A DNA stretch of 64,000 bases from Domibacillus indicus (lineage in GTDB: Bacteria; Bacillota; Bacilli; Bacillales; Domibacillaceae): contig NZ_JAMBOO010000011.1 in assembly GCF_023715895.1 (NCBI RefSeq), forward strand, positions 1 through 64,000. The letters run 5' to 3'. Below, piece after piece: positions 1 to 64,000 of this stretch (the stretch's first letter is position 1; the number at the start of each line of letters is the position of its first letter). Below the pieces are notes generated by a model, which did no database searches, was not told where the DNA came from, and worked only from the letters and a program-made list of their open reading frames with translations. Made by a program: the position numbers and the translations under genes.

Positions 1-30
1 TAAAGGAAAAAGAACAAAAAGCCTAAAAGG

Positions 31-80
31 AAATAGGCAGATTCCTGTTGAATTTTGAACAGGAATCTGCCTATTTTTGT
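31..80. terminator. Strong bidirectional terminator
   Basis: A perfect 19-bp inverted repeat (31-49 with 58-76) closes an 8-nt loop and is followed by a T run on the + strand and a T-rich stretch on the - strand. It lies just past the stop of the RNase J gene, so it should end that transcript and perhaps a gene arriving from the left edge. Confidence 0.8.
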
Positions 81-148
81 TGGAGAAACAAGCAAGAATT
101 TAAAAACGTAAGTTTTTCAGTGCCCTCGTTTTCTGCCGGGGATGTTTT

Positions 149-1825
149 TTACACTTCAATAATAATAGGGACAATCATCGGACGCCTTTTTGTTTGAGCG
201 TACAAAAACTTCCCAACCGTTTCTTTTAAGTTTTGCTTCATCACTTTCCATTGGGTCACTTCAGCTTCCTGCAATCGTTGAATCGTACTTGCCGCAATCT
301 GGTTTACTTCATTCAATAAATCTTCTGACTGGCGGGCATACACAAACCCGCGTGAAATCGTATCAGGTCCTGAGACAATTTTGTTTTCCGCTTTGCTTAA
401 AGTAATCACAATCACAAGCATGCCGTCCTCGGAAAGCTGTTTGCGGTCGCGCAGTACAATATCGCCAACATCCCCAATCCCAAGACCATCCACAAAAATG
501 TTTCCAGCCGGAATTCTCCGTGTCTGACGTGCTTCAGACTGGTTGATATCTACAACATCCCCGTTGTTTACCACAAAAATGTTCTCCCGCTGGACACCGA
601 CAGACTCAGCCAGCAGCCGGTGCTGCTGCAGCATTCTGAATTCGCCATGAATCGGGATAAAGTACTTCGGCTTCATCAAGGTCAGCATAAGCTTCAGTTC
701 TTCCTGACAGCCATGGCCGGATACGTGCATCCCTGTCGCCGCTCCTGATCCATAAATAACATGAGCGCCAAGACGGAACAAGTTATCAATAATGCGTGCG
801 ACATTTCGTTCATTTCCCGGAATTGGTGATGAAGACAAGATGACTGTGTCTCCCGGGTAGATTTCCACCTGCCGGTATTTTGAATTGGATAGTCGGGACA
901 AAGCTGCCATCGGCTCTCCCTGGCTTCCCGTACAAAGGATTGCTACGTTTTCTGGATCCAAGTCGTGGATTTCCTCTACATCAATGAGCATATCATCCGG
1001 AATATCTAAATAGCCAAGGTCAATGGCGACCGACACGACATTCACCATACTCCGCCCTAACAGTGCAAGCTTGCGGTTTGTTTTCCTTGCTGCATCCACT
1101 ACCTGCTGCACACGATGAACATTAGAAGCAAATGTGGCAATAAACACTTTTCCCTGTGCTTTACTGAATGCTTCTTCAATATGCCGTCCAACATGCTTTT
1201 CAGACGGCGTAAACCCCGGCCGCTCTGCGTTCGTGCTCTCTGATAAAAGAACAAGCACCCCGTTTTGACCAAGCCCCGCCATTTTATGAATATCCGGATA
1301 CTGATCATTGACCGGCGTCAAATCAAACTTAAAGTCCCCCGTATGTACGACCGTTCCTTCCGGCGTGTGAAACGCAGCGCCCAAGCAGTCCGGGATACTA
1401 TGGTTTGTTTTAAAAAAGGTCAGACGGATGGTTCCAAGTTCAATGGTTGAATCAGAATGAATCGGTGTCAGCTTGGTATCGCCGAGCAGCCCGTGCTCCT
1501 TCAGCTTAATTTCGATCAAGCCGATTGTCAGGCGTGTCGCATAAATGGGCACATTCAGCTGTTTCAAAAAATACGGGATGCCCCCGATGTGATCTTCGTG
1601 TCCATGCGTTACCACGAGCCCTCGAATTTTCTCTTCATTTTCGCGTAAATACGTAATATCCGGAATAATTAAATCAATGCCTAATAAACTTTCGTCCGGG
1701 AACTTCGAGCCGCAGTCGATCAAAACAATATCATCCGCATACTGAACGGCATACATGTTTTTCCCAATTTCATTTACACCGCCCAAGGCAAAGATGGATA
1801 ATGTATTTTCCTGTGCATTCATCAT
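149..1825 (-). CDS. Ribonuclease J (metallo-beta-lactamase/beta-CASP RNase)
   Basis: RNase J has 5'-to-3' exonuclease and endonuclease activity on mRNA and rRNA precursors in the cytoplasm. The metallo-beta-lactamase core shows an intact zinc motif HGHEDHIGG, followed by HTGDFKFD, a beta-CASP region with GSQGEPMAALSR, and the C-terminal end RRPMIVPIIIEV typical of the family. Length is about 558 aa, normal for the family. I set the start at ATG 1825 because GGGGAGG lies 5 nt upstream (ATG 1822 is equally possible); the longer frame opening with TTG at 1855 would put that Shine-Dalgarno inside the gene. Sequence features mix J1 (intact zinc motif) and J2 (NAERPGFTPSE). The neighbours match neither the rnjA nor the rnjB locus of B. 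subtilis, so it may be J1, J2 or an extra paralogue. Confidence 0.93.
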   Translation of the reverse strand: MMNAQENTLSIFALGGVNEIGKNMYAVQYADDIVLIDCGSKFPDESLLGIDLIIPDITYLRENEEKIRGLVVTHGHEDHIGGIPYFLKQLNVPIYATRLTIGLIEIKLKEHGLLGDTKLTPIHSDSTIELGTIRLTFFKTNHSIPDCLGAAFHTPEGTVVHTGDFKFDLTPVNDQYPDIHKMAGLGQNGVLVLLSESTNAERPGFTPSEKHVGRHIEEAFSKAQGKVFIATFASNVHRVQQVVDAARKTNRKLALLGRSMVNVVSVAIDLGYLDIPDDMLIDVEEIHDLDPENVAILCTGSQGEPMAALSRLSNSKYRQVEIYPGDTVILSSSPIPGNERNVARIIDNLFRLGAHVIYGSGAATGMHVSGHGCQEELKLMLTLMKPKYFIPIHGEFRMLQQHRLLAESVGVQRENIFVVNNGDVVDINQSEARQTRRIPAGNIFVDGLGIGDVGDIVLRDRKQLSEDGMLVIVITLSKAENKIVSGPDTISRGFVYARQSEDLLNEVNQIAASTIQRLQEAEVTQWKVMKQNLKETVGKFLYAQTKRRPMIVPIIIEV

Positions 1826-1910
1826 GTCTTCCTCCCCAATGAACTCATTATCCAAATTGTGCCCCGTTTGAACGCTTTTATGCCCTTCTTTAGGAAGAGG
1901 ATTTTAACCC

Positions 1911-1946
1911 AAAAAAGCGGCGCTTCAAAAGAAGCGCCGCTTTTTT
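1911..1946. terminator. Bidirectional terminator between RNase J and STAS genes
   Basis: A near-perfect palindrome (stem GCGGCGCTTC / GAAGCGCCGC, loop AAAA) flanked by A6 and T6 lies 5 nt beyond the stop of the V4R-STAS gene and upstream of the RNase J start. Confidence 0.88.
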
Positions 1947-1950
1947 CTGG

Positions 1951-2970
1951 TTAAACGATTTTTCGGCCATGCTGCGCCAGCGCAAAATAAATGCCGTGCT
2001 GCAGTGTTTGAAAGCAATCAAATCGAGACAAGTTGATTGTTGACTGTGAAATAACCATGCCGAGTTCCGGGGAAATACCAACAAGAATTGTCTCAGTCCC
2101 AATCAAGGAAGCGGCAGAGCCAATTTTCTCAATCAAGCTGACGGTATGGCCGCTGATGTCTTTATCGAGTCCTGTTAAATCCAGGACAAGATAGTTTGCT
2201 TTATGGGCTGGAAGGTTGTTGAGCGTTTTGACAACAAGCTCTTCTGAGCGGTCTTCATCATATTTGCCAATAAGCGGTACGACCACGATTCCTTCCAGAA
2301 CAGGAATAATCGGCGAGGACAGCTGTCTGACCAATTCTTTCAGCTCTTTTGTTTTTTCTTCGACAATGGTTTCCAGCCGAAGAATTTCCTCCGCTTCTTT
2401 TTTACGAGCCAGCTCGTGAATATTATTGGAGATGGTTACGTCTGATGGAAAATATTTAATAATGCTGTGCTCATGCCCATCCAGCTGGTCCTGCACGACT
2501 TCATACCAGATGTTTTCTCCAAACAACCCTGTAAAAATACCGGCATAATGAGCAGGAAGATAGTTGCCGCCCTGCCTTTTTGCCTGTGCTTTGTTGATTT
2601 TGTATTCCCAGCTGTCTTTTATAAAAGCGGTCAACGTTTTTGCTTCAAAGTCCAAATCCTGGATCGTCGTTCGTCCCCAGCCCGCCGATGCGTACGTGTT
2701 GGTAATCAACTCTGCTGCCTGTGCCGCATTCACATCTTTTATTTTTTCAAAATACTGCCCTACAACCAGTCCCTGCCGAAAGCCTGTTGTTTCAAACACA
2801 AGGTTTGATGCTTCTTCGCCGGAAATTTCTTCAATGGTATCAAAAAATGTTCTCATCGCGGAAGAAATCCAAAACAGGACAGCATCTTCTCTTTCAAATA
2901 TAAACCTGCCTTTTTCCAAATCCCACTCAAATTCAAGCCCGCCAATTGTAATATGTGAATTCGCTGCCAT
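1951..2970 (-). CDS. XylR_N/V4R sensor-STAS domain protein (RsbR-like co-antagonist)
   Basis: This 339-aa protein is built like a stressosome-type sensor. Residues about 1-180 resemble the XylR N-terminal/V4R (4-vinyl-reductase) ligand-binding region (GGNYLPAHYAGIFTGLFGE near 134-152). A short predicted coiled coil follows at about 185-216, then a C-terminal STAS domain at about 219-335 with the order PVLEGIVVVPLIGKYD, LDLTGLDKDISGHT and ISPELGMVI, which parallels RsbR paralogues. By analogy it would sense a small molecule and feed into sigma-B control; the ligand is unknown. It is a single-gene unit with its own promoter and terminator, divergent from the MEDS gene at 3172. ATG 2970 has AAGGGG 9 nt upstream. 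Confidence 0.75.
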   Translation of the reverse strand: MAANSHITIGGLEFEWDLEKGRFIFEREDAVLFWISSAMRTFFDTIEEISGEEASNLVFETTGFRQGLVVGQYFEKIKDVNAAQAAELITNTYASAGWGRTTIQDLDFEAKTLTAFIKDSWEYKINKAQAKRQGGNYLPAHYAGIFTGLFGENIWYEVVQDQLDGHEHSIIKYFPSDVTISNNIHELARKKEAEEILRLETIVEEKTKELKELVRQLSSPIIPVLEGIVVVPLIGKYDEDRSEELVVKTLNNLPAHKANYLVLDLTGLDKDISGHTVSLIEKIGSAASLIGTETILVGISPELGMVISQSTINLSRFDCFQTLQHGIYFALAQHGRKIV

Positions 2971-3019
2971 CTATGATGCCCCTTTATAGTAAGTACGTGT
3001 TTTTTTATACAGTAATCCC

Positions 3020-3049
3020 ATTATAGTTTTTGTCCAAGAGCGTGTCCAA
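3020..3049 (-). promoter_or_regulatory. Sigma-A-type promoter of the V4R-STAS gene
   Basis: On the - strand TTGGAC (3044-3049) and TATAAT (3020-3025) are separated by 18 nt, about 50 nt before the start codon of the STAS gene. Confidence 0.65.
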
Positions 3050-3086
3050 TTTCGAATCTTTTTCTGTTATAAAAGCGCATTCAAAG

Positions 3087-3116
3087 TTGTTTGTGCCTTT
3101 TTTTCCATGTTAAAAT
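3087..3116 (+). promoter_or_regulatory. Putative promoter of the MEDS gene
   Basis: TTGTTT (3087-3092), an 18-nt spacer and TAAAAT (3111-3116) with an extended -10 TG (TGT just before) sit 55 nt upstream of ATG 3172. The -35 is weak. Confidence 0.4.
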
Positions 3117-3171
3117 TCCGATATCCAAACAAAAGTAATGATTTTAATTTAAACGCAGAAGGGACAAAAAT

Positions 3172-3732
3172 ATGCTTGTTCAACCTAAAATAGAAACAAC
3201 CAGCTTGTTCGAATCTATCCCAAATGCCCATGTATTTTATCTTTTCCAGGAAATTGATGCTTATATTGACCATGCTGCAGCTTATATTTTAACGAGTATT
3301 CAGCTTGGAAAACGCACGCTTGTTATTGAAAATGAGCGTTTTCGCCGGCTGATTGAAGCCCGCCTGCAGCCTCTTTTATCCGCCAGCCAAATGAATGACA
3401 TTCTTTTTCAAAATAACTTCGAATTTTTTTCTATTATCTTCAATCCGAAAGATCCATCCCAGCATCATTTTTTTAATGAAAAGCATAAAGAACATATTTA
3501 TCATTATGCCGAGAGAATCTGGTCCCATATAGAATGGAACAAACAAACCGGCTTCTCTGCTCAGCTGGAAGAATTTGAACGAAAAGCGGACGCGCTTTTA
3601 AAAGAAGCGGGCATCTCATGCGTATGTGCCTATGACCAGGAAAGCTTGACCGGCCTTCAAAAGCAGGCACTTTTTCTCTTTCACGATTTTAAGCTGACAG
3701 ACCAAGGCGAACTGATTCGTTTCCCTGCTTAA
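3172..3732 (+). CDS. MEDS domain protein (DcmR-type sensory domain)
   Basis: A 186-aa soluble protein that looks like a stand-alone MEDS (methanogen/methylotroph, DcmR sensory) domain. It opens with the family pattern HVFYLFQEIDAYIDHAAAYI (about 20-39), has the strand TLVIENE (49-55), and carries the hallmark CAYD at 152-155. No DNA-binding or kinase domain is attached. MEDS domains are thought to sense hydrocarbon-like or other small molecules and are often fused to regulators; here it may act on a partner protein. The neighbouring divergent gene encodes a V4R-STAS sensor, so the two may share a signalling role (inference). The ATG is preceded by GAAGGGA. Confidence 0.72.
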   Translation: MLVQPKIETTSLFESIPNAHVFYLFQEIDAYIDHAAAYILTSIQLGKRTLVIENERFRRLIEARLQPLLSASQMNDILFQNNFEFFSIIFNPKDPSQHHFFNEKHKEHIYHYAERIWSHIEWNKQTGFSAQLEEFERKADALLKEAGISCVCAYDQESLTGLQKQALFLFHDFKLTDQGELIRFPA

Positions 3733-4175
3733 AAAGAAGTCTTAAATACGGGTGTGTTCCTTCTTTATTATTTGTGCTTTCGTTGCCATCAGCACATATC
3801 TCCGGGATCGAGCAAATTGAATGACCATCCCTTTGTTTTTACCTTTTACATAAAATGGCTAAACCATTTCCCTGATTTTCAGTTCTTTCGTTCTTTTTGA
3901 TTAGCCGTGCTGTGGAAAAATGAATGTGGTTTCAAACCTGCCGAAGGATTTCATATTATTGTTGTTTATCCGTCTTCACAGGCTTCAAGGAAAGTTGAGC
4001 ACCGCTTTGCCCTGAAACGCATGTGCAAGATAGCAATAGTATGCTAACCTGCCAACCGCCTTATATAGATAATACCCTTCATTTTTTAACATAATTTAAC
4101 AGGTGATCCCATATCTATAATAACATCTTTTGACCCGGATAATAAGGCTTATTTTATACAGCATTACAAAATCAG
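3733..4175. other. Intergenic region with no recognised gene
   Basis: About 440 nt between the MEDS gene and the rlmCD terminator. I find no convincing reading frame with a ribosome binding site, no RNA gene and no repeat. No clear terminator follows the MEDS gene. Confidence 0.5.
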
Positions 4176-4216
4176 AAAAGCAGGGAATGCGGCCAATTGA
4201 CCTCTTCCCTGCTTTT
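4176..4216 (-). terminator. Terminator of rlmCD
   Basis: AAAGCAGGGAA and TTCCCTGCTTT pair around an 18-nt loop; on the - strand the hairpin follows the rlmCD stop codon by about 15 nt and ends in a T-rich tail. Confidence 0.7.
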
Positions 4217-4230
4217 TATGTTTTGTTTTG

Positions 4231-5607
4231 TTATCTTAATTCTAATACTGCTACCGCCTCGACATGGACCGTCTGCGGGAACATATCCACTGGCTGCACT
4301 TCACGTGTTTTAAAGCCGCCGTCTTCAAGTACGCGAAGATCCCGTGCGAGTGTACCCGGGTTACAAGACACGTACACGACCCGATTCGGCTTCATTTTTA
4401 AAATTGTGTCAAGAAGTGCCTCGTCGCAGCCTTTACGCGGCGGGTCTACAACGATCACATCCGGCTTGATGCCCTGCTTGTACCAAGCTGGGATGACTTC
4501 CTCTGCTTTTCCCGCTTCAAAATGAGCGTTTGTAATGCCGTTAAGCTCTGCATTTTGCTTGGCGTCTTCAATGGCCTGCGGTACAATTTCAACCCCGTAC
4601 ACTTGCTTTGCTTTTTGCGCAAGAAACAGGGAGATCGTGCCGATACCGCAATAAGCATCGATCACGGTTTCCTCACCAGCCAATCCGGCATACTCAAGTG
4701 CTTTATTGTAAAGCACTTCTGTTTGAACCGGATTGACTTGATAAAATGACCGGGCGGAAATGGCAAATCGAATGCCGCCGATCGTATCATAGATTACATC
4801 TTCTCCAAACAGCGTCCGCGTTGTGGAACCGAAAATAACGTTTGTTTTATCCGGATTCACATTTTGTACAATCGATGTAATATCTGGAACAGCCTGGCGA
4901 ATCCCCTTTATAATGGCCTCCTGGTTCGGCAGCTCACTGGTGCGTGTGATCAGCACAGCCATTTTTTCGCCGGTTTGATAGCCGATTCGCGCCATTACGT
5001 GGCGGAGCACACCTTTATGGCGGCCTTCATCATAAGGCATAACCCCGTTCGCCGCACAAACATCTTTTACTTTTTGAATGATTGCGTCACTTTCTGTATG
5101 CTGGATCAAGCATTCTGTCATATCAATAATGTCATGCGAACGCTTTTTATAGAAACCGGCGACAATCTGCCCTTCAGGCGACAGACCAACCGGCACCTGC
5201 GCTTTGTTCCGGTAGCGCCACGGATCCTCCAAGCCGAGCACCGGATGTACCGGCACGTCCGGAAGCTTAGCGATCCGGTCAATCACATTGCGTACCTGGT
5301 TGTATTTCATATCCAGCTGCCCTGCATAGGATAAGTGCTGCATCTGGCAGCCGCCGCACTCATCGTAGACCGGACAAGGCGGCTCCACCCGCTCTTTTGA
5401 TGCTTGATCAAGCCGGACCAGCTTGGCAAACCCGTACCCCTTATTTAATTTGGTTACTTGAATTTCTCCTGTTTCTCCCGGCAGAACACCTTCTATAAAT
5501 AATGGATAGCCGTCAATTTTGGCTACTCCTTTTCCTTCATGCGTCAAATCAGCCACCGTTACATGAACGGTATCGCCTTTTTGAACCGGAGCTTGAATCT
5601 TTGCCAC
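4231..5607 (-). CDS. rlmCD: 23S rRNA (uracil-C5)-methyltransferase RlmCD
   Basis: SAM-dependent enzyme that makes 5-methyluridine in 23S rRNA (U747 and U1939 in the B. subtilis enzyme). An N-terminal TRAM domain (about 1-65) precedes a 4Fe-4S cluster motif [15 protein letters not shown] (about 78-92) whose fourth ligand is probably the Cys in DMTECLIQ. The C-terminal Rossmann methyltransferase shows [18 protein letters not shown] and the catalytic nucleophile in [13 protein letters not shown]. At 458 aa the length is normal. The start is GTG 5607 with GAGGAG upstream. In B. subtilis this gene (yefA) follows dgkB; here about eight kilobases of accessory genes separate them. Confidence 0.94.
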
Positions 5608-5623
5608 AATTACTCTCCTCTTT

Positions 5624-5848
5624 CTATTTGAAAAATGATTTCCGCTCAGCCGAAATCCATTTTTCCATTTCTTTTTCCCTTACAGAACGATTCACTAAAA
5701 TATCATGCCAAACGTAGTTTTTCAGTAAACAAAGCTTGTCTGGTGTACACACCAAGTCCATTGACTGGCTGCCCTGCTTGAAAACGATACCCTTCATCTT
5801 ACAACGATGTGCCGCTTTCTTCAAGAGCGTTTCAAGCATTTCATACAT
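5624..5848 (-). CDS. Small hypothetical protein upstream of rlmCD
   Basis: A 74-aa frame that ends 16 nt before the rlmCD start. ATG 5848 is preceded by GAAGAGAA. The sequence is basic and Lys-rich, with two Cys residues and no membrane segment or recognised domain. It could be a short leader gene co-transcribed with rlmCD or a chance frame; I do not recognise it. Confidence 0.3.
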
Positions 5849-6216
5849 TTCTCTTCACATGGACGGAATCACTTTCCGCTCTTCTTTATTCTGCTGACTG
5901 CGGCAGCAGTTTATACAGTCTTTAAAAGAGACTATGGCAGCGGATCCACCTATTGAAAATGAATGGTTCTGCCCGCGACAGCTATTTTGATAAACGTTTT
6001 TTATGATGTTTCAGCGCATTGGACGGATTAAAATGTGCGATTTAAAAAGGCACCTCGTATGAACAGCTTTTGTTTGTTATCGTGACAGTCTCCTCCATCG
6101 GTAAAAATGTTTATCACTTTGTCCGTTCACTTTTTATAATCTGCTCGTATTCGTCACTCCATATGGAAAATGATGGAATAATAGTGCGGCAAATACTTTA
6201 TCAGGGGGTTTTACGT
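5849..6216. other. Intergenic region upstream of bdhA
   Basis: About 370 nt between divergent transcription units. Apart from a possible bdhA promoter (6111-6140) and a small hairpin near 5917-5933, I see no gene or RNA. An upstream in-frame extension of bdhA lies here but has no ribosome binding site. Confidence 0.45.
6111..6140 (+). promoter_or_regulatory. Putative bdhA promoter
   Basis: TTATCA (6111-6116) and a perfect TATAAT (6135-6140) with an 18-nt spacer, about 75 nt before the bdhA ATG. Confidence 0.4.
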
Positions 6217-7275
6217 ATGAAAGCTTTACGTTGGTATGAAGCAAACGATATCCGTGTTGAAACCATTGATGAACCGGTAACGGCGCCTGGAAAAGTAAAG
6301 ATTCAAGTAGAATGGACAGGTATTTGTGGCAGTGATTTGCATGAATATGCAGCAGGGCCTATTTTTGTACCGGTGAAAGAGCCGCATTACGTTAGCCAGG
6401 ATAGGGCACCGATTGTAACGGGGCATGAGTTTTCCGGCAGGGTGATCGAAGTAGGTACAGGCGTCACACGTGTTCAGCCGGGCGATCCGGTTGTGGTGGA
6501 GCCTATTCTTTCCTGCGGTGAATGTGCAGCGTGTAAAAAAGGAAAATACAACTTGTGTAAACACCTCGGCTTTCATGGATTGTCTGGAGGAGGAGGCGGG
6601 TTTGCTGAATATACAGTGGTAGATGAACATATGGTACATAAAATGCCGGACGGCCTTTCTTTCGAGCAGGGCGCACTCGTTGAACCGGCGGCGGTCGCTC
6701 TTCATGCGGTCCGCCTGAGCAAATTAAAAGCGGGTGATAAAGCGGCGGTTTTCGGCGCGGGTCCTATGGGTCTGCTTGTGATTGAAGCGCTCCGGGCAGC
6801 AGATGCATCCGAAATTTATGGCGTTGAGCTTTCTCCTGAACGGGCAGCAAAAGCAAGAGAGCTGGGAGCGCGCGTTGTAATTAACCCGAAAGAGGAAAAT
6901 GTCGTAGAGCGCCTTCAGGAGCTGACAAACGGCGGCGTAGATGTGGCATTTGAAGTTACCGATGTGCCGGTTGTTCTCCAGCAGGCGATTGACGCTACAA
7001 TATTTGAAGGAGAAACCGTCATTGTTTCTATTTGGGAATCCGAGGCGTCTGTGCAGCCAAATAATGTTGTGCTGCAGGAAAGGACTGTAAAAGGCATTAT
7101 TGCCTATCGTGATATTTTCCCGGCCGTTATGGAGCTTATGCAGCAAGGCTATTTTCAGGCGGAAAAGCTTGTAACAAAACGCATTTCGCTTGATGATATG
7201 GTAACAGAAGGGTTTAAAGCACTGGTGAAGGAAAAAAATCATATAAAAATTTTAGTTAAATCCCAGTCTGTATGA
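6217..7275 (+). CDS. bdhA: 2,3-butanediol dehydrogenase / zinc alcohol dehydrogenase (BdhA-like)
   Basis: Medium-chain zinc dehydrogenase of 352 aa that probably interconverts acetoin and 2,3-butanediol with NAD(H). The catalytic zinc ligands are suggested by GICGSDLHEY and GHEFSG. The structural-zinc lobe appears as CGECAACKKGKYNLC. The Rossmann fold carries GAGPMG. The start is ATG 6217 with AGGGGG 8 nt upstream; the frame extends to 6070 without a Shine-Dalgarno. It stands alone, with its own terminator at 7278. Assignment to BdhA rather than another polyol dehydrogenase such as sorbitol dehydrogenase rests on the HYVSQ/APIVTGHEFSGRV region and overall pattern. Confidence 0.82.
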   Translation: MKALRWYEANDIRVETIDEPVTAPGKVKIQVEWTGICGSDLHEYAAGPIFVPVKEPHYVSQDRAPIVTGHEFSGRVIEVGTGVTRVQPGDPVVVEPILSCGECAACKKGKYNLCKHLGFHGLSGGGGGFAEYTVVDEHMVHKMPDGLSFEQGALVEPAAVALHAVRLSKLKAGDKAAVFGAGPMGLLVIEALRAADASEIYGVELSPERAAKARELGARVVINPKEENVVERLQELTNGGVDVAFEVTDVPVVLQQAIDATIFEGETVIVSIWESEASVQPNNVVLQERTVKGIIAYRDIFPAVMELMQQGYFQAEKLVTKRISLDDMVTEGFKALVKEKNHIKILVKSQSV

Positions 7276-7277
7276 TT

Positions 7278-7311
7278 AAAAAAGAACATCCTCCCTGGAT
7301 GTTCTTTTTTT
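7278..7311 (+). terminator. bdhA terminator
   Basis: Stem AAGAACATCC / GGATGTTCTT with loop TCCCT followed by T7, immediately after the stop codon. Confidence 0.88.
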
Positions 7312-7337
7312 GTTTAGAACCGGCGGAAAGTGGAATA
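7312..7337 (+). promoter_or_regulatory. Sigma-B-type promoter of the ydaG-like gene
   Basis: GTTTAG (7312-7317) and GGAATA (7332-7337) are separated by 14 nt, close to the sigma-B consensus GTTTAA-N12-15-GGGTAT. The -35 begins inside the T tail of the bdhA terminator. The downstream gene resembles B. subtilis ydaG, a known sigma-B regulon member. Confidence 0.65.
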
Positions 7338-7363
7338 GTAATCCATATAAGGAGTGATTGAAA

Positions 7364-7780
7364 ATGAGTTCACTAAAAGATCAAATTGCCTCGATTATCG
7401 ACAACAACCTTGTGGGGACGATGGCGACTATTCATGATAACAAGCCGCGTTCACGCTATATGACATTTTTTAATGACAATTTAACACTGTACACGGCCAC
7501 AAGCAAAGACACTCATAAAACAGAAGATATCGAGCAGAATCCATATACGCATATTCTGCTTGGCTATAACGGCGAGGGAATCGGCGACGAATATGTCGAA
7601 ATCGAAGGAAAAGTGACCGAGTTCGACGATGAAAGCTTAAAGAAAAAAGTATGGAATGAACATTTAGAGTCATGGTTTGACGGGCCGGAGGATCCGAAGT
7701 TATTGATTTTAAAGGTTACCCCTGAGCAAATTCGGCTCATGAATAAAAAAGGACAGCCGCCGCAAACGCTGGAGCTGTAA
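7364..7780 (+). CDS. ydaG: General stress protein, pyridoxamine 5'-phosphate oxidase-like (YdaG/GSP26 type)
   Basis: A 138-aa protein with the split-barrel flavin-binding fold of the PNPOx family (GTMATIHDNKPRSRYMTFF at about 19-37, then LTLYTATSKDTHKTEDIEQNP). It matches the general stress protein 26 group in length and order of motifs. Biochemical role is unsettled; members bind flavin or related cofactors and are induced by heat, salt and ethanol via sigma B in B. subtilis. ATG 7364 is chosen because AAGGAG lies 9 nt upstream, whereas the TTG at 7358 is only 3 nt from it. It is monocistronic between two terminators. Confidence 0.85.
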   Translation: MSSLKDQIASIIDNNLVGTMATIHDNKPRSRYMTFFNDNLTLYTATSKDTHKTEDIEQNPYTHILLGYNGEGIGDEYVEIEGKVTEFDDESLKKKVWNEHLESWFDGPEDPKLLILKVTPEQIRLMNKKGQPPQTLEL

Positions 7781-7788
7781 CAGAAATC

Positions 7789-7819
7789 AAAAGCACCGCC
7801 TTAAAAGGCGGTGCTTTTT
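7789..7819. terminator. Bidirectional terminator
   Basis: AAAAGCACCGCC / GGCGGTGCTTTT stem with a 6-nt loop. It ends ydaG and may also end the ABC-transporter operon coming from the right. Confidence 0.87.
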
Positions 7820-7841
7820 GGTTGTAGACAAAGTAAGAAGC

Positions 7842-7965
7842 AGGCTGATTGAAAACGTCTGACTTTCCAGGAACGCCGCCGGCTGGGAAGCGGAGTGACC
7901 TTTTGGAGGTCATGAGCACTCACAGCCGGCAAGTGACGACGAAAGCGGGCGTTTGCCAACAGCCT
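7842..7965. repeat. Long imperfect inverted-repeat element
   Basis: The ends AGGCTGATTGAAAACG (7842-7857) and CGTTTGCCAACAGCCT (7950-7965) are imperfect inverted copies. Inside, GCCGGCTG (7878-7885) pairs with CAGCCGGC (7923-7930), and TGACC (7896-7900) with GGTCA (7908-7912). The nested design and GC-rich core differ from the AT-rich flanks and recall the small dispersed hairpin elements of Bacillaceae (bcr-like). It has no coding potential. Copy number cannot be judged from one window. Confidence 0.5.
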
Positions 7966-7978
7966 GAGGGGGTGCTTT

Positions 7979-9709
7979 TTATCGGGCAGATGCTACAACC
8001 TCTTCATATGAGCCGATTGCTTGAATACTGCCATTTTTCAACCGAATCACTTGATCGGCACGGCGGATTGTATTCAGCCGGTGGGCGATGACAAAGCTGG
8101 TCCGTCCTTTCATCAAGCGGCCGAGCGCTTCCTGAATATGCAATTCAGTGATTGTATCGATATTGCTTGTTGCTTCATCTAAAATCAGCAAAGCCGGATC
8201 AGCTAAAATCGCCCGGGCAATCGCCAGAAGCTGACGCTGCCCCTGGCTGATGCCTGATCCATCCTGCTTGAGCATGGAATCGTATCCGTTCGGCATCCGT
8301 TCAATAAACGAATGGGCATTGGCCTGCCTGGCGGCTTCTATGACTTCTTCATCTGGCGCACCCAGCCGCCCATAGCGGATATTTTCCATCACTGTTCCTT
8401 CAAAAAGTACCGTATCCTGCAGCACAAATCCCATTTGGCTGCGCAGTGCTGCTCCGGAAATATCGCGGCTGTCTATACCGTCAAACAAAATTTTGCCCCC
8501 ATCCGGCTCATAAAACCGGACAAGCAAATTCATAATCGTCGTTTTGCCTGAACCAGTCGGGCCGATCAAAGCGATCATCTCTCCTGGTAAAGCGTGGAAT
8601 GAAACATGAGATAATGTTTTTTTTCCTTCTTCATAAGAAAAAGAGACATCATCAAACACGACTTCCCCTGACAGAAGCGGTTCCTGGCCTTTTTTGCTGT
8701 CAACCGCTTCATCCGTATCCATAATATCAAATACCCGTTCCGCTCCGGCGACCGCTGACAGCATTGTGTTGTATTGATTGGCCAGATCATTGAGGGGGCG
8801 CGTGAACTGGCGGGCGTATTCTGTAAAGATCACAATAGTACCGACCGTTGCCTGCCCGCTCAGCGCTAGAACACCGCCGACAAGAGCAATCACAGCGAAA
8901 CCAGCGTTATTCAGCACATTCATTAATTTCGGAATAAAGCCCGAATAAGCCTGTGCCAAATAACCGGCTTCACGCAGACGCTCATTTTTTTCCATAAATT
9001 CTTCAATGATGTCTTCTTCCCGCGAAAACATTTTGACGATATGCCGGCTCGAAATCGCTTCTTCAATAAACCCGTTTAAATCGCCAAGGTGGCGCTGCTG
9101 CTCCTTAAACCTCGGACCAGTGCGGCTTGTGATCCATTTCATTCCCCCAAACATCAGCGGGATAATGAGCAAAGTCACAGCGGTTAAAAGCGGGCTTAAA
9201 TAAAGCATCACGACGATGGAGCCGGTAAGTGTCAACAGCCCCGATGCCACTTGAATAATGGAGCTGTTCAATGTACTGCTGATATTATCGATGTCATTGG
9301 TGACACGGCTCATCAACTCGCCGTGGCGGCGCTTATCGAAAAAAGAAATCGGCAGTGTGTGGAAATGGCGGAATAAATCGTCACGAAGCTCGTAGACGGT
9401 TCGTTGGGCAATTTCCGCCATCCAATAGTTTTGCAGAAAGCTGACGGCTGAATAATTGACATATACCAGTACCAGGCCGGCGAGCAGCAGAAGCAGTCCG
9501 CGTTCATTCCCCGATGCGATATAATCATCGATCGCCTTTCCGATTAAAAAAGGGCCGGCCAGGGCTAATGCGGAGCCCAGCGCCACCATTACCATCGTCA
9601 GCATCAGTTTTCCTTTTCTTTTCAGCAAATAGCGGCCAATCCGCTTCAGCGTCTTAGACATGTTGCTGATCTGCGGCTTGGCTTCCCTGTTATTGCCCGG
9701 ATGCTTCAT
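7979..9709 (-). CDS. yfiC: ABC exporter half-transporter, canonical ATPase site (YfiC-like)
   Basis: A 576-aa fusion of six membrane helices (about 1-300) with a nucleotide-binding domain. Walker A is GPTGSGKTT, the signature is ISQGQRQ, Walker B plus catalytic Glu is LLILDEATS, and the switch His is in VIAHRLNT. It should pair with the product of the overlapping upstream gene to form a heterodimeric drug/lipid exporter of the YfiBC/BmrCD type. The start is ATG 9709, with GAGGAGGTGG 5 nt upstream; this overlaps the previous gene by 20 nt, suggesting translational coupling. The longer frame to 9799 lacks a ribosome binding site. The substrate cannot be told from sequence. Confidence 0.88.
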   Translation of the reverse strand: MKHPGNNREAKPQISNMSKTLKRIGRYLLKRKGKLMLTMVMVALGSALALAGPFLIGKAIDDYIASGNERGLLLLLAGLVLVYVNYSAVSFLQNYWMAEIAQRTVYELRDDLFRHFHTLPISFFDKRRHGELMSRVTNDIDNISSTLNSSIIQVASGLLTLTGSIVVMLYLSPLLTAVTLLIIPLMFGGMKWITSRTGPRFKEQQRHLGDLNGFIEEAISSRHIVKMFSREEDIIEEFMEKNERLREAGYLAQAYSGFIPKLMNVLNNAGFAVIALVGGVLALSGQATVGTIVIFTEYARQFTRPLNDLANQYNTMLSAVAGAERVFDIMDTDEAVDSKKGQEPLLSGEVVFDDVSFSYEEGKKTLSHVSFHALPGEMIALIGPTGSGKTTIMNLLVRFYEPDGGKILFDGIDSRDISGAALRSQMGFVLQDTVLFEGTVMENIRYGRLGAPDEEVIEAARQANAHSFIERMPNGYDSMLKQDGSGISQGQRQLLAIARAILADPALLILDEATSNIDTITELHIQEALGRLMKGRTSFVIAHRLNTIRRADQVIRLKNGSIQAIGSYEEVVASAR

Positions 9710-11420
9710 GAATTCCACCTCCTCTGCCCTGCGACTCCAGAAGGCGTCTGTACAAGCCATTTGCCTGTGCCAGTTCCCTGTGTGTGCCGGAAGCGGCAAT
9801 TCGACCGTCTTCCATTATAAAAATACAATCCGCTTGTTCAGCAGTTGAAATTTTTTGCGTTACAATCACTACGGTGCATGGCTGGGCAGTGATTGCCTCA
9901 ATAAGTGCGGCTTCCGTTTTCACATCCAACGCGCTCGTACTGTCATCCAACAGTAAAATATCCGGCTGCCGGACGAGCGCCCTTGCGATGGACAGCCGCT
10001 GCTTCTGTCCTCCTGAGAGCGTAACGCCTTTTTGCCCGATCACCGTATGGTATCCGTCCGGCAATGAAACGATCGTTTCATGAATTTGCGCTTTTTGAGC
10101 GGCTTCTATTACTTCTTCATCGGTCGCATTTTTTTTGCCCCAGCGAATATTATCGATAATCGATCCGGTAAACAAATGAGATTCCTGCGGGACAAAGCCA
10201 ATATGGCGCCGAAGCAGGCCGACATCCATCCGGCTTATATCACGGCCGCCGATGGCGACATGCCCTTTCTCCGGCTTATACAAACGCGGAATCAAAGAAA
10301 GCAGTGCCGACTTGCCAGAGCCGGTTTCCCCCAAAACAGCCGCCATGCTGCCGCTCTTAATATTCATGGAGAGCGAATGAAGCACGGGCGTTTTACCGCC
10401 CGGGTATGTAAAGGTAATTTCTTCTAACGAGAGATCTCCTTCTGCTGGATAAGTCTCTGTTACAGCCGGATGCTGCTCCTCTTCCACCATTAATACTTCA
10501 TTGATCCGGGCAGCAGAGGCTCTGCCGCGGGCAAACGCAAGTGTAATAAACGTAAGGATTGATAGTGAAATAATAATCCGTGCCGCGTAGTTGATCACAG
10601 CCACAATTTCACCTGTGGTCGCTGTGCCGCTTTGCAGCTCGGCAAAGCCGAACCATAGGATAAATAAAAGACCGCCATTCATCACGAGCATCAAAATCGG
10701 CACAATACTTTCAAATGTGCGGATGACGCCGATCGTATTTTCCATGAGTGCTTTGCCGGCCCGTTCAAACCGCGCCGTTTCATGTCCGCTGCGGACAAAT
10801 GCCCGGATCAGCCGGATGCCCGTCAAGTTTTCACGCATTACGCTGTTTACACGGTCGAGCTTAAGCTGCACACGTTGGAACATGCCCGCTCCCTTTCGCA
10901 TCATAAACAGCATAAAGACGGTCATGACCGGCACCGTTATAAGCAGCACCGACGCTAGCTTAAAATGAACGAACAGCGCCATCACTGTGCCAAAGAGAAT
11001 CATCAGCGGTGCACGCAGCATAATGCGCAGACTCATAAAAACAGCGTTTTGCAGCTGGGTCACATCGTTTGTCATCCTTGTAATTAATGTGGACGTATCA
11101 AAGTGGCCGTACTGCCCGAACGAAAAAAACTGCACTTTCTCGATCAGTTTCTTTCGAATATCGAACCCGTAGTTTTGGCCAATCCGCGCAGCAATAAATG
11201 AATTGGTAATTCCAGCAGCGAATGAAAACAGCGACAGCCCGACCATGATACTGCCCCAAAATAAAATCGTGTTCATCTCTCCAGCCGCGATGCCGTCATC
11301 GATCATCTTCGCCATTAAAACCGGCAGTACGAGTTCCACCGCGAGCTCAAGCAGCATCAGTCCCCAGGCAGCAGCCATCCGCAGACGGTACGGCTTTAAT
11401 AACACCCAAACATGATTCAT
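9690..11420 (-). CDS. yfiB: ABC exporter half-transporter, degenerate ATPase site (YfiB-like)
   Basis: A 576-aa partner of the downstream gene with the same membrane-ATPase layout. Walker A is GETGSGKSA and the signature LSGGQKQR is perfect, but Walker B runs ILLLDDSTS, so the catalytic Glu is Asp. The switch region reads VVIVTQKIS, so the usual His is Gln. In heterodimeric exporters this marks the non-hydrolysing site; its intact LSGGQ completes the active site built by the partner. ATG 11420 has AAGGA 6 nt upstream. The leader contains a terminator-like hairpin. Confidence 0.88.
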   Translation of the reverse strand: MNHVWVLLKPYRLRMAAAWGLMLLELAVELVLPVLMAKMIDDGIAAGEMNTILFWGSIMVGLSLFSFAAGITNSFIAARIGQNYGFDIRKKLIEKVQFFSFGQYGHFDTSTLITRMTNDVTQLQNAVFMSLRIMLRAPLMILFGTVMALFVHFKLASVLLITVPVMTVFMLFMMRKGAGMFQRVQLKLDRVNSVMRENLTGIRLIRAFVRSGHETARFERAGKALMENTIGVIRTFESIVPILMLVMNGGLLFILWFGFAELQSGTATTGEIVAVINYAARIIISLSILTFITLAFARGRASAARINEVLMVEEEQHPAVTETYPAEGDLSLEEITFTYPGGKTPVLHSLSMNIKSGSMAAVLGETGSGKSALLSLIPRLYKPEKGHVAIGGRDISRMDVGLLRRHIGFVPQESHLFTGSIIDNIRWGKKNATDEEVIEAAQKAQIHETIVSLPDGYHTVIGQKGVTLSGGQKQRLSIARALVRQPDILLLDDSTSALDVKTEAALIEAITAQPCTVVIVTQKISTAEQADCIFIMEDGRIAASGTHRELAQANGLYRRLLESQGRGGGIHEASGQ

Positions 11421-11467
11421 CCCCATTCCTTCTTCCACTTCTTTGTTATCTTTAGTGTAGCAAACAT

Positions 11468-11495
11468 AAAAAAAAATCGCTTCTTTCAAGAAGCG
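11468..11495 (-). terminator. Terminator-like hairpin in the 5' region of yfiB
   Basis: CGCTTCT / AGAAGCG with a 4-nt loop, followed on the - strand by a run of nine T residues, 47 nt upstream of the yfiB ATG. It either ends an unknown upstream transcript or acts as an attenuator of the exporter operon. Confidence 0.6.
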
Positions 11496-12024
11496 TCCGG
11501 TATGCTTGTCCGCTCAAAGAGCAGAAGGCATTCTCCAGCCTGTTTCATTTACCAGCTGAAGAAGTGACTTACCATTTTGGTTTGATAAACGTTCTTTTCA
11601 CCATCAGCTCCATATCCAGGCATTGAATGGCGCTGATTCCTTCTATGCAGACGGTTACGCACACATTTGTCCGCTCTAAAAAAGAAAGCTCATGAAAGCA
11701 GACTGCTGTACCGCAGTACACATCTAACGGTTGAAGCAGTGATAGTGTCACTGTTTTTTCTTTTCATCGAGATGTTCGATGCGGAAGTACCTGGGCAATG
11801 GACTTCGAATATTGGACCATAACAGGGTAAGTAAAGCGGACGGGAATGACAATATCCTGGACAGGTATTCCGCTCTTTACAAGAAAAAACGCCAGGGTGT
11901 ACGGCTGATGCGCAAAATGTTTACGCGTTTCTTCTTTGGTATGACCTATTTTCAATTTGGCATGGTCATTCGCCATGCATTGAACAAAAAGACACGGCTT
12001 TTCATGCGGATGATCTGGAAAATT
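11496..12024. other. Region without a convincing gene, possible decayed small gene
   Basis: About 530 nt between the yfiB leader and the MFS terminator. On the - strand one frame is open from 11976 to 11569 apart from a single in-frame TGA at 11764-11766, giving two pieces of 70 and 60 aa. Neither piece has a ribosome binding site and I recognise no domain. It could be a decayed gene or non-coding leader DNA. Confidence 0.35.
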
Positions 12025-12066
12025 TAAAAAAGCCTGCCGGCATCGAACGAAGCGATGCCGGCAGGC
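12025..12066 (-). terminator. MFS transporter terminator
   Basis: A 14-bp perfect stem (GCCTGCCGGCATCG / CGATGCCGGCAGGC) with a 7-nt loop and a T-rich tail on the - strand, 12 nt after the stop codon. Confidence 0.88.
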
Positions 12067-12077
12067 GGGCGGGCAGT

Positions 12078-13268
12078 TTATAGCTGAGGAAACTGTTCTG
12101 TCTCCCTTTTACTTTTTTGTACAAAATAATAAACAATCACACCAGCGAGCACGTATACCGCACACGCAGCGTAAAGCATCTTAAAGCCGAGGCCAGATGC
12201 CACAACCCCCATCACAAAGGACCCAAAGCCGATGCCGAGATCAAAAAGAGATAAAAATGTCGCTGTCGCCAGCGCTTTTTTCTCAGGCCGCGCTTTCGAT
12301 ATGGCAATCGTTTGAAAGCCAGGGAATAAGGTGCCCCAGCCAAGCCCGATCACCCCTGCTGCAATCAGAAAAAGACCGGCTCCGCCAGCCTGGCTCAGCA
12401 AAAGCAGGCCCACGGCGAATACAACAATCGACGGATAGACGATGGCATTGGCACCATAACGGTCAAACCAGCGGCCGGTAAACGGACGGGACAGTACAAT
12501 AACAACCGCATACACAACAAAAAAGAAGCCCGATACGGCACCAATGTGCAGCTCTTCGGCGTAAACCGAAACGAAGGATAAAATAGCTGAATAAACAATA
12601 GCGAAGAAAGTACCGGTCAGCGCAATCGGCAGAGCAGACTTTTCAATTAAATTACCCGGGGACAGATCCAGCTTAAACTGTGCAGCAGGCTTGCGGCTGC
12701 CCGCTTTCTCATTTTTCAATGATAAGCCGATCACCAGCGCAATCAAGGCAACTGCTGCACACACGATAAAGCCCGCTTGAATGCTCCATTTGTTCATAAT
12801 GGCAAGTCCCGCAAACGGACCGATCGCCATAGCCAGGTTCATGGACATCACATAGTAGCCCATTCCCTCACCCCGGCGTGAATTCGGGATAATATCCGCT
12901 ACGACAGCTCCGGCTGCGGTAGTCGCCATCCCAAAGCCAATGCCGTGGAAGAATCGAAGCACAAGAAGCGCTGTAAGGCCATTTGTGAACGGGTATAAAA
13001 CCGATGCTGCAAAAAAGATCACAAGTGACGCAATCAATACTTTTTTCTTGCCGAAATGCTCGACCCATTGTCCAGAAACGAACCGGATCAAAATCGCTGA
13101 AATTAAAAAGACAGTTGTGGCCAGGCCTGCTTCACTTTCCGTGCTGTTCAATTCGTTTAATACATAAACGGGCAGCGTGACAAGCAGAAAATAAAACGTC
13201 ATAAATAAGAAAAAGTTCGTTAATGAGATGCTGATAAAATCTTTTGTCCATAGAGCTGGTTTATTCAT
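12078..13268 (-). CDS. MFS transporter (YwoG-like)
   Basis: A 396-aa major facilitator with about twelve membrane segments. The cytoplasmic-loop motif after helix 2 appears as GQWVEHFGKKKVLI, and a related one in the second half as GRWFDRYGANAIV. Length and pattern resemble B. subtilis YwoG. Its ATG overlaps the end of the MarR gene by 8 nt, so the two are translated from one message and the transporter is probably controlled by that regulator. The substrate is unknown; drug or metabolite efflux is usual for such pairs. Confidence 0.85.
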   Translation of the reverse strand: MNKPALWTKDFISISLTNFFLFMTFYFLLVTLPVYVLNELNSTESEAGLATTVFLISAILIRFVSGQWVEHFGKKKVLIASLVIFFAASVLYPFTNGLTALLVLRFFHGIGFGMATTAAGAVVADIIPNSRRGEGMGYYVMSMNLAMAIGPFAGLAIMNKWSIQAGFIVCAAVALIALVIGLSLKNEKAGSRKPAAQFKLDLSPGNLIEKSALPIALTGTFFAIVYSAILSFVSVYAEELHIGAVSGFFFVVYAVVIVLSRPFTGRWFDRYGANAIVYPSIVVFAVGLLLLSQAGGAGLFLIAAGVIGLGWGTLFPGFQTIAISKARPEKKALATATFLSLFDLGIGFGSFVMGVVASGLGFKMLYAACAVYVLAGVIVYYFVQKSKRETEQFPQL

Positions 13269-13689
13269 GCAAATCCCCTTTCATTTTTCTAAGCCAATCA
13301 TGAAGTGCCAGCTGCACAAGCATACGTTGTTCCCGCGGCACCTGCTCAAGCAGACGGTCATTCATCGTTAAAATGGCCTTCTCCCATTCCGGATACGCCT
13401 CGTGCGCTTTGTCCGTTAAGTGAATCACTTTTACCCGTTTGTCTTCGCCCGGCACCTGCTGTACATATCCCTGCCTGGCAAGACGCTGAATCGTCCTGGT
13501 CATCGGTGGTGCTTCAACTGCCAGGTATTCGCATAGCGCCGACTGCGGCATGGCTCCTTTTGTTTTCAGTACAAATAAAACCGCCCACTGTGCACTGTAC
13601 AGACCGAACGGATGCAGCGTTTCATTCACTTGTTTAGTCAGCGTGCGAGATAGCTGATGAATCGTATGAAATAGCTCATGTGTTTCCAT
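13261..13689 (-). CDS. MarR family transcriptional regulator
   Basis: A 142-aa winged-helix regulator. The recognition region reads ALCEYLAVEAPPMTRTIQRLARQGYVQQ and the wing VPGEDKRVKVIHLTDKA, both typical of MarR. It should repress its own operon (regulator plus MFS transporter) until a ligand binds. The start is ATG 13689 with GGAGG 5 nt upstream; a TTG at 13701 would overlap that site. A palindromic operator sits between the -10 box and the gene. Confidence 0.9.
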   Translation of the reverse strand: METHELFHTIHQLSRTLTKQVNETLHPFGLYSAQWAVLFVLKTKGAMPQSALCEYLAVEAPPMTRTIQRLARQGYVQQVPGEDKRVKVIHLTDKAHEAYPEWEKAILTMNDRLLEQVPREQRMLVQLALHDWLRKMKGDLHE

Positions 13690-13705
13690 TCCATCCTCCA
13701 ATTGA

Positions 13706-13730
13706 TTACTTAGGTAACTAAATTATAACA
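13706..13730 (-). promoter_or_regulatory. MarR operator and extended -10 promoter
   Basis: On the - strand TTAGTTA-CC-TAAGTAA (13706-13721) is a 16-bp dyad with one mismatch per arm, matching typical MarR boxes. It directly follows TATAAT (13722-13727), which is preceded by TG one base away (extended -10). Binding here would cover the transcription start. Confidence 0.75.
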
Positions 13731-13760
13731 TGATTCTTCGTCACACGAAATACTTTCTAT

Positions 13761-13793
13761 AAAAAAAGCTGCTTCGGTATCACCGAAGCAGCC
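13761..13793 (-). terminator. dgkB-side hairpin (bidirectional)
   Basis: GCTGCTTCGG / CCGAAGCAGC with a 5-nt loop and T7 on the - strand, directly after the dgkB stop codon. Confidence 0.87.
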
Positions 13794-13797
13794 CATA

Positions 13798-14715
13798 TTA
13801 ATAAATGCGGTCCTGTGGACGAAGCTTTTCGATTGGTGCAAAAACATCAAGATGGCGGTATAAATTTTCAAAATCAGCCGGAATCTCGCCGCCAAGCTCC
13901 CCGTCAAGATTAATCAGCAACGGTTCCGATGATTGAACACGAATCCGGCTTGCTTTTGTATAAATAACATGAGGGTCATTTAAATGATCTCCCCGAAGGG
14001 CAAGGCTTGCAATTCGGATAAATTCAGCCAGGTTGGTTTTCTTTAAGATAATCAGCGTAAATAAACCATCGTTAACAGATGAATCCGGCGCCAGCTTTTC
14101 AAAACCGCCGACTGAATTCGTCAGCCCGATTAAAAAAAGAAGCGATTCTCCTTCAAACACTTCACCATCATATTCAATTCTAATATCTGTCGGCTTGATC
14201 GAAGGCAGCATCTCGATGCCTTTTAAATAATAAGCAAGCTGGCCGAGCATCGTCTTCAACTTGCTTGGCACTTCATACGTAAGCTCTGTTAAACGGCCGC
14301 CCCCTGCAATATTAATGAAATAGCGCTCATTCATGCGCCCGACGTCCACCGGAATGGTTTCACCGGCTGTGATTACATCAATGGCTCCTTGAATATCACG
14401 TGGAATATGCAAGGCCCGGGCGAAGTCATTGGTCGTGCCCATTGGAATCACGCCGAATTTCGGACGATGCTCCTGTCCGGCCAGGCCATTCACTACTTCA
14501 TTTAACGTTCCATCGCCGCCCGCTGCAATGACAACATCGAATTTCCGTTCCGTGGCGATTCGTGCTGCTTCGGTCGCATCTCCTTCTCCCGTTGTTGCAT
14601 GCGCGGAAGTTTCATATCCGGCTTTTTCAAGCTTTTCGAGCGCTTCCGGCAAATGCTTGCGGAACAATTCGCGCCCAGAGGTTGGATTGTAAATAATTCG
14701 TGCTCGTTTCGTCAT
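13798..14715 (-). CDS. dgkB: Diacylglycerol kinase DgkB
   Basis: Soluble lipid kinase that phosphorylates diacylglycerol released during lipoteichoic acid synthesis, returning it to phosphatidic acid. The DAGK catalytic domain shows the nucleotide-binding GGDGTLNEVVNGL (about 64-76) and PMGTTNDFARAL (about 90-101). About 305 aa, normal for the family (YerQ). I choose ATG 14715, where the conserved MTKRARIIYNPTSG begins; the upstream sequence has only a modest GGGAT ribosome site. In B. subtilis it is next to gatB; here arginine and esterase genes intervene. Confidence 0.92.
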   Translation of the reverse strand: MTKRARIIYNPTSGRELFRKHLPEALEKLEKAGYETSAHATTGEGDATEAARIATERKFDVVIAAGGDGTLNEVVNGLAGQEHRPKFGVIPMGTTNDFARALHIPRDIQGAIDVITAGETIPVDVGRMNERYFINIAGGGRLTELTYEVPSKLKTMLGQLAYYLKGIEMLPSIKPTDIRIEYDGEVFEGESLLFLIGLTNSVGGFEKLAPDSSVNDGLFTLIILKKTNLAEFIRIASLALRGDHLNDPHVIYTKASRIRVQSSEPLLINLDGELGGEIPADFENLYRHLDVFAPIEKLRPQDRIY

Positions 14716-14737
14716 CTTTATCCCAGTCTTTCTGCTA

Positions 14738-15301
14738 TTAATATAATCGTTCCGCAAGCGTTGTTTTTATGCTGCGGTATATTTCCTGCCAGATCGATTC
14801 GTCCGTGCGGTAGGTTTCTGTTAATGCCTGGATCATGTCACGGCTCTTTTTCTCGAAATCTTCATGGTCACGCGGCGGCAGTGATGAACGGTACTGTGTG
14901 ACCATTTCCTGCACGGCTGGAGCACGCGGTCCCCATACGGCCTGCTCCGCTCCTTCTTCGTTTATAAAAATAAAAATAGGAATTGCCCGTGATGTTCCAT
15001 TTGTTAAATACTGGTCCATCAGCTCCAGATTTTCATCGCGGTGCAGCATACGGACTTCCATCTTTGCTGCTTTTGCCATGGCAAGCAGAATCGGAACGTT
15101 CACCATAGCGTCCCCGCACCAGTCTTCTGTGAGGACAATGACACGCCAATTGGCTTCGCTTACTTTATCAATAAGAGAAGCTTCTTCGCTCGATAAGTGA
15201 AAATTTTTTAATACATAAAGAAGATTTTCTTTATGCTCCGACATATTGTTTATATAGTCCTCAGGTGTCAGTCCTTTTTCAAACCATTCCTGCAGATTCA
15301 T
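14738..15301 (-). CDS. Thioredoxin-like family protein
   Basis: A 187-aa protein with a thioredoxin-like core. The site equivalent to the CxxC reads TEDWCGDAM, so only the first Cys is present, followed by the cis-Pro region AIPIFIFINEEG. Such one-Cys members are common in Bacillus, but their partner is unknown. Flanks are helical. The ATG has GGAGGA 7 nt upstream. The stop lies 22 nt before the dgkB start, so it probably leads a two-gene unit with dgkB. Confidence 0.8.
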   Translation of the reverse strand: MNLQEWFEKGLTPEDYINNMSEHKENLLYVLKNFHLSSEEASLIDKVSEANWRVIVLTEDWCGDAMVNVPILLAMAKAAKMEVRMLHRDENLELMDQYLTNGTSRAIPIFIFINEEGAEQAVWGPRAPAVQEMVTQYRSSLPPRDHEDFEKKSRDMIQALTETYRTDESIWQEIYRSIKTTLAERLY

Positions 15302-15379
15302 TTTTCGTTCCTCCGTTACGGATTTTCAAAACATCCTATCCTCCATTATGCACAAAAACGGCCGATTTGACAAAATCGG

Positions 15380-15408
15380 TTGATTTCAAGGAGGCACAAT
15401 TCTATAAT
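15380..15408 (+). promoter_or_regulatory. argCBD promoter
   Basis: TTGATT (15380-15385), 17-nt spacer, TATAAT (15403-15408), followed by AT-rich ArgR-type boxes. A small hairpin precedes it (15362-15379). Confidence 0.7.
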
Positions 15409-15416
15409 GAAGAAGA

Positions 15417-15456
15417 ATGAATTAATAAATATTAATAATTATAAATAAAAATACAA
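15417..15456 (+). promoter_or_regulatory. Putative ArgR/AhrC operator (two ARG boxes)
   Basis: Two stretches, ATGAATTAATAAATATTAAT (15417-15436) and ATAAATAAAAATACAA (15441-15456), resemble the B. subtilis ARG box (CATGAATAAAAATGCAAG). They sit just downstream of the argC promoter, where AhrC would repress with arginine bound. Confidence 0.6.
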
Positions 15457-15468
15457 AGGAGTTTTTCC

Positions 15469-16506
15469 ATGAAAGCATCAGTCATCGGCGCTTCCGGCTA
15501 CGGAGGAATTGAACTTATACGCCTTTTATCCAATCATCCGCATTTTGAGCTGCACGCTGTTTATTCATCCAGCAAAGACGGCGTTCCTGTTACAGAAGAG
15601 TATCCTCATCTTGCCGAGATTTGCCCGCTTCCCTTAACGAAAATTGATACAGAAGCGATCAAACAGGAGTCAGACGTTGTATTTTTAGCGGTTCCTTCCG
15701 GCGCAGCCGCTGCCCTTGCCCCCCAGCTTGCCGGCGGACAGGCCAAAGTCGTCGATTTATCCGGAGACCTTCGCTTAAAAGAAACAGAAGATTATAAAAA
15801 GTGGTATAAAAAAGACCCGGCTCCAAAAGAATTTGTCGCCGATGCCGTGTACGGGCTGACAGAATGGAACCGCGAAAACATTAAGTCGGCATCCGTTCTA
15901 TCCAATCCGGGCTGTTATCCGACAGCAACGCTTTTAGGGCTTGCTCCCGCTGTACAAAGCGGTGTAATTGATATGAAAAATATTATTATTGATGCCAAAT
16001 CCGGTGTATCGGGTGCTGGACGCGGCTTGTCTCCGATCGTTCATTTCGCGGAGATGAATGATAACTTCCGCATTTATAAAGTAAATGAGCATCAGCACAT
16101 TCCGGAAATTGAGCAGCAGCTTTCCTGGTGGAGCGAATCAGCCGCCCCCATTATGTTTTCTACACATCTTCTGCCAGTATCCCGTGGAATTATGGCAACG
16201 ATGTATGCACCGCTCACACGCGATATGACAACAGAAGAAGCGCATGCTCTTTACGCTGATACCTACAAAAACGATCCATTTGTCCGTGTCCGCCCCATGA
16301 AACAGTTCCCTGGCATTAAAGAAGTAGCCGGTTCAAACTTCTGTGATATTTCGGTTGATGTGGATACACGCACGAACCGTCTTGTAATCGTGTCTGTTAT
16401 CGATAACCTTGTAAAAGGTGCAGCGGGACAAGCCGTTCAAAATGCAAATATTATGTTTGGATTCGAAGAAACATCGGGGCTTAAAGGCTTTCCGATGTAC
16501 CCATAA
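15469..16506 (+). CDS. argC: N-acetyl-gamma-glutamyl-phosphate reductase
   Basis: Third step of arginine synthesis, NADPH-dependent reduction of N-acetylglutamyl phosphate to the semialdehyde in the cytoplasm. The N-terminal NADP-binding start is IGASGYGGIELIRLL and the catalytic Cys is in LSNPGCYPTATL. At 345 aa it is full length. The ATG has AAAGGAG 8 nt upstream. First gene of argC-argB-argD; argJ, which usually follows argC in Bacillus, is missing here. Confidence 0.95.
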   Translation: MKASVIGASGYGGIELIRLLSNHPHFELHAVYSSSKDGVPVTEEYPHLAEICPLPLTKIDTEAIKQESDVVFLAVPSGAAAALAPQLAGGQAKVVDLSGDLRLKETEDYKKWYKKDPAPKEFVADAVYGLTEWNRENIKSASVLSNPGCYPTATLLGLAPAVQSGVIDMKNIIIDAKSGVSGAGRGLSPIVHFAEMNDNFRIYKVNEHQHIPEIEQQLSWWSESAAPIMFSTHLLPVSRGIMATMYAPLTRDMTTEEAHALYADTYKNDPFVRVRPMKQFPGIKEVAGSNFCDISVDVDTRTNRLVIVSVIDNLVKGAAGQAVQNANIMFGFEETSGLKGFPMYP

Positions 16507-16519
16507 GAGGAGGAGACCG

Positions 16520-17284
16520 ATGAAAACAGTAGTCGTAAAATGCGGCGGCAGTGTGTTAAAAGAATTGTCACAAAGCTTTTTTGACAGTATGAACGCGCTG
16601 ATCGCCGATGGATACAAAATTGTGTTTGTTCACGGCGGCGGCCCGGAAATTAACGCTATGCTCGAGAAAATGAACGTAAAAAGCGAGTTTAAAAACGGCC
16701 TGCGCGTTACGTCAGAGGAAGTGCTTCAGGCAGCGGAGCTTGTTCTTTCCGGAAGCATGAACCGGAAACTGGTCCGTATGCTTGAAGCACAAGGTATTCC
16801 GGCTATCGGTGTACAGTCAAGCGACCAGGGGATTCTTCAGGCCGACTTTATTAACCAGGAAGAACTCGGGTTTGTCGGCGACGTAATAGCTGTTAACAAA
16901 GAAGTGCTCCAGCTGTTCCTTGAAGCCGGCCTCCTTCCCGTTCTGACACCGATTGCGAAAGGTCCAGACGGAACGGTGCTGAATGTGAATGCAGACCATG
17001 CAGCAGGCGCGGCTGCTTACGCTCTTGAGGCAGACCACCTTCTTATGGTGACAGACGTGCCCGGTGTTTTAAAAGATGGCGAACTGATTCCATCTCTCAC
17101 TGCTTCCCAAACAAACGAACTTATTGATTCCGGTGTAATCAGCGGCGGGATGATCCCAAAAGTTCATACCGCCTTGAAAGCACTCGAAAGCTGCGGACAT
17201 GTTCATATTGTCTCTGGCAAAAAACCGTTCTACGAAAATGAAACGTGGCATGGCACTTTATTTCAAAAGGAGGAAACAGTATGA
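16520..17284 (+). CDS. argB: Acetylglutamate kinase
   Basis: Phosphorylates N-acetylglutamate with ATP in the second arginine step. Amino-acid kinase family hallmarks are VVKCGGSVLKE at the start and VHGGGPEINAML near residue 36. 254 aa, normal. The start is ATG 16520 with GAGGAGGAG upstream; the frame is open further left, inside argC, but without support. It starts 13 nt after argC and its stop overlaps the argD start codon (ATGA), indicating tight coupling. Confidence 0.95.
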   Translation: MKTVVVKCGGSVLKELSQSFFDSMNALIADGYKIVFVHGGGPEINAMLEKMNVKSEFKNGLRVTSEEVLQAAELVLSGSMNRKLVRMLEAQGIPAIGVQSSDQGILQADFINQEELGFVGDVIAVNKEVLQLFLEAGLLPVLTPIAKGPDGTVLNVNADHAAGAAAYALEADHLLMVTDVPGVLKDGELIPSLTASQTNELIDSGVISGGMIPKVHTALKALESCGHVHIVSGKKPFYENETWHGTLFQKEETV

Positions 17285-18420
17285 GTCATTTATTTCCTAC
17301 ATATGCAAGATGGGATGTTACACCCGTCAAAGCAAAAGGCTCTTATTTAACAGCAAAAGACGGCAAGGAATATTTAGACTTTACATCCGGCATCAGCGTA
17401 TGCAACCTTGGCCACGCACCGGACAATGTCAAAACAGCAGTTGAAGAGCAGCTGAACCAGTTTTGGCATACGTCAAATTTGTTTCAAATTGATCTGCAGG
17501 AAGAAGTAGCGAAGCAGCTGGCAGATGCGTCAGGGCTCGATCTTGTGTTTTTCGGAAACAGCGGCGCTGAAGCAAATGAAGCAGCCATTAAGCTTGCCCG
17601 CAAATCAACTGGCCGTACAAAAGTGATTACATTCGTTGATTCATTCCATGGCCGCACTTTTGCCACGATGGCAGCGACCGGCCAGGACAAAATTAAAACC
17701 GGCTTCGGTCCCATGCTCGAATCATTTGAGTATGTCACCATGAATGATCTTGATTCCTTGACAGCTGCCCTTGATGACAATACCGCAGCCATTATGTTTG
17801 AAGTGATTCAAGGTGAAGGCGGTATTAATGAAGGAAATGCAGAATTTCTAAAGAAAGCCGAAGAACTGGCTCATCAAAATGGCTCTCTTGTTATTATTGA
17901 TGAAATCCAGACAGGCATCGGCCGTACCGGAAAGCCATTTGCTTTTCAGCATATCGGCTTGAATCCGGATATTATTTCGGTTGCAAAAGGAATTGCGAGC
18001 GGCTTCCCTCTCGGTGCGATTATCGGTAAAGCGTCCCTTGCCGAAGCGTTTTCTGCGGGTTCACACGGCTCGACATTCGGCGGCAACCCGGTGGCTCTTG
18101 CAGCGGCCAAAGAAACATTGAACACCATCTTTGACGAATCCTTTTTGGCCGACGTAACCCAAAAAGGTGAACTGATTCACTCGCTGCTCGAAGAAGCACT
18201 AAAAGAGCAGCCTATCTTTAAAAAGCTGAAAGGGCGCGGCTTAATGGTAGGTATTGAGCTGAATGAAGAAGCGGGGCCGTTTTTAGCCAAAGCGCGTGAA
18301 CAAAACCTGCTTATTTTAACAGCCGGTACTCACGTAATCCGCCTTCTACCGCCCCTTACCGTAACAGAGGATGAAATTCAAACAGCTGTGAACGTGATCA
18401 CCAATATTTTAACCAATTAA
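17281..18420 (+). CDS. argD: Acetylornithine aminotransferase
   Basis: PLP-dependent class III aminotransferase converting N-acetylglutamate semialdehyde to N-acetylornithine. Motifs are NSGAEANEAAIKLAR, the PLP-contacting IIDEIQTGIGRTG and the Schiff-base Lys in SVAKGIASGFPLGA. 379 aa. ATG 17281 follows GGAGG in the argB tail. It ends the argCBD unit; no carAB or argF follows. Confidence 0.95.
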   Translation: MSHLFPTYARWDVTPVKAKGSYLTAKDGKEYLDFTSGISVCNLGHAPDNVKTAVEEQLNQFWHTSNLFQIDLQEEVAKQLADASGLDLVFFGNSGAEANEAAIKLARKSTGRTKVITFVDSFHGRTFATMAATGQDKIKTGFGPMLESFEYVTMNDLDSLTAALDDNTAAIMFEVIQGEGGINEGNAEFLKKAEELAHQNGSLVIIDEIQTGIGRTGKPFAFQHIGLNPDIISVAKGIASGFPLGAIIGKASLAEAFSAGSHGSTFGGNPVALAAAKETLNTIFDESFLADVTQKGELIHSLLEEALKEQPIFKKLKGRGLMVGIELNEEAGPFLAKAREQNLLILTAGTHVIRLLPPLTVTEDEIQTAVNVITNILTN

Positions 18421-18455
18421 AAAAAGCAGTCTCCATTCGGAGACCGCTTTTTTTT
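18421..18455. terminator. Bidirectional terminator for convergent argD and esterase genes
   Basis: GCAGTCTCC / GGAGACCGC stem, loop ATTC, flanked by A runs and T8. It serves argD from the left and the esterase from the right. Confidence 0.85.
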
Positions 18456-19227
18456 ACAATACTTTTCGAAATGCCGGCTGATTTTGCGCTGTTTCTTCAA
18501 TAAATGCAGCAGCTTCTTCTACAATGCGGCCGGCATCATAATCCATGGTGGCTACATGGTAAGAATTTCGCAGAGTGACGATTTTCTTTTGTTTGGATGA
18601 AATCGCCTGGTAAATAAACGATGTGTTTTCCGGCGGCACGACGTGATCTACTGCTGATTTGATGCAAAGCGCCGGCACGCGGACACGGTGCAGTACGCTC
18701 GGCACCTCCTTCATGAGCTTTTGCAGCTCGCGCACAGAAGCAACAGGTGCTTCTTCGTACGTGATTTCATGGACGCCGTCTTTTTTAATATCAGGCGCTC
18801 CTTCTGGAATAAAACGAGGAGCCGGATCATACTGCAAGTAATCGAGTGACGGCAGTGTAAGAGCTGCATTAATCGTAATAATGCCTTCAATGTCCTGATG
18901 AGCGGCTGCAAATTTAAGTGTCAGTGTGCCGCCCATGGACTGCCCCATTAAGAAAATACGCTTGCCGCGCTTTTTCAAAAAGCGGTAGGCGTTTGAATAG
19001 CTGTTATACCAGTCGTCATGTGTGCATGTTTCCATTTCTTCCTGGTGCGTGCCGTGGCCTTTCAATCTTGGAGCAACAACCGAAAATCCTTTTTGGTTTA
19101 ATGCTTTGGCTACCTCCCGGACACTTTGCGGCGTACCAATAAATCCATGGGAAAGAACAATACCAATTTCATTTCCTTCTAAATAAAATGACTCAGCACC
19201 TGGGATTACAGTATATTCTCTGCTCAT
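18454..19227 (-). CDS. Monoacylglycerol lipase-like alpha/beta hydrolase
   Basis: A 257-aa serine hydrolase. The nucleophile elbow is GQSMGG, the acid is in DHVVPPENT and the His in LRNSYHVATMDYD; the oxyanion region is SHGFIGTP. The stretches PRLKGHGTHQEEME, SMGGTLTLKF and LRNSYHVAT follow, motif by motif, my recollection of the monoacylglycerol lipase of Bacillus sp. H-257, so hydrolysis of monoglycerides or short esters is likely. No signal peptide, so cytoplasmic. The start ATG 19227 is preceded by GGAGGGCCGG. An upstream TTGACT-17 nt-TAAAGT may be its promoter. Confidence 0.83.
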   Translation of the reverse strand: MSREYTVIPGAESFYLEGNEIGIVLSHGFIGTPQSVREVAKALNQKGFSVVAPRLKGHGTHQEEMETCTHDDWYNSYSNAYRFLKKRGKRIFLMGQSMGGTLTLKFAAAHQDIEGIITINAALTLPSLDYLQYDPAPRFIPEGAPDIKKDGVHEITYEEAPVASVRELQKLMKEVPSVLHRVRVPALCIKSAVDHVVPPENTSFIYQAISSKQKKIVTLRNSYHVATMDYDAGRIVEEAAAFIEETAQNQPAFRKVL

Positions 19228-19360
19228 TATCCGGCCCTCCGTTTTAATTCCGATTATTTTTATAAGATATATACACTTTAACGGATTTTATCCGACAAGT
19301 CAAGTTGGAATTAACATAAAAAGAAAACCGTTCGATTGAAAAGACGGTGCTATTACATAT

Positions 19361-19393
19361 AAAAATGGCGCGATTAGAGTTCAATCGCGCCAT
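19361..19393 (-). terminator. gatCAB terminator
   Basis: ATGGCGCGATT / AATCGCGCCAT perfect 11-bp stem, 7-nt loop, T-rich tail on the - strand, 16 nt past the gatB stop. Confidence 0.87.
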
Positions 19394-19409
19394 CCTGTCT
19401 GATTATTTA

Positions 19410-20837
19410 TTATCTTTTTTGAATTTCTTCTACAAGCAGCTTATTGATCGCCTGCGGATTCGCCTGGCCTTTGGAGGCTTTCATAATTTGTCCAACAAGG
19501 AAGCCGATCGCTTTTTTCTTGCCTTCTTTAAAGTCGGCAATAGACTGCGGGTTCGCATCTAAAGCGTCGTTTACGAATTTTAAAAGCGCTGATTCGTCAG
19601 AAATTTGCACAAGGCCTTTTTCTTTTACGATCGCTTCGGCATCGCCGCCGTTTTCAATAATTTCTTTAAATACGGTTTTAGCGATTTTAGAAGAGATGGT
19701 TCCTTCTTCAAGCAATTTAATCATACCAGCAAGGTTCTCTGGTGTCAGCTTTGTTTGAGCGAGCTCTTTGTTCTCTGCGTTCAAGTACGCCGGCACTTCA
19801 CCCATCATCCAGTTAGAAGCAAGCTTTGCTGCAGCACCGGCTGCTACCGTTGCTTCAAAGAAATCGGCAATGTCTTTTGACATCGTCAAAATTTTCGCGT
19901 CATGCGCCGGCAGTCCAAGCTCTTCCATGTAACGTTTTTTGCGTGCATCTGGAAGTTCTGGAATTGATGCGCGGACACGCTCTTTCCATTCGTCATCAAT
20001 GTAAACAGGAAGCAGATCTGGTTCCGGGAAATAACGGTAGTCATCTGATCCTTCTTTTACGCGCATCAAAATGGTTTTGCCTGTTGATTCATCAAAACGG
20101 CGTGTTTCCTGCTCCACTTTTCCGCCTGAAGATACAACTTCTGCCTGGCGTTTTTCTTCATACTCAAGCCCTTTACGCACAAAGTTAAAAGAGTTTAGGT
20201 TTTTCAATTCTGTTCTTGTCCCAAATTCTTCCTGTCCAAATGGGCGGATCGAAATGTTCGCGTCACAGCGAAGAGATCCCTCTTCCATTTTACAGTCGGA
20301 TACTTCTGTATATTGAATAATCGCTTTTAATTTCTCTAAAAATGCATAGGCTTCTTCGGGCGTACGAATATCTGGTTCGGATACAATTTCTACAAGCGGT
20401 GTTCCCTGGCGGTTATAATCGCAAAGAGAATGCTTGCCGGCATGCGTCAGCTTGCCTGCATCTTCTTCTAAATGAAGACGAGTGATGCCGATCCGTTTTG
20501 TTTCACCGTTCACTTCGATTTCTACCCATCCGTGTTCGCCGATCGGTTTATCATTTTGTGATATTTGGTACGCTTTCGGGTTGTCTGGATAGAAATAATT
20601 TTTCCGATCCCAAATGGATTCCTCAGCGATTTCGCAATTGATGGCCATGGCTGCTTTCATTGCGAATTCAACCGCTTTGTCATTCATTACTGGCAAAACG
20701 CCCGGATATCCGAGGTCAATCACCGTTGTATTCGTATTTGGCTCCGCGCCGAAATGGGCCGGGGCTGACGAAAAGATTTTCGAGTTAGTTTTTAATTCAA
20801 CGTGGACTTCAAGTCCAATCACCGTTTCAAATTGCAC
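19410..20837 (-). CDS. gatB: Asp/Glu-tRNA amidotransferase subunit B
   Basis: Subunit B of the GatCAB enzyme, which converts Glu-tRNA(Gln) to Gln-tRNA(Gln) (and Asp-tRNA(Asn) in some species). It holds the tRNA-binding and kinase/ATP site. The conserved N-terminus [26 protein letters not shown] and [11 protein letters not shown] are present, and the C-terminal YqeY-like helical domain ends in VEEIQKR. 475 aa. It lies 15 nt after gatA and closes the operon. Confidence 0.96.
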
Positions 20838-20852
20838 AGGTGGTCCCCTCCT

Positions 20853-22301
20853 TTACAGCTTTGGCTTTTCTTTATGGAAATCAGTTGCCTGCTCGTACGC
20901 ATGCGCAACACGGTATACGTTCTTTTCATCAAAATGACGTCCAATAATCTGAAGACCAAGCGGCAAGCCGTTTTCTGCGAATCCGCATGGAACAGAAATA
21001 CCCGGTACGCCGGCAAGGTTTACTGGAATCGTTAAAATATCATTTGCATACATTGTTAACGGATCATCAATAATTTCACCGATTTTAAACGCTGGTGTTG
21101 GCGTTGTCGGGCCAATAATGACATCGTAGTTTTCAAGCACATCTTCAAAATCTTTTTTAATAAGCGTGCGAACCTGCTGTGCTTTTTTATAGTACGCATC
21201 GTAGTAGCCTGAGCTTAGCGCAAATGTACCAAGCATGATACGGCGTTTTACTTCGTCGCCGAATCCTTCTGCACGTGTTTTTTTGTATAAATCGATTAAG
21301 TTTTCTGCGCCTTCTGCACGGTAGCCGTAGCGGATACCGTCAAAACGGGCCAGGTTGGATGACGCTTCAGATGACGCGAGCAGGTAGTACGTGGCCACGC
21401 CGTATTTTGAATGCGGAAGAGATACTTCTTCCCACGTAGCACCAAGCCCTTCCAATACTTTCAGCGCCGCAAGAACAGACTGTCTTACTTCTTCTGAAAC
21501 ACCTTCTCCAAGGTATTCTTTCGGTACAGCAATGCGCAAGCCTTTAATGTCGCCTGTTAATCCGGCAGCAAAGCTTTCGGTCGGCACATTCGCCGAAGTT
21601 GAATCGTACGGATCAACGCCAGCAAGCGCTTCTAAAAGATGTGCATTGTCTTCTACGTTGCGTGTAATAGGCCCAATCTGGTCAAGAGACGATGCAAAAG
21701 CAATCAAACCAAAGCGGGATACGCGTCCGTATGTAGGTTTCATGCCGACTACGCCGCAGAAAGAAGCCGGCTGGCGAATCGATCCGCCTGTATCTGAGCC
21801 AAGTGAAAACGGTACTTCGCCTGCTGCAACAGCCGCAGCAGAGCCGCCTGATGAACCGCCTGGCACGTGAGCTAAATTCCATGGGTTACGTGTTTTTTGG
21901 AAGCTTGAGTTTTCCGTTGATGAGCCCATCGCAAATTCGTCCATGTTTAGCTTGCCGACTGTAATTGTTCCGGCTTCACGAAGCTTATTTACCACGGTTG
22001 CATCATAAATCGGGTCAAAGTTGTGAAGGATTTGGCTGGCAGCAGTCGTGCGGAGTCCTTTTGTAACGATATTATCTTTTATGCCAATCGGAATCCCTGA
22101 TAAAATACCGGTTTTTCCTGCACCTTGTGCTTCTTCCGCCTGCTTGCGGGCACGCTCTTCATCTAATGCAAGAAATGCTTTTACATCTCCGTCTACAGCG
22201 GCGATGCGTTTGAATGATTCATCCACAAGATCCGGAATCGATACTTCTTTTTTGTCGATCATCGATTGAATCTCGGTTAATTTGTGATCAAATAATGACA
22301 C
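20853..22301 (-). CDS. gatA: Asp/Glu-tRNA amidotransferase subunit A
   Basis: Amidase-signature subunit that releases ammonia from glutamine. The Ser-cisSer-Lys triad can be placed at GIPIGIKDN (Lys), [15 protein letters not shown] and [16 protein letters not shown]. 482 aa, full length. GAGGAGA precedes ATG 22301. It is 12 nt downstream of gatC and 15 nt upstream of gatB. Confidence 0.96.
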
Positions 22302-22313
22302 GGTCTCTCCTCC

Positions 22314-22604
22314 TTACTCGATAATAGACGGAACCCGAATTTGGCCGTCCTGCTGATCCGGTGCATTTTTCAATACTTCTTCCCGGTCTAGTCCTGGTGC
22401 CGATTCGTCTTTCCGCAATACATTCTTCATATTTAAAACGTGTGATGTCGGCTGCACGTTTGATGTATCTAGTTCATTCAGCTGCTCGGCAAATGTAATG
22501 ATCGCATCGAGCTGTTCTGTAAATGTATGCACTTCTTCGTCCGTAATCGCAAGGCGCGCCAAATGGGCCACGTGCCGGACTTGTTCTTCTGAAATTCGCG
22601 TCAA
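22314..22604 (-). CDS. gatC: Asp/Glu-tRNA amidotransferase subunit C
   Basis: Small 96-aa belt protein that holds the A and B subunits together. It opens with [21 protein letters not shown] and ends with the [10 protein letters not shown] pattern of the family. The start is TTG 22604 with GGAGGTGG 6 nt upstream. An extended -10 box (TGgTAAAAT, -10 at 22655-22660) may drive the operon. Confidence 0.95.
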
Positions 22605-22688
22605 TGGAATCCACCTCCGTAAAAAATTTGTACGCTAATAATTGCACAAAGTCTATTTTACCATGATTTCAGCCCGCGTGAACAAAAA

Positions 22689-22721
22689 GAAGAACCGCCC
22701 TCCAAAATGAAGGCGGTTCTT
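22689..22721 (-). terminator. aceA terminator
   Basis: AGAACCGCC / GGCGGTTCT stem with T-rich tail on the - strand, about 50 nt past the aceA stop. Confidence 0.83.
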
Positions 22722-22771
22722 ATCTATTTTGCATCCCCCAATGCAAGACAAATCCCTTTGTTCGTGGCTGA

Positions 22772-24061
22772 TCAGTTTGTTTGAAATTGTTCTTCTTCTG
22801 TTGACCCTTTCAATGCCGTTGTAGAAGACTGTCCTCCTGTTACCGTCATCGACACGGCATCAAAATAGCCAGTCCCTACTTCACGCTGGTGCCGGGTTGC
22901 TGTGTATCCATCTTTTTCCGCTGCAAATTCCGCCTGCTGAAGTTCCGAGTAAGCACCCATTCCCCGGTCTTTATATCCGCTCGCAAGCTGGAACATGCTG
23001 TAATTCAACGTATGGAAGCCAGCAAGTGTAACAAACTGGAATTTGTAACCCATCTTTGCAAGTTCCACTTGGTATTTCTCAATGGTTTCATCGTCAAGTT
23101 TCGCTTTCCAGTTAAAGGAAGGCGAGCAGTTGTACGCAAGCAATTTATCCGGGAATTTTTCATGAATCGCATCCGCAAAGCGCTGTGCATCCTCCAGATT
23201 CGGTTCCGATGTCTCGCACCAGATCATATCTGCATATGGCGCATAGGCAAGACCGCGTGCAATGGCTTGATCAAGGCCCGCTTTCGTCCGGAAAAAGCCT
23301 TCAGATGTGCGTTCACCTGTAATAAACGGAGCATCAGCCGGATCGATGTCACTTGTGATCAGGTCCGCTGCATCTGCATCTGTACGTGCGATTAAAACCG
23401 TTGGCGTCCCCATTACATCTGCTGCAAGGCGCGCCGCAATCAAGTTTCGTACAGCCGTTTGTGTCGGCAGGAGTACTTTCCCCCCGAGATGCCCGCATTT
23501 TTTCTCAGAAGAAAGCTGATCCTCAAAGTGAACACCTGCTGCACCCGCTTCAATCATCCCTTTCATCAATTCAAATACATTAAGCTGTCCCCCAAAGCCA
23601 GCTTCAGCATCGGCTACAATTGGAGCGAAATAATCAGTGGAATGATCACCTTCCATATGCGCGATCTGGTCAGCACGCTGAAGCGCCTGGTTGATTCGTT
23701 TTACCACATTCGGCACGCTGTTTACCGGATACAAGCTTTGATCGGGATACATATGGCCTGAAAGATTGGCATCGGCAGCGACTTGCCAGCCGCTTAAATA
23801 AATCGCTTTCAAACCTGCTTTCACCTGCTGTACAGCTTGGTTTCCTGTCAGGGCACCGAGTGCATTCACGAAGCCTTCTCCTGTTACCAGACTCCACAGT
23901 TTGTCAGCGCCGCGCTGAGCCAATGTATGCTCGATATCGATGGAGCCGCGAAGCTTGATCACTTCTTCTGCCGAATAAGGCCGTTCAATCCCTTTCCATC
24001 TAGCATCGTTTTTCCATGATTGTTGAAGCTGATTCACCCGTGCTTGATCCGTATTCCCCAT
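22772..24061 (-). CDS. aceA: Isocitrate lyase
   Basis: Glyoxylate-cycle enzyme that splits isocitrate into glyoxylate and succinate, allowing growth on acetate or fatty acids. The catalytic loop is KKCGHLGGK (about 188-196) and the metal/substrate region includes [10 protein letters not shown]. 429 aa, normal. Malate synthase (aceB), often beside it, is absent from the window. It has its own promoter with an overlapping palindrome and its own terminator. B. subtilis 168 lacks this pathway, so the gene is an accessory insertion relative to that synteny. Confidence 0.95.
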
Positions 24062-24098
24062 TTTAAAACATCCCCTTTGTTATAAAACAGATTGTTTA

Positions 24099-24138
24099 AT
24101 ACAATTTGTATTATATAACAGAATATTTTTCTTGCCAA
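24099..24138 (-). promoter_or_regulatory. aceA promoter with overlapping palindromic operator
   Basis: TTGGCA (24133-24138), 17 nt, TATAAT (24110-24115). The 13-bp dyad ATACAA-A-TTGTAT (24099-24111, read on the - strand) covers the -10 edge and transcription start, a position fit for a repressor. The protein that binds it is unknown. Confidence 0.65.
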
Positions 24139-24165
24139 CCCATTTTTTAAAAAATTCAAAAAATA

Positions 24166-24194
24166 AAGCTGGAAGAATAAATTCTTCCAGCTTT
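24166..24194 (-). terminator. ZIP transporter terminator
   Basis: AAGCTGGAAGAAT / ATTCTTCCAGCTT 13-bp stem around a one-base centre (functional loop larger), T-rich tail on the - strand. Confidence 0.82.
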
Positions 24195-24199
24195 TCATT

Positions 24200-25009
24200 T
24201 TATAAAAGAAGCAATAAGCTGAGCGCCATAACCGCCATCCCGGAGACAATCCCATAAATGGCGAGATGTGTCTGGTCGTACTTTTGGGCAGCCGGCAGCA
24301 GTTCATCAAGTGAAATAAATACCATGATACCGGCAACACCAGCGAAAATCATGCCAAACATCGTATCCGTTAAATAAGGCATTAAAACGATCCAGGCTAC
24401 AAGCGCTCCTACCGGCTCTGAGAGGCCCGACAAAAAGGACCATTTAAACGCTTTTTTGCGGCTTCCTGTGGCAAAGTAAAGAGGTACAGCCACTGCAATG
24501 CCTTCTGGAATATTATGAATGGCAACTGCCACTGCAATCGCGATACCAAGAGCTGGATCCTGAATGGCCGATGCAAAAGTTGCAATGCCCTCTGGAAAAT
24601 TGTGAATGGCAATGGCGATCGCGGTGAAAATCCCCATTTTTTTGAGCTTGGCGTATTCATCCTGCTCCGGCTCTTCATGAAATTCTTCTACTGTTTTCGT
24701 CTCGTGCGGATTTCCGGTTGACGGAATAAACTTGTCGATCAAGGCGATGACCACAATGCCGGCAAAAAAGCCGATGACGGTCAGCCAATAGCCCGTTTTC
24801 TCACCGTGCTCTAAAACAAGCGCATCTTTCGCTTTTACAAAAATTTCAATCATCGAGACATAAATCATCACACCCGCTGAAAACCCAAGCGCCCAGGCGA
24901 GAAACTTTGTATTTGTACGCGATGTGAAAAAAGCCAGCGCACTGCCAATACCTGTTGCGAGACCAGCAAATAATGTTAAACCGATGGCCAGCAGTACATT
25001 CTCATCCAT
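24200..25009 (-). CDS. zupT: ZIP family metal (zinc) transporter, ZupT-like
   Basis: A 269-aa membrane protein with about eight helices that imports divalent metals, chiefly zinc. The two metal-binding helices appear as AIAIHNFPEGIATF and AVAIHNIPEGIAVAV. A charged cytoplasmic loop (about 100-125) contains Glu/His residues. The start ATG 25009 has GAGGAGGGC upstream; the frame open to 25084 is not supported. A palindrome overlaps the -35 box. Note that MnxG-type oxidases need metals, but nothing ties this gene to them. Confidence 0.88.
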   Translation of the reverse strand: MDENVLLAIGLTLFAGLATGIGSALAFFTSRTNTKFLAWALGFSAGVMIYVSMIEIFVKAKDALVLEHGEKTGYWLTVIGFFAGIVVIALIDKFIPSTGNPHETKTVEEFHEEPEQDEYAKLKKMGIFTAIAIAIHNFPEGIATFASAIQDPALGIAIAVAVAIHNIPEGIAVAVPLYFATGSRKKAFKWSFLSGLSEPVGALVAWIVLMPYLTDTMFGMIFAGVAGIMVFISLDELLPAAQKYDQTHLAIYGIVSGMAVMALSLLLLL

Positions 25010-25037
25010 TTGCGCCCTCCTCCATCTTTTTTTTATT

Positions 25038-25067
25038 AGTGTATGCCATATGTTGCTCATGTGCAAC
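25038..25067 (-). promoter_or_regulatory. zupT promoter with palindrome over the -35 box
   Basis: TTGCAC (25061-25066), 17 nt, TACACT (25038-25043). GTTGC-acatga-GCAAC (25052-25067) is an inverted repeat over the -35, suggesting a metal-responsive repressor site. It does not match the usual Zur box that I know. Confidence 0.6.
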
Positions 25068-25086
25068 TTTTTTTGTTGAGGCAAAT

Positions 25087-25126
25087 AAAAAAACCTGATC
25101 TCACCCAGCTGGATGAAATCAGGTTC
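25087..25126 (-). terminator. camS/ligA/pcrA terminator
   Basis: AACCTGAT / ATCAGGTT stem with a partly paired loop and a T-rich tail on the - strand, 5 nt past the camS stop. Confidence 0.78.
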
Positions 25127-25130
25127 TTCC

Positions 25131-26309
25131 TTATTCGTAAATATGAACGTATGGTTCTTTCGCGTTTGCTTCCTTCACAATAAGCGCTTCCGGGCCGCCT
25201 GTTGACGTAATACTTACTTCAACCGGAATGTATGCCGGAAAATGCTCCATCACAAGGCCGGTTACATACTGCGTAAAGCCAATCGCTTCCGCTTTTCCGT
25301 AAAACTGAATTGGAATCTCAATTTTCAAGCTTGTCAGCTCTTCCCCGCTGTAAAGTCCGCGTCCAATTACACCGTTTGTGCCGTCAAAATAAGATTCAAT
25401 ATCCTGCTTAAAGTTAGCGAAATACGTAGAGTCTTCCCGGTGGTCTTCTTCTGCAGAGCTGGATGGGAACAATACGTATTTTTCATTGATCGCTTTCCAG
25501 TCGGATATATCCGCATCACCTGCATCAAGATGGGTATAAGCAATAAAATTCCCTGCTGTTACCGAGTTTTGCGGCGCCTGCTTAAATAAAGCAATCGTGA
25601 TCGGAATGTTTTTTGTTTTGTCCATCGCACGAAGGCGCGAAGCTACTTCTGCAGCAATTTTCTTGCCTTCTCTTTCAACCGTTTCGTCATCCATTTTAAA
25701 TTCGTACTGTGCGCCGTATTCTTCCTTTTGATAATAATGAACGGAATTAAGCGCAAGCCCGATCACCATGCCGTCCAGCTGCAAAGAGTTATCCTCTTTT
25801 TTCGTTAAATAGTCCTGCTCCATAATATGAGCCAAGTAAATCGGTGCTCTTTCGTTTCTTTCATCAACGGACCCTTCCCCTGTATCTATTGGATTCAGCC
25901 CAAGATTCTCTTTTGCTTTCAGCTCGTTTTCTTTCAACTGTGCATCTGTATACTTTCTGCTCAGCCAGGACCGGATCACATCTTCATCCAGCACCTGTCC
26001 CTCCTGAAAGAAAAATTGCTCTGGAGAAAAATTCTCCTGTGCAATCCGCATTAAGCCCGTTTCAAATTCAGCAATATCATAGCGTGTGTTTAAATTGGAA
26101 ACGACAAGGCCACGCGCTTTACCCGGTTCAAACGGTACGATCGTGCGGTAATAACTGTCTGAGATTTGGTAGGTTGGAATAACAGATGTTTTTTCCTCTC
26201 CATCTCCCTGTGTTACTTCATCATTGTTTTGCAGCGCCGGCGCGCATCCACCCATAAGCAGCATGGCGGATACTGCCGCCAGGACCCATTTCTTTTTCAA
26301 AAAAGCCAC
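25131..26309 (-). CDS. camS: CamS family lipoprotein (YerH)
   Basis: Sex-pheromone staph-cAM373 precursor family, 392 aa. A lipoprotein signal ends in the lipobox LMGGC (Cys at 22), so the mature protein is anchored on the outer face of the membrane. The body includes TYQISDSYYRTIVPFEPGKARG and VTSTGGPEALIV-like C-terminal patterns. In staphylococci the signal peptide is processed to a pheromone; the role of the mature protein is unknown. It starts 3 nt after ligA, in the conserved pcrB-pcrA-ligA-camS block. Confidence 0.92.
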   Translation of the reverse strand: MAFLKKKWVLAAVSAMLLMGGCAPALQNNDEVTQGDGEEKTSVIPTYQISDSYYRTIVPFEPGKARGLVVSNLNTRYDIAEFETGLMRIAQENFSPEQFFFQEGQVLDEDVIRSWLSRKYTDAQLKENELKAKENLGLNPIDTGEGSVDERNERAPIYLAHIMEQDYLTKKEDNSLQLDGMVIGLALNSVHYYQKEEYGAQYEFKMDDETVEREGKKIAAEVASRLRAMDKTKNIPITIALFKQAPQNSVTAGNFIAYTHLDAGDADISDWKAINEKYVLFPSSSAEEDHREDSTYFANFKQDIESYFDGTNGVIGRGLYSGEELTSLKIEIPIQFYGKAEAIGFTQYVTGLVMEHFPAYIPVEVSITSTGGPEALIVKEANAKEPYVHIYE

Positions 26310-26312
26310 CTC

Positions 26313-28349
<2,037 letters not shown>

Positions 28350-28417
28350 TCACTTGGGTTACAAAGGCGCTGCCGCAGGACGCGGCGTGTGCGGCCTTCG
28401 ATTCTTTAAACCGGTTT

Positions 28418-30610
28418 TTATATCTTTTCAATCGGTGCGAATTGTGCAAGAAGCCGCTTAATGCCGGTTGGACTCGGAAACGCAATGTCCAGCTCTGTGC
28501 TGTCGCCGTTTCCTTTTACCGCCACAACGGTTCCTGTTCCCCATTTTTTATGCGCCGCTTTATCGCCAACCCTCCACTCCAGCCCTGCCGCCGCACTTGT
28601 TTGCGGGCGTGTTACAGCCGGACGTGTTTTTTGGCCAAACGGCATCGCTTTTCGCGGCTGTCGTTTCGGATTCTCTGATTCAAGCAGATCCTCTGGAATT
28701 TCGCTGATAAAGCGCGATACAGGATTCATGTTTGTTTTTCCGTATAGTGTCCGCATTTCTGCATTGGTCATATACAGCTCTTCTTCCGCACGGGTAATCC
28801 CGACATACGCAAGACGGCGTTCTTCTTCCATTTCCTCGTCATCCATAAGCGAGCGGCTGTGAGGAAAGACGCCTTCCTCCAGCCCAATCAGGAATACAAC
28901 GGGGAATTCAAGCCCTTTCGCGGAATGAAGCGTCATAAGGACGACGGATTCTGCCGGCCCTTCTTCTTTGCCGAGCTGGTCGATATCCGCAACAAGCGCC
29001 AGATCTGTTAAAAAAGCAATAAGCGTTTTGTCTTCGTTTGATTCTTCAAAAGACTTTGTGACAGATAAAAACTCTTCGATATTTTCAATCCGCGTCTGCG
29101 CTTCAATTGTTTTTTCCGCTGCAAGCATGTCCACGTACCCGGTCCGGTCAATCACTTCTTCTACAAGCTCGGAGACAGATAAGTATTCCTGCTGCTGCGT
29201 ATAAGCATGAATCAGATCACGAAAATCAGCTGCTGCATTCGCCGCTTTACCGCTTAAACCAATAAAATCGACTTCTGCAAGAGCTCTAAACATGGAAATG
29301 TCGTTTTCCTGCGCGTAGCGGGCAATTTTATCAAGTGACGTGGAACCGAGGCCCCTCTTCGGCACATTAATGACACGCGACAAGCTGATATCATCATCCG
29401 GGTTTGCAATCAAGCGCAAATACGCGAGCAGGTCTTTAATTTCCTTCCGATCATAGAATTTAATACCGCCGACGATCGTATAGTCAATGTTTGACTTCAT
29501 CAGTGTTTCCTCAATCAAACGCGACTGGGCATTTGTGCGGTACAAAACAGCAAAATCAGACGGCTTTCTTCCCGTGGCGGAAAGCTCTTTTATTTTACCG
29601 GCCACAAATTCAGCTTCTGTCCGTTCGCTGTCAGCCCGGAAATAAGCGATTTTTTTCCCATCCACATTTTCAGTCCAAAGCTTTTTCGGCTTTCGGTTGG
29701 AATTGTTTTCAATCACTTCATTCGCTGCCTGTAGAATCCGTCCTGTTGACCGGTAGTTTTGTTCAAGAATAATCGCTTTTGCATGCGGATAATCTTTTTC
29801 GAAAGATAAAATATTCGCAATATCCGCACCGCGCCAGCGATAAATGCTCTGATCACTGTCGCCGACTACGCACAAATTTTGAAAACGGCTCGCCAGCTGC
29901 TTCACAAGGGTGTACTGCGATTTATTCGTATCCTGATACTCATCCACGTGAATATACTGAAATTTGCGCTGATAAAACTCCAATACTTCCGGCACCCGCT
30001 CAAACAGGCGGATCGTCAGCATAATCAAATCGTCAAAATCAAGCGCATTGTTTTTCTTTAAGCGCTTTTCATATTCCGTGTACACATCAGACGTGACTTT
30101 ATCCATATAGCCGCCCTGCTGGCGCGCAAACGCCGCCGCATCCACTAAAATGTTTTTAGACGAGCTGATCGCGCCAAGCAGCGCCCGCGGATCAAACTTT
30201 TTCGGATCAATGTTTAAATCTTTTAAAATGCTTTTAATGACCGAAAGCTGATCTGCTGTATCTAAAATCGTAAAATTCCGGCTGTAGCCAATCCGGTCAA
30301 TATCCCGGCGCAAAATGCGCACACACATGGAGTGGAATGTCGACATCCAGATTTCTTCAGCTGCACCGCCGAGCAGCGCACCAATCCGGTCTTTCATTTC
30401 GCGCGCCGCTTTATTGGTAAACGTAAGCGCCAAAATGTTATAGGGATTGATTTCTTTTTCAACAATTAAATAGGCAATCCGGTGTGTCAGCACCCGGGTT
30501 TTGCCTGAGCCCGCTCCAGCCATAATCAGGAGCGGCCCTTCTGTTGTTTTAACGGCTTCCTGCTGCTGTGGATTCAAGCCGTTTAATAATCGATCTGTTA
30601 AAAATTGCAT
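28418..30610 (-). CDS. pcrA: ATP-dependent DNA helicase PcrA
   Basis: Superfamily 1A 3'-to-5' helicase, essential in Bacillus for repair and plasmid replication. Motifs in order are Walker A GAGSGKTR, motif Ia [10 protein letters not shown], motif [11 protein letters not shown], motif [16 protein letters not shown] and the C-terminal [11 protein letters not shown] and [12 protein letters not shown]. The tail holds the tudor-like segment [18 protein letters not shown] for RNA polymerase contact. 730 aa, full length. It lies between pcrB (40 nt upstream) and ligA (95 nt downstream). Confidence 0.97.
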
Positions 30611-30650
30611 CCTGCCACCACCATTTAGAACATTTGTTCTTTATTATACA

Positions 30651-31343
30651 CTATTTTTGAACCGCCGCGACGGTTTTTAATGCTTCTTCCGGCTTTTCAT
30701 AAACCGCATTTCCGACAACGACTACATCCGCATACTGCCCGATTTCTTTCGCCTGCTGGGCTGTTTGAATACCGCCTCCGTAGAAAAACACGGTTTCGGT
30801 TCCTTTTAATACATCGGCCGCTTGCTGCACGGCTTCAACGTCACCATACGTGCCGCTGTATTCCAAATAAAAAACAGGCAGCTTCCATAAGTGGCCGGCC
30901 AGACGTGCATACGCAATGACATCCTCGGTATCCGGCTTCTCGGAAACACCAGTCAGTTTCGCTGCCTTGCAGTCCGGGTTCGCAATACAATAGCCCTCTA
31001 CAATCAATTCACCCGGGTCCATTAAATCGCCGTATTCTTTCATCGCTTCCACGTGCAGGCCGGTAATCCATTCGGCCCGGTTCGTATTTAAAACGGTTGG
31101 AATCAAATACAAATCAAAGCCCGGCGTTACGATCTCAAGTGACGATACTTCCAGCACGCACGGAAGCGGAAAGCGGCGCACCCGTACCATTAAGTCCAGT
31201 ACATTATCCAGCGTAACGCCATCTGAACCGCCTACTACAATAGCATCCGTTCCAGATTCGCATACACGTTCGAGCAATTCATCATCTATCGGTTTATTCG
31301 GATCTAATTTAAACACATGCCGCCATTCGCGAACATCATACAT
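30651..31343 (-). CDS. pcrB: Heptaprenylglyceryl phosphate synthase
   Basis: TIM-barrel prenyltransferase that joins heptaprenyl diphosphate to glycerol-1-phosphate, giving an archaeal-type ether lipid in Bacillaceae. Motifs are VVGGSDGVTLDNVL near the N-terminus, YLEYSGTYGD, and the phosphate-binding YGGGIQT and VVVGNAVYE. About 230 aa. ATG 31343 with GGAGG upstream. It is separated from yerC by a terminator, so it has its own promoter. Confidence 0.95.
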   Translation of the reverse strand: MYDVREWRHVFKLDPNKPIDDELLERVCESGTDAIVVGGSDGVTLDNVLDLMVRVRRFPLPCVLEVSSLEIVTPGFDLYLIPTVLNTNRAEWITGLHVEAMKEYGDLMDPGELIVEGYCIANPDCKAAKLTGVSEKPDTEDVIAYARLAGHLWKLPVFYLEYSGTYGDVEAVQQAADVLKGTETVFFYGGGIQTAQQAKEIGQYADVVVVGNAVYEKPEEALKTVAAVQK

Positions 31344-31378
31344 GTGCACTGCCTCCATTCATTCAACTACAACTTCGT

Positions 31379-31430
31379 ATTATATCATGAAACAGCGCCC
31401 GCTTCATTCGTTCAACGAAACGGTTTCGTT
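31379..31430 (-). promoter_or_regulatory. pcrB upstream region: -10 box and perfect palindrome
   Basis: A TATAAT (31379-31384) with a poor -35 lies 35 nt before the pcrB ATG. Upstream is a perfect 17-bp palindrome AACGAAAC-C-GTTTCGTT (31414-31430), placed where an activator, repressor or weak hairpin could act. Confidence 0.45.
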
Positions 31431-31477
31431 CCGCTTCCTTATTTATACTCTTTTAAAAAAGCCTTCTCTGTATACAG

Positions 31478-31509
31478 AAAAAAGCAGCTCTTAAAAGAGC
31501 TGCTTTTTT
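31478..31509 (-). terminator. yerC terminator
   Basis: Stem AGCAGCTCT / AGAGCTGCT with loop TAAA and T tail, directly after the yerC stop. Confidence 0.87.
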
Positions 31510-31512
31510 GTT

Positions 31513-31809
31513 TTATTCTTTATCGTACACGCGCTTCAACACGAATTCATAGCCGTCATTTCCATAGTTTAAGCATCGTTTCACACGGGAAATAGTAGCG
31601 GTTGATGCACCGGTTTCCGTTTCAATTTTATGATAGGTTTTGCCTTCTTGAAGCATCCGTGCTACTTCAAGACGCTGGGCCAGTGACTGAATTTCATTTA
31701 CTGTGCACAGATCATCGAAAAATCGATAGCATTCTTCCAGATCCTTCAGCGAGAGGACAGCTTGAAACAGCTGGTCCAGCTCCCTCCCCCGCAACTTATC
31801 TATCTGCAT
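31513..31809 (-). CDS. yerC: TrpR-like DNA-binding protein YerC
   Basis: A 98-aa helical protein of the TrpR/YerC-YecD family. It has the TrpR-type helix-turn-helix (AQRLEVARMLQEGKTYHKIETE then TGASTATISRVKRCL). Its regulatory target is unknown to me. ATG 31809 matches the conserved MQIDKLRGREL start and has GGAAG 6 nt upstream; a TTG at 31815 overlaps the yerB stop. It is translationally linked to yerB. Confidence 0.92.
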   Translation of the reverse strand: MQIDKLRGRELDQLFQAVLSLKDLEECYRFFDDLCTVNEIQSLAQRLEVARMLQEGKTYHKIETETGASTATISRVKRCLNYGNDGYEFVLKRVYDKE

Positions 31810-31811
31810 AA

Positions 31812-32786
31812 TCAACTTCCATTCCCTTCACCATCTATTTCTACCTTTACTGCTTTATTTAATCCTCTTGAGGCCGGCACTACGTGAATCCACGTTTTTC
31901 CTGTTACAAAAGCAGGACCGCTTTCTGTATTAGGCACGATTCGTCCATCCTGATTGCGCCATTTCACCAGGTTCATGACACCTTCTTGAAAAAGAAACGC
32001 ATCTCCACCAGAGGTTAAATCAATATCCAGACGCCCTTTTGCATCGACAACACGATGGTCCGCTTCGATGACAAAAACATTATCTGCTTTGATCTCTGCC
32101 CCATCTATCGTCCGGCGGTATTGATCGCCATCATACTCATATCTTGATTCGAATAAATCATTTGATGACGGCCGAATAGAAAACGCTTCTGCCGGGTCAC
32201 CGGTCAACGACGCTGCTTCCTTCTTCGATAAAAAAGCCAGCCGCGACGGCGCGTCATTTAAGCTGTAGCCTTTTTCTTCCGCAACATGGAACGCTTCCTT
32301 CATATCTACGTATGAATTATGAGGTGCTTTCCGGGACGGGTCCCGCTTAAACACATCGCCATCATGCTGGATACCATTAACCTGATCTACTTCACCGGAC
32401 AGCAGCATCTCCTGCGCTTCTGGACTATAGCCGTGGGCTAAAAACAGTGCATCGTACCCCTTAGAAAGCTCGACAAGATAATCGCGTGCGCTCCGGACAG
32501 GCCCCGCTTTATCTGGATATTCGCTTTGATAGATGGCTAAAAAACGAGTGATGCCGCCTTCTGTCAAAATTTCATATACAATATCCGCTTTCTCAAGAGC
32601 CGTCTGTGGACGGGCTGACGGATGATTGCTAATCACGACCGCTACAGCCCGGTGTGCATTATCTGATGATTGAATGCCTGTTAAAGGATTGAGCTCACTT
32701 TTTTCATTCTTGCTGGCAGGCTCGGCACTTGAACATCCGCTGATTAAAACGGCTGCTGCAGCCATTGCCATCCATTTTTTTCTCAT
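31812..32786 (-). CDS. yerB: DUF3048 lipoprotein YerB
   Basis: A 324-aa surface lipoprotein with lipobox LISGC (Cys 18). The DUF3048 body shows NPLTGIQSSDNAHRAVAVVISNHPSARPQTAL, GPVRSARDYLVEL and a C-terminal domain with RNQDGRIVPNTESGPAFVTGKTW. Function is unknown; its fixed place between yerA and yerC in Bacillaceae is the main clue. Start ATG 32786. Confidence 0.92.
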   Translation of the reverse strand: MRKKWMAMAAAAVLISGCSSAEPASKNEKSELNPLTGIQSSDNAHRAVAVVISNHPSARPQTALEKADIVYEILTEGGITRFLAIYQSEYPDKAGPVRSARDYLVELSKGYDALFLAHGYSPEAQEMLLSGEVDQVNGIQHDGDVFKRDPSRKAPHNSYVDMKEAFHVAEEKGYSLNDAPSRLAFLSKKEAASLTGDPAEAFSIRPSSNDLFESRYEYDGDQYRRTIDGAEIKADNVFVIEADHRVVDAKGRLDIDLTSGGDAFLFQEGVMNLVKWRNQDGRIVPNTESGPAFVTGKTWIHVVPASRGLNKAVKVEIDGEGNGS

Positions 32787-32820
32787 ATCGACACTCCGAA
32801 AATAGTTTTACTTTACTATT

Positions 32821-34557
32821 TTAACGCATTATCGTTGGAAAGAGTATCGTTTTCTTCATAACGTCATATATCCCCTGCGAGGTAAGGCGGATATAAGGCA
32901 GGTGAGTGGACGTTAAAAACAGCAGTGAATAGATGGGATCTTCATATGGATAGCCGCGCGCTGACAGCAGTTCCCGCAGCCTGGCTTCTTGTTCCATTAC
33001 CGTTTCAAACGGCTGATCCGACATGATGCCGGACAGTGTAAGCGGGATTTCATGAATGATTTTCCCGTTCTCTGCGAGCACAATGCCTCCGCCCAGTTCT
33101 TTCACCCGGTTAAATGCCCGCTTCATTTCCTCTTTGGATGAACCAATCAAAACAATATCCTCCGTGCTGGAAAACGAGGAGGCAAATCCCTGCACGTTTG
33201 TAGCAAATCCTTTGATAGTTGTGTTTACCCGCCACTTTCCTTCGTAATCGAGGAGAACGAGGTAATTTTGGTCATGCTCCATATAAAAATGCTCTCCAGC
33301 CACATCTTTCACGACACTGCATGGCTTGGTGATGACATTGTTGACCATTTCTATACCAAACGGCATCGAAAATTGCAAATCATCCTCCCGTAGTTCCCAG
33401 TCGAGCCGCATTTTCGTATGCCCGAACCGCTGCCAGGCAACAGGCGGGAATGGACTCGCTTCCTGGCCGCTTTTTTTCACCCACACGCCTCTTGACAGCA
33501 CTGCTTCCGGTGTTGGGTCAAATTCACTTGTTAAAATGTTTACACTTGCCAGGCGTCCAGGTGCAATCATGCCATGTATATGTTCCATGCGATAATAACG
33601 AGCAGCGTTATATGACGCCATATGATATGCATCGATAGGCGGCACCCCATTTTCGATGGCGATGCGGATTAATTTATCGGTCAGCCCGTCCTTACAAAAA
33701 ACAGGCGATGGACCGTCTGTTGTCAGCATCATCATGTCGTACTGATCGAGGTCAAGCTCTTTCATCTCTGTCAGCAGGTTTTCAAGATCCGGACGGATGG
33801 ATGAATGACGGAGTGTGACCATCATGCCATTCATCAGGCGCTTTCTTACGTCTTCTCCAGTCATCGATTCATGATCGCCGTCCGCTCCAAACAAGGTCAT
33901 CTTCGTCAATGTTTTTTCCGAGGCACCAGGGAAATGCCCTTCAATCCGCTTATTAGCTGCTTTTGTTTCCTGCATCCAATACAGCATCATATCGTCTCCA
34001 TCTAAAAGCTTGGGCCAGCCGGTCAATTCACCACCTTGAATGACACATTCATTTTTCAGCCAGGCACTTACCGTGCCGTTTGCAAAAACATCATCTTCAT
34101 TTTCAATTTCGGTTTGGGCATCATACCGGCACCACCAGTACATCGAAACCGGCTGCTTATTCAGCTCTTCAATTAAAGAAAACGCTTTCTTTTTTGTAAG
34201 GGCCAGCATCATCATCAAGTTGTCATTGATAAGAGTGGTCGTTCCGCGCTTTGCCGCATATTCGGAAAAGGTTTTTGGATTGTAAATTAAAAAGGGGTGA
34301 ACGTGCGGTTCAATATAGCCGGGCACGATCGTTTTTCCGGTGCAGTCAACGATCTCATCCGCATGGTCCGGAAGGTCGTCTCCGATGTAGACAATACGGT
34401 TTTCATAGATCCAGATGTTTCCCTGCAGCCAGCGCTTCATAGCTGAATGAAGATAACGCGCATTCTTCAAAACAAGCGTCGGCGCTTTTTTACGGTCTAC
34501 TACGGCAACCTGTTCACGTATTTTTTTGTTTCTCCATCTATGTGTTAAATCAGACAT
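32821..34557 (-). CDS. yerA: Adenine deaminase-related amidohydrolase YerA
   Basis: A 578-aa amidohydrolase of the adenine-deaminase (AdeC/YerA) family. The metal motif is PGYIEPHVHPF, and further motifs are TTDGPSPVF and IAPGRLASVNIL. YerA is grouped with adenine deaminases by sequence, but its substrate is not settled. It sits next to the purine operon, which fits purine salvage. ATG 34557 has AAGGAA 8 nt upstream; the frame to 34638 extends past that site. Confidence 0.88.
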   Translation of the reverse strand: MSDLTHRWRNKKIREQVAVVDRKKAPTLVLKNARYLHSAMKRWLQGNIWIYENRIVYIGDDLPDHADEIVDCTGKTIVPGYIEPHVHPFLIYNPKTFSEYAAKRGTTTLINDNLMMMLALTKKKAFSLIEELNKQPVSMYWWCRYDAQTEIENEDDVFANGTVSAWLKNECVIQGGELTGWPKLLDGDDMMLYWMQETKAANKRIEGHFPGASEKTLTKMTLFGADGDHESMTGEDVRKRLMNGMMVTLRHSSIRPDLENLLTEMKELDLDQYDMMMLTTDGPSPVFCKDGLTDKLIRIAIENGVPPIDAYHMASYNAARYYRMEHIHGMIAPGRLASVNILTSEFDPTPEAVLSRGVWVKKSGQEASPFPPVAWQRFGHTKMRLDWELREDDLQFSMPFGIEMVNNVITKPCSVVKDVAGEHFYMEHDQNYLVLLDYEGKWRVNTTIKGFATNVQGFASSFSSTEDIVLIGSSKEEMKRAFNRVKELGGGIVLAENGKIIHEIPLTLSGIMSDQPFETVMEQEARLRELLSARGYPYEDPIYSLLFLTSTHLPYIRLTSQGIYDVMKKTILFPTIMR

Positions 34558-34661
34558 ACCAATCGTTCCTTTCAAAATGAGATCGCTTTCAACTATGCGA
34601 TTGACCTTCATCGTAACATAGATCACACAGTAAAGCATTAAAGAATCATCGATTTTGTGAA

Positions 34662-34691
34662 AAAAGTTCGAACTTTTGGCAAGAAACTTGC
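34662..34691. promoter_or_regulatory. Palindromic elements upstream of yerA
   Basis: AAAAGTTCGAACTTTT (34662-34677) is a perfect 16-bp palindrome containing CGAAC on both strands, the core of PurR boxes, followed by a short dyad GCAAG-aaa-CTTGC (34679-34691). It lies about 105 nt upstream of the yerA start, so PurR control is possible. Confidence 0.4.
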
Positions 34692-34751
34692 ATTAGTCTG
34701 ATTTTCGGGACAAACCAGGTAAATTGCCTTCTTTTTTTGTCCCGATTTAAC

Positions 34752-34783
34752 GCAAAAAAGCAGGGGAAACTCCCCCTGCTTTC
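34752..34783 (-). terminator. Purine operon terminator
   Basis: AAAGCAGGGGG / TCCCCTGCTTT hairpin with T-rich tail on the - strand, 4 nt past the purD stop. Confidence 0.85.
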
Positions 34784-34786
34784 TTT

Positions 34787-36052
34787 TTATAAACTGGCTT
34801 TCGCAATAGCGCGGCTGCCGATATCCTTACGGAAAAAGAAATGTTCCGTATCGATATGCTGCATTTTTTCATACGCGTTTTGCTGGGCTTCAACCGGGTT
34901 TGCTCCACTTCCTGCAACAAGAAGCACACGGCCGCCATTCGCACGGATAACATCTCCATCTGCATACGTGCCAGCGTGGATAACAGATCCTGCATCAATA
35001 GCCTGGAGCCCTTTGAGCTCATTGCCTTTCTCGTATGCTTCTGGGTAGCCTTTTGCTGCCAGAACAATACCGAGAACGGATTCTTCTTTCCAAGCGAGTT
35101 CAGGGTCTCTGCCATCAAGCACATCAAGCATCACCTGAACAAGATCATTTTCAAGACGCGGCAGTACAACCTGCGTTTCCGGATCACCAAAACGGGCATT
35201 AAATTCAATCGTTTTCGGTCCTTCTTCTGTAAGCATTAAACCTGCAAAAATAATGCCCGTAAATGAACGGCCTTCCGCAACCATGCCTTTTGCGATCGGA
35301 CGGAGAATCTCTTCTACCGACTGGTCGTGAATGGCCTGTGAAATGTGCGGAACCGGTGAATAAGCACCCATGCCGCCTGTGTTTGGACCTTCGTCGTTAT
35401 CGAATGCACGCTTATGATCCTGTGCTGCTTCCATCGGATATACATTTTCGCCATGTACAAATGCCATAAGAGAATATTCTTCTCCCTGCAAAAATTGCTC
35501 TACGACAACGCGTGCAGAAGCATCACCGAATTTTTTATCGAGCATCATATCATCCAGTGCCTCAAGCGCTTCATTCATCGTCATCGCAACGGTAACGCCT
35601 TTTCCGGCAGCCAGGCCGTCCGCTTTCAATACGATCGGTGCACCCTCTTGCTGGATATATGCTTTTGCTGCTTCGTAATCCTCAAATGACTGATAGCGTG
35701 CGGTTGGAATATTGTACTTTTCCATCATCATTTTCGAGAAGGATTTACTGCCTTCTAAAATAGCTGCATTTTGTTTTGGACCGAATACTTTCAGTCCCTC
35801 ACCTTCTAAATAATCCGTAATTCCGGCAGAAAGCGGGTTTTCCGGACCAACAATTACAAGGTCAACGCCCTGCTCTTTTGCAAATGCAGCCAGGTCGGCA
35901 AAGTTCATTTCATCGATATCAACAATGCTTGCATCCTGCGCGATTCCGGCGTTCCCCGGTGCGCAAAAAACGGTTTGAACAAGCGGGCTTTCCGCCACTT
36001 TTTTACAAATGGCGTGCTCGCGTCCGCCGCGCCCTACAACGAGTACGTTCAT
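34787..36052 (-). CDS. purD: Phosphoribosylamine-glycine ligase
   Basis: ATP-grasp enzyme for purine step 2 (GAR synthesis). The N-terminal MNVLVVGRGGREHAIC, the PSV-type PIVLKADGLAAGKGV and the FNARFGDPETQ metal-binding loop are present. 421 aa, last gene of the operon, 15 nt after purH. Confidence 0.96.
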   Translation of the reverse strand: MNVLVVGRGGREHAICKKVAESPLVQTVFCAPGNAGIAQDASIVDIDEMNFADLAAFAKEQGVDLVIVGPENPLSAGITDYLEGEGLKVFGPKQNAAILEGSKSFSKMMMEKYNIPTARYQSFEDYEAAKAYIQQEGAPIVLKADGLAAGKGVTVAMTMNEALEALDDMMLDKKFGDASARVVVEQFLQGEEYSLMAFVHGENVYPMEAAQDHKRAFDNDEGPNTGGMGAYSPVPHISQAIHDQSVEEILRPIAKGMVAEGRSFTGIIFAGLMLTEEGPKTIEFNARFGDPETQVVLPRLENDLVQVMLDVLDGRDPELAWKEESVLGIVLAAKGYPEAYEKGNELKGLQAIDAGSVIHAGTYADGDVIRANGGRVLLVAGSGANPVEAQQNAYEKMQHIDTEHFFFRKDIGSRAIAKASL

Positions 36053-36067
36053 GAGAAAAGCCCCCTC

Positions 36068-37603
36068 TTAATGTTTGAAATGGCGAATACCTGTCATTAC
36101 CATTGTAATGCCGTATTCATCCGCTTTTTTAATGGAATCTTCATCCCGGATTGATCCGCCCGGCTGAATAATAGCTGTAATGCCCGCTTTGGCAGCTGCT
36201 TCAACAGTGTCATCCATTGGAAAGAATGCATCTGAGGCAAGAGCGGCTCCTTTTGCTTTTTCACCAGCCTGCTCAAGCGCAATTTTCGCTGCACCAACAC
36301 GGTTCATTTGTCCCGCGCCAACACCAAGTGTCATTTTGTCGTCGGACACAACAATTGCGTTTGACTTAACATGCTTCACAACTTTCCAGCCCAGTTTCAT
36401 GGCTGTCCATTCTTCTTCTGTCGGCTGGCGTTTCGTCGCAACTTTCACGTCTGCATCCGCAAGAGACAGTTCATCCAAATCTTGCGAAAGCAAGCCGCCT
36501 TCAACAGATGTAAGTACTTTTTCGCCTTTTTTGCCGTTTGTGAAATCAAGCGTTAGGAGGCGGATGTTTTTCTTTTGAGACAGTACGTCAATCGCTTCTG
36601 CATCAAAAGACGGCGCCACAATGATCTCAAGGAAAATCTCATGCAGCTTTTGGGCAAGCTCTTTTGATACAGGACGGTTCAATGCCACAATACCGCCGAA
36701 AATAGAAGTTGGATCTGCTTCATATGCACGGGCATATGCTTCTTCAATCGTTTCTCCTGCTCCAACACCGCAAGGATTCATGTGCTTCACGGCTACCGCA
36801 GCCGGCTCGTCGAATTCTTTTACGATTTGAAGGGCGGCGTCTGTATCACGGATGTTGTTATATGAAAGCTCTTTTCCATGCAGCTGATCAGCTTGTGCCA
36901 CAGAGAAAGAAGAGCCAAGCGGCTGTGAATAAAACGCTGCTTTTTGATGCGGGTTCTCGCCGTAGCGGAGCGATTGCTTTAATTCATACGTAACAGTCAG
37001 CTTTTCAGGGTTTTCTTCCCCGGCAAGATCCGTCATAAAGCCGGCAATCATCGCATCATACGCAGCTGTATGGCGGAACACTTTTGCAGCAAGCTTCCGG
37101 CGCGTTTCAAGCGTTGTTTTACCTTCGCCTTTCAGTTCAGACAGCACTTGATCGTAATCACTTGAATCCACAATTACAGTCACATATTCGTGGTTTTTCG
37201 CAGACGCACGAAGCATGGCCGGGCCGCCGATGTCGATGTTTTCAATCGCATCTTCTGTTGTGACATCCGGCTTTGCGATCGTTTGCTGGAATGGGTACAA
37301 GTTCACGCAGACGATATCGATTGGCTGAATATTGTGCTCTTCAAGCTGCTTTTGATGATCCGGCTCGCCGTGTTTCGCAAGCAGGCCGCCGTGAATGAAC
37401 GGGTTCAGCGTTTTAACGCGGCCTTCTAGAATTTCCGGAAACCCGGTTACATCTGTTACGCCTTTTACCGGTACACCTGCTTCTGCAAGCATTTTTTTCG
37501 TGCCGCCTGTTGAAACAATTTCATAGCCAAGCGCCGCAATTTCTCTCGCAAATTCAGTTACGCCGCTTTTATCTGATACGCTGATTAATGCGCGTTTCGT
37601 CAT
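36068..37603 (-). CDS. purH: Bifunctional AICAR transformylase / IMP cyclohydrolase
   Basis: Final two purine steps. The N-terminal MGS-like cyclohydrolase (about 1-195; [24 protein letters not shown]) precedes the transformylase (about 200-511), which has KHMNPCGVG and [11 protein letters not shown]. 511 aa. It overlaps the purN stop by 4 nt. Confidence 0.97.
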
Positions 37604-38187
37604 TGTGTTTGTTCCTCCCTATGTTGGTTCAAAAGTTTGGTGATTACATTCGGATAAAGGCTGTGTTCAATCCGTTGAATGGCAGCCTGTACATCGCTGC
37701 GCGTCATGCCGGAATCAATTCGTACACATTCCTGGTCAATGATCGGGCCGGTGTCCATCCCTTCATCAACAAAGTGAACGGTAACGCCGGATATTTTTAC
37801 CCCTGCGTCAAACGCCTGGCCGATTGCATCTTTTCCTGGAAAAGCCGGCAGAAGAGACGGGTGAATGTTTACGATCCGGTTCCGGTATGCATTCAGTAAA
37901 ACAGGGCCAATCAAACGCATATAGCCGGCTAGAAAAATAAATTCAACTCCTGCCTCCTGCAAGCGGTCCACAATTTCACTCTCAAACGCTGCTTTTGATT
38001 CGTACTGTTTCGGCTGAAATGAAAACGCCGGGATGTCGAGTGCTTTTGCGCGTTCAAGTACATACGCATCCGGTTTATCGCAGACGAGCAAGGCGATTTC
38101 AGCAGGAACCTTTCCTGCTGCCACCGCCTCGGCAATTGCCTGCACGTTGCTTCCGCTGCCGGATGCAAACAAGGCAATTTTCGTCAT
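37600..38187 (-). CDS. purN: Phosphoribosylglycinamide formyltransferase (10-formyl-THF)
   Basis: Adds the formyl group to GAR. The start [12 protein letters not shown], the catalytic pattern [14 protein letters not shown] and [17 protein letters not shown] are typical. 195 aa. ATG overlaps the purM stop by 4 nt. No purT is seen. Confidence 0.96.
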
Positions 38188-39209
38188 TGAACGGTAACTC
38201 CTTCGCCGCTCACAACACGTCCGATTGTATAAGCTGTTTCACCAGCTGCTTCGAGTGCTGCTTTTACGTTTGCTTCTTCTTCTTTCGATACAATCAATAC
38301 AAAGCCAATACCCATATTGAAAATATTGTACATTTCCTGGCGGTCAAGCTCTCCATACGTCTCAAGTACATTAAAAATGTCCGGTACCGGCCATGAACCA
38401 GCTTCAATTGAAGCGCCAAGGCCTTTTGGCAGAGCACGCGGAATGTTTTCCACAAATCCGCCGCCTGTAATGTGCGCCATCCCGTTTACAGCCGCTTGCT
38501 TCAGTACGGATAGAACCGGCTTCACATAAATACGTGTTGGTTCAAGAAGCGCTTCTCCAAGCGGAACTGAAAGACCTTCTACCTGCGCGTTTACATCAAG
38601 GTTATGTGTTTCAAAGAAAATTTTGCGAACGAGTGAATAACCGTTGCTGTGAATCCCGCTCGATGCGAGACCGATCAGCACGTCGCCTTCTTTTACGTTT
38701 TCACCTGTTACAACGCTGCTCTTTTCAACAGCGCCAACCGTAAATCCGGCCATATCGTATTCTTCCTCATCGTAAAGTCCCGGCATTTCTGCTGTTTCTC
38801 CGCCAATAAGGGCACAGCCCGCCTGCTCGCAGCCGTCCGCTACTCCTTTAACGATTTGTTCGATTTTTTCCGGCACTGCTTTGCCGCATGCAATATAATC
38901 AAGGAAAAACAGGGGCTCTGCTCCCTGTACCACAACATCGTTGACACACATGGCTACACAGTCGATGCCAATCGTATCATGCTTGTCCATCATAAACGCA
39001 AGCTTTAGTTTTGTGCCGACGCCATCTGTTCCGGAAACAAGAACCGGCTCCTTTAACTGCAGTGATGACAGATCAAACATGCCCCCGAAACTGCCGAGCG
39101 CTCCCATTACACCGGCGCGCTTCGTCCGCTCTACATGTTTTTTCATCCGTTCTACCGCTTCGTACCCTGCCTCGATGTTTACACCGGCTGCTTCATACGA
39201 TTTTGCCAT
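38184..39209 (-). CDS. purM: Phosphoribosylformylglycinamidine cyclo-ligase (AIR synthetase)
   Basis: ATP-dependent ring closure giving AIR. Signature stretches are [41 protein letters not shown] (split here by eye) and [14 protein letters not shown]. About 341 aa. ATG 39209 with AGGAGG 7 nt upstream is chosen over an upstream in-frame start at 39230. Confidence 0.96.
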
Positions 39210-39223
39210 TTTTGTTCCTCCTG

Positions 39224-40657
39224 TTAGCACATGACTTCTTTATCATGCGGATGCTGTGTATCTGGGAAAATCTCCGTCGGGTATTCCCCTGTAAAGCAGG
39301 CCATGCACTGGCCGCATTCGCCAAGCTCGCTTTTGCGATGGCCGATTGCTTCAATCGTACCCTCTACGCTTAAATACGTAAGAGAATCTGCTCCGATCAA
39401 TTCACGTAATTCTTCATTTGTATAGTGTGCAGCGATCAATTCGCCTTTTTCAGATGTATCAATTCCATAAAAGCATGGATGCTTAATGGCTGGCGAGCTG
39501 ATCACCACGTGTACTTCTTTTGCGCCGGCTTCTTTAAGCATTGTAACGATCCGTCTGCTCGTTGTGCCGCGGACAATCGAGTCATCTACCATAACCACTT
39601 TTTTGCCTTCTACAACCCCGCGTACAGGAGAAAGCTTCATTTTAACCCCCTGCTCACGAAGAGACTGGGACGGCTGAATAAATGTCCGGCCAACGTAACG
39701 GTTTTTAATTAAACCAAGCTCATATGGAATACCTGTTGCTTCTGCAAAACCGATAGCAGCAGAAATACTTGAATCCGGTACTCCCGTGACAACATCAGCT
39801 TCCAGTACCGCTGGATCTACTTCTTGTGCCAGCATCTTACCGAGGCGCTTACGGGCACTGTGAACATTCACGCCATGAATATTACTGTCCGGACGCGAAA
39901 AATAAACGTATTCCATCGTGCACATTGCGTCACTGATCGCTGCGGCAAACTGTTCAGAATGAAGACCGTCTTCATTAATGGTAATCAATTCACCCGGCTC
40001 TACATCACGTAAAAACTCAGCACCAATAATATCAAAGGCGCACGTTTCAGAGGCAACCACATAAGCATCGCCAAGCTTGCCGATTGAAAGCGGGCGCAGC
40101 CCTTGTGGATCAAGTGCTACATGCATTTCGTTTTCCGTCATGACAAGAAACGCATAAGCTCCTTTTACCATGGAAAGAGCTGTCTTCAAACGGTCTTTGA
40201 TCGTGCCATATGTGCTGCGGCGGATTAAGTGTGCCAGTACTTCAGTGTCAGACGTTGTCTGGAAAATGCTTCCCTGAGCTTCCAGTTCACGCTTCAGCGA
40301 TGTAGCATTGACAAGGTTTCCGTTATGCGCGAGCGCCAGGCTGCCTGTTTGAAAGTGGAACAGGAGCGGCTGTACATTTTGGTAGCCGCCGCCTCCTGCT
40401 GTTTGGTAACGAACATGCCCAATGGCTGCTGTTCCTGTTAAACCGTTGATAATATCCTGGTTGAAAATTTCTGTAACAAGCCCTTCACCTTTATGGCCGC
40501 GAAGGCGTTCTCCGTCGCTCATCACGACGCCGGCGCCTTCTTGTCCGCGGTGCTGTAAGCTTTGCAGGCCATAATATGTGATTTGTGATGCATTTTCGTG
40601 TCCAAAAACCCCGAAGACGCCACACTCTTCATTTAAGCCTCTGAGTTCAGCAAGCAT
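39224..40657 (-). CDS. purF: Amidophosphoribosyltransferase
   Basis: Committed first step of purine synthesis, feedback-inhibited by nucleotides. An 11-residue propeptide [11 protein letters not shown] precedes Cys12, the Ntn glutaminase nucleophile, as in the B. subtilis enzyme. The PRPP loop is [15 protein letters not shown], and Cys residues in ECGQCMACF are in place for the 4Fe-4S cluster. 477 aa. It overlaps purL by 25 nt. Confidence 0.97.
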
Positions 40658-42867
40658 GGAATAGCTCCTTTCCAGGCATCCTCCAGTTCACGAACCGGTG
40701 CCTGTACCACTTCTTCTCCGTTAATTGAAATTGATGCCACTGGCTGAGCTGTTACTTCACCAATTTGTTTTGCATCCTGTACGGCTGCTTCAAACGCTTC
40801 TTTGTTTTCTGGCTTCACTGTAATGACAAAGCGTGACTGTGTTTCTGCAAATAGGGCAGCCGTTACTTCACCTTGAAGAGAAACGCGGGCACCAAAACCT
40901 GTGCCGAATAATTTTTCAACAAGTGCTACGGCAAATCCACCTTCTGAAATATCATGAGCTGATTGAACAAGACCCGACTGAATAGCCGCAAGAAGTGCAT
41001 CCTGGCGTGCTTTTTCCACTGTCAAATCAATAGCCGGTGATTGACCGAAAATATCGCCATCATTCATCAATTTTTGCAGTTCGCTGCCGCCAAAGTCGTT
41101 TGCAGCGTCTCCAATTACGTATACAAGGTCACCAGCCTGCTTCGCTGCTTGTGTCGTAATATGGTTCACGTCTTCAATCAATCCGACCATGCCGATAATT
41201 GGTGTCGGGTAAATAGCTGTACCGTTTGTTTCATTATAAAGAGATACGTTTCCGCCGATAACCGGTGATTGAAGCGCAAGACATGCTTCACTAATTCCGT
41301 CTGCTGACTGCTCAAGCTGCCAGAATACTCCTGGATTCTCAGGGCTTCCGTAGTTTAAGCCGTCTGTAATCGCAAGTGGACGGGCACCAGAAGCTACGAT
41401 ATTACGAGCCGCTTCTGCCACGGCAATTTTACCGCCTGTTTTCGGATCAAGGTAAATGTAACGTGCATTACAGTCTGTTGTCATCGCAAGTGCTTTGTTT
41501 GTGCCGCGCAGACGGATTACCGCTGCGTCTGATCCTGGCGCTACCACTGTATTTGTACGAACTTGGTAATCATATTGGTCATACACCCATTCTTTGCTTG
41601 CAATCGTCGGCTGCTGAAGCAATTTCACAAGTGTTTCTTTGTAATCTGTAACGTCCGGTGTTACGTCTTCCATTGCCTGGAACGTACGGAAGTATTCCGG
41701 CTCTGCAGATGGCTTGTGGTACACTGGTGCATCTTCTGCCAGCGCATCAACCGGTACTTCTGCTGCTACTTCGCCTTTATGAATCAAACGAAGCATTTTG
41801 TCGTCTGTTACGACACCAACTGATGCCGCTTCAAGACCGTATTTCGCAAAAAGATCTTCGATTTCTTTTTCGTGTCCTTTTTTCACAACGATCAGCATGC
41901 GCTCCTGTGATTCAGACAGCATCATTTCATATGGTGTCATGCCTGTTTCGCGCTGCGGAATCAAATCAAGGTTCATTTCAATTCCTGATCCGGATTTTGA
42001 CGCCATTTCTGCTGACGAGCTTGTTAAGCCGGCAGCCCCCATATCTTGAATGCCGACAAGAACGTCCTGATGGTTGTAAATAAGCTCAAGGCATGCTTCT
42101 AAAAGCAATTTTTCCATGAATGGGTCGCCAACCTGTACCGCTGGGCGTTTTTCATCTGAGCTTTCGCTTAATTCTTCTGAAGCGAATGTTGCACCGTGAA
42201 TACCATCGCGGCCTGTTTTCGCCCCTACATACATTACGGTGTTGCCGACGCCTTTTGCCTGGCCTTTTTGAATATCTTTATGATCAATCAGTCCCACACA
42301 CATTGCGTTCACAAGCGGATTGCCGTCATAAGACGGATCAAAGCCGATTTCACCGCCGACTGTTGGGATCCCGATGCAGTTTCCGTAACCAGCAATACCG
42401 GCAACAACTTCTTCAAACAAATACTTTACACGTGCTGTTTCAAGTTCACCGAAACGAAGTGAGTTTAAAATTGCAACCGGACGGGCACCCATTGAGAATA
42501 CATCACGGATGATACCGCCGACACCTGTTGCTGCACCCTGGTATGGCTCAATGGCAGATGGGTGGTTATGACTTTCAATTTTAAACGCAACGGCCTGACC
42601 GTCACCGATATCAACGATACCAGCGCCTTCACCCGGTCCCTGCAAAACGTGCTCGCCTTTTGTTGGGAAGCGGCTTAAAACAGGTTTGGAATTTTTATAG
42701 CTGCAATGCTCTGACCACATAACCGAGAAAAGACCTGTTTCTGCGTAGTTTGGCAGGCGGCCAAGAATTTTTTCTACTTTCGCAAATTCTTCATCCGTTA
42801 AGCCCATTGTGCTGTATAGTTTTTCGTCTTTAATTTGCTGTGGATTTGGTTCAAGCATTAACGACAT
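40633..42867 (-). CDS. purL: FGAM synthase subunit PurL
   Basis: Large synthetase subunit (744 aa, small Gram-positive type) that works with PurQ and PurS to make formylglycinamidine ribotide. Motifs include [34 protein letters not shown] and [20 protein letters not shown] 7 nt before ATG 42867; overlaps purQ by 17 nt. Confidence 0.97.
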
Positions 42868-43534
42868 GAGAATTCCTCCAGTGCTTTACAATTGATTGGA
42901 AAAGTTTAAGGCCATCCGCGCTGCCAAGAAGTTCATCAACAGCCCGCTCCGGATGCGGCATCATGCCAAGTACGTTGCCTTTTTCGTTTGTAACACCTGC
43001 AATATCAGAAAGGCTTCCGTTTACATCGCTCGCATATGTGAAGGCAATTTGATTGTTTTCCTTCAATTTTGCAAGTGTTGCTTCGTCACAGTAGTAGTTT
43101 CCTTCACCGTGTGCAACTGGAATGCTGATTTTTTCGCCTTTTTCGTATAAAGAAGTAAACATCGTTTCATTATTTTCAACAGACAGCTCTACCGTCCGGC
43201 AAATAAACTTTAAGTTTTTGTTGCGAAGCATAGCTCCTGGAAGAAGGCCTGATTCAAGCAAAATTTGAAACCCGTTGCAGACGCCAAGAACCGGCTTGCC
43301 CGCTTCCGCAGCACGTTTAACTGCGGCCATTACGTTTGACATGTGAGCGATCGCGCCTGAACGCAGGTAGTCTCCGTATGAAAAGCCTCCTGGAAGCAAA
43401 ATACCGTCATATTCATCAAGGTTGTCCGCATCATGCCAGACAAGATCAACCTGCTCGCCTAATTCGTCTTTTACTGCATGGTACATGTCCACATCACAGT
43501 TAGATCCTGGAAATACGATGACTGCAAATTTCAC
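42851..43534 (-). CDS. purQ: FGAM synthase glutaminase subunit PurQ
   Basis: Class I glutamine amidotransferase, 227 aa, supplying ammonia to PurL. The nucleophile is in [18 protein letters not shown] and the His/Glu pair in [10 protein letters not shown]. Overlaps purS by 4 nt. Confidence 0.97.
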
Positions 43535-43785
43535 TGTTTCGCACTCTCCTCGATTTCATATCGGTAATCTTCAATAACCGGGTTTGACAAAAGTTTTTCA
43601 CATACTTCTTTGACTGTGCCCTCTACGTCACGAACAGAATCATCGAATTGAAGCTCCATGTATTTGCCGATGCGCACTTCTTCTACTCCTTGGTAGCCAA
43701 GGTTTGATAGAGATTGCTGTACTGCTTTTCCTTGCGGGTCTAATACACTTTCACGAAGTGTTACGTAAACTTTCACTTTATACAT
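43531..43785 (-). CDS. purS: FGAM synthase subunit PurS
   Basis: An 84-aa scaffold that docks PurQ on PurL. It opens [21 protein letters not shown], the family hallmark. The stop and start codons of purC and purS overlap by one base. Confidence 0.95.
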
Positions 43786-44498
43786 TATAGAGTTCCTCCA
43801 AGTCGATTGTAGATTTCGGTATATGCTTCTGTCAGTCCGCCAAGATCCCGGCGGAACAAGTCTTTATCGAGTTTGCGATTTGTGCCTTTTTCCCATAGAC
43901 GGCATGTATCCGGCGAAATTTCATCGGCTAGCAGAATGCTTCCATCCTTTTGACGGCCAAATTCGATTTTAAAGTCAATGAGGTCAACACCCATTTCGCT
44001 AAACAATGGAATGAGTACATCGTTTACACGAAGAGCTTCTTTTTTCAAAATTTGCACTTCTTCAGGTGCTGCCACGTCAAGCAGACGGATATGATCTTCT
44101 GTTAAGAGCGGATCACCGAGGTCATCGTTTTTGTAATAAAACTCAACGAGCGGCTCCTTAAACCGCACGCCTTCTTCAAAGCCGAGGCGCTTGGCAATGC
44201 TGCCAGCGGCAACATTGCGCACCACAACTTCAAGCGGAATAATATCAACATGCTTCACAAGCTGCTCGTTTTCAGACAGCTGCTCAACAAAGTGAGACTG
44301 AATACCCTGCTCGGCGAGCTTCTCAAACAACAGCCCTGTGATTAAATTATTTAAGCGGCCTTTACCGTCGATTTCTGCTTTTTTCTCACCGTTAAAAGCA
44401 GTCGCTGAGTTTTTATATTCGATCCAGACGATCTCTTCCTGGTCTGTTGCATAAATGCGTTTTGCTTTTCCTTCATAGAGCTGCTTGCCTTTTTGCAT
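43785..44498 (-). CDS. purC: SAICAR synthetase
   Basis: Joins CAIR and aspartate. Motifs are [26 protein letters not shown] and LIDFKIEFG followed by [11 protein letters not shown]. 237 aa. 28 nt after purB. Confidence 0.97.
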
Positions 44499-44526
44499 GA
44501 TGTGATCCTCCCAGGTTCCGGTTTAA

Positions 44527-45819
44527 TTAAAGACCAATGCGGTCAAAAATCGTGTCGACATGTTTGATATGGTAGTTATAGTCAAAGCAGTCAGCAATTT
44601 CTTCCGGTGTTAATTTCGACGTGATCGTTTCGTCCGCTTCTACAAGTGAACGGAACTGAACTTGCTTGTCCCATGCTTCCATCGCCCGCGGCTGTACAGT
44701 GTCATAAGCTGCTTCACGCGCCATGCCTTTGTCGATCAGGGCAAGAAGAATACGCTGTGAGTAAATAAGGCCAAGTGTACGGTCCATATTGCGCTTCATG
44801 TTTTCCGGGAATACCGTCAAGTTCTTCACAATGTTGCCGAAACGGTTCAGCATGTAATTCAAGGCAATCGTTGCATCCGGCAGAATCACGCGCTCTGCAG
44901 ATGAATGAGAGATATCGCGCTCATGCCAAAGCGATACATTCTCGTATGCTGTAACCATGTGGCCGCGAATTACACGCGCAAGGCCAACCATGTTTTCAGA
45001 TCCGATTGGATTACGTTTATGCGGCATTGCAGATGAGCCTTTTTGTCCTTTTGCAAATGCTTCTTCTACTTCGCGTGTTTCTGACTTTTGCAGGCCGCGA
45101 ATTTCCGTTGCGAATTTTTCGATAGATGCAGCAACGAGTGCAAGAGTAGCCATATAATGTGCATGGCGGTCACGCTGAAGAGTCTGCGTTGAAACCGGTG
45201 CTGGTTTCGTACCTAGCTTTTCGCAAACATATTGCTCAACAAACGGATCGATATTTGCGTATGTGCCGACTGCACCAGAGATTTTTCCGTATTGAACGCC
45301 GTCAGCTGCGTCGTTAAAGCGCTCAAGGTTCCGTTTCATTTCTTCATACCAAAGGGCCATCTTCAAGCCGAATGTTGTTGGTTCTGCATGAACGCCGTGT
45401 GTGCGGCCCATCATTACCGTGTGTTTATGTTCAATCGCTTTGTCGCGAAGGATGTCGATAAAGTTCTCAATGTCTTTACGTAAAATGTCGTTCGCCTGCT
45501 TTAATAGATAAGAAAGGGCCGTGTCGACTACATCTGTTGACGTTAATCCGTAATGCACCCATTTGCGCTCTTCTCCAAGTGTTTCGGATACAGCGCGGGT
45601 AAATGCCACTACGTCATGGCGTGTTTCTAGTTCAATTTCGTTAATGCGGTCAATGTCAAAGCTTGCATTTGCACGAAGTTTTTGAACATCTTCTTTTGGG
45701 ATTTCACCAAGCTCAGACCATGCCTCGCAAGCTAAGATTTCTACTTCAAGCCATGCTTTGAATTTGTTTTCTTCTGTCCAGATGCTGCCCATTTCAGGTC
45801 GTGTATAGCGTTCGATCAT
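44527..45819 (-). CDS. purB: Adenylosuccinate lyase
   Basis: Fumarase/aspartase-superfamily enzyme that acts twice, on SAICAR and on adenylosuccinate. The signature loop is [17 protein letters not shown]; other motifs are [15 protein letters not shown] and [13 protein letters not shown]. 430 aa. Confidence 0.97.
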
Positions 45820-45847
45820 TAGTTGTCATCCTCCGATTAATCGTCGT

Positions 45848-46984
45848 TTATTTTGTCCAAATCCGGCTTTCCTGGATTTCGGTTAAGGTTTCATCAATAT
45901 TATCTGTCAAAATGGTTACATGACCCATTTTCCGTTTTTCTTTTGCTTCGTCTTTTCCGTATAAGTGAATGGACCATTCAGGCTTGTCTACAATGGCGCT
46001 CACAACACCCTCTACATGTTCACCGAGCACATTGACCATGACAGCTGGCTTTAAAAGCGCTGTGCTTTTAAGCGGCCAGTTGCAAACAGCGCGGATGTGC
46101 TGGCCAAACTGGGAGATTCCGCACGCTTCGATCGTATAATGCCCGGAGTTGTGCGGCCGCGGTGCCAATTCATTAATGTAAATGCCGCCTTCTTCTGTTA
46201 CAAACATCTCAACAGCCAGGGTGCCGACAAGGGACAGCGCCGATGCAATGCTCTCTGCTGCCTCATGTGCAGCCTGCTCGGTTTCTTTCGAAATACGGGC
46301 CGGTACAATTGATTCGTGCAGAATGTTATCTACGTGAATGTTTTCTGCCACCGGGAAAAATGTCGTTTCCCCTTCTGGATTTCGTGTCACAATGGCGGAT
46401 ATTTCTTTTTGGAATGGAATCCATTGTTCAAGTACACAGTCACCGTGCGTAAGCAGCTTGGCTGCTTCTGATGCCTGGTTCACTTCTCTTAACACAAACT
46501 GCCCTTTGCCGTCATATCCGCCGGTTGCCGTTTTCAGTACAGCCGGCAGGCCAAGCGCCTCGATTCCTTCCAGCAGATCAGACTCGGTTCGAATCACCCG
46601 ATAAGGGGCAACCGGCACGCCTGCATTCGAGATCGCTTCTTTTTCGTAAATGCGGTTTTGCGTAATACGGATCAGCTCTGCTCCCTGCGGAATATGGGCC
46701 GTGTTCATCAGCTCTTTTAAGCCTTCATAATCGATATTTTCAAATTCGTAGGTGATCACGTCACTTACTTGTGCCAGGCGCTGAAGTGCGTCCTGGTCAT
46801 TGTAAGGCGCTTGGATGACGATATCCGCTGTCTGCGTGCATGGGGCTCCTTCTGCCGGTTCAAGAACGGCGATGCGAAAGCCCGCTTCTTTAGCGGCCAG
46901 TGCCATCATACGTCCTAATTGTCCGCCGCCGATGATGCCAATCGTTTTTCCCGGTTCAATGATTTTTCTAGCCAAGCTGATCAC
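45848..46984 (-). CDS. purK: N5-CAIR synthetase PurK
   Basis: ATP-grasp enzyme making N5-CAIR from AIR and bicarbonate. It shows [33 protein letters not shown] and [17 protein letters not shown]. About 378 aa. The GTG start at 46984 overlaps purE by 17 nt; a TTG at 46975 is an alternative and the exact start is uncertain. Confidence 0.95.
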
Positions 46985-47456
46985 TGCTTTCGAGGACCGT
47001 TTTTTCTGTTTCCTTCCGGCGCTTGTCCAACCGCGCCGCTACACCTGTGTCTGCGATCGACAAAATTTGCGCCGCCAGCAGACCGGCATTGGTTGCACCG
47101 GCTTTGCCAATCGCTGTTGTAGCAACAGGCACGCCGCCCGGCATTTGAACGATAGAAAGAAGAGAATCAAGTCCATTTAACGCTTTTGACTGAACAGGGA
47201 CGCCGATAACCGGCAGAGTCGTTTTTGCTGCCGTCATGCCTGGCAGATGAGCAGCCCCTCCTGCTCCCGCAATGATTACTTTAATTCCTCGCTCCCGTGC
47301 CGTTTCGGCATATTCAAACATCAAATCAGGGGTGCGATGTGCGGACACCACTTTCTTTTCATAGGGAATGTCAAGTTCATCGAGTACGTCACATGCGTGC
47401 TTCATTGTTTCCCAATCTGATGTGCTTCCCATAATAACGCCAACTTCAATCGTCAT
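46968..47456 (-). CDS. purE: N5-CAIR mutase PurE
   Basis: First gene of the operon, 162 aa, converting N5-CAIR to CAIR. The class I motif is [13 protein letters not shown] with SAHRTPD and [16 protein letters not shown] lies 8 nt before ATG 47456. Its leader carries a guanine riboswitch and PurR-like boxes. Confidence 0.97.
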
Positions 47457-47486
47457 CTTGATCCTCCATTGTGAGATTTTTTTACA

Positions 47487-47629
47487 TAAAAAAACGGGCA
47501 GACCGCTTCTCCGGTAAAAAGGAGAAAGCGATTCGCCCGTAGTCGATCGAGAGTACGAATGCTTTCCCCATAGTCGGCTCGTTTACGGCGGCCGGTAGAA
47601 ACTCGCGGGCCATATTCCCGCTATTATAT
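47487..47629 (-). promoter_or_regulatory. Guanine riboswitch and terminator of the pur operon
   Basis: The aptamer (about 47569-47629) on the - strand shows ATATGG in L2, the J2/3 sequence TTTCTACC, CCGTAAA in L3 and the J3/1 end CGACTATG. The C at the specificity position (CGACT) indicates guanine/hypoxanthine. It is followed by a long terminator stem (47494-47540) and a T7 tail, so ligand binding should stop transcription before purE. Confidence 0.92.
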
Positions 47630-47652
47630 GAGGTGCTTTATTTGTCCTCTAC

Positions 47653-47682
47653 ATATTAACAACCGATCGAAGGGGTTGTCAA
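47653..47682 (-). promoter_or_regulatory. purE operon promoter
   Basis: TTGACA (47677-47682), 18 nt, TAATAT (47653-47658), about 24 nt upstream of the aptamer. Confidence 0.78.
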
Positions 47683-47685
47683 CAA

Positions 47686-47729
47686 AAAATCGAACGATAT
47701 TTATTACTTATATTTTAATGTTCGTATTT
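47686..47729 (-). promoter_or_regulatory. Paired PurR boxes upstream of purE
   Basis: On the - strand AAATACGAACATT (47717-47729) matches the PurBox AWWWCCGAACWWT with one change. A second, inverted copy lies at 47686-47698 (AAAATCGAACGAT on the + strand). The gap of 18 nt and divergent arrangement fit PurR control regions. PurR would bind when PRPP is low. Confidence 0.7.
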
Positions 47730-47922
47730 AAGTCATTATTTTTCCTTCAAAGACGATTTCACGACCAATCGGCACATGAATTGTTTCCCCGTTTTCCTTC
47801 CGTTCTTCAAAAAGAGGCTTTTCCATCCGCCGCACCGGCATATAGCCTTCACGCTTCATTCGTTCGAGGCACTCATCAATCGTTTCGTTTTCCTGCACGT
47901 AAAAAGTCTTTTTTTTGCTCAT
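47728..47922 (-). CDS. yebG: NETI motif protein YebG
   Basis: A 64-aa protein with the NETI motif ([19 protein letters not shown]), unknown function, conserved upstream of purE in Bacillaceae. It overlaps yebE by 4 nt (ATGA), and its last codons reach into the first PurR box. Confidence 0.9.
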
Positions 47923-48461
47923 TGCATCAATTTTCCCTTTCTCACTTGTTTTACCCAGAAGCCGCCATGAATAGTTTTCGGTTCAAAAGCAATAATAAAT
48001 GCTTTTGGGTCAAGGTCTTTAATTTTCTCATACAGCTTCAGCTCATATTTACGCGGCGTCAAAATCTGCATCGCCATCCGTTCGCCTTCAAGCCCGTTCG
48101 CTGCCCAGTTGGTCACTCCATAGCCTTCCTGGCGCAATTGCTTCGGCAGGTCTTTATCATATTCCTTTGTGATCACATTTACCGTAATATATCCAAGCGC
48201 CAGCTTTTCCTCGATCTTCATGCCAACGATCACTCCCACACCGTAGCCGACCGCATAAGCAATCAAGTTTTGAATTTCGTTTAAGTTATCGAGCACCAGC
48301 CCAAGACCTACAACATAAATAACAACCTCAATCGTACTGACAAAAGCGGCTGTGTAGCGATAGCCCTTCAAGGTCAAAATCATGCGGATCGTAAAAAATG
48401 AAACGTATACAATATTGATCAGCAAAATAATGACAACCATTAGTAACGCATTATCCATCAT
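47919..48461 (-). CDS. yebE: DUF2179 membrane protein YebE
   Basis: UPF0316 family, 180 aa. Three N-terminal membrane helices (about 5-85) are followed by a cytoplasmic DUF2179 domain (about 95-175; [16 protein letters not shown]). Related domains bind small ligands in YitT-type proteins, but the function here is unknown. ATG 48461 with GGAGTG upstream. Confidence 0.9.
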
Positions 48462-48508
48462 CGTGATTCACTCCTCTTTCCCGGCAGTTTACCATATTGG
48501 CGCTCATT

Positions 48509-48540
48509 AAAAAAGCCTCAGCCGAATGATCGACTGAGGC
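48509..48540 (-). terminator. ptsG terminator
   Basis: GCCTCAG / CTGAGGC stem, T-rich tail on the - strand, about 10 nt past the ptsG stop. Confidence 0.82.
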
Positions 48541-48550
48541 AGATTGCTTC

Positions 48551-50617
48551 TTATTTAATAGTGATGATGTTCTCGTCGCCATTTTTCACAGTTCCCGGCT
48601 TTTCAACCGTTACGGATTGACCTTCTGCAAGGTTTGTGAAAATAATCGGCGTGATCGTCGATGTGGCATTTTTTGCAATGTAGTCCAGGTCCACTTTAAG
48701 AAGCGGCTGGCCTGCTTTCACTTCATCACCTTCTGATACAAGGGCCTCAAAACCTTCCCCGTTCAGCTTTACTGTATCGATACCGAAGTGAATCAAGATT
48801 TCGCGTCCACTGTCCGCTGTAATACCGATCGCATGCTTTGTCGGGAAGACGTTGATAATTTTACCGTTTACCGGAGATACGACTGTACCATCGTTTGGCT
48901 TGATCGCAAAGCCGTCACCCATCATTTTTCCAGCGAAAACAGGGTCCGGTACTTCCGTAATTGGCAGAAGCTCACCTGAAATAGGTGCTACAAACTTATC
49001 TTCTACATCATTACGGATTGCAGCTGGTGCCGCGTTTTCCACTTCTTTTTGCGTTTCCTGGTCCGGTTTTACGGTTGCTGTTGGACGAGGCTTGCTGCCT
49101 TTCATAATGTCCGCCATTTGGTGGCGCAGGCCGTCTGATTTCGGTCCAAAGATAGCCTGGATGTTGTTGCCCACTTCAAGGACGCCTGCTGCTCCAAGCT
49201 GTTTCAAACGTTTTTTATCAACGTTGCCGATATCATTTACAGATACGCGAAGACGTGTGATACATGCGTCAAGGTTCACAATGTTTTCTTTTCCGCCCAT
49301 CGCATCCAGAATCTCGTATGGAAGTTCACCGGCTACAACTGCTGGTCCCTCTTCACTATCTGCATCTTCTGTCTCACGTCCTGGTGTTGCAAGGTTAAAC
49401 TTGCGGATCGCAAAACGGAAACCGAAGTAGTAAATAACCGCAAATACAAGACCTACTGGAATAACAATCCATGCATTTGTTTGCGGATTTAAAAGACCGA
49501 ATAGTGTATAGTCAATCAAACCGCCTGAGAATGTCATACCAATTTTTACATCCAGCAAGTTCATTGTCATAAATGACAGACCCGCAAAAATCGCGTGAAC
49601 TCCGAACAGAACAGGTGCTACGAACAAGAATGAGAACTCAAGCGGCTCTGTAATCCCTGTTAAGAAAGATGTTAATGCAGCAGAACCCATAAGGCCGGCT
49701 ACTACTTTTTTACGCTCCGGGCGCGCTTCATGATAAATTGCAAGCGCTGCTGCCGGAAGACCGAACATCATGAATGGATATTTACCAGTCATAAATGTAC
49801 CAGCTGTTAAGTTTTCAACACCGTCCCGAATCTGCGCCATAAACATTGGCTGGTCACCACGAACAATTTCACCCGCCGCCGTTGTGTACTGGCCAAATTC
49901 ATACCAGAATGGTGAATAGAAAATGTGATGCAGACCGAATGGAATTAAGCTTCGTTCAATTACACCGAAAATAAAAGCAGATAGGGCAAGATTACCTTCT
50001 AACAGTACGTGTGAAAAGGCATTTAAGCCACTTTGAATTGGCGGCCAGATCACAATCATAAGAAGACCCATAACAACTGCTGAAGCCGCTGTTGCAATCG
50101 GAACGAACCGTTTGCCCGCAAAGAATCCTAAGTATGATGGTAATTCAATGTTAAAGAATTTGTTGTACATGTAAGCGGCAATCGCTCCCACGATAATCCC
50201 GCCGAATACACCGGTTTGCAGGGATGGAATTCCAAGAATAAGCGCATAAGCAGGGTTGCCGCCTTCTAGAACAGCGATTCTCTCCAAGCCTAGTGCTGTC
50301 CCCATTGTGGCGTTCATAATTAAATATCCGACGATCGCCGCAAGACCAGCAACACCGTCACCGCCTGCAAGACCAATTGCTACACCGACCGCAAAGAGTA
50401 TCGGCAAGTTTCCGAAAACAATGTCACCTGAGTTTTCCATAACAGACGCGACTGTAACAATCCAGTCAGCTGTTAAAAACGGTGCTAAATCAGTTAAAGC
50501 TGGGTTTTGCAGCGCATTACCAAATGCAAGCAAAAGTCCGGCAGCCGGCAAAATCGCAACAGGCAGCATAAGTGCTTTACCGATTTTCTGAAGCACACCG
50601 AAAAGCTTTTTAAACAT
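48551..50617 (-). CDS. ptsG: PTS glucose-specific EIICBA (PtsG)
   Basis: Glucose uptake and phosphorylation at the membrane, 688 aa. EIIC (about 1-400) contains [16 protein letters not shown] and [19 protein letters not shown] (about 425-500) has the phospho-Cys in [16 protein letters not shown] (about 540-670) has the phospho-His in [10 protein letters not shown]. The start is ATG 50617 with GAGGAGG; an ATG 12 codons upstream is in the leader. A GlcT-type terminator leader and glcT lie upstream. Confidence 0.93.
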
Positions 50618-50683
50618 GTGTGTTTCCTCCTCTATATTGAATAGTATGTGCATTACAAAGATGAATCAGACAGACAAGCACGA

Positions 50684-50765
50684 AAAAAGGCATGAGAAAA
50701 GAAGACATCAGAAAATAGAAGTCCTAATAAACCCCTATTTTCCCTGTATCTCCTTTACTCATGCC
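50684..50765 (-). promoter_or_regulatory. ptsG leader with terminator/antiterminator
   Basis: On the - strand GGCATGAG (50757-50764) pairs with CTCATGCC, and GAAAATAG with CTATTTTC inside, giving a long imperfect hairpin that ends in T6. Its place between glcT and ptsG is that of the RAT/terminator element to which GlcT binds. Confidence 0.72.
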
Positions 50766-50799
50766 TGATCGTATCAGTAACACGTAAAGAACAATGTAA

Positions 50800-51642
50800 T
50801 TATTTCATTTTTGTCTGTATCCGCTGCAGATGCATCGTTAAATAAACGGCTTCCGCATCATACACGGGATGTTTTAATGTCTGCTGCATCACTTTGATCA
50901 GCTTCCACGACAAATTATAACACACCGGATATTCCGCTTTCAATAGATTCGCGATTTTTTCTGGTTCCTCGACTTTTTCCCCGCGGACCACCCGTTCAAT
51001 CGTATATCGTATATGGCGTACAAGGCGCATATAATCAATGCTTTCTTTGTCCAGCTCCACCTCAAGCTGAGATTCAATCATTCCAACTAATGTCGCAATC
51101 AGCTCAGAGTGCCGGCTTAAATCCTTCACATCTTTATTGGCAATTGCACTATGAATATGAAGAGCAATAAAGCCGGTTTCCCCTTCCGGCAGTTTAATCG
51201 TCAGCTTGCTGTTAATCAGCTTCGTAACCTCTTCTGCTATTTCATACTCAAACGGATAGAGCGCTTTCGTTTCCAGCAAAAACGGGTTGCTAATGCCCAT
51301 ACCGCGCATCATACGATTTACCGCAAACAACAGGTGATCTGTCAGGCCGACGTGAATGTGCTCGTTCAGCGTTTCCCCTACCCGCTCACGAATAAGTTCC
51401 ACTGCCGCAATAATGACTTTCAACGTTTGATCATCTAAGTGAGGCAGCAGCTTTTTATACTGCTCCTGCTCGCTCCGGTCCTTTAATACAAACAGCTTTT
51501 CCACCGAACTCCGCACAATGCTGTCTCCCTGCTGCCGGCCATAGCCGATCCCTCTTCCAATCAGCACAACTTCTGTTTTATCATCTGACGCTGCAATGAG
51601 CACATTGTTATTTAATACTTTTTTCACAAAAAATTTCTCCAT
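50800..51642 (-). CDS. glcT: Transcription antiterminator GlcT (BglG family)
   Basis: A 280-aa regulator. The RNA-binding CAT domain (about 1-60; VLNNNVLIAASDDK, IGRGIGYGRQQGD) precedes PRD1 (about 65-170; HVGLTDHLLFAVNR) and PRD2 (about 175-280; YMRLVRHIRYTIERV, YLTMHLQRI). Non-phosphorylated GlcT would prevent termination in the ptsG leader when glucose is present. An extended -10 (TGcTATACT, 51671-51676) lies upstream. Confidence 0.92.
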   Translation of the reverse strand: MEKFFVKKVLNNNVLIAASDDKTEVVLIGRGIGYGRQQGDSIVRSSVEKLFVLKDRSEQEQYKKLLPHLDDQTLKVIIAAVELIRERVGETLNEHIHVGLTDHLLFAVNRMMRGMGISNPFLLETKALYPFEYEIAEEVTKLINSKLTIKLPEGETGFIALHIHSAIANKDVKDLSRHSELIATLVGMIESQLEVELDKESIDYMRLVRHIRYTIERVVRGEKVEEPEKIANLLKAEYPVCYNLSWKLIKVMQQTLKHPVYDAEAVYLTMHLQRIQTKMK

Positions 51643-51692
51643 GGCACATCCCCGTTGTTTTGTTTTTTACAGTATAGCATGAGGGCGAAGCA

Positions 51693-51727
51693 AAAAAACA
51701 CCTCTCTGTTTGGGAGAGAGGTGTTTT
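51693..51727 (-). terminator. pbuG terminator
   Basis: AACACCTCTCT / AGAGAGGTGTT stem with T-rich tail on the - strand, 4 nt after the pbuG stop. Confidence 0.87.
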
Positions 51728-51731
51728 GGAA

Positions 51732-53066
51732 CTATTTTAAAAATACAAAATAAAGCACAAATACAACAAATAAGAAATACATAATTGGATGGATTTCTTT
51801 TCCACGTCCTTTCACGAGCATCGTGATCGGATAGAACACAAAGCCCATTGCAATCCCGGTTGCAATACTGTAAGAAAGCGGCATAGCGATAATCGTTAAA
51901 AACGCCGGAACAGCAATTTCAAACTTCTTCCAGTCAATTAGTCCTAAAGACGATACCATTAATACGCCGACAATAATGATCGCCGGTGCTGTTACGTGCG
52001 ACGTGATAACGGACAATAGCGGGAAGAAGAAAATTGATAAAAGGAACAATACACCCGTTACTACAGCTGCAAGACCTGTCCGCGCTCCGGCAGCTACACC
52101 AGCAGATGATTCGATATATGACGTTGTAGTCGAAGTTCCAAGAAGTGCTCCTGCTACAGTTGCGCAAGAATCAGCTAACAGCGCTTTTCCTGCCCGCGGC
52201 AGCTTATTGTCTTTCATTAGGCCTGCTTGAGTAGCAACTGCGACAAGTGTTCCTGCTGTATCAAAAAAATCAACAAACAAAAACGTTAAGACAATAACAA
52301 GCATTTGCAGTGTGAAAATGTCGCCCGGCGTTTGAAAGATGTTTTCAAGTGCTACGCCGAATGTCGGTGCTACACTTGGCGCCGCTGAAACAATTTTAGT
52401 CGGCAGCTCCACAAGGCCAAAAATCATGCCGACTACTGCTGTGATCAGCATTCCGTAAAAAATGCCCCCGTTGACTCCTTTAGTCATCATAATAACCGTA
52501 ATAATCAAACCAAAAATCGTCAGAAGTGTCGGGCCAGAACTCAAATCACCAAGTCCAACAAGCACAGCGTCGTCATTGACGATAATGCCGGCATTTTGAA
52601 AGCCGACAAATGTAATAAATAAACCAATCCCTGCTCCAACCGCATATTTAAGCTCGAGCGGAATCGAGTTAATAATCGTTTCCCGCAAGCCTGTCATCGT
52701 TAAAATAATGAAAATAATACCTGAGAACAAAACACCAGTTAGCGCTGTCTGCCAAGGAATACCATATGTTAAGATAACCGTATATGCAAAAAATGCATTT
52801 AACCCCATGCCTGGAGCAAGACCAATCGGATACTTGGCAAGCAGTCCCATAATAATCGATCCAATTGCAGCAGCCAATGCCGTAGCTGTAAAGACCGCCC
52901 CATGATCCATCCGCATTGCATCCGGAAGGTCCGGTATAGACTGCAGTGATAATGTCAGCGGATTGACCACCAAAATGTACGCCATAGATAAAAACGTTGT
53001 CAAGCCGCCAATGAGCTCGCGGCGGTACGTAGTGCCAAGTTCATCCATATGGAAAAACTTTCTCAT
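51732..53066 (-). CDS. pbuG: Guanine/hypoxanthine permease PbuG
   Basis: Nucleobase-cation symporter of the AzgA-like NCS2 branch, 444 aa with about twelve to fourteen membrane segments. Key stretches are LTTFLSMAYILVVNP (about 23-37), GLAPGMGLNAFFAYTVIL and VDFFDTAGTLVAVATQAGL. ATG 53066 with AAGGGAG upstream; the frame runs on to 53246 across the riboswitch and is not coding there. Controlled by a guanine riboswitch. Confidence 0.94.
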   Translation of the reverse strand: MRKFFHMDELGTTYRRELIGGLTTFLSMAYILVVNPLTLSLQSIPDLPDAMRMDHGAVFTATALAAAIGSIIMGLLAKYPIGLAPGMGLNAFFAYTVILTYGIPWQTALTGVLFSGIIFIILTMTGLRETIINSIPLELKYAVGAGIGLFITFVGFQNAGIIVNDDAVLVGLGDLSSGPTLLTIFGLIITVIMMTKGVNGGIFYGMLITAVVGMIFGLVELPTKIVSAAPSVAPTFGVALENIFQTPGDIFTLQMLVIVLTFLFVDFFDTAGTLVAVATQAGLMKDNKLPRAGKALLADSCATVAGALLGTSTTTSYIESSAGVAAGARTGLAAVVTGVLFLLSIFFFPLLSVITSHVTAPAIIIVGVLMVSSLGLIDWKKFEIAVPAFLTIIAMPLSYSIATGIAMGFVFYPITMLVKGRGKEIHPIMYFLFVVFVLYFVFLK

Positions 53067-53100
53067 TCTTTTTTCTCCCTTCGATCTTATATACGAACGA

Positions 53101-53242
53101 AAAATACCCGGAGCAGTGGATGCTCCGGGTACGACTAACAAAAGAATATAGAAAGAGGCATTCTCTTTCCATTCATTCGTAGTCGGACCATTTACGGCAG
53201 TCCGGTAGAAACTGTCAAGCCTTATTCTCGACGATATACGAT
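53101..53242 (-). promoter_or_regulatory. Guanine riboswitch and terminator of pbuG
   Basis: Aptamer about 53175-53242: ATAAGG in L2, TTTCTACC, CCGTAAA in L3 and CGACTACG at the end, with C at the specificity position (guanine/hypoxanthine). It is followed by the terminator ACCCGGAGCA / TGCTCCGGGT (53101-53131) with a T tail just before the gene. Confidence 0.92.
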
Positions 53243-53270
53243 GCATGTAAAAGTAATAATGTACTCTTTC

Positions 53271-53314
53271 ATTTTACTGATATACCATTCGTTCGTCAAT
53301 ACAAAACACGAACG
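53271..53314 (-). promoter_or_regulatory. pbuG promoter with CGAAC-containing inverted repeat
   Basis: TTGACG (53294-53299), 17 nt, TAAAAT (53271-53276). CGTTCGT (53290-53296) and ACGAACG (53308-53314) are perfect inverted 7-mers 11 nt apart overlapping the -35, and contain the PurR core CGAAC. The order of the cores is opposite to that at purE. Confidence 0.6.
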
Positions 53315-53343
53315 AAAAGTATTTTTTTGTGTTTTTTGTTCGT

Positions 53344-54897
53344 TTATTCCCACTCGATTGTTGCAGGCGGCTTGCTCGTAATGTCATACACAACGCGGTT
53401 TACGTGTGCGACCTCGTTGACAATACGTGTAGAAATCACTTCAAGCACATCCCATGGAATACGCGCCCAATCTGATGTCATACCGTCAATGGATGTTACG
53501 GCACGGATACCGACTGTGTAATCATATGTGCGTGCATCTCCCATAACCCCTACGCTGCGGATGTCCGGAAGTACAGTGAAGTACTGCCAAATTTCACGCT
53601 CAAGACCATGATTGGCGATTTCTTCGCGCAAAATCATATCAGATTCACGAACAATTTCCAATTTTTCTTCTGAAATCGCTCCAAGCACACGGATGCCCAG
53701 TCCAGGACCTGGGAACGGCTGGCGCCAAACGATGTGTTCTGGAATACCAAGCTCTGTTCCAAGCGCACGCACTTCATCTTTAAACAGCGTGCTAAGCGGC
53801 TCAATTAGCTTAAACTGCATATCTTCCGGCAGTCCGCCTACGTTGTGGTGCGATTTAATCGTCTGCGCCGTAGCTGTACCGCTTTCGATGATATCTGTGT
53901 AAAGTGTTCCCTGCGCCAGGAATTCAATACCTTGAAGTTTTGATGCTTCATCATCAAAAACGTAAATAAACTCGTTACCGATAATTTTCCGTTTTTGTTC
54001 TGGATCTGATACGCCTGCCAGCTTGTTCATAAAGCGCTCTTTCGCATCAACTTTAATAATATTAATGTTAAAGCCGTTAGCAAATGTATCCATAACCTGC
54101 TCAGCTTCTCCTTTACGAAGAAGGCCGTGGTCAACAAAAATACATGTTAACTGATCGCCGATTGCTTTATGGATCAAAACTGCTACAACAGATGAATCTA
54201 CACCGCCGGACATCGCGCAAAGCACTTTTTTATCGCCGACGATTTGGCGGATTTTTTCCACTTCGATTTCAACGTAGTTTTCCATAGACCAGTCGCCTGT
54301 GCAGCCACATACACCAAACACAAAGTTCTTTAAAAGATCGTTTCCGTATACGGAATGCTTTACTTCCGGATGGAATTGAACTGCGTACAGATTTTCAGCT
54401 TTATTGCTCATTGCAGCAATTGGGCATGATGGACTTACCGCATCAACTGTAAAACCAGCTGGTGCTTCTGTTACAAGGTCACTATGGCTCATCCAGACAA
54501 CCTGTTCGTTCGGAAGATCTGTAAATAGAGCAGACTCATTTTGAACGGTAATAGCGGCTTTTCCGTATTCACGGTGCGACGCTTTTGAAACTGTACCGCC
54601 AAAGTGTTTTGTCATCAGCTGCATACCGTAGCAAATACCGAAAATCGGCACATTCAAGTCAAAAATGCGCTCATCGCAGTGAAAGGCGTCATCTGCGTAT
54701 ACGCTGTTTGGGCCGCCTGAGAAAATAATCCCTTTCGGATTGATCTCTTTGATTTCTTCAACTGTAATAGTGTGCGGATGAAGCTCGCTGTATACGCCAA
54801 ATTCACGAATACGACGTGTGATCAGCTGGTTGTACTGGCTTCCAAAGTCAAGTACAAGAATCATTTCCTGGTGCTGCAATTCTGATTTCCCTGTCAT
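53344..54897 (-). CDS. guaA: GMP synthase (glutamine-hydrolysing)
   Basis: Converts XMP to GMP. The class I glutaminase (about 12-200) has [20 protein letters not shown], nucleophile Cys in [10 protein letters not shown] and QFHPEV. The ATP-pyrophosphatase has the PP-loop [14 protein letters not shown], and the C-terminal dimerisation domain ends PPATIEWE. 517 aa. Stands between riboswitch-controlled pbuG and nadE; no riboswitch of its own seen. Confidence 0.97.
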
Positions 54898-55092
54898 GAT
54901 TTTACTCTCTTCCCTTCAATTCCGTATTATCGGAAACATTTATCTATTTTTTGTTCGTGTTCACACATTTTGACCTCATTTTATATGGTTCAATGGAGCC
55001 GGTCAAGGCATTGTTTTGTTTATTGAAAATTCAAAAAGTAAAACACGCCCCGTTCTGCGGCGGATACCGTTTACATCATTTTTTGTTCACAT

Positions 55093-55122
55093 AAAAAAAC
55101 TTTCCGGCGTCAGCCGGAAAGT
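55093..55122 (-). terminator. nadE terminator
   Basis: ACTTTCCGGC / GCCGGAAAGT perfect stem, 4-nt loop, T tail on the - strand, directly after the nadE stop. Confidence 0.87.
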
Positions 55123-55123
55123 A

Positions 55124-55951
55124 TTAGTTTTTCCAGAAATCATCAAATACCGTAATCGGAAGATGGCGTTTATGCCGCGTTTTTGTAAAATGCGCCTCGA
55201 TTTTTTCAGCTGCCTCAGCTGGAATTTCTTTTCCTTCAAGATAGTCATCAATTTGTTCATATGTTACACCGAGCGCCACTTCATCTGGGATCAGCGGTTT
55301 ATTGTCTTCAAGGTCAGCAGTCGGTACTTTCATATACAAATGCTCCGGTGCACCGAGCTCCTTCAGCATAGAACGGCCCTGGCGCTTATTTAAACGGAAC
55401 AACGGCACAACGTCGGCTGCCCCGTCACCAAACTTTGTATAAAAGCCGGTAACAGCTTCCGCCGAATGGTCCGTTCCGATCACTACCGCTCCTTTTGCTG
55501 CAGCGATCGCATACTGCACTTTCATTCGCTCACGCGCTTTATCATTTCCTTTTATGAAATCGGAAATCTCAATGCCGGCGGCTTCAACGGCCGCTTCGCT
55601 GGCGTCCACCGCTCCTTTAATATTAACCGTCAGGCGCTCATCCGCTCCAATAAAGTCCATAGCAGCCTGTGCATCCGGCTCGTCTTTTTGAACTCCATAT
55701 GGAAGGCGGACGGCATAAAAGGTATAATCCTTGCCAGTTTCTTCACGAAGCTCTTCCACTGCGAGCTGCGCAAGACGCCCGGCAAGCGTGGAATCTTGCC
55801 CCCCAGAAATTCCGAGCACGTATCCTTTCAGGAAAGGATACTGGCGGAGATAGTCTTTAAGAAAATCAATGCTTCGGCGAATCTCTTTTTGCGGATCGAT
55901 TTGCGGCTGTACTTGCAGCTCTTCAATGATTTCTTTTTGTAATTCACGCAT
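55124..55951 (-). CDS. nadE: NH3-dependent NAD+ synthetase
   Basis: Last step of NAD synthesis, amidating deaminated NAD with ammonia and ATP. The PP-loop is [17 protein letters not shown] and further conserved parts are [41 protein letters not shown] and [15 protein letters not shown]. 275 aa, single-domain form typical of Bacillus. Confidence 0.96.
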
Positions 55952-56111
55952 GATACAAGAAGTCCCCTTTCATTTCTAGTTCTTTCTAGTATCATACCAC
56001 TTCCGCATGTGAATCAACCAACAAAAGCAAAAGTTTATCCCTCTCCTCCAAATCGGCATGTAAAAAAATAATGTGCATCCGTGTATGAAAAGGAAGCAAT
56101 TATCAATACTA

Positions 56112-56141
56112 AAAAAGAGGACAGCCAGATGGCTGCCCCTC
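56112..56141 (-). terminator. DUF1540 gene terminator
   Basis: GAGGACAGCC / GGCTGCCCCTC imperfect stem with T-rich tail on the - strand. Confidence 0.78.
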
Positions 56142-56145
56142 ATTT

Positions 56146-56301
56146 TTACACTTCTGGTACGAATGTTTTACAGTCAGTTTCTTCCTGGTTGGAGGCCTGC
56201 TTGCCTTTATGACTCACCACGTAAATGGCATCTGCACTACATTTGTTTCCAGAACTCCAGTATTTGCAGTTGTTTACTTCACAAAGAACATCTTTCGCCA
56301 T
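56146..56301 (-). CDS. DUF1540 small Cys-rich protein
   Basis: A 51-aa protein with four spaced Cys (VLCEVNNCKYWSSGNKCSADAI, then TDCKTFVPEV), the pattern of DUF1540, probably a metal-binding knuckle. Members are common in spore formers; the function is unknown. ATG 56301 with GGAGGTG upstream. Confidence 0.85.
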   Translation of the reverse strand: MAKDVLCEVNNCKYWSSGNKCSADAIYVVSHKGKQASNQEETDCKTFVPEV

Positions 56302-56362
56302 TTGCTTACACCTCCTGGTCCTTAGTATGACCAAAGCGGATGGTATCATACTTCATTTTAAC

Positions 56363-56388
56363 GTTTGATCCCGCGTTATTCAGGGAAC
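56363..56388 (+). promoter_or_regulatory. Putative sigma-B promoter of the flavin oxidoreductase
   Basis: GTTTGA (56363-56368), 14 nt, GGGAAC (56383-56388), one or two changes from the sigma-B consensus and the same spacer as at ydaG. A sigma-A alternative is not obvious. Confidence 0.45.
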
Positions 56389-56428
56389 AGGCGAAACGAT
56401 AATACGACATTAAACGGAGGCCAAAATA

Positions 56429-57364
56429 ATGGACAATGAACAAGTAGACGTTGTCATTGCAGGCGGCGGACCGGGCGGTTTAAATGCGGCACTCGTTTTG
56501 GGCAGGTCTTTGAAAAAAGTGCTTGTGATTGATGAAGACAGGCCAAGAAACAGTGCCACACTAAGATCACACGGTTTTTTAACAAGGGACGGAGCCAGCC
56601 CGGATGAAATTCGCGAAATTGCCAGAGAACAACTAAAAACGTATCCAAATGTTACTTTTATAAAGGATGTCGTGGAAGATGTTGAACGAAAAAATGGCCT
56701 CTTTATGGTAAAAACCAAAAATGGAAAAATGGCTTCCGGCAGAAAAATGATTTTCGCAACCGGTATGAAGGACCACCTGCCCGATATTCCGGGGCTTGAT
56801 AAGGTATATGGAAAAACGGTTTTTCATTGTCCATACTGTGACGGCTGGGAACGGCAGCACGACCCGATTGCTCTTTTTGCAGACGGAAAAGCTCTTCTAC
56901 CGTTCGTTAAACTCATTTTCAACTGGAGTAAAGACCTAATCGTTTTTTCCAACGGGCCGGCTGGAATCACAGCAGAAGAAAAGAAACAGCTTATGCATTA
57001 CAATATTCCGCTGATTGAAACACCCATCGCCAACCTGCAGTCGACAGATGGACAATTGGAAAATGTGGTGTTGCAAAATGGGGACAGTATCCGCCGCACC
57101 GGCGGCTTTATGGCTTCTACCGGGGAAAGACAAGGCTCTTCTCTTCCCGCCCGGCTTGGCATTCGGCTCAATGATCAACATGAATATGTGACCGGCCAGC
57201 ACGGACAAACAGAGATCAAGGATTTGTTTATTATTGGCGATGCCAAAAACACCTTTACGAGCCTGGTCGGTGCAGCAAGCCAGGGCTATGAGGCAGCTGT
57301 AAAAATAAATGGGGACTTTGCGGCAGAAAACTGGGCCGCCGGCTTAAAAACAACTTCTCATTAA
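56429..57364 (+). CDS. NAD(P)/FAD-dependent oxidoreductase, thioredoxin-reductase-like
   Basis: A 311-aa flavoprotein. FAD-binding VVIAGGGPGGLNAALVLGRS starts at about residue 7, the redox pair is in FHCPYCDGWE (about 138-147), and the C-terminal FAD contact is FIIGDAKNTFTSLVGAASQGYEAAV. The CPYCDG motif differs from CAxCDG of TrxB and is typical of a separate subgroup of unknown substrate. RBS ACGGAGG. Followed after 95 nt by the OsmC gene; they probably form one stress-related unit. Confidence 0.85.
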   Translation: MDNEQVDVVIAGGGPGGLNAALVLGRSLKKVLVIDEDRPRNSATLRSHGFLTRDGASPDEIREIAREQLKTYPNVTFIKDVVEDVERKNGLFMVKTKNGKMASGRKMIFATGMKDHLPDIPGLDKVYGKTVFHCPYCDGWERQHDPIALFADGKALLPFVKLIFNWSKDLIVFSNGPAGITAEEKKQLMHYNIPLIETPIANLQSTDGQLENVVLQNGDSIRRTGGFMASTGERQGSSLPARLGIRLNDQHEYVTGQHGQTEIKDLFIIGDAKNTFTSLVGAASQGYEAAVKINGDFAAENWAAGLKTTSH

Positions 57365-57459
57365 GCTCATTCGATACGCTTGGCCAGCGGATTTTGGGTT
57401 TAAATTTTCCGAACTGCGGCAAGCTATACAGGCATGCCATACAACAGGAGGATCGATAC

Positions 57460-57906
57460 ATGGATTTAAAAGATAAAATGACTTTTCATGTAACCGGTAC
57501 GACGGAAAAATTAAAAACGACAATTCAATCAAAGCAGCATACGATCATACTGGATGAGCCGCCGGCAGTCGGCGGGGGCGATGAAGGCCCCGATCCCCTT
57601 TCTTATCTTCTCGCTTCTTTAGCCGGATGCGAAAACATTATCGCGTATATGGTGGCACAGGAAATGAATTTTGACCTTCAATCCATGGAGATGGATGTAA
57701 AAGGCGCACTTGATCCGCTCGGTATGCGGGGAGAGCCAGGAGTTCAAGTGTTTTTTGAAAAAGTTTCCTTTAAAGCAAAGGTTTCCACAAGCGAATCGGA
57801 AGAACGCCTTGCGGAATTACAAGAAAAAACCGACGCCCGGTGCCCGGTGCTGACGATGATGAGAGCAGCCGGCATTGAATTAGAAACCGAATGGGTAAAA
57901 GCGTAA
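57460..57906 (+). CDS. OsmC family protein
   Basis: A 148-aa peroxidase-like protein. The two Cys of the family are in SLAGCENIIAYMV and DARCPVLTMM. OsmC proteins reduce organic hydroperoxides, or have related thiol roles. ATG 57460 with AGGAGG 7 nt upstream; the frame open from 57394 is unsupported. It is co-directional with the flavin reductase, which could recycle it (inference). Confidence 0.86.
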   Translation: MDLKDKMTFHVTGTTEKLKTTIQSKQHTIILDEPPAVGGGDEGPDPLSYLLASLAGCENIIAYMVAQEMNFDLQSMEMDVKGALDPLGMRGEPGVQVFFEKVSFKAKVSTSESEERLAELQEKTDARCPVLTMMRAAGIELETEWVKA

Positions 57907-57911
57907 ATGAT

Positions 57912-57949
57912 ATCCCAGTCAGCCCAATTGAATCATTTGGGCTGACTTT
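57912..57949. terminator. Bidirectional terminator between OsmC and Sco genes
   Basis: AGTCAGCCCAA / TTGGGCTGACT perfect 11-bp stem with T6 on the + strand, between converging genes. Confidence 0.87.
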
Positions 57950-57950
57950 T

Positions 57951-58529
57951 TTATTCGATTAACTGTATAAGATGGTCGGCTGCTTTCTCAATATCCACTC
58001 TTTTGTTCCCCGATGCCATATCATGAACGGCTCTTATCCGGCCATCCGCGTCTACCATGTACATGGAAGTTGAATGCGTAATGACGCCCTCCTCGCTTTT
58101 TTCATATACCATGTTAAATTGCTCAGCGTATTCTCTCGTTTGCTGTTCAGTGCCGCGCAGAAACAGCCAGTTTGATGATTGAATATCAAAGGCTTCCTTA
58201 TATTGCAAAATGACTGGGACGGTATCAAACGCCGGATCAAGCGTAACAGATAAGATACTATACTGCGCTTCTTCTATTCCTTTTTCCGCCAATGCTCGCT
58301 GAAGCTTTTTTAAATCCTGTATCGTAAAAGGGCAGACGTCCGGGCATTTTGTATAAAAAAACGACACAAGCATCGGCTTGCCGCTTACCGAAAAGTCATT
58401 TCCGCTTACCTCCTGCAATGAAAAATCATCCACTTCACCAAGCTTGGGCAGTTCTGACAAGGAAGTCCATACATAATAAAAGAAAAAACACCCTATAACA
58501 ACGGCAGCGGCGAGTGCTGTTTTCTTCAT
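57951..58529 (-). CDS. mnxC: Sco1/SenC-type copper/redox protein (MnxC-like)
   Basis: A 192-aa membrane-anchored thioredoxin-fold protein. One N-terminal membrane helix (about 4-22) is followed by the copper-binding CPDVC (Cys 62 and 66), TLDPAFDT and His 152 in ITHSTSMYMVD, which together form the Sco metal site. Such proteins deliver copper to oxidases. MnxC of the Bacillus SG-1 manganese-oxidation operon is a Sco homologue, and here the gene follows two small membrane-protein genes and lies near mnxEFG-like genes, as MnxC should. It could instead serve cytochrome oxidase, but no cox gene is present. 17 nt after the preceding gene. Confidence 0.72.
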   Translation of the reverse strand: MKKTALAAAVVIGCFFFYYVWTSLSELPKLGEVDDFSLQEVSGNDFSVSGKPMLVSFFYTKCPDVCPFTIQDLKKLQRALAEKGIEEAQYSILSVTLDPAFDTVPVILQYKEAFDIQSSNWLFLRGTEQQTREYAEQFNMVYEKSEEGVITHSTSMYMVDADGRIRAVHDMASGNKRVDIEKAADHLIQLIE

Positions 58530-58546
58530 CGCATCTACTCTCCTTT

Positions 58547-58999
58547 CTACATGCGAAGCGAATAGCGAATAGATAACAGAATACAGGCATAAAAGCAGGA
58601 AGCAGCAAATGGAATAGTGTACAGATCCATAGCGGCGGCTGATTCGACCGGTATTCTACATAAAGCCGGGTTCTGCAGAACAGCACCAAGCATCGTACCC
58701 ATTGCGCCTCCGATTGCTCCATTATATAACCCATTCAATTGAGCTGGATTTCGCAGCAATTTGCCAAAATTCCAGCCAACCCATGCCCCGAAAAGCAAAG
58801 AAGCGCCATAAAAGCCTGGAAAAAGCAAAATCAAGTACATACTAAAAAGGAAGGAAGTCAGCATCGTGATAGTCATACAAATGACAAGTGTAAAATGATC
58901 GTCAAAAAGCAGCCGCTTTTTCTTCAATAAATGATAAATGCGATATAATTCAACTCCATTCCAGCTGCTTAATAATAAGATGAATAGCAATTTCCTCAC
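58547..58999 (-). CDS. Small membrane protein, candidate MnxB
   Basis: A 150-aa protein with about four hydrophobic segments and Gly-rich helices (GASLLFGAWVGWNFGKLL, NGAIGGAMGTMLGAVLQNPAL). No known domain. It starts with GTG whose TGA overlaps the stop of the previous gene and ends 17 nt before the Sco gene. By order it matches the second gene of the mnx operon; that is inference from position only. It resembles the preceding membrane protein in layout. Confidence 0.6.
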   Translation of the reverse strand: MRKLLFILLLSSWNGVELYRIYHLLKKKRLLFDDHFTLVICMTITMLTSFLFSMYLILLFPGFYGASLLFGAWVGWNFGKLLRNPAQLNGLYNGAIGGAMGTMLGAVLQNPALCRIPVESAAAMDLYTIPFAASCFYACILLSIRYSLRM

Positions 59000-59415
59000 G
59001 ACCTTTGAATAGAGATAATAATAAAAAAGAAGCAGAACAAAAAGAGACCGTGAACGAACAAAATGATTTGGCCTGGCATATCTAGTACTGATCCCAGCAT
59101 AGGAGCCATAATACCAACCATGAAGCCGTTTGTTACTCCAGCTAAACAGGTTTGATAATCAAAAAGCAGCCCAAACGCTGCGCCTGCTGCAGCACCGATT
59201 GCAGCGGAAGCGATTGTAATCAGCGAAAAATGAAAAGGAAAGGCCAAAATCAAAACAATCCCAGCTAGCAGAGCCGCGACTCCGCCCATCACCTGGCTGA
59301 TATTCATTCCAAGTTGAATGCCGACCCATTTTTTCCGGCGAAATACATACACGAATAGAATACTGCATAATAGTATGTCTATAGTTAGAAGATACAGCAG
59401 AGTAACTTCCTTCAT
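58996..59415 (-). CDS. Small membrane protein, candidate MnxA
   Basis: A 139-aa integral membrane protein with about four helices, including Gly/Ala-rich VMGGVAALLAGIVLILAF and AAIGAAAGAAFGLLF, and the pattern GVTNGFMVGIMAPMLGSVL that parallels NGAIGGAMGTMLGAVL in the next gene. The two therefore look paralogous. ATG 59415 with GAGGTG upstream. First gene of the minus-strand arm leading to the Sco gene. I do not recognise a function; a role in metal or copper handling for the Mnx oxidase is a guess. Confidence 0.6.
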   Translation of the reverse strand: MKEVTLLYLLTIDILLCSILFVYVFRRKKWVGIQLGMNISQVMGGVAALLAGIVLILAFPFHFSLITIASAAIGAAAGAAFGLLFDYQTCLAGVTNGFMVGIMAPMLGSVLDMPGQIILFVHGLFLFCFFFIIISIQRS

Positions 59416-59527
59416 TCTTGCACCTCACTTTCACAGGCTGAATAATTTAATAAAAACAACTTTCTTTGCAATTTTCGCTTTTTATAGCTATGCGTATTCT
59501 TAAACAGATATCTCTTGCTCACACAAA

Positions 59528-59555
59528 TAAGACCCCTTCTAGCTCAGGGGTCTTA
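59528..59555 (-). terminator. Terminator after the zinc-finger protein gene
   Basis: TAAGACCCC / GGGGTCTTA stem on both strands, T-rich tail on the - strand. It would partly separate this gene from the mnxABC-like arm. Confidence 0.78.
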
Positions 59556-59576
59556 CAAAACATCAATAATGCTGTT

Positions 59577-60224
59577 TTACTTCTTTTCCAGCAAAACAAA
59601 ATCTTTGAATGAGAATAAAGCGGCTGTTACTGCTGCGCCTGCTGCCGGCTCTTCTTCCTCTTCTTCTTCCAGTCCTAGCACGTCAATTTCTTCTACCGGC
59701 TCTGCTGCTTCTGCTTCTGCGCTGTAAGAAACAGCATTAAAAACAACTTTTGCATCAGGATCCTTACTGATGACTGTGATGCGAATTTCAAATGAAAGAA
59801 CCGGTGTTGCCATAGGACCGCCATTTAGTAAGTCTGCAAAAAAGTGCTGCGTCTGATGGCATGGAATTTTCGTTTTTTCTGCCGGCATGACCGGTACAGC
59901 CATCGCTTTCATTGGAACAGCCATACCAACAGGTGTAGTCATAAGTCCAGCAGAAATAGCCGGGTCGCCCCAGTTCAATACTTCTACTTTCACCTGTACA
60001 GAATCTTTGTCAAAGTTTGTGGCAGATACCCATAGTTCTTGGGCGACCTGAGCCCCTGCTGCCGCATTCGAAATAGGCCCCGTCGTATATACTTTTTTGT
60101 GTTTTTGCTTTTTACACTCCATATCCTTTTCCTCCTTTTTATAATAATAGGCATTGCAACGTTTGCAATTTTTCACCTTATCGTCATTCTTAGACTTGCA
60201 ATGATAACATTTCCAACTACCCAT
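59577..60224 (-). CDS. Protein with RanBP2-type zinc finger and acidic C-terminal tail
   Basis: A 215-aa protein that I do not recognise as a whole. Residues 4-23 (WKCYHCKSKNDDKVKNCKRC) fit W-x-C-x2-C-x3-N-x6-C-x2-C, the RanBP2-type zinc-finger pattern. A beta-rich domain follows (about 45-175; ELWVSATNFDKDSVQVKVEVLNWGDPAI, FEIRITVISKDPDAKVVFNAVSY), then an acidic run of seven Glu (about 187-193) and an Ala/Gly-rich end. ATG 60224 has GGAGGGGG upstream; an internal ATG at 60122 with AAGGAGG 8 nt ahead could give a 181-aa form without the finger. A sigma-K-like promoter precedes it. Its place between the two mnx arms suggests a spore-surface or metal-binding role (inference). Confidence 0.65.
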   Translation of the reverse strand: MGSWKCYHCKSKNDDKVKNCKRCNAYYYKKEEKDMECKKQKHKKVYTTGPISNAAAGAQVAQELWVSATNFDKDSVQVKVEVLNWGDPAISAGLMTTPVGMAVPMKAMAVPVMPAEKTKIPCHQTQHFFADLLNGGPMATPVLSFEIRITVISKDPDAKVVFNAVSYSAEAEAAEPVEEIDVLGLEEEEEEEPAAGAAVTAALFSFKDFVLLEKK

Positions 60225-60273
60225 GTATTCGTTAACCCCCTCCCTATTTATTCCAAGTTTTTTCTTGGTTCTA

Positions 60274-60302
60274 TATCGTATGAACGTACTTACAGCCCCG
60301 TA
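60274..60302 (-). promoter_or_regulatory. Sigma-K-like promoter of the zinc-finger gene
   Basis: On the - strand AC, 17 nt, CATACGATA matches the sigma-K pattern (mACm, 16-17 nt, CATAnnnTA) exactly in the -10. The mnx operon of Bacillus SG-1 is expressed in the mother cell late in sporulation from a sigma-K-type promoter. Confidence 0.5.
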
Positions 60303-60451
60303 TAATGCATCTAACCATTTTTACTGATTTTTTAAAGTTAATCACTCAGCAGAGTACAAAAAACAACCTGCTGTCCTCGATGTTTTTTATAAGAATAATC
60401 ATTCTGCGTGTACATATACATTTTCTGTAGTTTGGCATAAGGGGGAACATA

Positions 60452-61210
60452 ATGAAAACCCATATGAGATTTGATCAATACCTTTCCGCATTGCTCGAAA
60501 AAAGAAAACAGGAACCGCGAACTGAAAGCAAAACAGACGAAACAAAAGAAAGATTCAGCTCTCCTGCTGGAGCAGCGCCTACAGAAGAAATACGCTTGTT
60601 TACTGAATACAAAGAACAGGCGAATCTGCTGCAGATCGCAAAATTTGCTCCTCAAAAAAGAAAGTTTTTAATACTGAAAAAATTCTTTAAGATGAGACGA
60701 AATCAGCAGGTAATCGTTTTTCTGAAAAACAGTAGGCAAGTTGTTGAAACAACGGGCAAAGTGAATGCGGTTGGCCGTGATTTTGTGATGCTCACAAATG
60801 CAAAAGAGCGGATTTGGATTCCTTTTCAAGCAATTGAATCCGCTAATATTCCAACAGGTATTCCTCTTTATTCCACTACCCACCAAAACCTTATTTATGA
60901 TAATCAGCTAAAACAGCGTTTACTTTCCAATTTTGGTGAGACCGTTGCCGCGAGAGATGTACTCATTCAGCAGTTTTACGAGGAAACACTTTTAACAAAT
61001 TTGAATTCCTGGAAGTACTTATGGGTGAAGGTCGAGACTGAAAAAAAAACTTTATTCGGAAAAATGAAGGATACGGACAGCCAAACTCTCCGTCTATCTT
61101 TTTGGAAGGAAAAGCACGAAATTGAGATTGCGCATATTGTTACAATTCAAAGCATACGTTACATAAGTCTATTTCCATTAATTGTAACAAGGCTTTCCCG
61201 AATATTTTAA
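60452..61210 (+). CDS. Unknown protein with two SH3-like repeats, candidate MnxD
   Basis: A 252-aa basic protein without recognised family. After a charged, probably unfolded N-terminus (about 1-50) it has two related beta-barrel-like stretches: QVIVFLKNSRQVVETTGKVN to RIWIPFQAIESANI (about 85-135) and YLWVKVETEKKTLFGKMKDT to EIEIAHIVTIQSI (about 189-235). The same pattern occurs in the two downstream small proteins. ATG 60452 with AAGGGGGA upstream. It starts the plus-strand arm ahead of the mnxE/F/G-like genes, the place of mnxD in Bacillus SG-1. Confidence 0.6.
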   Translation: MKTHMRFDQYLSALLEKRKQEPRTESKTDETKERFSSPAGAAPTEEIRLFTEYKEQANLLQIAKFAPQKRKFLILKKFFKMRRNQQVIVFLKNSRQVVETTGKVNAVGRDFVMLTNAKERIWIPFQAIESANIPTGIPLYSTTHQNLIYDNQLKQRLLSNFGETVAARDVLIQQFYEETLLTNLNSWKYLWVKVETEKKTLFGKMKDTDSQTLRLSFWKEKHEIEIAHIVTIQSIRYISLFPLIVTRLSRIF

Positions 61211-61289
61211 GTGAATGTGTTCCCCATTTCTCACTGCCTCAGCCTTCACATGTCTTGCCTGCGGATTCTTTTAGTAAAGGAGAGATAGA

Positions 61290-61823
61290 ATGAGCAACAA
61301 ACGGGATGAGAAAGAAAAACAAGATGAAAACCTAATTGCCGCGGAAAATGAAAATACGAATAAAGAACTTGAGATATCAGAGGACAACACGGAAGAAAAG
61401 GAACATGCAGCAGAACAAGGAAACGATAAAAAAGAGGATGAGGAAAAAGACCGCGAGGAGCAAGAAGAAGAAGAAGAAGAAGAAGAAGAAGAGGATGAGG
61501 AAGACGATGAGGAAGACGATGAGGAAGATGAAGACGACGAAGACGATGATGAATTTTTTGAAGAATTGACCACTTTGATAGGCCAAAGTGTATTAATTAT
61601 TACCGAAGCGTCTCAACTAAATTTGCTTGGCCAGACATTCAGACCTATTTTTTGCGGACCGATTGTTGAAGTGGAAAGAAGCCACCTGACGATTGATCCG
61701 GTCACCATTAAAATTTTGAATGCACCATTTTTCCAGTTTCCGCTGCCGCTGTCCATTCCTTTTGAAAAAATTGCCCAGCTGACGCCTTGTTTTGATTGCA
61801 GTGAGCGGTTTCCGCTTATTTAA
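61290..61823 (+). CDS. mnxE: MnxE-like small subunit with long acidic N-terminal extension
   Basis: A 177-aa protein in two parts. Residues 1-55 are charged, residues about 55-93 are almost all Glu and Asp, and residues about 94-177 form a small domain (LTTLIGQSVLIITEASQL to PFFQFPLPLSIPFEKIAQLT) with two closing Cys (CFDCS). The domain size and place (next to the MnxF-like gene and the oxidase) match MnxE, a small subunit of the MnxEFG complex of Bacillus PL-12. The acidic extension is unusual and could bind Mn(II) or other cations. RBS AAAGGAGAG. Confidence 0.68.
   Translation: MSNKRDEKEKQDENLIAAENENTNKELEISEDNTEEKEHAAEQGNDKKEDEEKDREEQEEEEEEEEEEDEEDDEEDDEEDEDDEDDDEFFEELTTLIGQSVLIITEASQLNLLGQTFRPIFCGPIVEVERSHLTIDPVTIKILNAPFFQFPLPLSIPFEKIAQLTPCFDCSERFPLI
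61461..61556 (+). repeat. GAA/GAG/GAT triplet tract inside mnxE-like gene
   Basis: About ten perfect GAA triplets (near 61463-61493) followed by mixed GAG/GAT/GAC codons. Changes in triplet number would lengthen or shorten the acidic run without a frameshift. Confidence 0.75.
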
Positions 61824-61850
61824 AATCAGGAAGAAAGGAAGTGTAAAAAA

Positions 61851-62147
61851 ATGACGCCTAGATCTTCCGGTTTAAATGACCATAACGGTATGCATGATGC
61901 TGCGCTGGTGGAACACTTCAGGGCAGCCATTGGCCAGAGGGCTTTTCTACTGACTCCTTCTTATCCCTTTATGTTTATCGGTGAAATTGTTTCCTTGATA
62001 GGAGACCAGGTAGAGCTTGCAGTCGAAACGACCCACTTTGCTCAGCTGGAAAACCGAAATTGGCTCATTCATATTCATAATATCGAAGTGTTTTATATCG
62101 AGTTTCCTGGCGATCCGCGCATCCCAGAGTTAAATGACATGCTGTAA
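61851..62147 (+). CDS. mnxF: MnxF-like small subunit
   Basis: A 98-aa small protein with the pattern HFRAAIGQRAFLLTPSYPFMFI, GEIVSLIGDQVELAVETTHF, then LENRNWLIHIHNIEVFYIEF, fitting the small barrel-like MnxF subunit of the MnxEFG complex, which oxidises Mn(II) with the MnxG subunit. His pairs (HIH) could bind copper. RBS GAAAGGAAG. It ends 14 nt before the mnxG-like start. Confidence 0.75.
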   Translation: MTPRSSGLNDHNGMHDAALVEHFRAAIGQRAFLLTPSYPFMFIGEIVSLIGDQVELAVETTHFAQLENRNWLIHIHNIEVFYIEFPGDPRIPELNDML

Positions 62148-62161
62148 CGAGGAGGAAAACG

Positions 62162-64000
62162 ATGATACGTCGTTATCATGTAGTCGCGATTCCCATCCGG
62201 ATGGTGGTAAACAATTTTGGCGACCATAACCCTGATGGACAGATGTATGTGTTAAAGGAAAATGAAGCAAAGATAAAAGAGCTGATCCGCAAAAACCCTT
62301 TTACCCCGGTAGACCTGGTGCAGCCGCTGACAATCAGGGCGAACGAAGGGGATACTGTCGAAATTCTCTTTGAAAATCAGCTTCCTTTTGCAGCGGGCAT
62401 GCATTTTCAAGATATTGATTATAATGTGCTGACCTCAGACGGAGCCAATGTCGGCTTTAATCCGAGCTCACTGGCTGAATGCGGTGAAAAGCTTCTGTAC
62501 AAGCTGGAGGCTACGTATGAAGGAATTTGCTTTTTCACCGATGTCGGCAACGTATCGAGTACCGAAGAAGGCTCCAGTATCCAGGGCCTTTTCGGTACTC
62601 TGCTCGTTGAAAAAAGAGGCTCCTGGTGGACCGACCCCGTAACAGGCGGGCCGATCAACAGCGGCGTGTTCGCGGATATTCACAACCCTTTTCTTCCCTC
62701 CTTCCGTGAGTATGCATGGTTTTTCCATGATGAAATGGAAGTCGATGATTTAACGGGCAACCGGCCGCTTAACCCGATGACCAATCAGGAAGCTGAATCG
62801 TTTCACGGTGTTAACTACCGATATGAACCGCTTCATAACCGCCTAAAGCTGATAGAAGAAGGTGTTGTATCTCCCGAGGTTGAAGGGGAAGAAGTTCATC
62901 ACGATTCCTGGATGTTCGGTGATCCTGCAACGCCTATTTTGCGCGGGTACCGGGATGACCCGGCTACTATCCGCCTTATTCATGCGGCTTCAAAAGAAAC
63001 ACACGTCTTTCACTACCATGCGCACCAATGGCTGAGAGATCCAAGTAACGTTCAGTCTGAAATCGTGGATGCGCAGGCGATCAGTCCGCAATCCCACTAC
63101 AGCGTTCAGCCTTTATACGGACTTGGAAGTCTGCCTGGTACAATCGGGGATGTGATTATTCACTGCCACCTGTATCCACATTTTGAAGCCGGCATGTGGG
63201 GGATGAACCGGATTTTTGATACATTGCAGGACGGGAGCCAATGCTACCCAAATGGCAAACCCATTGCACCGCTTCAGCCGCTGCCGGACCGCCCTTGTCC
63301 GCCGCGCCCAACAAAAGAAAGACCGGGATTCCCGAACTTCATTCCCGGAAAAGTCGGCTGCAAGGCACCCCGCCCTCCTCTCGGCATTGTCGGCGGCCGC
63401 GAAATGACCGAGCTTGAGAAAAATGCCGCTGTCCCGAATGCAAGGCCGGGAGCTGTTTTTGTAGATCCGTGCATGAATAACCCGGTTGTTGTCGAGTTTA
63501 ATATATCCGTCATTGAAATGCCGATCGTTTATAACAAACAAGGCTGGTATGACCCAAAAGGCAGATTCTATGTACTGGATGAAGACCTGGATGACGTGCT
63601 TTCCGGAAAAAAAGAACCTGAACCGCTTGTTTTGCATGTACCAGCCGGCACCTGCATCCGAATCAACTTTACGAATCGGCTGCCTCATATTTTGGATGGC
63701 GACGCTTTTCAGCTGGTGACCCGGACCTATGAGGTCGGTTTCCACATTCATTTCGTAAAATTCGATGTTCTTGTATGTGACGGCGCTAACGTAGGCTGGA
63801 ATTATGACAGCTCTGTTTTGCCAAATGAAACTGCCCGGTATGAGTATTTTGCCGATACGGAATTAAAAGCCTTTTTCGTTCATGACCATTTGTTTCCTGT
63901 TTCTCATCAGCAGCATGGCATTTTTGGAACGATTATTGTACAGCCGCGCTTTTCTCAGTTTTTGGATTCTAAAACAGGCGAAGAAACGGATCAGGGAGCC
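62162..64000 (+). CDS. mnxG: Multicopper oxidase MnxG-like, partial (N-terminal 613 aa)
   Basis: An open frame of 613 codons running off the right edge with no stop. It starts at ATG 62162 with GAGGAGG 6 nt upstream. The N-terminus MIRRYHVVAIPIRMVVNNFG begins a cupredoxin array. The first copper centre shows HVFHYHAHQW (281-290) and HCHLYPHFEAGM (334-345), which fits the type 1/trinuclear motif HCHxxxHxxxxM. A second cupredoxin repeat has FHIHFVKFD and FVHDHLFPVSHQQHGIFG, where Asp replaces the Cys of HCH, so this copy probably lacks a type 1 copper. Known MnxG (about 1,200 aa, six cupredoxin domains) oxidises Mn(II) to Mn(IV) on spores; the rest of this gene should hold further domains. Confidence 0.85.
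   Translation, partial: MIRRYHVVAIPIRMVVNNFGDHNPDGQMYVLKENEAKIKELIRKNPFTPVDLVQPLTIRANEGDTVEILFENQLPFAAGMHFQDIDYNVLTSDGANVGFNPSSLAECGEKLLYKLEATYEGICFFTDVGNVSSTEEGSSIQGLFGTLLVEKRGSWWTDPVTGGPINSGVFADIHNPFLPSFREYAWFFHDEMEVDDLTGNRPLNPMTNQEAESFHGVNYRYEPLHNRLKLIEEGVVSPEVEGEEVHHDSWMFGDPATPILRGYRDDPATIRLIHAASKETHVFHYHAHQWLRDPSNVQSEIVDAQAISPQSHYSVQPLYGLGSLPGTIGDVIIHCHLYPHFEAGMWGMNRIFDTLQDGSQCYPNGKPIAPLQPLPDRPCPPRPTKERPGFPNFIPGKVGCKAPRPPLGIVGGREMTELEKNAAVPNARPGAVFVDPCMNNPVVVEFNISVIEMPIVYNKQGWYDPKGRFYVLDEDLDDVLSGKKEPEPLVLHVPAGTCIRINFTNRLPHILDGDAFQLVTRTYEVGFHIHFVKFDVLVCDGANVGWNYDSSVLPNETARYEYFADTELKAFFVHDHLFPVSHQQHGIFGTIIVQPRFSQFLDSKTGEETDQGA

Follow-up and report, generated by a model that had tools for sequence, protein, structure and literature searches.

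A RanBP2-like finger protein with a conserved internal start at an mnx-like locus of Domibacillus: a candidate for a spore protein made with and without its N-terminal tag

In Bacillus subtilis, according to two reports (PMC6282716, PMC6490927), SafA comes in two forms: the full-length protein, whose N-terminus carries a localisation part, and the shorter C30, which is produced by internal translation and gets to the spore via full-length SafA. The gene described here is predicted to resemble this system in combining an N-terminal localisation part with an internal start for a short form. It differs in that no LysM was found and the short form is a prediction, and no shared sequence is claimed. 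With regard to its N-terminal finger, the closest described modules are the RanBP2/NZF fingers (Pfam PF00641; Nup153, NPL4, TRABID, TAB2 and MDM2), which share with it the spacing of the four Cys residues, a Trp two residues before the first Cys, an Asn and two predicted hairpins, and which are its commonest match type both by profile and by structure. Unlike them, the finger studied here remains below the Pfam cut-off, lacks the TF, LV and W-x-R-R ligand contacts and is located at the N-terminus of a bacterial beta-sandwich. Fingers of this type have already been reported in prokaryotes and are therefore not new there. A RanBP2-type motif is reported for the finger of archaeal ArnA (PMC6509490), and some zinc modules of bacterial YprA helicases are stated to resemble RanBP2 fingers (PMC12458937). 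ArnA (chains 8s05_C and 5a8i_A), which is among the best PDB sequence matches, also carries one N-terminal finger, but its body is an FHA domain and it regulates the archaellum. RadD was matched by structure (7r7j) and weakly by NCBIfam; however, RadD and the YprA-type proteins are large helicases, in which the finger is one part among many.

The gene lies in a 64,000-nucleotide stretch of Domibacillus indicus DNA, hereafter the window (Table 1). It starts with ATG and heads a leftward arm, followed by mnxA-, mnxB- and mnxC-like genes, and a rightward arm of mnxD-, mnxE-, mnxF- and mnxG-like genes is arranged back to back with it. The location between two diverging mnx arms that had been read from the sequence alone is thus confirmed. 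The names mnxA, mnxB, mnxD, mnxE and mnxF are presumptive and were assigned by position and order together with similarity. Cu-oxidase domains were found in the mnxG orthologue L029:364-4014, on which the NCBIfam MnxG model scored 318.8 versus a cut-off of 3100. We considered a broken mnxG and rejected it, because the gene exceeds the window and its ORF stays open in the contig, as far as contig position 65809. Open mnxG copies number four in the window's genome (G000; contigs C22, C106, C98 and C66), three in G008 and two in G005, and two of the four copies in G000 are accompanied by a finger gene. The first half of the mnxE-like protein is very acidic, being rich in Glu and Asp, and this half differs in length among species.

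Table 1. Features of the finger gene and of the surrounding mnx-like locus (window coordinates)
Feature	Position	Strand	Basis
mnxC-like gene, SCO1/SenC family	57951..58529	-	family search and neighbourhood comparison
mnxB-like gene	58547..58999	-	neighbourhood comparison
mnxA-like gene	58996..59415	-	neighbourhood comparison
Gene for finger/beta-domain protein, long form of 215 aa	59577..60224	-	ORF and full-length orthologues
Predicted beta-sandwich body, about residues 42-215	59580..60101	-	AF2 model and alignment
Acidic low-confidence insertion before the last beta strands, about residues 171-196	59637..59714	-	AF2 model and alignment
Internal in-frame ATG (codon 35), putative start of 181-aa short form	60120..60122	-	orthologue comparison
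Internal Shine-Dalgarno sequence AAAGGAGG in the linker	60131..60138	-	orthologue comparison
RanBP2-like C4 finger, residues 4-23 (WKCYHCKSKNDDKVKNCKRC)	60156..60215	-	pattern, profile, AF2, Foldseek, VIA-align
Shine-Dalgarno region of the first start (GGGAGGGGG)	60236..60244	-	sequence and Shine-Dalgarno energy
Predicted stem-loop CCAAG-A6-CTTGG near the presumed mRNA 5' end	60253..60268	-	inverted repeat
Sigma-K-like promoter AC-N17-CATACGATA	60274..60301	-	motif search; conserved upstream of orthologues
mnxD-like gene, first in divergent arm	60452..61210	+	neighbourhood comparison
mnxE-like gene, acidic N-terminal half	61290..61823	+	ORF and neighbourhood comparison
mnxF-like gene	61851..62147	+	neighbourhood comparison
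mnxG-like multicopper oxidase gene, continuing past the window end	62162..64000	+	neighbourhood comparison

The internal start noticed in the sequence-only reading is present as described and is also conserved among relatives, which is a stronger result than the classification of the finger; we infer that two products are made in cells. In the window gene, the Shine-Dalgarno (SD) sequence is separated from the internal ATG by 8 nt. In a comparison of 13 genes, which omits the second copy of G000, GGAGG is present between finger and body (in G001, just before the body) in 11. It is followed by an in-frame ATG or GTG 8-11 nt on in 10 genes, at exactly 8 nt in nine, and these 10 include two in which the finger precedes other bodies. 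The only other GGAGG within codons 6-120 of these genes is in G061. G004 contains GGAGG without a start codon, and G011 and G018 contain neither; therefore, a short form is not universal. Across six orthologues picked for having both the finger and the internal site, AGGAGGA ranks fourth in length among the invariant runs of the gene, and no other invariant run of at least 5 nt lies out of codon phase. When codons were resampled with the proteins fixed, the chance of obtaining the site was 0.015-0.114 per gene in the eight tested genes that have it, values that must not be multiplied because the relatives are few and share ancestry. According to one publication (PMC5100845), the coding regions of most genomes are depleted in AGGAGG.

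The anti-SD energy of the window's internal start is -12.2 kcal/mol. Values of -12 kcal/mol or lower were reached by 8 of the 706 internal ATG/GTG codons in the long ORFs of the window, and the own starts of nine neighbouring genes range from -9.4 to -15.5 kcal/mol, mnxB apart (-0.6 kcal/mol). The first start of the gene has its own SD, which is stronger than the internal one (-15.0 versus -12.2 kcal/mol), as is the case in 4 of the 8 genes having both. By predicted mRNA folding, neither start is consistently the more accessible (4 of 8 each way). The sequence-only reading had considered that translation might always begin at the internal codon; the internal site is the only SD-led start in one orthologue, G001. 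There, the finger is absent, an in-frame stop is present upstream and AAAGGAGG-8-GTG forms the SD-led start, with an in-frame ATG 13 codons ahead of this GTG.

The exact fit of residues 4-23 to W-x-C-x2-C-x3-N-x6-C-x2-C, the observation from which the earlier reading started, holds. The RanBP2-type consensus is W-x-C-x2-4-C-x3-N-x6-C-x2-C, and eight distinct fingers fit it exactly. A six-frame scan of 1.68 million residues, a set enriched in relatives, detected the full pattern in nine distinct sequences. Eight belong to finger genes; the ninth is from L044, itself a sequence retrieved with the finger profile. The looser C-x2-C-x10-C-x2-C occurs twice in the window, the second match being outside any recognised gene. 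All four Cys residues are invariant in the nine aligned fingers. The Asn of the pattern is replaced by S in the L026 finger, and the L008 finger and the G009 C7 finger are degenerate.

None of the nine fingers reached the cut-off of PF00641 (best score 22.3 bits versus 27). At E <= 10, PF00641 matched six of the nine; the window finger was absent from these matches and was also unlisted in a PF00641 search of its own genome. DZR matched eight of the nine, all below its cut-off. A profile of the nine fingers searched against the PDB yielded 36 sequences at E <= 10, of which 25 were counted as RanBP2/NZF; ArnA accounted for 2, and the remaining 9 were of other types (ribosomal, Sec24). AF2 modelling of the finger alone (mean pLDDT 83.1) predicts two hairpins around one zinc site, and the finger in the full-length model is poor (pLDDT about 50). 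In a Foldseek search with the finger-alone model, the best 50 of 157 matches, classed by entry title and partly by recall, include 43 of RanBP2/NZF type, 34 of which have an rmsd of 0.5-1.1 A; the other seven are ArnA, RadD (twice), ribosomal proteins (twice), GATOR2 and thioredoxin. The best E-value was 0.084, which is weak, as expected at 32 residues. VIA-align concurred (best Z 4.8), with ribosomal L40-type ribbons ranking lower.

Because likeness in sequence and predicted fold is combined with Pfam scores below the cut-off, we refer to the finger as RanBP2-like without assigning it to the Pfam family. The RanBP2-type identity proposed earlier therefore stands as to sequence and predicted fold, and falls short as to Pfam membership and ligand contacts. 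Fingers of this kind are most familiar from animal and yeast cells, and ArnA, RadD and YprA provide prokaryotic cases. The homologues are more than generic zinc ribbons. As for the contacts, TF marks binding of ubiquitin, LV that of Ran, and an aromatic residue with Arg-Arg (W-x-R-R) that of RNA; none of these is present in the aligned fingers. At the position after the second Cys, where NPL4 has CTF, the fingers show C-K-S/Y/H/K, C-R-Y or C-N-Y. The finger is maintained by selection: over codons 1-26, pS exceeds pN in all 15 pairs of the six orthologues (pS 0.57-1.17 versus pN 0.16-0.33 in the finger codons, pS being saturated). Most members contain basic residues in the finger, and that of G061 is acidic. 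Docking of a basic finger to acidic partners had been considered and was dropped, the G061 finger being acidic.

The AF2 model supports the fusion of the finger to a beta-rich domain. The segment previously described as an acidic tail is instead an insertion that precedes a conserved last strand; it is variable in length and, in the alignment, absent in G018 and Priestia. A Pfam scan of the whole protein at E <= 10 returned only DUF3568 and DZR, both below their cut-offs, and no LysM domain. An NCBIfam RadD match of the whole protein (E 1.7e-4, 20 of 720 bits) was treated as a resemblance only. Foldseek with the body gave no match at E <= 0.001, and the best VIA-align match was TM1070 (Z 7.7 over 99 residues, rmsd 3.2); judged by these structure searches, the body does not clearly belong to a known fold. 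A likeness of the body to subunits of endospore appendages (7a02, Z 5.4 by VIA-align) was considered and not relied on.

Upstream of the gene, AC-N17-CATANNNTA was found once in the window versus 0.92 expected; therefore, it is the conservation of the promoter, not the match itself, that carries weight. Judged against the Sigma-K consensus, AC-N15-18-CATANNNT is present upstream of 10 of 14 genes, and CATA-N3-TA alone upstream of those in G007 (a contig end with 65 nt only), G020 and G018. No Sigma-K-like match was found upstream of the Priestia gene, nor was the same consensus matched on the mnxD side of the intergenic region. In the orthologues, similar inverted repeats, partly imperfect, were seen by eye after the promoter. 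In the window gene, the stem-loop may serve to stabilise the mRNA at its 5' end. The finger-less Priestia gene is located near two genes that score above the cut-off of the NCBIfam CsxC family, presumably a family of exosporium proteins.

Of seven loci with relatives of the protein, five are named, all as Domibacillus, at 48-95% identity; D. robiginosus and D. iocasae both have the gene. With the window protein as query, matches at E <= 0.01 were obtained in 11 of 61 genomes. The profile detected full-length or near-full relatives in 8 of the 13 genomes of the genus, including the finger-less G001, and matched G004 and G009 in the finger alone; most of these matching genomes are profile seeds and match by construction. 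One further full-length relative, with a degenerate finger, is present in G018, a member of the same family. In the order, the profile matched six of 397 genomes, five of which belong to the genus, while the sixth has a homologue without the finger. A body profile gave four matches among 398 genomes of the class, comprising the window's own genome and three weak, partial matches. Neither finger nor body was found by tblastn (E <= 1e-3) at 14 mnxG loci of 12 genomes outside the genus, at G003 or at four further mnxG loci from G000 and G008; the protein is therefore a lineage-specific mnx addition and not a core mnx part. Searches of plasmid and phage collections at E <= 0.01 were negative. Ten of 24 family genomes matched the finger strongly (E < 1e-10), nearly all of them profile seeds; in the order, such matches came from 5 of the 397 genomes, all in the genus. 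Seven further genomes of the order gave weak finger matches (E 0.002-0.01). The two weak matches that were inspected, L042 and L044, are other kinds of protein, although L044 fits the exact pattern.

The finger also precedes bodies of other kinds. A second body family (DDLK...FRxDEP) occurs with the finger in G020, G004 and G009 (L010:943-1629, L009:1489-2130 and L049:1492-2076); its finger is intact in G020 and G004 and degenerate in a G009 gene, and no Pfam family was found above cut-off in L010:943-1629 and L009:1489-2130. We regard the bodies of the window and of G020 as different because neither was retrieved in searches using the other. In L026:1501-1887 (G009), the finger is followed by a long Asp-Ala repeat, within which the analysed stretch stops. 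It is conceivable, if on balance doubtful, that a cassette consisting of the Sigma-K-like promoter, 5' stem-loop, finger and SD-bearing linker, located before at least three bodies that mostly keep the internal start, serves as a reusable N-terminal address tag yielding tagged and untagged spore proteins in Domibacillus and a near relative.

Our main reading, to which we assign a probability of about 0.5, is that the product is a spore protein synthesised late in the mother cell in two versions, one bearing an N-terminal docking finger and one lacking it, comparable to SafA and C30. The beta-sandwich body would probably have existed first without the finger, a RanBP2-like C4 module would then have been placed in frame ahead of it, and the ribosome-binding site and start codon at the beginning of the body would have been retained, so that the mRNA has two likely starts. 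Initiation at the first would give the 215-aa finger form and initiation at the internal start (60122) the 181-aa body. In this reading, the finger most likely holds zinc and serves as an N-terminal tag by which the long form docks to a spore layer or an Mnx partner. By analogy with B. subtilis, where full-length SafA recruits C30, the long form would be anchored and the short form would co-assemble through the body; location of the protein in the spore is likewise an expectation from this reading. If both forms are made, this would be a second case beside SafA of a spore protein tagged and untagged by means of an internal start. It would also provide a small bacterial system for asking what RanBP2-like fingers bind without Ran or ubiquitin and how the manganese oxidase is held on the spore surface.

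The internal SD could also be a pause site or a fusion relic, that is, a start left from the past of the body as a separate gene, with only the long form made now. A relic agrees with the finger-less Priestia homologue, whose first residues (MFKKVYTSG) align six positions further in than the window's internal start, and with the retention of the gene in G011 and G018, which have no site, and in G004, which has no start codon. However, AGGAGGA is invariant across six orthologues of 0.51-0.96 pairwise protein identity while encoding KEE, EED or EEE, these same orthologues use different codons for 10-49% of the residues that are unchanged, and spacing and start codon stay together with the SD, which makes a mere relic rather improbable.

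A somewhat better alternative, though still an unlikely one, concerns the finger itself, which may have a purely structural role, as an ordinary zinc ribbon or a stabilising cap without a partner, the protein being a coat building block made from one or two starts. The DZR matches, sub-cut-off as they are, would suit such a role, as would the missing contacts for the known RanBP2 ligands, the unconserved charge exemplified by the acidic G061 finger, and the loss of the finger in G001. Against it, six orthologues keep the finger under selection, eight distinct fingers share the RanBP2-type Trp and Asn, and the same module occurs before other bodies. It is highly improbable that the finger binds RNA in the manner of ZRANB2-type fingers and regulates how the mnx mRNAs or its own mRNA are translated, because, despite the RanBP2-like fold and the basic residues of most members, the aromatic and Arg-Arg positions of the RNA contacts are not kept and the G061 finger is acidic. 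We give just as little credence to handling of copper or manganese for the oxidase, in place of structural zinc, by the Cys4 site: the gene is close to mnxC (SCO1/SenC family) and mnxG (Cu-oxidase domains), but similar fingers are present in G004, G009 and G020, in which a search for mnxG found none at E <= 1e-20. The reading as a docking finger on a protein made in two forms is the one that we prefer.

The second finger gene of G000, on contig C106, encodes a protein identical to that of the window. Between the two copies, 2 of 648 sites differ within the gene versus 43 of 831 in the flanks, gaps apart (Fisher p 4e-9), and this low divergence could be due to purifying selection or gene conversion. 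The surrounding region (L078, G000:C106, 7578-17260) is a scrambled second mnx locus, in which the finger gene is intact and lies between pieces of mnxE, mnxA and mnxD, with mnxE-F-G coming after.
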